From positions 1 to 21,254 of the IMG/VR virus record IMGVR_UViG_3300025898_000038: DNA of 21,254 nt. One strand, written 5' to 3'. The notes under the pieces are model-generated. The model made no database searches, was not told where the DNA came from, and worked only from the letters and a program-made list of their open reading frames with translations. Both the position numbers and the translations under genes were made by a program. Shown here one piece after another: positions 1 to 21,254 of this stretch (its first letter is position 1; each line of letters begins with the position of its first letter). Origin of the DNA: a virus.

Positions 1-32
1 CGATAGTGCCAGCTACGTCGGCTTACTTTCAT
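1..32 (-). CDS. 5' end of a leftward hypothetical gene (partial)
   Basis: An ATG at 32 overlaps the stop of the upstream gene in an ATGA junction and follows a good ribosome-binding site (GAGGAGAGAAG). Only the first ten residues, MKVSRRSWHY, lie in the window; the rest continues beyond position 1. The coupling and the ribosome-binding site make the start believable. A basic N-terminus with an SWHY motif is something I associate with small phage proteins, but the function cannot be judged from ten residues. Confidence 0.6.
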   Translation of the reverse strand, partial: MKVSRRSWHY

Positions 33-364
33 CTTCTCTCCTCATTGCGCATGAACTCAATGCCTTCGGCCGTGATCTCCGTGAAGACCAGGTGACACAG
101 GACATCGGCGGCTGCGTCCTGGGCATCACGGTGGTGTACCCATTCCTCAATGTTCCAGGTGCCCGCATCACCAGAGAGCATGATGCGGCGCTGCTCCTTG
201 TCCGCCTGACGCCAGGCGCGCAGGGCTGCGTACATGGCGGGTGTGACGGAGATCCTCTGGTCGCCGGAATGGCCGGGATCAATGGGGTTGTCGCAGACGA
301 AGCAATCATCAACGGCTGCGGGGTGTTCCTCGTCGTGAGCCTGAGCATAGGTCGCTGTGTTCAT
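29..364 (-). CDS. hypothetical protein with one CxxC pair
   Basis: Encodes 111 residues. The start at 364 overlaps the stop of the upstream gene by ATGA, and its own stop overlaps the next start by ATGA, so it sits inside a translationally coupled leftward chain. The protein is soluble and rather acidic. It has a single CFVC pair near residue 22, a histidine-rich stretch around residues 78-93, and no membrane segment. One CxxC pair alone is not enough for a zinc ribbon unless nearby His residues complete the site. I do not recognise the family. Its position among small genes of a phage accessory cluster is the only clue to its role. Confidence 0.75.
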   Translation of the reverse strand: MNTATYAQAHDEEHPAAVDDCFVCDNPIDPGHSGDQRISVTPAMYAALRAWRQADKEQRRIMLSGDAGTWNIEEWVHHRDAQDAAADVLCHLVFTEITAEGIEFMRNEERR

Positions 365-678
365 GGGGTTCTTAGAGTCTTGTCGAGTTCTGCGCGAGCA
401 TACTGCAGGCCATACTCATAGCTCTCAACGGTGGCCTTCTGGCGCTCGATAAGCTCGGCCCTCCCCACCTCAATCTCCTCGGGGGTTGCGGGCCTGTCCC
501 ATTGGATGAGGGGGTGTCCGCCATAGGCGTGGTCGTCCACCTCCCCGCCCGGCGGCAGCGTGGCCAGCCATGCAGGGAGGTCGGTCACGGGCATGGCGGG
601 GATGGTGACCTCCGTGAGGGCGCGCCACTCATTCTCAACGAGACGGATTCTCCATTCGATGTTGGTGATCCTGGCCAT
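361..678 (-). CDS. hypothetical small protein
   Basis: Encodes 105 residues from the ATG at 678, which shares its first base with the upstream stop (TGATG) and has AAGGG about seven bases before it. A GTG at 681 is a possible alternative start one codon earlier. The protein is charged and soluble. It has a proline-rich middle (PAMPVTDLPAW, about residues 28-38) and a C-terminal helix rich in Glu, Arg and Lys (roughly residues 65-100). No cysteines or transmembrane segment are visible. I do not recognise the family. It is part of the tightly coupled leftward gene chain. Confidence 0.75.
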   Translation of the reverse strand: MARITNIEWRIRLVENEWRALTEVTIPAMPVTDLPAWLATLPPGGEVDDHAYGGHPLIQWDRPATPEEIEVGRAELIERQKATVESYEYGLQYARAELDKTLRTP

Positions 679-1181
679 CACACGCCCTTCATGGGTGACG
701 TCTCGGCGCCCCCGGTGGGCAGCGGCTTGACCTCTTTCATCACCTTGGTCCCGTCAAGGGGCTTCAGGCGTGGAGCCTGGAAGGATTCGCACGCTCCCGT
801 GGAGCCATCCTCCTTCTTCAGCTTCTCCGACTGAAGGTCATAGGAGACGCAGTGGTTGAAATGCGTGGTCCTGCCCGTGGCGATCCCCGTGAACCCCGTG
901 ACCGTGTCCCTAAGCCGTGAGCCCAGGTCAAAGATCTGGTGGGGCTGGTCAGGTGGCGATGGCCTAGAGAGGCGAGTCGCCTTCAGCAACTCCCAGTCCG
1001 AGATGTCGGACCATATCAACTTGGGCTCGGTGTTTTCGCCTTCCTTGATGGGTGGCTGAACGGCAATCCACTGGAATCCAGTTAGGGATTCGAACGTTGA
1101 GCGCACGTATCCCGCGATGCCAGAGAACTTGTTGCGCACTCTGACTCCGATGACGTCGTTGAAGTCGAGTTCATCCTTCAT
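678..1181 (-). CDS. hypothetical protein with two SH3-like beta repeats
   Basis: Encodes 167 residues starting at MKDELDFND. The ATG at 1181 has GGGAGAGAG upstream, while earlier in-frame starts would overlap the neighbour heavily without a ribosome-binding site. Two related segments can be seen. One is around residues 12-65 (GVRVRNKFSGIAGYV, later FQWIAVQ). The other is around residues 85-120 (GSRLRDTVTGFTGIATGR, later CVSYDLQ). Each resembles the small SH3-like fold common in phage hypothetical proteins with a KVKDxVTGFxGI pattern, and the first copy is more diverged. The C-terminal 45 residues are basic and probably flexible. Its role is unknown; such barrels often bind proteins or nucleic acid, which is inference here. 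Confidence 0.8.
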   Translation of the reverse strand: MKDELDFNDVIGVRVRNKFSGIAGYVRSTFESLTGFQWIAVQPPIKEGENTEPKLIWSDISDWELLKATRLSRPSPPDQPHQIFDLGSRLRDTVTGFTGIATGRTTHFNHCVSYDLQSEKLKKEDGSTGACESFQAPRLKPLDGTKVMKEVKPLPTGGAETSPMKGV

Positions 1182-1365
1182 TGCTCTCTCTCCCTTGATT
1201 GAGCTTGGTCCTGTCGTCCTCGTCGGCCCAGGCCAGAGATTCCAGGCGTTGGGCCGCTTCATGAATGGCTGTGTCGAGACGGAAGTGGGCACCAGTGATG
1301 CCGCTGCCTCCGTAGTACTCCTTCCAGGCTTCGCGCAGTTCGGTGGCTAGCTCCTCAAACTTCAT
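1171..1365 (-). CDS. hypothetical small helical protein
   Basis: Encodes 64 residues starting MKFEELATEL. The ATG at 1365 lies just inside the end of the upstream gene (11-bp overlap) and a second ATG lies two codons earlier; an AGGA precedes both. The 3' end overlaps the next gene by 11 bp, and that gene's ribosome-binding site lies within this coding sequence. The protein is charged and probably alpha-helical, with the segment HEAAQRLESLAWADEDD near the C-terminus. No known motif is visible. The overlaps on both sides argue that it is a real coupled gene rather than a chance frame. Confidence 0.7.
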   Translation of the reverse strand: MKFEELATELREAWKEYYGGSGITGAHFRLDTAIHEAAQRLESLAWADEDDRTKLNQGRESNEG

Positions 1366-1705
1366 CGTCATCCTCGTCCGCGTCATCACTGACGAACTCA
1401 ACGATGAGACACTTCACGCGCCGACCCCAGCCGTCCTTGCCGTCGGTATACTCGACAAAGGCAGGATAGGTGCCGTCGCCGTAGCCGCTGCGCACAACAA
1501 TAGCATCACCATTGCCCAGCTCTGCACCCTGATCTGAGTTCATGGAGCCATTGCAGGCCCCCTCGTAGGTGTAGGTGTAGGGGCCAGGCCTGCCCTCGCC
1601 GATGTCCATGGTGTCACGGTTGATCTTCCAGCGGGTCAGATAACAGGGGTCGCCCACCATGACCATGCCCGCATCGACATTCACGTGGCCGATGAGTTTT
1701 CTCAT
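1355..1705 (-). CDS. DPCYL / GYGDGTYP-motif protein (DUF4241-like)
   Basis: Encodes 116 residues starting MRKLIGHVNV, with GAGGAGACGCG before the ATG at 1705. Two motifs stand out: VDAGMVMVGDPCYL at residues 10-23, and SGYGDGTYPAF at about residues 73-83, followed by a beta-strand pattern ending in CLIVEF. From memory this resembles the DUF4241-type proteins found in bacteria and phages, which share a DPCY box and a GxGDGxYP loop and have no settled biochemical function. The tail is very acidic (DDADEDDDEV). Overlaps at both ends place it in the coupled leftward chain. The family resemblance is moderately sure; the function is unknown. Confidence 0.8.
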   Translation of the reverse strand: MRKLIGHVNVDAGMVMVGDPCYLTRWKINRDTMDIGEGRPGPYTYTYEGACNGSMNSDQGAELGNGDAIVVRSGYGDGTYPAFVEYTDGKDGWGRRVKCLIVEFVSDDADEDDDEV

Positions 1706-1851
1706 CGCGTCTCCTCTTTGTGGCGCAGAGCTCTCAGTTCTTTGAGTACGGTGTCGATGTCCTTGTCCACCTGGCGCAGCGTGTAGTCTGCGGGCGCCTG
1801 GTCCTTGATCCACAGCGCAAGGCGCTCTGCGGCGTCGTCGCTATTCATCAT
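1702..1851 (-). CDS. hypothetical very small helical protein
   Basis: The frame is open from 1941, but the start at 1851 (MMNSDDAAERL, 49 residues) is preferred because it makes a 4-bp ATGA overlap with the upstream stop and has GGAGAG upstream. Starting at 1941 would overlap the neighbour by 94 bp. The stop again overlaps the next start. The protein is mostly charged helix (DKDIDTVLKELRALRHKEE near the C-terminus). The role is unknown. Confidence 0.65.
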   Translation of the reverse strand: MMNSDDAAERLALWIKDQAPADYTLRQVDKDIDTVLKELRALRHKEETR

Positions 1852-2063
1852 GAATTGCGACCATCTCTCCAGTCCATGGCGAGCTTGGATAGCTTCCTTC
1901 TGTTCTCTGCTTGCGTTGTGAAGCTGCCCCCGGCTAGCCATTGACGGTCCTTTGGGCCCGTGATTCCTTGGTGTGTTTTCCTGGCTTCACGTGAGCCACA
2001 GCGGCATTCGTAATAACTCCACGCTAAGTCTCTGTGTACGAAACTGTGCCAATGGACGTGCAT
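1848..2063 (-). CDS. hypothetical small CxC/His-rich protein
   Basis: Encodes 71 residues starting MHVHWHSFVH, with GAGAGGAGAACG before the ATG at 2063. The N-terminus is rich in His and aromatic residues and is followed by YYECRCGSREARK (about residues 18-30), a pattern often seen in tiny phage proteins that may bind a metal through Cys and His. Only two cysteines are present, so a classical zinc ribbon is not supported. The 3' end overlaps the next gene by ATGA. The function is unknown. Confidence 0.75.
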   Translation of the reverse strand: MHVHWHSFVHRDLAWSYYECRCGSREARKTHQGITGPKDRQWLAGGSFTTQAENRRKLSKLAMDWRDGRNS

Positions 2064-2086
2064 CGTTCTCCTCTCGCTGCAGTGAA

Positions 2087-2113
2087 GGGGGATGGGCTTC
2101 CTGCCCATCCCCC
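2087..2113 (-). terminator. strong GC hairpin downstream of the 2121-2420 gene
   Basis: A perfect 11-bp stem (GGGGGATGGGC pairing with GCCCATCCCCC) with a 5-base loop starts eight bases after the stop of the leftward gene ending at 2121. No clear U-tract follows on the minus strand, so it may be a weak terminator, an RNA-processing site or a transcript-stabilising hairpin. The position supports an end-of-transcript role. Confidence 0.5.
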
Positions 2114-2120
2114 GTTGATC

Positions 2121-2420
2121 TCAGAGGTTGTCGTCCGAGGCCAGCTCTGCTGCCCCGACGAGGACTGCGATGACCTCCTGCTTGGATCGGTTGGTCTCCG
2201 CCTCCCAATCCTCGATGCTGTCGAAGCCCATGGCCTCAAGGAATCGGGCCACGTACTTCTCTGCACGCGGCTCCTTGGCCCGGTTGCGGTCGTTGAAGAC
2301 CGCCTGGCGCAGGGCCTCCTGGATGGTCACGGGCTCGTTGTCCCGACGAGCGTTGGCGTAGCCATGCTGACGGACAACGCCCGCCGCCTCACGCAGTGCG
2401 TCCTTGCACTTCATTGCCAT
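2121..2420 (-). CDS. hypothetical helical protein
   Basis: Encodes 99 residues starting MAMKCKDALREAAG, with CGGGAGACACC upstream of the ATG at 2420. The protein is almost wholly helical and charged, with an acidic C-terminus (GAAELASDDNL). No catalytic motif, cysteine cluster or membrane segment is seen. It stands alone between the peptidase gene (73-bp gap) and a strong hairpin, so it may be the last gene of the transcript that contains the peptidase and the two zinc-cluster proteins. The family is not recognised. Confidence 0.75.
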   Translation of the reverse strand: MAMKCKDALREAAGVVRQHGYANARRDNEPVTIQEALRQAVFNDRNRAKEPRAEKYVARFLEAMGFDSIEDWEAETNRSKQEVIAVLVGAAELASDDNL

Positions 2421-2493
2421 GATGGTGTCTCCCGTTTGGGTTGATGGTTGATGGTGTGACTGGTGTTCCCTGGTTTCTTGTCGGGGTATTAGC

Positions 2494-3744
2494 TCATACG
2501 ACTACCTCATTGACAGGAGACCTGTCTTCATGGTCTGGGTACTTGTGGAAGTCGTCGTCATGCACTGGCTTGTCTAGCAGGTAGTCGTACTTGCAGGCAC
2601 GACACAGGCCGTAGACCAGTTCGTTCTCACAGCCTGGGCACGTGCCGGGGAAGCCCGCGTACTCCTGTTGCTTCTTCTCCCAGTACTCACGGTCCTCCCG
2701 ATCCCAGCGGGTCCAGCAGTCCTCGATGGCCACGTCCGTTGACCCCTCGAACAGGGACAACATCTTGCTCTCGTGATTCCCGGCGGGTGGGTCGTCACGG
2801 TCGGCTCGCTTGTCCTTGACCTGATAGCCGTAGCCGTTGTGGGTCTTGGGCTTCTCCTTGACGTGGGGCAGGAGTGTGTCCTTGTGCTTCTCGTGGAATT
2901 TGAGGTAGTACGTCACCATCTCAAACATGTCATTGAGGAAGACGTGAGACCTGGGTCCGTGGTAGTCACGGTAGCCAACGCCCCAGTTGAATCCCTTGCA
3001 CCCCAGGTCATAGAGGCAGGCGATGTCTGAGAATGAGCCACGACTGTTGATGGTGGCACCTGTCTCGCGCACGAGTTCTCGCATCTCGTAGTTGTCGAAG
3101 TCGTACATCACAACGTCGGTGCCACCACGGTCGAACTCAATGATGTGGTTGTACTGACGCTTCGGTGGCACGAAGATGCCTGCGGTACTGCGCCCAGACT
3201 CCTCACCTGTGGTGAGCAGGTAGTCACACGTGATCCCCAGCTTGGTGAGGAGTTCCAGGATCACGTAGACCCCGAGGCGGTCATCCAGGGCGCCCGAGAA
3301 GACCACCGGACCCATGGCTGTGTCCCAGGCGATATCGCACTTGATCTCGTCTTCCACGGAATCTAGGTGCCCCACCGCCAGGATGTCGGCGCCGTTGTCC
3401 TGGTAGAAGTAGTAGTTCTCGGCGCGCTTCATGTCTGCGGCAACCCAGAGCTGCCCGTACTCCTCGAAGTCCGCCTCGGGCATGGTGCAGATCTTCTTCA
3501 GGACGTCGAAGTCGAACGCCTCTTTGACCTTGGCGAACAACCCCTTGTCCATGGGCACCTTGGTGGTCTTGGGTGCACTGCGCTCGCCCCAGTATTCGTC
3601 CTTGCACTCAACCCACTCTTGACGAACGCTGTCCCATCTCTGCACGCCCCCTCCCTTTGGTTCTGGAATGGACACGTGATGGCTCTCCTTGTCTTGGTAC
3701 TTCGAATGATTGAGGCGGCCACGCCGCCCGCGTCGTTGGCTCAT
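2494..3744 (-). CDS. M20/M28/M42-type metallopeptidase with C-terminal zinc ribbon
   Basis: Encodes 416 residues. The ATG at 3744 is chosen because GGAG lies about eight bases before it; an ATG two codons earlier is too close. The central part carries the full ligand pattern of co-catalytic zinc exopeptidases: HLDSV (126-130), GALDDRLGV (151-159, bridging Asp), TTGEESG (178-184, catalytic and ligand Glu), EFDRGG (203-208), and a late His in YHGPRSH (261-267). In the family these bind two metal ions and cleave N-terminal residues or amide bonds of small substrates. About residues 290-360 are a charged linker. A CPGC/CRAC zinc ribbon follows at 370-385. The ribbon is unusual for this family and may bind nucleic acid or a partner. 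Activity is likely from the intact motifs; the substrate is unknown. Confidence 0.8.
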   Translation of the reverse strand: MSQRRGRRGRLNHSKYQDKESHHVSIPEPKGGGVQRWDSVRQEWVECKDEYWGERSAPKTTKVPMDKGLFAKVKEAFDFDVLKKICTMPEADFEEYGQLWVAADMKRAENYYFYQDNGADILAVGHLDSVEDEIKCDIAWDTAMGPVVFSGALDDRLGVYVILELLTKLGITCDYLLTTGEESGRSTAGIFVPPKRQYNHIIEFDRGGTDVVMYDFDNYEMRELVRETGATINSRGSFSDIACLYDLGCKGFNWGVGYRDYHGPRSHVFLNDMFEMVTYYLKFHEKHKDTLLPHVKEKPKTHNGYGYQVKDKRADRDDPPAGNHESKMLSLFEGSTDVAIEDCWTRWDREDREYWEKKQQEYAGFPGTCPGCENELVYGLCRACKYDYLLDKPVHDDDFHKYPDHEDRSPVNEVVV

Positions 3745-3771
3745 GGGCATCTCCAGTGAGGGTGGTCAGGG

Positions 3772-5469
3772 TTAGAATTCAAAGTCATCCTCTCCCGCAA
3801 ATAGAGGCTCCGGATCGCGGATGGCCCATTCGGGCTGGATGCCCACACCCTGCACCACTGGCGGGTTGCGAAATCTCCAGTCCACTCCCCGCTCCGGTGG
3901 GCCGATGTGTAGTTGGTCGAGGATGATCCTTTCGATTGCGACCCGATGCTGGTCCTGTCCGTGGATATCTGCTCCTAGCTGAGCGTTCAGCGCGCCCACA
4001 TCTAGGGGCCTCTGAACGAGCTTGGTGGGTGGGTGCAAGGGTTCGGGTAGTACGCCGTGCACGTTCTGCAGCATGGTCAGATCAAGCCTCTTGCCCTTGT
4101 CGGCAGCGAAGGGTGCCAGAATCTCTTGTGTGGCCACGAGAAACCCTGTCTCACCGTTGACGTACATGATGTCGTGCGGGCTGTGGACGGGCACCTTTCG
4201 GTATGTGAGTCCGGTGAGCATGGCGACCAGTTGCGCTGGCGCATAGCCGCTCATCTCTCCGTAGCCATTGAACACGAAGTATGCCGAGGCTTTCGTGGCG
4301 TCGAGCATGGGCATGAGGGTGTCGTCCATGGGCAAGATCCAGGCCCGCCCGGTGGCCCTGCACTTCTCGTCAAAGGTGCGCACCCCCAGGCCACCAGACC
4401 CCTTCAGGGCGCAGCGTGAATGCTTGCTCCCACCCCAGTAGCACGATTCAGGGTGGGCGAAGTCTGCTGCTGAGAGGTTGAGGTTGCGCGTGAACTCGAT
4501 GACGTGGCGTGCCTCTTTGATGGTGTGCTGCTTGGCGATGTTGCCCACGTCAGCAAGGGTCTCGTCGCTCAACTCTATGGGTTTCACGCCCCAGAGGTTG
4601 GCGCCCTTGCCGTAATACTTATAGACGGCCTTGGCTAGGCGCTTAGGAAAGCTACCCGTGGACTTCATCCACTGGTTGCCAACCTCATCCACCAGATTGC
4701 GTGCTCGCCGATTGGGGATGTCCCACCCAACCTCGGTGAGCAGCCTGGCGATGAGCACTATGATGGCCACCAAGCCCTCCTCGGCGATGATCCCCGAAGG
4801 GAGCGTCACCTCGTGGGGTCGGTCGCTGCGAAGCGAGGAGCGTCCGGCGTCGATGGGGAAGTCGAACTCTTTGTGGGGTGCCTCACACTGACAGTTGCGG
4901 CACTCCGGTGTCCGGCACCGTGCACCCCAGTATCGCTCACCGCACCGTGGGCACACCGGAAGGAGTGCAAGGCATGAGTAGCAGAAGAGGTGGCCAGCGC
5001 CAGCATCCACAAGTTCCTGGTCTCGCCTTTCACAGCGCTCGCAGAAGGGGCGCCTGCGCCAGCAGCTAGTGCAATATACCTCACCGCCTGCCTCTCGTGC
5101 TCGATGTGTTCCGTAATGACACTGCGTGCATTCGCGCACGTTGTTCGCCGCAACACAGGTGGTGCAGAGATGGGTGGCGTTGAGGGAGTCTCGGTCGTAG
5201 TGCTGCATCACCTGGATGGTTTCGCGTCGGCACCGGCACTGGCCAAAGATGAGGTAGGGGTATCTCCGCTCCAGAAGGTTGCGGGCCTTAGGGCGGCGTC
5301 CCTGTGGGATCATGTCCATCAGTCGGTTGATGGGGGCGTCGTCATCAATGATGGCTAGGCGCTTCTCCCTATCCCGGAGGGCAGCGCGCAGCCACAGGAA
5401 GGCGGCCACGAAGCCGTGGACCGCTGCGGGATCACGCTTGGGGGCCTTGGCATCACGACGATGGGGCAT
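3772..5469 (-). CDS. zinc-cluster protein, paralogue A (unknown function)
   Basis: Encodes 565 residues, with GAGGACCAATC before the ATG at 5469. A basic, helical N-terminus (about 1-75) is followed by a cysteine-rich region (about 77-195) with eight or so knuckles (CRC, CTTC, CTQC, CTSC, CERC, CYSC, CPRC, CQC), consistent with several treble-clef or LIM-like zinc fingers. The C-terminal domain shares clear motifs with the next gene upstream: SLRSDR, SFPKRLAKAVYKYY, EFTRNL, then SCYW...SRCALKGSGGLGVRTF, TGRAWILPMD and FNGYGEMSGY. About 110 further residues at the C-terminus are absent from the paralogue. Invariant Arg, Cys, Trp, Asp and Gly residues suggest an enzyme or nucleic-acid-binding fold, but I do not recognise it. 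It sits between its paralogue and a metallopeptidase, probably in one transcript. Confidence 0.85.
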   Translation of the reverse strand: MPHRRDAKAPKRDPAAVHGFVAAFLWLRAALRDREKRLAIIDDDAPINRLMDMIPQGRRPKARNLLERRYPYLIFGQCRCRRETIQVMQHYDRDSLNATHLCTTCVAANNVRECTQCHYGTHRAREAGGEVYCTSCWRRRPFCERCERRDQELVDAGAGHLFCYSCLALLPVCPRCGERYWGARCRTPECRNCQCEAPHKEFDFPIDAGRSSLRSDRPHEVTLPSGIIAEEGLVAIIVLIARLLTEVGWDIPNRRARNLVDEVGNQWMKSTGSFPKRLAKAVYKYYGKGANLWGVKPIELSDETLADVGNIAKQHTIKEARHVIEFTRNLNLSAADFAHPESCYWGGSKHSRCALKGSGGLGVRTFDEKCRATGRAWILPMDDTLMPMLDATKASAYFVFNGYGEMSGYAPAQLVAMLTGLTYRKVPVHSPHDIMYVNGETGFLVATQEILAPFAADKGKRLDLTMLQNVHGVLPEPLHPPTKLVQRPLDVGALNAQLGADIHGQDQHRVAIERIILDQLHIGPPERGVDWRFRNPPVVQGVGIQPEWAIRDPEPLFAGEDDFEF

Positions 5470-5511
5470 GATTGGTCCTCTGTGAGTACGTGGTCGAGGC
5501 GGAGTGTAGCA

Positions 5512-7122
5512 TCAGGCCGCCGGAGCGGCGGCGGTGCGGTTCACCACGATGCCGTGGGTGGTTGTCTCGGGGAAGCACTGGCCGAGAGGGTAGATGATGT
5601 CCGGGGCGGCATCGAGGGTGGCCTGTGCGGCGACGAGGTAGCCGAAGTCTGCGTTGATTCCCAGCTCCCCATAGCCATAGCCACCCTTGCAGCCATTGGC
5701 CATGTAGTCATCGGGCGGGGAGAACCCAATCCTCTTGTAGTCGAGGCCCGTCATCATCGAGACGAGGCGAGGTGCCCGGTACTCGCTGAGTTCGCTGCCG
5801 TAGCAGTTGAAGATCACGTAGCCTGCGGCAAGCACGGTGTCATGCGTGGGCTTGTAGTCCTTGTCGATGGGCAGGATGAACGCTCGGCCCGTGAGATTCT
5901 CGGGGGTCCTCGTCTCGCTCGCATAGGTGCGGATCACCAGCCCACCGATACCCTTGAAGGTGCATCGTGACTGCGTGTAGTCGCTCCACCAACACGAAGT
6001 GGAGTTGCCGTAGGCGTTTCTGCCTTCGCCGAGGTCTCGGGTCAGATGAATGTAAACATCCCCACCCTTGGGTGTGTACTCGGTGGCGATGGTCCCGATC
6101 TGTGCGAGCAGCTCGGCCGATGCCTTGAACTTGCGGCATTCCTTGTAGAGCATCTTGCTGATGCGCTTGGGGAGCGTGCCATCCTTGGTGAGCCACGTCT
6201 TGTCGAACGTAGGCCACAGTCTTTGGACGGTTTCCATGCCCGCCTTGTCGCACATGTATGGAGCCCTCGCCCCTGGCCATTGAGGTTGATCTGCTAGCCC
6301 GTCCTTTCTGCTGTAGATGGCGTTGGTGAGAACGCTGAGGATGCGGTACGATCCGTTCTCATCCATCACACCGGCGGGCATGGACATCGTGACCATGCGA
6401 TCGCTGCGAATGGCGCCACCCACATAGGGGAACAGGAAGTCCGGGACGGGGGCTGTGCATGGGCACCTCGGGTCATTGTGGCGCAGCCCGTCAGGGCGCT
6501 CGGCCACCTCGGTGCCGTCGCCACAACGCTCGCAGTATCCTCCTTCACGGTAGACAACGTCATGGTCTTCGCAGTACGGGAGATCATCCCAACACGGTTC
6601 GCAGAAATCCGCGCCTTGCACCTCGTGCATGTCATCGTTGCGCGCAAACTCGTTGCACCCTGCGCACATTCTGAAGTAGCGATCACGGCACACCGTGCAG
6701 TAGCTCTGATCGTTGAGCCAATGGGCATCGTCGCTCAGAACGTACTCACCGCACTCGTCGCAGTGGGAGTAGAAGTCTTCCAGGCATTGCTCACATGTCG
6801 CACCCTTCCCGTTGACATAGCCTGCATTGCTGGACCAGGCCGGGGTGCCACAGGATTCGCACACAATGACCGTGCCTACGCCCACCAGTTTGTCCATGGC
6901 TGCGGTGAACTTGTTGCGGGCCTGCTCTGTGTTCTCCCATGCTTCGCGCAATGCCGCTTCGTCACCCTCCTTATTGCGCAGGGCAAGGATGCGTGCTGCG
7001 TGCGCTTGCACTGGCGGGACGACGCGAGGCACGTCGGCGATGACGGGCAACTCCTGTGCTGCCGGTCGAGGTGAGGTAGTGGCCGCAACGAAACGGCCGT
7101 GGGGTCCACGCCTAACGGGCAT
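5512..7122 (-). CDS. zinc-cluster protein, paralogue B (unknown function)
   Basis: Encodes 536 residues, with GGAGGGATCACCACC before the ATG at 7122. The zinc region (about 88-215) has regularly spaced knuckles CESC, CEQC, CDEC, CTVC, CAGC, CEPC, CEDH and CERC, typical of tandem treble-clef fingers. The C-terminal domain matches the neighbour at 3772-5469 motif by motif: AIRSDR, TLPKRISKMLYKE, HLTRDL, SCWW...SRCTFKGIGGLVIRTY, TGRAFILPID, FNCYGSELSEY and SMMTGLDYKR. The two proteins are therefore diverged tandem duplicates. The short C-terminal tail is Ala-rich. The N-terminal 60 residues are low-complexity (Pro, Ala, Val). No nuclease, polymerase or ligase signature is evident to me. A shortened tRNA-Glu lies directly upstream in the same direction. 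Confidence 0.85.
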   Translation of the reverse strand: MPVRRGPHGRFVAATTSPRPAAQELPVIADVPRVVPPVQAHAARILALRNKEGDEAALREAWENTEQARNKFTAAMDKLVGVGTVIVCESCGTPAWSSNAGYVNGKGATCEQCLEDFYSHCDECGEYVLSDDAHWLNDQSYCTVCRDRYFRMCAGCNEFARNDDMHEVQGADFCEPCWDDLPYCEDHDVVYREGGYCERCGDGTEVAERPDGLRHNDPRCPCTAPVPDFLFPYVGGAIRSDRMVTMSMPAGVMDENGSYRILSVLTNAIYSRKDGLADQPQWPGARAPYMCDKAGMETVQRLWPTFDKTWLTKDGTLPKRISKMLYKECRKFKASAELLAQIGTIATEYTPKGGDVYIHLTRDLGEGRNAYGNSTSCWWSDYTQSRCTFKGIGGLVIRTYASETRTPENLTGRAFILPIDKDYKPTHDTVLAAGYVIFNCYGSELSEYRAPRLVSMMTGLDYKRIGFSPPDDYMANGCKGGYGYGELGINADFGYLVAAQATLDAAPDIIYPLGQCFPETTTHGIVVNRTAAAPAA

Positions 7123-7185
7123 GGTGGTGATCCCTCCGAGTGAGTTGGTCTAGCCGTGGTCAGCAGCTAGGGTTTTGGTGGGGTG

Positions 7186-7257
7186 TGGTAACCGCAGGAT
7201 TCGAACCTGCGTCAGCGCCGTGAGAGGGCGCCATCCTGGCCTCTAGACGATGCGGTC
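7186..7257 (-). tRNA. tRNA-Glu(CTC), three bases short at the T-stem/acceptor junction
   Basis: The minus strand has a tRNA-Glu core: D-arm GTCTAGAGGCCAGGAT, anticodon stem GCGCC/GGCGC around loop CTCTCAC (anticodon CTC), and T-arm GCAGG-TTCGAAT-CCTGC. The 5' acceptor strand GACCGCA would pair fully with TGCGGTT followed by A and CCA, but TGC is shared with the 3' half of the T-stem, so three bases are missing. The length is 72 including CCA, against 76 for the intact copy at 8156. It is either a decaying pseudo-tRNA or an unusual short tRNA. Confidence 0.7.
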
Positions 7258-7276
7258 ATGCCCTTGTTGGACTGGG

Positions 7277-7471
7277 CTAATAGCCACAGCCATAGCCGTC
7301 GCCACAGCCATAGCCGTCGCTGAAGCCATAGCCCTCGCCATTGCCATTGCCGTAGCCGTAGCCGTAGCCGTAGCCATAGCCGTTGCCGCTCCTGTTGGCT
7401 TGGCCATTTCCGAAGCCGTACGCGAACGCAAAGCTAAACCAGTCGCCATCGATCGGCGGGTGGCGCTTCAT
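7277..7471 (-). CDS. Gly-Tyr repeat low-complexity protein
   Basis: Encodes 64 residues. The ATG at 7471 overlaps the upstream 28-residue gene by ATGA; the ribosome-binding site is weak, so coupling probably drives translation. After an N-terminal 25 residues (MKRHPPIDGDWFSFAF...), the rest is Gly-Tyr/Gly-Asn repeat (GYGYGYGYGYGNGNGEGYG) with two Cys near the end (GYGCGDGYGCGY). Such tracts are seen in disordered, self-associating or structural proteins; a role here is inference only. The opposite strand is also open but would encode an Ala-Val-Ile tract with no ribosome-binding site and is rejected. It lies last in a chain of four overlapping small genes, next to a tRNA. Confidence 0.6.
   Translation of the reverse strand: MKRHPPIDGDWFSFAFAYGFGNGQANRSGNGYGYGYGYGYGNGNGEGYGFSDGYGCGDGYGCGY
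7279..7390 (-). repeat. degenerate hexanucleotide repeat (GGCTAC/GGCTAT)
   Basis: On the plus strand TAGCCG/TAGCCA units recur, including a run of four perfect or nearly perfect units near 7350-7378. The repeat encodes the Gly-Tyr tract of the minus-strand gene. A repeat of this type can change length by replication slippage in steps of two codons without breaking the frame. Confidence 0.75.
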
Positions 7472-7554
7472 CGTGGTGCCACCAGGCTGGCGAGAATCCA
7501 GAGGGCGGCGATGGCCAGCAGGGCGCCGTAGTTGCGGAAGAAGGTGCGGATCAT
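7468..7554 (-). CDS. 28-residue single-pass membrane peptide
   Basis: A very small gene beginning MIRTFFRNYG, followed by about 16 hydrophobic residues (ALLAIAALWILASLVA) and ending in PR. The basic N-terminus and hydrophobic core fit a single transmembrane helix with the N-terminus inside. Both ends are in 4-bp ATGA overlaps (upstream with the 18-residue frame, downstream with the Gly-Tyr gene), and GGTGGA precedes the start. The size and coupling resemble small membrane peptides of phage lysis or superinfection systems, but no function can be assigned. Confidence 0.55.
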   Translation of the reverse strand: MIRTFFRNYGALLAIAALWILASLVAPR

Positions 7555-7607
7555 GTGGGGTCCACCGCCTTCGTGGGCCACATGGTCAGTAGCCAGACGG
7601 TTTTCAT
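7551..7607 (-). CDS. putative 18-residue peptide in a coupled chain
   Basis: The frame MKTVWLLTMWPTKAVDPT starts at 7607 and overlaps the upstream stop by ATGA; its own stop overlaps the next start by ATGA. It may be a real micro-peptide or only a coupling leader that carries ribosomes from the 58-residue gene to the membrane-peptide gene. It has no independent ribosome-binding site. The exact double overlap is the only evidence. Confidence 0.35.
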   Translation of the reverse strand: MKTVWLLTMWPTKAVDPT

Positions 7608-7780
7608 GATGGGGCGGAGATCTGTTCGCTGAGCGGGGGCACGTCGTACCCTCGTGCGATCAGGTCGTTGCAGTAGTCGAGCCAGAGGCCACGCTCACGG
7701 ATCTCCGCGTACACAAAGGCGGAGCGCAGGTTGCGGGCCAGCAGGAACAGGGTGGGTGTGTCGAGTTTCTTGGACAGCAT
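7604..7780 (-). CDS. hypothetical 58-residue protein
   Basis: Starts MLSKKLDTPTLF at 7780 with a strong ribosome-binding site (GAGGAGGTTTGAACC) that overlaps the upstream gene's stop. The protein is compact and amphipathic: a helix with RNLRSAFVYAEIRERGLW, then LDYCNDLIARGYDVPPLSEQ. It has one Cys and no membrane segment. It heads a run of four small genes joined by ATGA overlaps. I do not recognise the family. The ribosome-binding site and codon use make it a confident gene despite its size. Confidence 0.7.
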   Translation of the reverse strand: MLSKKLDTPTLFLLARNLRSAFVYAEIRERGLWLDYCNDLIARGYDVPPLSEQISAPS

Positions 7781-7793
7781 GGTTCAAACCTCC

Positions 7794-8039
7794 TCATGGT
7801 TCGGGGTCGGAATGGTCGAGTTGGCAGTGTGGGCATGACTTCTCACGACGCGGTTGCGCGTAGGTGGACAGATCGGTGATGCCCAGGGCCGACAGCATGG
7901 CGTCCGCGCCGCGCCGCATGTTCTCGGCCTCGCTGGAATAATGGCGATCGTAAGCCCTCTCGATCGCTGCATAGCATTCTGCCGCTTCGCTGAGCTGCGC
8001 CGGGCTGAGGCTGCGGATCATGGTGTTTGCCTTAGGCAT
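7794..8039 (-). CDS. hypothetical protein with C-terminal CxxC
   Basis: Encodes 81 residues, with GAGGACCACGC before the ATG at 8039; an ATG six codons later is possible but has no better site. The N-terminal 55 residues are helical (LSPAQLSEAAECYAAIERAY, then a second helix ending DAMLSALGI). The tail has CPHCQLDH, which could form half of a metal site. The stop lies within the ribosome-binding site of the next gene, so the two are probably made together. The function is unknown. Confidence 0.72.
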   Translation of the reverse strand: MPKANTMIRSLSPAQLSEAAECYAAIERAYDRHYSSEAENMRRGADAMLSALGITDLSTYAQPRREKSCPHCQLDHSDPEP

Positions 8040-8060
8040 GCGTGGTCCTCGTGGGTGTGA

Positions 8061-8122
8061 TACGAAAGAACGCCGCGTCTTGGTTGAGGGACCGACTACG
8101 GCGCCTTTCGTAGCGTCTTGGT
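8061..8122. repeat. inverted and direct repeats between tRNA-Glu and the 8039 gene
   Basis: TACGAAAG (8061-8068) is inverted at 8105-8112 (CTTTCGTA) with a nested GCCG/CGGC pair. GCGTCTTGGT occurs directly at 8075-8084 and 8113-8122. On the leftward transcript this lies between the tRNA 3' end and the next gene, so it may be a processing or leader structure. Confidence 0.45.
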
Positions 8123-8124
8123 CA

Positions 8125-8141
8125 CGTCGGTCGTGCCGACG
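8125..8141 (-). other. short hairpin after the tRNA
   Basis: CGTCGG and CCGACG form a 6-bp stem with a 5-base loop, 15 bases downstream of the tRNA 3' end on the minus strand. No U-tract follows. It is a candidate processing or pausing hairpin. Confidence 0.4.
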
Positions 8142-8155
8142 ACTACGATCAATTG

Positions 8156-8231
8156 TGGTATCCCGCCAATGATTCGAACATTGGTCCCCGCCTTGAGAGG
8201 GCGGTGTCCTGGGCCACTAGACGAGCGGGAC
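8156..8231 (-). tRNA. tRNA-Glu(CTC), intact
   Basis: The minus strand folds as a full cloverleaf of 76 bases with an encoded CCA: acceptor GTCCCGC/GCGGGAT, D-arm GTCTAGTGGCCCAGGAC, anticodon stem CCGCC/GGCGG around CTCTCAA (anticodon CTC, reading GAG), T-arm CAATG-TTCGAAT-CATTG, discriminator A. It is the complete counterpart of the shortened copy at 7186 and is likely functional. GAG is a common Glu codon in the head genes, so supplementing this tRNA is plausible. Confidence 0.93.
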
Positions 8232-8304
8232 AAGGTCAACCCCTTATCGCAGTGGGGCGAGCGGCACAAACGTAGGGGTCCGGCTGCCGCCGGGCCACGT
8301 TAGG

Positions 8305-8469
8305 TCAGGGTTGTGTGGCGACGACGATCAGGGCCAGCGTCACCGCGACGCCCACCATGAAGCCGACGACGGCGGCTAGGGTGATGGCGGTGCCAAAGGT
8401 GGTGAGCAGGCCCCATGCGATGACACCAAGGATGGCAATCGCTCCAAGCCAAGCGAGTAGCGTCTTCAC
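8305..8469 (-). CDS. 54-residue two-helix membrane protein, GTG start
   Basis: GTG at 8469 overlaps the upstream stop (GTGA) and has GGGAGG nine bases before it. The protein begins VKTLLAWLGAIAIL and contains two hydrophobic segments (about residues 3-24 and 29-51) separated by a short turn (TTFGTA), so it should be a small integral membrane hairpin with little outside the bilayer. The size and topology resemble small phage membrane proteins such as antiholins or host-modifying peptides, but no lysin is in the window to support a lysis role. It is the last gene of a four-gene overlapping chain. Confidence 0.7.
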   Translation of the reverse strand: MKTLLAWLGAIAILGVIAWGLLTTFGTAITLAAVVGFMVGVAVTLALIVVATQP

Positions 8470-8672
8470 TGAGCGAATCCTCCCAAATGGTCATGGTCCC
8501 AGGCACTGCGGAGGTCCCGTGAGGGGATCGAGCCCCAGGGCTTGCGCCACCCCACGGGGATGCGGAGCCATGCCTGCCAGTGCGCCACGGCGCGGGCATG
8601 GTCAAGACGTTCAGAGTCGATGGCGCGACAGATAGCGTCAAGGCGGCGAGTGTCGGGGCGTCGGCGGATCAT
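8466..8672 (-). CDS. hypothetical basic small protein
   Basis: Encodes 68 residues starting MIRRRPDTRRLDAICR. The ATG at 8672 overlaps the upstream stop by ATGA, and GGAGG lies 12 bases before it. The protein is Arg- and Trp-rich (HWQAWLRIPVGWRKPWG in the middle) with a helical N-terminal half. The open frame extends further upstream, but that part would overlap the acidic 34-residue gene. No known motif is visible. Coupling on both sides supports it as a gene. Confidence 0.65.
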   Translation of the reverse strand: MIRRRPDTRRLDAICRAIDSERLDHARAVAHWQAWLRIPVGWRKPWGSIPSRDLRSAWDHDHLGGFAQ

Positions 8673-8773
8673 TCGTCCATGTCCTCCGCCGTGAACTCGA
8701 CATCGGGATAGCGGTCGGCTGCGGCGGCAACCCACCACGCGGAATCGTCGTCGTCGAGATCGTCAGGGATCAT
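8669..8773 (-). CDS. 34-residue acidic peptide
   Basis: Starts MIPDDLDDDDSAWWVAAAA and ends in VEFTAEDMDE. It is strongly acidic with a WW pair. Both ends are ATGA overlaps, with the 184-residue basic protein before it and the 68-residue basic protein after it. The alternation of basic, acidic, basic products could mean they associate, which is speculation. No ribosome-binding site of its own is obvious, so it depends on coupling. Confidence 0.6.
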   Translation of the reverse strand: MIPDDLDDDDSAWWVAAAADRYPDVEFTAEDMDE

Positions 8774-9324
8774 CGCGAGCGATCCGCTGCCGCAGCCATC
8801 GCCGCAGCGGCAGCATAGGCGGCGTCAGAGATGGGCGTCACGTCGCGATGCGGCGCCTTACGCTTCGCGAGATCGCGAACCGGGGCGAAGGAACGTTCGT
8901 AACGGTTGACGTGAACCGGGGCGGCGTTGACCGTCTCCGGCACAAAGGAACGATCGCGCTTCTGGCAAGCGCATTTGGCATGGCGGCCGTGTCCATCGTC
9001 GCCGATGATCCATCGGACACCGTGGTCACACGGCGACACAGTCTTACGCGAGACGGTTCCGCGCTTGTCCCGCCACGTCGCGGACGTGGCCGTGCCCGCC
9101 CCGAGTTCGCGGGGATCGCGGTTTGTCAACGCGGCGAGACGCCGCACGGACTTGCTCGATCCTGTCTCCCGGACGGACGGTGCCGCCACCGACGCGCGAC
9201 CTTTGCCGTAGCTGGGCCGGACGTACTGGCGTCCCGCATCGGGGCGCCGGGACATGGCGGACAGTCGGATGCCTGACACGTCATCCGGCAAGGACAACGC
9301 ATCGCGGCTCTGCGGTCTGAGCAT
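8770..9324 (-). CDS. hypothetical basic protein with Cys/His cluster
   Basis: Encodes 184 residues, with GGGAG eight bases before the ATG at 9324. The N-terminal 95 residues are rich in Arg, Ser and Gly and look disordered. A compact segment at about 97-122 has CDHGVRWIIGDDGHGRHAKC followed by AC, a Cys/His arrangement that could bind zinc. The tail is Ala-rich (YAAAAAMAAAADRSR). It is the first gene leftward of the large non-coding region, so its promoter should lie there; a candidate is at 9890-9920. The high charge suggests nucleic-acid binding, by inference. The family is not recognised. Confidence 0.68.
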   Translation of the reverse strand: MLRPQSRDALSLPDDVSGIRLSAMSRRPDAGRQYVRPSYGKGRASVAAPSVRETGSSKSVRRLAALTNRDPRELGAGTATSATWRDKRGTVSRKTVSPCDHGVRWIIGDDGHGRHAKCACQKRDRSFVPETVNAAPVHVNRYERSFAPVRDLAKRKAPHRDVTPISDAAYAAAAAMAAAADRSR

Positions 9325-9348
9325 GGTCAGTGCTCCCTTCTAGTGAGG

Positions 9349-9391
9349 CTAGGCGCCGCGCCACAATCAAAGGGACGGACGCGGCGCCTAG
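9349..9391. repeat. 12-bp perfect inverted repeat
   Basis: CTAGGCGCCGCG at 9349-9360 is exactly inverted at 9380-9391, with a 19-base loop. It lies 25 bp upstream of the leftward gene starting at 9324, so on that transcript it would be a strong leader hairpin, or on DNA a protein-binding site. Both arms begin with CTAG. Confidence 0.7.
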
Positions 9392-9448
9392 CAATTGGTC
9401 GAGTTTGGGGTTCGCGTGGGCCTCACGCTCACTAGGCAGTGCATAGCG

Positions 9449-9481
9449 CTAGGGCCGTGCGGACCATCTCCGCATCCCTAG
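9449..9481. repeat. hairpin bounded by CTAGGG/CCCTAG
   Basis: CTAGGG (9449-9454) pairs with CCCTAG (9476-9481), and inside it TGCGGA (9458-9463) pairs with TCCGCA (9469-9474) around loop CCATC. A small internal asymmetry separates the stems. Confidence 0.6.
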
Positions 9482-9651
9482 TCACCCCCTTACCCTCAGT
9501 CCCCAATTTGTCCCGAGGGCAGTCTGGCGGTACCTAGTGTCTCCGTTCACCTTTCGGCGGCCCCGCTCTCGCGGGACTGTCACGGCTGCCACGGCTCCGC
9601 TCACGCGCGGCTACCGCCACCACCATCCTGCAGGGTGGGATTATCGGCTCC

Positions 9652-9682
9652 GATCTCACGGCGAGATCCCCGCGAACGCGGG
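9652..9682. repeat. two adjacent hairpins
   Basis: GATCTC-ACGGC-GAGATC (9652-9668) is followed at once by CCCGC-GAAC-GCGGG (9669-9682). Two stems in tandem in a non-coding stretch suggest a folded RNA or a protein-recognition site. Confidence 0.5.
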
Positions 9683-9733
9683 CACTGGCTTTCCCCGTTT
9701 GGACTTTGTGTGTTAGCAATTCGGACAACCTGA

Positions 9734-9795
9734 CGTGTCTGTCACCGACACGCATCGGGCCGTAAGTCCCGCCTATCCCCACTAGAGCCTTACGG
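9734..9795. repeat. hairpin pair CGTGTC/GACACG and CCGTAAG/CTTACGG
   Basis: CGTGTC and GACACG (9734-9752) enclose seven bases. CCGTAAG (9760-9766) is inverted at 9789-9795 with a 22-base loop that contains a CACTAG site. Confidence 0.5.
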
Positions 9796-9889
9796 GGGGC
9801 CGTTCCCTAGTGGCGCCCGAGACGGTCATTCCTCGGACGGGTCGATATTCAAAGTGTCAATCGTCACGTTTGTTCTGTGACAGTCGGGA

Positions 9890-9920
9890 ACGATAGCACA
9901 TCACCCCGGAGCCGCGTCAA
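9890..9920 (-). promoter_or_regulatory. candidate leftward promoter
   Basis: On the minus strand TTGACG (9920-9915) is followed after 19 bases by TATCGT (9895-9890) with a TG extended -10 motif. It points toward the leftward cluster starting at 9324, giving a leader of about 560 bases full of hairpins. A bracketing inverted repeat, GCCGCGTC/GACGCGGC (9911-9942), overlaps the -35 box. Confidence 0.4.
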
Positions 9921-9998
9921 GCGCCGTGCCAAAAGACGCGGCGTCCTGAACTCGGCGCGTATTCGAAGGGAACGCGCTCAAACGCATCAACATTTCAG

Positions 9999-10025
9999 GG
10001 TCAGATTGACCTAAACCCGGTCAGA
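9999..10025. repeat. GGTCA/TGACC dyad plus a third half-site
   Basis: GGTCA-GAT-TGACC (9999-10011) is a small dyad. GGTCAGA is repeated directly 20 bp away at 10019-10025. The spacing of about two helical turns suits binding of a regulator dimer. Confidence 0.35.
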
Positions 10026-10387
10026 ATGGACGTCAACACTCCGACCACACGACGCCTCGCACAGGGAAACCTCGACCGTCGGCGGAGCCGTGGCACTATG
10101 CGATCGCCTAAACCCAGCCGGGGGGTGAGTGCCGCATGCGCGCGCGTCGCGTGCGGGGAAATCAGGGCTATACCGGCGACTCAGTCGCACCACGCCAGTC
10201 ACCTACGCAAGACTGTATATTCGCACACTCAGCGTTCAAACATGCATCGTACATAAAGGTGTGGCCTTGTCCAGGGCCAAGACCACGAAGGATCAATGGG
10301 GAGCCACATGGCCAGGGGCCGAGGAGGCCCTTACCCAGGTGTGGTGATTGGAACAAACCAACGGGCCACCAACTCGCGTAGTGCATC

Positions 10388-10415
10388 ACGGAGATGGCTG
10401 GGTGGCCATCTCCGT
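10388..10415. repeat. 11-bp perfect hairpin
   Basis: ACGGAGATGGC (10388-10398) pairs with GCCATCTCCGT (10405-10415) around TGGGTG. No T-tract follows on either strand, so it is a structural element rather than a clear terminator. Confidence 0.6.
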
Positions 10416-10664
10416 TGAGGGTGTGGCGGTAGGCGACCCACAACGCGTGGCTCGTCCAGGGGACGACGATCGCGTGTGCCCTTACGGCCATCGCGCGACT
10501 GGGGTCGCGGTTAGCGCGTTGTGTGGAACACAGCGGGTACTCGCGCTCAACCCAAGTGCACTGATCGATCCACACCAGCGCTACCGCGCCCCATCCACAA
10601 GACCAAACGTGCCCACTGGCACAGGGTCATGCCCTATCCGCTTCGCTCCAGGGCTACTGGCGGT

Positions 10665-10734
10665 GAGCCCTAAAAGGGCTCTCTCTGTGAGCCTTGGCTA
10701 CGCCTTTGGCTCTCTGGAATACTTGCGGTATGCT
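10665..10734 (+). promoter_or_regulatory. hairpin followed by candidate rightward promoter
   Basis: GAGCCCT-AAA-AGGGCTC (10665-10681) is a 7-bp hairpin. Downstream, TTGGCT (10706-10711) and TATGCT (10729-10734) are 17 bp apart, a fair promoter pair. No gene lies rightward before the leftward gene ending at 10954, so transcription from it would yield a non-coding or antisense RNA. Confidence 0.35.
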
Positions 10735-10953
10735 CTTAGCAATTCGCCCAAAGTGTTCAAACTTCGTGCGGCTAATGCTTCATTGCGTCGTGGAATCCCG
10801 TGCCCACCATCTGGGGCGAACCATTGAGGTGTTCGGTCCGGGGGCTACGCCCGGCGGGGTTGCACGGCACCAGGCCCTTCGGATCCCGGCTGACCGCAAT
10901 GAACAAGAGGTTCGCCGAGACTGTACCTCTCAGCCATGCCCTCGCGCAAGACC

Positions 10954-11358
10954 TCAGGGATGCTCGCCGGGGACCAGGACGTTCCCGAACCTGTCCAGAG
11001 TCACGGGTGACGCCAGCTTCCGTGGCAGTGGCTGGCGCTTTTCCCCGTAGTCCCGCTCACCGGAATCCACAGAGTACGATTGGGGCGTTCTGTTGCGCCT
11101 CCCCCTCCTGGTCGCTGTGGGGTCCATGGTGATGCGCTCCCCCGAGGGGCGGAAGGGACGGAGGGCTGGGCGGTTCTTGAGGAAGGACCAGCCCTCCCTG
11201 GTGGACCACGTGAGGTCTCGCGAGAAGTCCTTGGGGTTGCGACAGTGCTTGCACGCCCAGAACTCCGAGTAGGGCTTGCCCGTATGGCGCGATACCCCAG
11301 CAGGGATGTGACGTCCTGGGTTCCCGCAGAGGGGGCACTCTGTGAGTTCGTTGGTCAT
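10954..11358 (-). CDS. zinc-ribbon hypothetical protein
   Basis: Encodes 134 residues. An N-terminal zinc ribbon is clear: CPLC at residues 8-11 and CKHC at 36-39, separated by 24 residues, with SEFWAC before the second knuckle. The remaining 90 residues are Arg/Pro-rich and probably disordered. The ATG at 11358 lacks a good ribosome-binding site, but TATCAT lies six bases before it on the minus strand, so the mRNA may be leaderless. It diverges from the gene at 11382 with only 23 bp between starts. A nucleic-acid-binding or protein-binding role fits the ribbon; more cannot be said. Confidence 0.75.
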   Translation of the reverse strand: MTNELTECPLCGNPGRHIPAGVSRHTGKPYSEFWACKHCRNPKDFSRDLTWSTREGWSFLKNRPALRPFRPSGERITMDPTATRRGRRNRTPQSYSVDSGERDYGEKRQPLPRKLASPVTLDRFGNVLVPGEHP

Positions 11359-11381
11359 GGAACGATGATACCCTCAGGGCC
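11359..11381. promoter_or_regulatory. 23-bp divergent promoter region
   Basis: The two start codons at 11358 (minus) and 11382 (plus) are separated by 23 bp containing GATGATACC. Read rightward it gives a GATACC -10-like box; read leftward, TATCAT. Each lies about 6-9 bases from its start codon, so both mRNAs would be leaderless or nearly so, matching the absence of ribosome-binding sites. Confidence 0.45.
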
Positions 11382-11810
11382 ATGGACACCTACGCCAGGT
11401 TCCCCCGAGGCACCGTCGCTCATGGCCACACCGCCCGCAGGATTGTGCGCGGGGCAGGCCTGGGCATCCTCTTCCCCTTCCAGACGGGACTGCGCTGGGT
11501 ATGCCAGGGTGGCCTCACAGCGGTGGAGTGCCACTCCCGCTCAGAGCTGGCCGCTGCCTACCTGCACTACCGCGACCTGGTGAGCGCCGTCCTCCTAGCT
11601 GGCCCAGCCATCACCGAGGCGGACGTGGACCTCTGGCCCCACCTCAGCCAGGTGCCCTTCGCCGTGGAGAACCACACCCTCAGGGCTTATGCTCAGGATC
11701 GCCATCCTCGCCAGCTCGTGGAGATTCAGGTGGTGGGACTGGCTGACGCCCTTGCCATGCCCGCTGTCGCGACTCCTTCGTCCCATACGTCACCAACCCA
11801 TCCAGGCTGA
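11382..11810 (+). CDS. hypothetical protein, sole rightward gene in this block
   Basis: Encodes 142 residues. Codon third positions are GC-rich and protein-like throughout. Features are a basic N-terminus (ARFPRGTVAHGHTARR), hydrophobic GLGILFPFQTGLRWVC, then helical SELAAAYLHYRDLVSAVLLAG, and a low-complexity Ser/Thr/Pro tail. No ribosome-binding site is present; a GATACC box nine bases upstream suggests a leaderless mRNA. The 3' end runs 131 bp into the oppositely oriented gene at 11680-11925, so either the overlap is real or one of the two is wrong. The family is not recognised. Confidence 0.6.
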   Translation: MDTYARFPRGTVAHGHTARRIVRGAGLGILFPFQTGLRWVCQGGLTAVECHSRSELAAAYLHYRDLVSAVLLAGPAITEADVDLWPHLSQVPFAVENHTLRAYAQDRHPRQLVEIQVVGLADALAMPAVATPSSHTSPTHPG

Positions 11811-11925
11811 AACCAGCCTCGTCCAGGATCGCCTCCACCCTTGCCGTGCGTGCCTCGATCTCAGCGTTGTGACGACGCCGTCGTAGCCACCGTCGCACCC
11901 GTCGCCACCACGGCAAGGCACTCAT
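11680..11925 (-). CDS. hypothetical basic small protein
   Basis: Encodes 81 residues. The start at 11925 overlaps the upstream stop by ATGA. The N-terminus is strikingly basic and aromatic (PWWRRVRRWLRRRRHNAE), which could bind membrane phospholipid or nucleic acid. A helix then follows (ARTARVEAILDEAGF), and the tail is Pro/Glu-rich. It is the last gene of a three-gene coupled run. Its 3' end overlaps the convergent gene at 11382-11810 by 131 bp, which lowers confidence in the distal part. Confidence 0.6.
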   Translation of the reverse strand: MSALPWWRRVRRWLRRRRHNAEIEARTARVEAILDEAGFSLDGLVTYGTKESRQRAWQGRQPVPPPESPRAGEDGDPEHKP

Positions 11926-12110
11926 GGCTCGTCACGCTCTCGAAGAACCACATCGGTCCAGCGCACCACCATGCCACGCACCACCGATGACAACGTCATG
12001 TAGCGCCCACCCCTATCCATGAGCAGGTCGAGAGCCTCAATAAAACGATCACGCTGCTCTGCCGTGAGCGTAAAGGCCAGCCTCTCCGTGTAGACCCCCC
12101 TGCCCCTCAT
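11922..12110 (-). CDS. ribbon-helix-helix-like small protein
   Basis: Encodes 62 residues, with ATGA overlaps at both ends. The pattern ERLAFTLTAEQRDRFIEALD (strand then helix) followed by a turn (RGGRYMTLSS) and VVRGMVVRWTDVVL (second helix) fits the Arc/CopG ribbon-helix-helix fold, whose dimers bind operator DNA through the N-terminal strand. The length is right for the family. If correct, this is a candidate phage transcription regulator, possibly acting on the nearby divergent promoter or the late promoter. The assignment is by pattern only. Confidence 0.6.
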   Translation of the reverse strand: MRGRGVYTERLAFTLTAEQRDRFIEALDLLMDRGGRYMTLSSVVRGMVVRWTDVVLRERDEP

Positions 12111-12304
12111 GGCGAAGCCACACGGATCTGCGCCAATACCTCCTCAGCCTGAATCATGGCGTTCATTAGCTCTCGCTCTGCAGCATTGTCAGGATGCCCT
12201 ATGGCTGCACGCATCTGCCCCACCGTGATGATGTTGAGCAAGGCCTTGTACAAACGATCTAGTGCCTCTATGGATGTCGCAGTCATACGATCGTTGTTTT
12301 CCAT
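12107..12304 (-). CDS. hypothetical helical small protein
   Basis: Encodes 65 residues from the ATG at 12304; a second ATG six codons later is possible. The ribosome-binding site is weak. The sequence is helical: SIEALDRLYKALLNIITVG, then AAERELMNAMIQAEEVLAQI. The stop overlaps the ribbon-helix-helix-like gene by ATGA. The two plus the following basic protein form a coupled trio. The family is not recognised. Confidence 0.62.
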   Translation of the reverse strand: MENNDRMTATSIEALDRLYKALLNIITVGQMRAAIGHPDNAAERELMNAMIQAEEVLAQIRVASP

Positions 12305-12379
12305 GTCAAGCTCAACACATCACCGCTGGCAAGGTTGTAGTTGGCGCCGACGTTTGTGGTGATGTAGCCATAGATAGGA

Positions 12380-12712
12380 TCACCGTGCAGGCCTAATCAC
12401 TATGGGGTTGCCGGGCCACAGACCTGGGTCGCTAGGCCCCGACCTTTCTTGGCTCACCGTGAAAGGACCATCCTCATCCCAGTATCGAGCAAGGTCACCA
12501 GAGCCACAGGAACACATCTCACCAGAAAAACACAGAGCTTTGCTCGGTGAGGTCGGCGCCGGGAAGGGCGTGTAGACCTCGATGACATCCCCAATGCGCT
12601 CACCCTTCTTCAGGACAAAGAGTTCGCGTGGCGACAAACCCTGGGTGTAATGCCCACGGTTCTTCAATTCTGTGGATTCACAAACACTGGGATCGCATAC
12701 AACGCAGCTCAT
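12380..12712 (-). CDS. hypothetical Cys-rich protein
   Basis: Encodes 110 residues starting MSCVVCDPSVCE. The ATG at 12712 has an excellent AAGGAGATTCC and overlaps the upstream stop by ATGA. Cysteines at 3, 6 and 11, with a later CFSGEMCSCGSGD cluster around residues 68-80, could bind metal. Between them lies a beta-like stretch (ELFVLKKGERIGDVIEVYTPF). The function is unknown. It is followed by a 75-bp gap before the coupled trio. Confidence 0.72.
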   Translation of the reverse strand: MSCVVCDPSVCESTELKNRGHYTQGLSPRELFVLKKGERIGDVIEVYTPFPAPTSPSKALCFSGEMCSCGSGDLARYWDEDGPFTVSQERSGPSDPGLWPGNPIVIRPAR

Positions 12713-12996
12713 GGAATCTCCTTGCAACGCGCACAGAGCGCTGCGCGTGGTCTGTCATACGTATAGGCGAGGTGATTCACCTCGTTCATATAGAGCACGA
12801 CTGTCTTGGCGCCACAGGCAGGGTAGATGGTCGCCTTCCCCGCTGTGGATCTGCTGTCACGCACGCGGTGCCAGTGCAACCATCGACCTCGGGTATGGAT
12901 GCGGAACCACAGTGGTGCGTCAGGATCTCCGAACACCGGCAGCCATCCGTGATTCGTGACGCTGGTCACATGTGGGGGAATGCATCTCGTGTCCAT
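12709..12996 (-). CDS. hypothetical protein with C-terminal CxxC
   Basis: The frame is open from 13035; the ATG at 12996 (MDTRCIPPHV, 95 residues) is the most likely start, though no ribosome-binding site is seen and it overlaps the preceding gene by 77 bp. The body is rich in Trp, Arg and His (LWFRIHTRGRWLHWHRV), then YPACGAK and a final CARCKEIP, so ACG...CARC could make a zinc site. The stop overlaps the next start by ATGA, which supports the 3' end strongly. Confidence 0.6.
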   Translation of the reverse strand: MDTRCIPPHVTSVTNHGWLPVFGDPDAPLWFRIHTRGRWLHWHRVRDSRSTAGKATIYPACGAKTVVLYMNEVNHLAYTYDRPRAALCARCKEIP

Positions 12997-13150
12997 GCCG
13001 CGTGAAGTCGCCGGGCACCATGCCGCGCAGCCCACGGTCTGAGCGCTTCATGCAGAACTCGCAGCAGAAGACAGAAGTCACCAAGCGCTTGCACCGTGGC
13101 CCCGAACATGTCTTCAAGATCACCGCAGCCTTATTGTGCAGTGGGCTCAT
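12920..13150 (-). CDS. hypothetical zinc-finger-like small protein
   Basis: Encodes 76 residues starting MSPLHNKAAVILK; GGGAGAAG lies about eight bases before the ATG at 13150. A compact knuckle set is visible near residues 15-33: CSGPRC, then CCEFCMKR, giving four to five Cys close together as in a small treble-clef finger. The tail is Arg/His-rich. It overlaps the HTH gene by 20 bp upstream and the following gene by 77 bp. The latter is a large overlap, so one of the two internal starts may be misplaced. Confidence 0.6.
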   Translation of the reverse strand: MSPLHNKAAVILKTCSGPRCKRLVTSVFCCEFCMKRSDRGLRGMVPGDFTRHGHEMHSPTCDQRHESRMAAGVRRS

Positions 13151-13367
13151 CTCCACCCTTCTCCCATACGAAAACATCTAATGGCATATCCAACCAGCGC
13201 GCCATGCGCAGGGCTGCAACCAGAGCTACATTCTTGCCGGTCTGCATGCGCGAGAATCCTGACGCACCTATGCCCAACTCCTTGGCCACCTGTCTCCATG
13301 TCATGTGCCGGGCAATCCGATGACGGTTCAGCGCTTCCCAGAATCCCTGGGCATCAAACTCAAGCAC
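13131..13367 (-). CDS. XRE/Cro-like helix-turn-helix protein
   Basis: Encodes 78 residues from a GTG at 13367 that overlaps the methyltransferase stop by 8 bp. The core MTWRQVAKELGIGASGFSRM (about residues 22-41) is a typical helix-turn-helix, followed by NVALVAALRMARWLDMPLDV, the third and fourth helices of an XRE/Cro domain. The protein is the size of a single-domain phage regulator. DNA binding is likely; targets are unknown. The repeats upstream of the divergent genes (14021-14049) and the dyad at 14874-14892 are possible operators, by inference. Confidence 0.78.
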   Translation of the reverse strand: MLEFDAQGFWEALNRHRIARHMTWRQVAKELGIGASGFSRMQTGKNVALVAALRMARWLDMPLDVFVWEKGGDEPTAQ

Positions 13368-14004
13368 GCGACAACGCCCAGGCCAAGCATCGTGGGTTGA
13401 CGAGGTCAAAGGGTCCCGACCCAGCCGGGAGGGCGAGCGAACGCGGCCCCGCATGCTTGGCAAACACCAGCATGCCTTGCGCATACCACCATCCCACACG
13501 CTCGTCTGCCCAGATCACCGGCCTCACACAGTCGTACACGTCGTACCCGTGGGCGGCGAACTTCTCGATCCAGTACTGTGGCCACTGCTCATTGATGTGA
13601 TCTGTGCCCCCCGAGCCAGGGATGGCCGCTGAGAAGATCACCAGCGAGGACAGGCCTACCAGTGAGCCCACCAGAGTGTCGGCGGCCTCCTCCGGCAGAT
13701 GCTCGGCGACCTCTAGGCACAGCGCCATGTCATAGCTGTCGCCCACATAGGGCTCTGCGAGGTCGTGGTGCTCGATCTCGTCCACCACCCCCGACGTCAT
13801 CCAGGAGCCCTCAACTCCTCTTATATGGGCGACCCCGGCCTCGCGAAGCTCCCGCAGCCATACCCCTCGCCCACACCCCAGGTCGATCACCGACTCGGGG
13901 GCGAACAGCTCCATCAGCAGGGGCACGACCACAGCCGCTGAACTCGCAGCCCCCACCTCTTGCTCGTCGTACCACTCCGCCGTATAGATCTCCGATCCAC
14001 TCAT
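13360..14004 (-). CDS. class I SAM-dependent methyltransferase
   Basis: Encodes 214 residues starting MSGSEIYTAEWYDEQ at 14004; the longer open frame upstream is low-complexity and is the antisense of the gene at 14107. SAM-binding motif I is clear (VIDLGCGRGVW, about 39-49), an acidic residue ends the second strand (GVEGSW), and EVAEHLPEEAAD (98-109) is the post-motif region of the Methyltransf_23-type group. The substrate is unknown. Such phage enzymes modify small molecules, proteins or nucleic acid; no DNA-methylase motif (DPPY or PCQ) is present. There is no ribosome-binding site; a TG-extended GATACT box seven bases upstream suggests a leaderless mRNA. It probably heads the leftward unit with the HTH gene. 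Confidence 0.85.
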   Translation of the reverse strand: MSGSEIYTAEWYDEQEVGAASSAAVVVPLLMELFAPESVIDLGCGRGVWLRELREAGVAHIRGVEGSWMTSGVVDEIEHHDLAEPYVGDSYDMALCLEVAEHLPEEAADTLVGSLVGLSSLVIFSAAIPGSGGTDHINEQWPQYWIEKFAAHGYDVYDCVRPVIWADERVGWWYAQGMLVFAKHAGPRSLALPAGSGPFDLVNPRCLAWALSRA

Positions 14005-14060
14005 TTGCACAGTATCCCACAAATGCAAGGACGCGCCATAAGTGCAAGGTCTGTCATACT
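14005..14060. promoter_or_regulatory. divergent control region between methyltransferase and late block
   Basis: Leftward, a TG-extended GATACT (14016-14011) places the RNA start at the methyltransferase ATG. Rightward, a TG-extended CATACT (14055-14060) could serve the gene at 14107. Direct repeats AARTGCAAGG lie at 14021-14030 and 14040-14049, 19 bp apart, and CATTTG/CAAATG is inverted around the leftward -10 (14002-14024). They look like regulator sites. Confidence 0.45.
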
Positions 14061-14106
14061 CAGGCCGACAGGGCCATCGCCCACCAGGGAACACCAGGAG
14101 ACCACC

Positions 14107-14262
14107 ATGACCGAAGGCATCCCCACCACGGAGAGCACCGAGGCTGTCGTGACCCACGCTGAGGACGAGGCACCCGCCGAGGAGACCGTCGCGGAGACGT
14201 CCACCGAGGAGACCACGGACGAGGCACCCGCGCAGGAAGGTGACGAGCCCGCCCAGGGCTGA
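14107..14262 (+). CDS. small acidic disordered protein
   Basis: Encodes 51 residues, with AGGAGACCACC before the ATG. The composition is almost entirely Glu, Thr, Ala, Asp and Pro with near-repeats (EDEAPAEETVAETSTEETTD), so it is intrinsically disordered and strongly acidic. It is the first gene of the rightward block. Possible roles such as DNA mimic, anti-host factor or assembly chaperone are speculation. Longer in-frame starts upstream lie in the promoter region and have no ribosome-binding site. Confidence 0.65.
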   Translation: MTEGIPTTESTEAVVTHAEDEAPAEETVAETSTEETTDEAPAQEGDEPAQG

Positions 14263-14291
14263 CGTAACAGATCCACCACCCATGCATGGGA

Positions 14292-14326
14292 AGAGCCCCG
14301 CAACCCCTATACTGGGGTCAGGCTCT
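14292..14326 (+). terminator. imperfect hairpin after the acidic gene
   Basis: AGAGCC/GGCTCT and ACCCC/GGGGT make a two-part stem around TATACT, 29 bases after the stop at 14262, followed by a pyrimidine-rich stretch without a proper T-run. The loop TATACT is itself a good -10 box, so the element could be a terminator, a promoter or both. Confidence 0.35.
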
Positions 14327-14360
14327 CCCGTCTTCTGGCTGGTGGCCCTCTAGTGAGAGG

Positions 14361-14409
14361 AGCCCCTATCGCTGCTGGTTTGGTCCCCAGTGGGTTATCG
14401 GTAGGGGCT
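14361..14409 (+). repeat. inverted repeat in the leader of the 14431 gene
   Basis: AGCCCCTA (14361-14368) is inverted at 14402-14409 (TAGGGGCT), with an inner CTGG/CCAG pair. The second arm is about 10 bases from the ribosome-binding site of the next gene, so folding could affect translation. A TCTAGTGAG sequence, also found at 9339, lies just upstream. Confidence 0.4.
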
Positions 14410-14430
14410 TCTTGCGTTCCAGGGGAGATG

Positions 14431-14820
14431 ATGGAAACGGTCGATCCTCTCGCTCGCACCAAAGCCGTGGCTCGGCAGTGGCTCCGCTACCAGAACCCCG
14501 ATCTCTATGACGTTCGCGTCAAAGTGGCCAAGTACGGAGAGCATCGCGCTGGAGGCCTAGGCGATGAGGGCGCCCCTCTCGATGCCTTGCGCAGCTCTCA
14601 GTGCTGGCATGCTGCCCACCATCTGGAGGCCTGGCTCTTCGATGCGGCCATCTGGAGGCGGTCCTTCAGGATGGACAGCCAGGTCACGCGGCGCCTCTGG
14701 GAGAACCACGGGGACCCCTGGAGAACATTCGTTGCGCAGTTCCCCGTGAGCCCTCTACCCTCCCTCTTGGTCCAGATCGCAGATCAAATGGCCGAGGTTC
14801 TGGGGCCTGACCCCTTCTGA
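14431..14820 (+). CDS. hypothetical protein upstream of the terminase genes
   Basis: Encodes 129 residues starting METVDPLARTKAVARQW; AGGGG lies five bases before the ATG at 14431, and an adjacent ATG at 14428 is an equal alternative. The protein is soluble and helical with many Trp and His (CWHAAHHLEAWLFDAAIWRR in the middle) and ends DQMAEVLGPDPF. No enzyme motif is recognised. Its place directly before the terminase operon suggests a late or packaging accessory role, but it is separated from it by a hairpin and a promoter. Confidence 0.72.
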   Translation: METVDPLARTKAVARQWLRYQNPDLYDVRVKVAKYGEHRAGGLGDEGAPLDALRSSQCWHAAHHLEAWLFDAAIWRRSFRMDSQVTRRLWENHGDPWRTFVAQFPVSPLPSLLVQIADQMAEVLGPDPF

Positions 14821-14823
14821 AAA

Positions 14824-14850
14824 ACGGGACGTATTGACCAAACGCCCCGT
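14824..14850 (-). terminator. candidate terminator acting on leftward transcription
   Basis: ACGGG-A-CGT pairs with ACG-C-CCCGT (one mismatch, nine-base loop). On the minus strand the stem is followed by TTTTT (14824-14820), the classical form of a Rho-independent terminator; on the plus strand there is no T-run. It lies immediately after the stop of the rightward gene, so it would block antisense RNA coming from the terminase side. Confidence 0.5.
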
Positions 14851-14857
14851 GGTGTGG

Positions 14858-14886
14858 TTGACTACGCGCAGTAGTGGGCGTACTAC
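14858..14886 (+). promoter_or_regulatory. promoter of the terminase/head operon
   Basis: TTGACT (14858-14863) and TACTAC (14881-14886) are separated by 17 bp, a good bacterial-type promoter, pointing into the terminase genes. The -10 box lies inside a perfect dyad (14874-14892). Confidence 0.55.
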
Positions 14887-14892
14887 GCCCAC
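14874..14892. promoter_or_regulatory. 19-bp palindromic operator candidate
   Basis: GTGGGCGTACTACGCCCAC is a perfect dyad of two 9-bp arms around one base. A one-base loop makes an RNA hairpin unlikely, so a DNA-binding dimer site is the better reading. It covers the -10 box, so binding would repress the packaging and head genes. Confidence 0.55.
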
Positions 14893-14925
14893 CTGAGGGT
14901 GCTTGTCAAGGGGGTTGTGCGCTCG

Positions 14926-15126
14926 GTGGTCGTCCCTATCGACCCTCCGTTTGTACACGTGTCCCTCGCCCAGGAGGCCATCGCCACCTTGGCCACGGAG
15001 CTGGTCTGCGCCCGTCAGCATACGAAGGCTGGCAACGGCCATGCCGCCCGCCGCCATCTCATCAAGGCTCGCAACCTCCTGGGCGAGATCGATGAGGCCC
15101 TCAGCGTAGCATTGCACCATGGATAA
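14926..15126 (+). CDS. hypothetical helical small protein before terS
   Basis: Encodes 66 residues from a GTG at 14926, with AAGGGGG 11 bases upstream; GTG at 14899 (75 residues) is an alternative that would make an almost leaderless mRNA from the promoter at 14858-14886. The sequence is two helices: SLAQEAIATLATELVCARQH and AARRHLIKARNLLGEIDEAL. The 3' end overlaps the next gene by 8 bp. The family is not recognised. Position and helical form would suit a small packaging factor. Confidence 0.62.
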   Translation: MVVPIDPPFVHVSLAQEAIATLATELVCARQHTKAGNGHAARRHLIKARNLLGEIDEALSVALHHG

Positions 15127-15649
15127 CGACGATCTTATCGACCCACCCTCTCGCGACATGGTCGTGCTGGAGGGCCATAAGTCCAAGAACCTAGAGGTCA
15201 TTGAGCTATCGCGCCAGTGCTTTGAGCGCTGTCGTGATGGCGAGTCCATTCAGCAGATCGCCTCTAGCCTCCATCTGAACGCCCAGCAAGTTGTCAGCTA
15301 CATCTCCAAGGCTCTGCGCTTCGCCATTCCGGTGAGCCAGGAATCCATGAGGCTCCTGGAGATCGCGCGCATGGAGGAGATTGGGCGCATCCTGATGGAG
15401 GAGATCGCCGATACCCATGCCGCTGGCAGGGTCTACGCCCGTACCGTCGAGATGTACATTCGCGCCAGCGAGCATCGTGCCAAGCTGGCCCAGCTCGATA
15501 AGGTCGAGGTCAAGATGCGGCGTCACGGGAACAACAGGGAGCAGGCATCACGTGTCCCAGTCGTCATCGACATCGTCCGCGACCCAGGGGCAGCGTCAGC
15601 GCAGTCTGCAGGTGAAGCTCTACCCCCACCAGCAGAAAGCGTGGGATAG
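15119..15649 (+). CDS. terS: terminase small subunit (probable)
   Basis: Encodes 176 residues. Immediately before the large terminase, it has the expected build: a helix-turn-helix-like segment GESIQQIASSLHLNAQQVVS (about 41-60), a long helical middle (EIARMEEIGRILMEEIADTHAAG and beyond, about 80-135) that could form the oligomeric ring, and a flexible Pro/Ala-rich C-terminus. Small terminases bind the packaging site and regulate the large subunit. Sequence similarity is weak, so the call rests on HTH, size and position. It has no own ribosome-binding site; it is coupled to the upstream gene by an 8-bp overlap, and overlaps terL by 98 bp. Confidence 0.65.
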   Translation: MDNDDLIDPPSRDMVVLEGHKSKNLEVIELSRQCFERCRDGESIQQIASSLHLNAQQVVSYISKALRFAIPVSQESMRLLEIARMEEIGRILMEEIADTHAAGRVYARTVEMYIRASEHRAKLAQLDKVEVKMRRHGNNREQASRVPVVIDIVRDPGAASAQSAGEALPPPAESVG

Positions 15650-16877
15650 CAAGAAGCGCTTCGTCGTTCTCTGTGGCGGGACTGGGGCTGGAAAGACGTT
15701 CTATGCCCCCAAATGGGTGTACAAGCAGATGGCCAAGCCCGAGGCGTTCGGCATGGCCATTGGCACAGCCTACAAGCGCCACGTCGCCAACCTCATGGTC
15801 CCCACGCTGACCAAATTCCTGGACAGCATCGAGTGTCAATGGCGCTACGTGGAGGACAAGGGGCTGCTCACGCTGCCGTACTTCGGCAGCAAGATGATCT
15901 TCGGATCAGCGGACAACCCCAACAACCTCGAAGGTCCCCATGTGGACTTCGGGTGGATGGACGAGGCGGGTCTGATGTCGCGTCTCGCCTGGGATGTCCT
16001 GCGCCGCCGTACAGGAGCCTGCTCCGGACAGATCCTCATCACCACCATCCCCTACTTCAGGGGCTGGCTGATGACCGATTGCTATGAGCCCTGGGTCAAT
16101 GGCACCGACGAGGGCCTTGTCGAGTGGATCAAGTGCTCGTCCTCAGACAATCCCGAGTACTCGCGCGAGGAGATTGAGTACCAGCGCAAGCACATGCGCC
16201 CCGACAAGTTCGCCATTTACTACCTGGGCGAATGGGCTAAGCCCGCTGGACTCGTGTTTCCTACCGACATCACCGAACCAGCGCTCGTGGACCTCGCCAA
16301 AGAGTTCGCGTGGAACGATTGTGAGTGCTGTAGGGGCTCGATTCCCCACGAATGGCCCGCCTATGCAGGCCACGACTGGGGTTTCAACGCTCCCACAACG
16401 GGTGTGTGGGGCCGATTGAGCCCCGATGACGTGCTCTACATCGTCGCGGACTACCAATTGGCCGGTCTGACCATCGAAGAGCACGTCGATGAGTGGAAAA
16501 TGGCGGGTCTCAACGAGGTAGACGGGGCCTTTGGCGATCCCGCAAGCCCTGAACAGTGGCTGAGAGCGGCGAATTGCGGCTATCCGATCGAAAAAGCCGA
16601 CAATTCCATCTCCTCAGGCATCGATGCCATCACCGACAGGCTCAAAAGCGGCCGGTTGAAGGTCTCGCGCGAGTGCCAGAACGTCATTGACTGCTTCGAC
16701 AGCTATGTCTGGGCCGAATCCAAGGACAACGATCAAGAATTCCTGGATAAACCCGCCAAACCACAGCCTGCTGAGCACGTTATGGACGGTTTGCGCTATT
16801 TGGTGGTCTCCGTGGCCCAGATTAGCCTCCAGCCGACCAAGACAGTGGTTGATTCGCGCACCAGGAACGTTGCCTGA
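15552..16877 (+). CDS. terL: terminase large subunit
   Basis: Encodes 441 residues from a GTG at 15552, with AGGGAG ten bases before; a later GTG at 15612 would give 421 residues. ATPase: Walker A GGTGAGKT (42-49) and Walker B FGWMDE (133-138). Nuclease of RNase H fold: acidic residues in YAGHDWGFN (D275), GAFGDPAS (D329) and HVMDGLRY (D412). The protein pumps DNA into the prohead through the portal and cuts concatemers. An unusual DCECCRG stretch (256-262), rich in Cys, lies just before the nuclease domain. The 98-bp overlap with terS is large but supported by the ribosome-binding site. The stop shares a base with the next start. Confidence 0.93.
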   Translation: MSQSSSTSSATQGQRQRSLQVKLYPHQQKAWDSKKRFVVLCGGTGAGKTFYAPKWVYKQMAKPEAFGMAIGTAYKRHVANLMVPTLTKFLDSIECQWRYVEDKGLLTLPYFGSKMIFGSADNPNNLEGPHVDFGWMDEAGLMSRLAWDVLRRRTGACSGQILITTIPYFRGWLMTDCYEPWVNGTDEGLVEWIKCSSSDNPEYSREEIEYQRKHMRPDKFAIYYLGEWAKPAGLVFPTDITEPALVDLAKEFAWNDCECCRGSIPHEWPAYAGHDWGFNAPTTGVWGRLSPDDVLYIVADYQLAGLTIEEHVDEWKMAGLNEVDGAFGDPASPEQWLRAANCGYPIEKADNSISSGIDAITDRLKSGRLKVSRECQNVIDCFDSYVWAESKDNDQEFLDKPAKPQPAEHVMDGLRYLVVSVAQISLQPTKTVVDSRTRNVA

Positions 16878-17245
16878 TGGCCCGCGTGCCCTTCAGCAAG
16901 AAGGTTGACGAGCCCGCACAGCGCCAGAAGCCCCAAAACAAGGGGAACACGGCCAAGGAGGCTCCCACGGGGGTCGAGGACGGCCCCAAGACGGGTGTCC
17001 ATGGCACTGGGGGCAAGGGAACGCGTCCGGGCACCGTCACACCGGGCACAGTGCGACCCGCCGACGTGGTTTTGCCCAATGTCATGCATCCCACCATTGA
17101 GATGGACGATCACGACTTTGCCGATGGTCGTCGGCAGCGTCGTGAAGGCCCATCTGACTACGCCAAGCCCTTTGGGCGCTATGCGCCCGATGATCCACGC
17201 ATTGTGAGCCGCCTCTTTGGGGTGGATATGGGAGATATCGACTAG
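16877..17245 (+). CDS. hypothetical protein between terminase and portal
   Basis: Encodes 122 residues. The start shares a base with the terL stop (TGATG) and the stop shares a base with the portal GTG (TAGTG). The first 60 residues are Lys/Gly/Thr/Pro-rich and disordered (KKVDEPAQRQKPQNKGNTAK). The C-terminal half has short conserved-looking pieces: VVLPNVMHPTIEMDDHDF and DYAKPFGRYAPDDPRIVSR. It may be a portal- or packaging-associated small protein. The location is the only support. Confidence 0.72.
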   Translation: MARVPFSKKVDEPAQRQKPQNKGNTAKEAPTGVEDGPKTGVHGTGGKGTRPGTVTPGTVRPADVVLPNVMHPTIEMDDHDFADGRRQRREGPSDYAKPFGRYAPDDPRIVSRLFGVDMGDID

Positions 17246-18879
17246 TGGCGATCAACGCCAAGCAGGTTATGCCGCAGCGCAACGCTGGGCTGGTGTCGCG
17301 CATCACAAAGCTGTGGACGACCAGCACACCCAGCCTTGGGCCGCAGCCCCTGGAGCGAGATACCACGGCCTCGGGTTCCACCAGCGTTGAGCTGGGTTCG
17401 CGCAACCCCTGGGGCGATTTCTTCCGCACATCCACCGACAGATTGGCCACCTACGACGACGTCGAGGAGCTGGACAGCCAGAGCGAGGAGGCATCCACCG
17501 CCCTGGACATCATCTCCAACAATGCGACCTCGTCCGAGGACGGATCGCAGCACAGTTGCGACATCACCAGCCCCAATGCTCGTGTTCAGCAGATCATCGA
17601 AGAGACCGAGCAGTACACCCGGATTCATGATCGCATTGCGCACCTCACCAGGAACTGCCTGAAGTATGGGGACCTCTTTGTTGAGGTGGTCATCAACGGC
17701 CAGGGCCAGGTGACCGACCTACGCCAACTACCGGCGCGCACGATGTACCGCAACGAGGATGAATACGGCAACCTCATGATGGGAACGCCCCGCTATGAGG
17801 GAGGTAAGTGCGTCAACAACGAAGGCGAGTGCGCCTTTGAACAGCGCAACGCTGACACCAAGCAGATCATCGCCGCCTTCTATCCCTGGCAGATCATTCA
17901 CCTGCGTTGGAATCACGACGGCACCAACAAGTACGGTCGCTCTCACCTTCGCGTAGCGCGCTCAACCTGGAAGAAGCTACACGCCGAGGAAGAGTCGCTG
18001 ATCATGGGGCGACTGGTGCGCGCGCTACTCAAGCTGATCTTCTACATCGATACCACGGGTCAGTCTGAGGCGCAGAAGCGCGCGACGGTTCGTGAGTTCA
18101 AGCAGGCGATGAATCGTCGCGTGCAGATCGATGGTTCGCGCGAGTCGCCGTGGTCTGTCATGACCGATTACTACCTGACCACCGAGACCATCCCCATGCG
18201 CGGTGGCCAGGTCGTGCAGTCGCAAAGCAAGATCGACACCATCGATCCGCGCAACGAGGGGCTGCAGCAGATCGAGGATGTAAAACACTTCCACCGCAAA
18301 TTCCTTGGCGTGCTGCGCGTGCCGCGCTCGTACCTCGGGTTTGAAGAGGACACACAGGGCACAGCACAGCTCAGCCAGGAAGAGGTCCAGTACATCCGCC
18401 TCCTGCGCGATGTCCAGCGCTTCATGGGCCATTTCATCTGGCATGTGATGGCCATCGCCCAGGTCCTGCAAGGAATGGACCCCTGGTCGGCGGACAACAA
18501 GGTCGAGACAGCGTGGCCATCGCTCTCGGTGAACGATGAGCTGAACGATGCTCAGGCCGAGTACCAGCAGGCGCAAGCCATTGCCATCCTGCTGGGCACG
18601 TCGTCGCTCAACCAGACTCCCGTGGTGTCGGTTCGCTATGTGCTGGAGCACTATCTTGAACTCAACGAAGAGCAAATCGAGGACATCATGGAGGAGCTGG
18701 AGAGCAAGCGCCAGGCTGACCTGGAGGCTTCCATCGCTGCAGCCCAGGCTGGCGCCAGGGATCTCGCGCCCACCAACGCCCCTGTGATCCATCAGAAGGA
18801 GCCGCCGGGCTCGACGCGCTCCGTCAAGGGCGTGGACACGTCCACGCGCCTGACCACCGTCGATACTGACGCTGCCTGA
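17245..18879 (+). CDS. portal protein, T4 gp20-like
   Basis: Encodes 544 residues from a GTG at 17245, with GGGAG upstream. Features of the T4-type portal are visible: an N-terminal region with YDDVEELDSQSEEASTALDI (about 70-89); the wing and stem part with KLIFYIDTTGQSEAQKRATV (about 265-284); then GLQQIEDVKHFHRKFLGVLRV (about 332-352) followed by PRSYLGFEED. A C-terminal acidic helix (ELNEEQIEDIMEELESKRQA) may form the barrel. Twelve copies would form the ring at one capsid vertex through which TerL packages DNA and to which the neck attaches. This type of portal is typical of myoviruses. Confidence 0.9.
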   Translation: MAINAKQVMPQRNAGLVSRITKLWTTSTPSLGPQPLERDTTASGSTSVELGSRNPWGDFFRTSTDRLATYDDVEELDSQSEEASTALDIISNNATSSEDGSQHSCDITSPNARVQQIIEETEQYTRIHDRIAHLTRNCLKYGDLFVEVVINGQGQVTDLRQLPARTMYRNEDEYGNLMMGTPRYEGGKCVNNEGECAFEQRNADTKQIIAAFYPWQIIHLRWNHDGTNKYGRSHLRVARSTWKKLHAEEESLIMGRLVRALLKLIFYIDTTGQSEAQKRATVREFKQAMNRRVQIDGSRESPWSVMTDYYLTTETIPMRGGQVVQSQSKIDTIDPRNEGLQQIEDVKHFHRKFLGVLRVPRSYLGFEEDTQGTAQLSQEEVQYIRLLRDVQRFMGHFIWHVMAIAQVLQGMDPWSADNKVETAWPSLSVNDELNDAQAEYQQAQAIAILLGTSSLNQTPVVSVRYVLEHYLELNEEQIEDIMEELESKRQADLEASIAAAQAGARDLAPTNAPVIHQKEPPGSTRSVKGVDTSTRLTTVDTDAA

Positions 18880-18888
18880 GGAGCGACG

Positions 18889-19014
18889 ATGAGCACGACG
18901 ACTGGTGATCTCGGCGGTGGGGTTCCCAAGGGATTCAAGCCCATCAAGAGAACCCCGCCCAAGGTGGCTGTTCAGCCCAAGGCAACGACTCCCAAGAAGA
19001 AGGGTGGCAAATAG
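18889..19014 (+). CDS. 41-residue Lys/Pro-rich protein
   Basis: Starts MSTTTGDLGGGVPKGFKPIK with a strong GAGGAGCGACG ribosome-binding site; its stop directly abuts the next start. It is very basic and disordered, ending PKKKGGK. In T4 the small prohead-core genes 67 and 68 lie between portal and protease, so a role as a small core or DNA-neutralising peptide is possible by position only; there is no sequence similarity I can point to. Confidence 0.65.
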   Translation: MSTTTGDLGGGVPKGFKPIKRTPPKVAVQPKATTPKKKGGK

Positions 19015-20211
19015 ATGAACCAACAGCACGAGCTGACGACGACACTGACGTCTGATGCGATGGCGTCGCTGCTGCCGCAGCTTATCACCATCCTTCAGGA
19101 GTCCATTGACGGCGAAGGCAAGGAGATCAACAACGGGGTGATGCGCATCCGCGTCCCCTTCTATGTTGCGGGCAGCACCAGCAAGGTGACTGGCTTCGAC
19201 AAGAAGGTGATGTGGCCGTCGTCAACCCTGGATGCCATTATCCAGGAGGGCAACGCGCAGGTCGCGGCAAAGCGCCAACCCCTCACTGTTTATCCACGAC
19301 ATTCCCATGCACTGAGCGGCGCACATCTGCCGTGCGGCGACGTAGTGCAACTCGAACGCAATGGCCGCCTTGGCATGGCGACCATCGAAGTGGCACCGAC
19401 CAGCATCGGCAAGGACGTGCAAATTCTTGCGCGCACCGGAAAGCTGAATGCCGTGTCGTTGCGGTCGCGTAACGGGGATCACGTTCTGGCGGACGCGATG
19501 CTCGACAACGAACCAGTCCTTGTCTGCGAGAAGCTGGGCATGGCAGGGATTGACTTCGCACCTGACGATCCAGCTCAGGAAACCTTCGGCATCGAGATCC
19601 TCAACGAGAACGCCGTGGCGGTGCCCGTTGAGGTGGAGACAGAGCCGAAGACAAGCAAAGAAGGGAGCACAATGCCTGATCCCACTCCGCTGACTCTGGA
19701 GTCGCTTCGTCGCGACCAGGCAGCGCTGGTGGCAGAGATCGAGAAGCCCCTTCGGAACGAACTGGAGCAGGCCAAGGCGACCATCGCCACCCTGACCCAG
19801 GAGAACGGGAAGCTCAAGGCGTCTGCGGACGCGGCCGAGCTTGACGAGTTCGTGAGCCAGATGGCAAAGCGTACCTCGGACCCGGTCAAGTTCCGTGAGG
19901 TCTTCAAGGCGCTGTGCCAGGAGAAGAACATCACCAACGTCGCATCGGCGACGCCGCATGTTGTTCCTCTGCTGCTCGGCGCTCTCGATGCTGCGACCGC
20001 AGCACCCGCACAGCCCGCCGCACCGGCGAAGTCTGTCGAGACCATGCTCCAGGAACTCTTTCCTCGCAAGGAAGGAACTGGCGCAACGGCACCGGCAGCA
20101 ACCGGCACGGCACCCGAGGGTGAGGCACTGACCCAGGAGCAGACGAGCGCACGCGCATCGGCTCGGACGGTTGGTGGTCTTCTCCTGCCTGACGATGGAG
20201 GTGCATTCTGA
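19015..20211 (+). CDS. prohead maturation protease fused to scaffold
   Basis: Encodes 398 residues. The N-terminal ~205 residues are a prohead serine protease: candidate catalytic His in YPRHSHALSG (H96 or H98), then GRLGMATIEVAPTSIGKD, and catalytic Ser in KLNAVSLRS (S148). About residues 220-398 are scaffold-like: coiled coil SLRRDQAALVAEIEKPLRNE and EQAKATIATLTQENGKLK, then an Ala/Pro-rich linker and an acidic, Ala/Gly-rich end. The protease processes scaffold and capsid N-termini after prohead assembly. An internal ATG with its own ribosome-binding site at 19672 probably produces free scaffold. The order portal, protease/scaffold, capsid is that of T4-like heads. Confidence 0.85.
   Translation: MNQQHELTTTLTSDAMASLLPQLITILQESIDGEGKEINNGVMRIRVPFYVAGSTSKVTGFDKKVMWPSSTLDAIIQEGNAQVAAKRQPLTVYPRHSHALSGAHLPCGDVVQLERNGRLGMATIEVAPTSIGKDVQILARTGKLNAVSLRSRNGDHVLADAMLDNEPVLVCEKLGMAGIDFAPDDPAQETFGIEILNENAVAVPVEVETEPKTSKEGSTMPDPTPLTLESLRRDQAALVAEIEKPLRNELEQAKATIATLTQENGKLKASADAAELDEFVSQMAKRTSDPVKFREVFKALCQEKNITNVASATPHVVPLLLGALDAATAAPAQPAAPAKSVETMLQELFPRKEGTGATAPAATGTAPEGEALTQEQTSARASARTVGGLLLPDDGGAF
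19672..20211 (+). CDS. capsid scaffold from an internal in-frame start
   Basis: Within the protease gene, ATG at 19672 (codon 220) follows GAAGGGAGCACA, a better ribosome-binding site than that of the full gene. The product of 179 residues (MPDPTPLTLESLRRDQ...) would be the coiled-coil scaffold alone. Nested scaffold genes of this kind are established for lambda C/Nu3 and similar phages. Stop and frame are shared with the long product. Confidence 0.6.
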   Translation: MPDPTPLTLESLRRDQAALVAEIEKPLRNELEQAKATIATLTQENGKLKASADAAELDEFVSQMAKRTSDPVKFREVFKALCQEKNITNVASATPHVVPLLLGALDAATAAPAQPAAPAKSVETMLQELFPRKEGTGATAPAATGTAPEGEALTQEQTSARASARTVGGLLLPDDGGAF

Positions 20212-21254
20212 TGCCCGACGTCGATCCCGCAGCAACCTCGGGAGACGCCATTCTCGACACCAGGATGAACGCCATCTCGATGCGCCTGACCGATACGCAG
20301 GCTCTCGATCGGTACAAGGCGATCCTTCTGGACCGTTGGAGCGGCAAGGCAAGCGGCAAGTACGTGCCCGATGCCGACTGGCTGGGTGAGCCCTCCGAGC
20401 AGAAGGGCTTTCCGAAGCTGAAGAGTGAGCGCGACAAGCTCAACATGGCCATGATCCTGGAGAACCAGGCGCGCTTCCAGCGCTCCCGGCAGCTCCCGGT
20501 GGAGAACGGCCATGTGATCCTTCAGGACACGGCCACCACGGATCTGGCGCTGCCTACGCGTATGGTCATGCCGATCGTTCGGCGTACCTACGCGAACATC
20601 CAGATGCTGCCCTGGACCTCGGTCCAGCCCATGGCAGGTCCTTCGGCGTATGTGTTCTGGCTCGACTTCATTCGTGAAGCCGACAGCACCAACATGCTGA
20701 GCACGGAATACAACTACGCCCTCACCGCTGAGCTGGGCGTGCCCAAGAAGAGCAAGCTGGCTCTTCAGCGGCAGCTCCTCCAGGTCACCAAGCAGCTCCT
20801 CGGCATGGAGTGGACGCTTGAGGCCGAAGAGGATGCACGCGCACAGCTCGGCATCGACGTGGCCGCAGAGCTGACCCAGGCGTGGTCCAACGAGTTCACT
20901 CGTAACCTCGCGCTGCGCATGCTCGGCAACGTCTACGACGCATCCGTGGGCAACGCCGACGCCTTTGGGCGCCCGGTTGAGCCTGGAACGGATCTTCCCA
21001 CGCTGTGGAACGGCGCCACGGCTCCGCCTATCGCGGTGTCCACCTGCCCTGCATTCGTCACGAACGACTCGGCAGAGAACCGCAAGGCGGCGATCTACAA
21101 CTGGCTGGTCGATCAGGACATCGAGTACCAGAAGCGCAACTTCAAGCCAACGGATCGCATTGTGTGCGACTTCACGCTGGCAGGACTGCTGCAGAAGATG
21201 CTCACCCTGACGTCGGCCACCCGGCCTGATGGGAACAACATGGCCACTCTCGGC
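20211..21254 (+). CDS. major capsid protein, T4 gp23-like (partial, 3' end missing)
   Basis: Starts MPDVDPAATSGDAILDTRMN; the ATG shares a base with the upstream stop and lies after GATGGAGG. The first 348 residues are in the window with no stop. After a helical N-terminal region likely removed by the protease, LALPTRMVMPIVRRTYANIQ (about residues 112-131) and MLPWTSVQPMAGPSAYVFWL match the gp23 pattern, in which VQPM(S/A)GP is characteristic. AQLGIDVAAELTQAWSNEFT (about 208-227) and FKPTDRIVCDFTLAGLL follow in the expected places. It builds the icosahedral shell in the HK97 fold. Confidence 0.88.
   Translation, partial: MPDVDPAATSGDAILDTRMNAISMRLTDTQALDRYKAILLDRWSGKASGKYVPDADWLGEPSEQKGFPKLKSERDKLNMAMILENQARFQRSRQLPVENGHVILQDTATTDLALPTRMVMPIVRRTYANIQMLPWTSVQPMAGPSAYVFWLDFIREADSTNMLSTEYNYALTAELGVPKKSKLALQRQLLQVTKQLLGMEWTLEAEEDARAQLGIDVAAELTQAWSNEFTRNLALRMLGNVYDASVGNADAFGRPVEPGTDLPTLWNGATAPPIAVSTCPAFVTNDSAENRKAAIYNWLVDQDIEYQKRNFKPTDRIVCDFTLAGLLQKMLTLTSATRPDGNNMATLG

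Follow-up and report, generated by a model that had tools for sequence, protein, structure and literature searches.

A zinc-knuckle protein family with a predicted divergent GNAT-like domain, encoded beside an M28/M42-like peptidase gene in uncultured bacterial viruses

The DNA analysed here (the window) comprises 21,254 bases, positions 1 to 21,254 of IMG/VR virus record IMGVR_UViG_3300025898_000038, from an uncultured bacterial virus. Its minus strand carries a three-gene unit in which the first gene, copy A (P0002, 536 aa; 5512–7122), is followed after 42 nt by copy B (P0001, 565 aa; 3772–5469) and, after 21 nt more, by a peptidase-like ORF of 418 residues (2494–3750). Just upstream of the pair, at 7243–7471 on the same strand, lies a short-period repeat reading as a GYGYGNGNG-rich stretch. 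A first-pass annotation had described the first two genes as encoding adjacent proteins of 536–565 residues that share one plan, an array of CxxC knuckles followed by a motif-bearing domain. The positions and lengths of both ORFs agree with this description, and BLASTP aligns the two proteins over 402 columns with 31% identity and an E-value of 3e-47. The motifs RSDR, PKR, TR(D/N)L, SC(W/Y)W, SRC..KG.GGL, TGRA(F/W)ILP, FN.YG and M(M/L)TGL.Y(K/R) fall in register, and each copy contains seven CxxC motifs. The motif alignment between the two proteins, which had been proposed as a check, holds throughout, and on this alignment copies A and B are true paralogues.

In copy A, the zinc-knuckle array with its seven CxxC motifs spans residues 88–200 (6523–6861, minus strand), and the GNAT-like domain, placed by aligning the family with the modelled domain, covers residues 350–512 or thereabouts (5587–6075, minus strand). 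This copy deviates from the family in having F where W is near-invariant after GRA. Copy B consists of a zinc-knuckle array, a helical segment, the GNAT-like domain and a C-terminal extension, all likewise on the minus strand. Its array, again with seven CxxC motifs, spans residues 102–193 (4891–5166). The N-terminal part of the core, at about residues 202–318 (4516–4866), is made up of strands and helices and bears the PKR..K..YK motif; it is modelled mostly with pLDDT values of 82–97, and its structural look-alikes found with VIA are all helical, with Z-scores up to 5.4. The GNAT-like domain proper, about residues 319–462 (4084–4515), contains the invariant residues S342-C343, G374-R375, F400-N401-x-Y403 and N438. 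The C-terminal extension that had been noted in one of the copies is present at about residues 466–565 (3775–4074); it has no counterpart in copy A, and its model confidence is mostly low (pLDDT mostly under 66).

The third gene encodes a metallopeptidase/deacylase-like protein of the M28/M42-like type. It matches the phage peptidase family PHROG 4191 (phrog_4191) with an E-value of 1e-11, and its scores against Pfam stay below gathering level for both Peptidase_M28 (18 versus 21.3 bits) and M42 (14.3 versus 23.2 bits). The motifs HLD, DDR, EE, FDR and YH are intact in the window protein and invariant among its relatives. We take these to be the positions that provide the metal ligands and the catalytic residue in the M28/M42 clan (H, D, E, D/E and H, plus the catalytic E), and because they are kept, the hydrolase is probably active. 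With its metal-ligand motifs intact, the protein belongs among the M28/M42-like phage peptidases of PHROG 4191 and PHROG 34186; it differs from M42 proper in lacking the long insert, its HLD and DDR motifs being separated by about 33 residues. Weak matches to N-acyl-amino-acid deacylases and to DapE- and LysK-like proteins are compatible with a chemistry involving acyl groups. An internal cut in a target protein would be atypical of M28/M42 relatives, which as a rule act as exopeptidases.

Neither copy of the zinc protein reaches the cut-off of any model in Pfam, PHROG, NCBIfam or PADLOC. The nearest approach is a weak match of copy A alone to DZR_2, a double zinc ribbon, at 17.3 bits against a cut-off of 27. 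As the anti-phage defence models of PADLOC give no match, we have dropped a known defence system as the identity of these proteins. Searches with tblastn of named phages, using the window proteins and a typical relative, and of plasmids, using the typical relative, returned no match; weak hits in Mycobacterium phages run antisense to an annotated gene and are attributable to chance. Single-protein look-ups in viral contigs returned nothing, and sequence searches against solved structures produced no convincing match. Relatives were instead found among viral contigs with a degenerate DNA pattern built on the conserved CxW...CxxKxxGG spacing, and an alignment search added more. Those found with the pattern were confirmed with phmmer at E-values of 1e-27 or better, and profile searches recover relatives in other contigs at E-values down to 1e-190, a conservation which, on these alignments, is far above chance. 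The relatives lie in 17 other IMG/VR contigs of 38–164 kb. None turned up when 84,980 genomes of bacteria and archaea were scanned twice, with patterns short enough that distant members may be missed.

The signature SC(W/F)...(G/A)RxW...FNxY...N keeps its S, C, R, N, Y and N unchanged in all of 40 diverse members. The earlier reading of the proteins as an unrecognised zinc-knuckle family with an enzyme-like core is thus borne out, both by this invariance among very distant members and by the lack of any curated family at cut-off. The suggestion to check whether the two paralogues always occur together has a different outcome. Over the 17 contigs and the window, one copy per contig is the rule; the window has two, and G003 and G015 have three each, those of G015 being shorter and divergent. 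In a tree, the G003 copies form one supported clade and the G015 copies another, so that these are separate local duplications. The two window copies fall with L031 in a group that the tree does not resolve, copy A being on a long branch (2.21). With one copy in most relatives, the tandem pair has been dropped as a functional unit. Four members (L020, L019, L026 and L040) carry acidic GYDxDGYDxxG repeats on the N-terminal side of the zinc array, which the window copies lack.

The linkage that is conserved involves the peptidase gene, which the first-pass annotation had left out. This gene is present in 17 of 17 family contigs and adjoins the zinc protein gene in all but L045, where the two are about 5 kb apart. 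In the reverse test, with the peptidase alignment as the sole query, 39 contigs were recovered. A GNAT-like protein is encoded next to the peptidase, upstream and on the same strand, in 30 of them, half of which (15) are new; the loci of L126 and L127 match, which puts the independent number slightly below 30. The new contigs include L132 (IMGVR_UViG_3300037484_000435), which at 545 kb has the size of a huge phage. In six further contigs, two of which (L116 and L129) carry the same sequence, the upstream place is taken by a protein whose core bears an SCMT motif and whose C-terminus has zinc ribbons. Late HMM iterations draw this group into the family, largely through the zinc knuckles. The other three contigs are L107, which is the L045 contig again; L119, which starts inside the peptidase; and L117, with an unrelated repeat protein (SATVxAxxSATVRA; 2215–3342) directly upstream of the peptidase, the only complete peptidase locus lacking a zinc partner. 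At one locus, in L131 (1046–5316), two peptidase ORFs alternate with two GNAT-like partners. As a rough negative control, unrelated viral contigs matching the first pattern by chance had no such peptidase in the stretches examined. The adjacency is kept across contigs of 5 to 545 kb whose other neighbours differ, and it is recovered from either gene. Overall, we conclude that the conserved unit is the zinc protein with the peptidase and not the tandem pair, a conclusion that is well supported.

To the fold of the C-terminal domain, two predicted models speak. An AlphaFold2 model of copy B, computed with 23 family sequences, has high confidence for residues 200–465 and poor confidence for the zinc array and the C-terminal extension; the isolated domain of a typical relative was modelled with a pLDDT of 89 and a pTM of 0.85. 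In a Foldseek search of the PDB with the isolated domain, the best 50 matches are all GNAT folds, with probabilities of up to 0.89, and are led by a ribosomal-protein-alanine N-acetyltransferase at an E-value of 0.03. VIA-align gives, among 50 matches, Z-scores of 4.5–5.4 over 83–118 aligned residues; about 45 of the 50 titles name an acetyltransferase or a malonyl-CoA decarboxylase, one fold class as far as titles tell. The same region of the full-length model aligns to GNATs at a Z of about 4. In both models, DSSP assigns the GNAT order of strands and helices, b-a-a-b-b-b-a-b-b. None of these structural matches is significant by E-value (E of 0.03 or above, Z of 5.4 or below), and a Z of about 5 is a level that may reflect a common arrangement only. 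After strand 4, the family does not conserve the Q/RxxGxG/A signature of the pyrophosphate (CoA) loop; the alignment shows YG-xLxGYxxxR or unrelated loops there, and no GNAT model of Pfam or NCBIfam matches the family.

The consistency of the structural matches leads us to propose a divergent GNAT-like fold, an assignment that is moderately supported by the models, the resemblance being remote. In view of the weak scores and the absent loop signature, we describe the domain as GNAT-like and not as a GNAT enzyme, and with that signature not conserved no donor can be named. The family is predicted to share its fold and its strand and helix order with the GNAT superfamily (RimI-like proteins, YhbS, TacT/AtaT, NatD and the GNAT-like domain of malonyl-CoA decarboxylase); it differs in the absence of a significant E-value and of the CoA loop signature, in its own invariant SC...RxW...FNxY...N signature and in the fused zinc-knuckle array. 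In the model, the invariant residues sit close to the loop that precedes the first helices, in strand 3, where strand 4 ends and immediately ahead of strand 6. We infer that S, C, R, N, Y and N line one cleft; these polar residues look catalytic, as would be expected of an active site. Fold prediction had been put forward as a means of either naming an enzyme or revealing a new fold. Predicted with good confidence, the domain has a likeness to GNAT folds and to no others, so that no unknown fold has emerged, yet no match is strong enough to name the enzyme.

Comparable pairs occur in cultured phages. Relatives of the window peptidase are found in Enterococcus phages and in Vibrio phage VP7. 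In VP7, VP93, Klebsiella phages F19 and KPPK108.1, Shigella phage Buco and Pseudomonas phage C171, a protein of about 560–714 residues with an SCM motif precedes the peptidase; most of these proteins have CxxC ribbons at the C-terminus, and primase and helicase genes follow shortly after the pair. The early pair of KP34-like phages (Drulisvirus), Bucovirus, Maculvirus and Kantovirus, of the KP34p10/p11 type, thus has a layout like that of the window, the large SCM protein being encoded immediately ahead of a peptidase that is annotated as such or is of the PHROG 4191 type; the VP7 member belongs to PHROG 6980. In KP34 itself, a hypothetical protein (KP34p10) and a putative peptidase (KP34p11) are listed ahead of the primase, without function (PMC4411677). 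The KP34-type partner differs from the window family in its reversed domain order, and homology of the cores is not significant: profile–profile comparison of PHROG 6980 with the window family gives probabilities of 35%, for the zinc knuckles only, and 40%, for part of the core, and the motif register agrees without significance. In Enterococcus phages H1 and EF1, two paralogues of PHROG 18912 flank the related PHROG 34186 peptidase, as seen in H1, and have no detectable sequence homology to the window family. Neither the KP34-like proteins nor PHROG 18912 were kept as proven homologues, their profile similarity not being significant. Because the profile comparisons do not establish homology, we regard the partners in cultured phages as an analogous arrangement only. 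These analogous pairs, divergent in sequence, range from the 43 kb KP34-like phages to the 545 kb contig.

Our best explanation, which we hold tentatively, is that the paralogues are zinc-guided proteins resembling acyl- or aminoacyltransferases that work with the hydrolase on one substrate. The N-terminal zinc-knuckle array would probably bind this substrate, a protein or a nucleic acid, and the GNAT-like domain would probably move an acyl or aminoacyl group onto an amine. The co-encoded di-metal hydrolase could then remove or trim the group, or cleave the marked target. The unit would thus be a cassette of transferase and hydrolase, with the transferase side duplicated in the window. The computations show the paralogy, the family, the linkage, the predicted fold class and the intact hydrolase motifs; catalysis, the transfer chemistry, its donor and substrate and the direction of the reaction are what we infer here. 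A more specific version, which we consider possible if doubtful, is an undescribed phage modification system in which a GNAT-derived transferase dispensing with the standard use of acyl-CoA, for example with an aminoacyl donor, marks its target, protein or nucleic acid, and the mark is edited or taken off by a dedicated di-metal hydrolase. Rac of phage LUZ19 and Mom of phage Mu, respectively a predicted GNAT and a GNAT protein that modify host or phage molecules, are like the function proposed here. Neither is known to us to have a zinc array or to be linked to an M28/M42-like gene.

Among the alternatives, there is some chance that the zinc protein is a non-catalytic adaptor, its GNAT-like domain and knuckles binding a host target and delivering it to the peptidase, which would do the chemistry. 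The strict adjacency to the peptidase, the loss of the CoA signature, the many zinc knuckles and the greater sequence variability of the partner families than of the peptidase would all suit such a role, whereas the invariance of S-C, R, N, Y and N in 40 very distant members suggests catalysis more than a mere surface for binding.

The pairing of a GNAT-like protein with a peptidase also recalls LUZ19 Rac, a predicted GNAT that causes the alpha subunit of host RNA polymerase to be cleaved (PMC7552054); the unit might likewise take over the host by acylating proteins that are then cleaved. The window peptidase is, however, of the exopeptidase/deacylase type, and we judge this reading unlikely. 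Modification of DNA or RNA, in which an aminoacyl-type group is added to a base and trimmed by the hydrolase, has a precedent in phage Mu Mom, a base modifier of the GNAT superfamily (PMC7824862); zinc knuckles could hold nucleic acid, and the analogous pair adjoins primase and helicase genes in KP34-like and VP93-like phages. Given that the KP34-like partner has no significant homology by profile comparison, and that none of the genes immediately flanking the unit in the window was recognised as a DNA-modification gene, such a function seems improbable. That these are ordinary accessory genes, brought into one operon by chance or inherited together without acting jointly, as neighbours in compact phage genomes may travel together and as the 5 kb separation in L045/L107 might suggest, is less probable still, in the face of an adjacency that persists from the smallest to the largest contigs amid otherwise different neighbours and from either gene as query.

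Copies A and B therefore represent a new family, so far without a name, whose core is GNAT-like but divergent and which forms part of a widespread two-gene phage module of which our literature search found no description. The transferase-like half belongs to no curated family, and for the peptidase half 'putative peptidase' is the sole label. A two-gene unit kept across very different phages must be useful during infection, and as cultured KP34-like and VP93-like phages have a pair laid out in the same way in their early region, it is accessible to bench tests now. If the transferase reading is true, the module would represent a new modification chemistry in the conflict between phage and host.

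Elsewhere in the window, genes for a T4-type large terminase and a gp20-like portal protein lie at 15417–18879. The terminase is shared with L018, in which the pair lies about 5 kb from the terminase gene. A protein with a Methyltransferase_23 domain, scoring above the cut-off, is encoded at 13360–14283, and a small DUF4241/PHROG 5209-like protein at 1355–1813.
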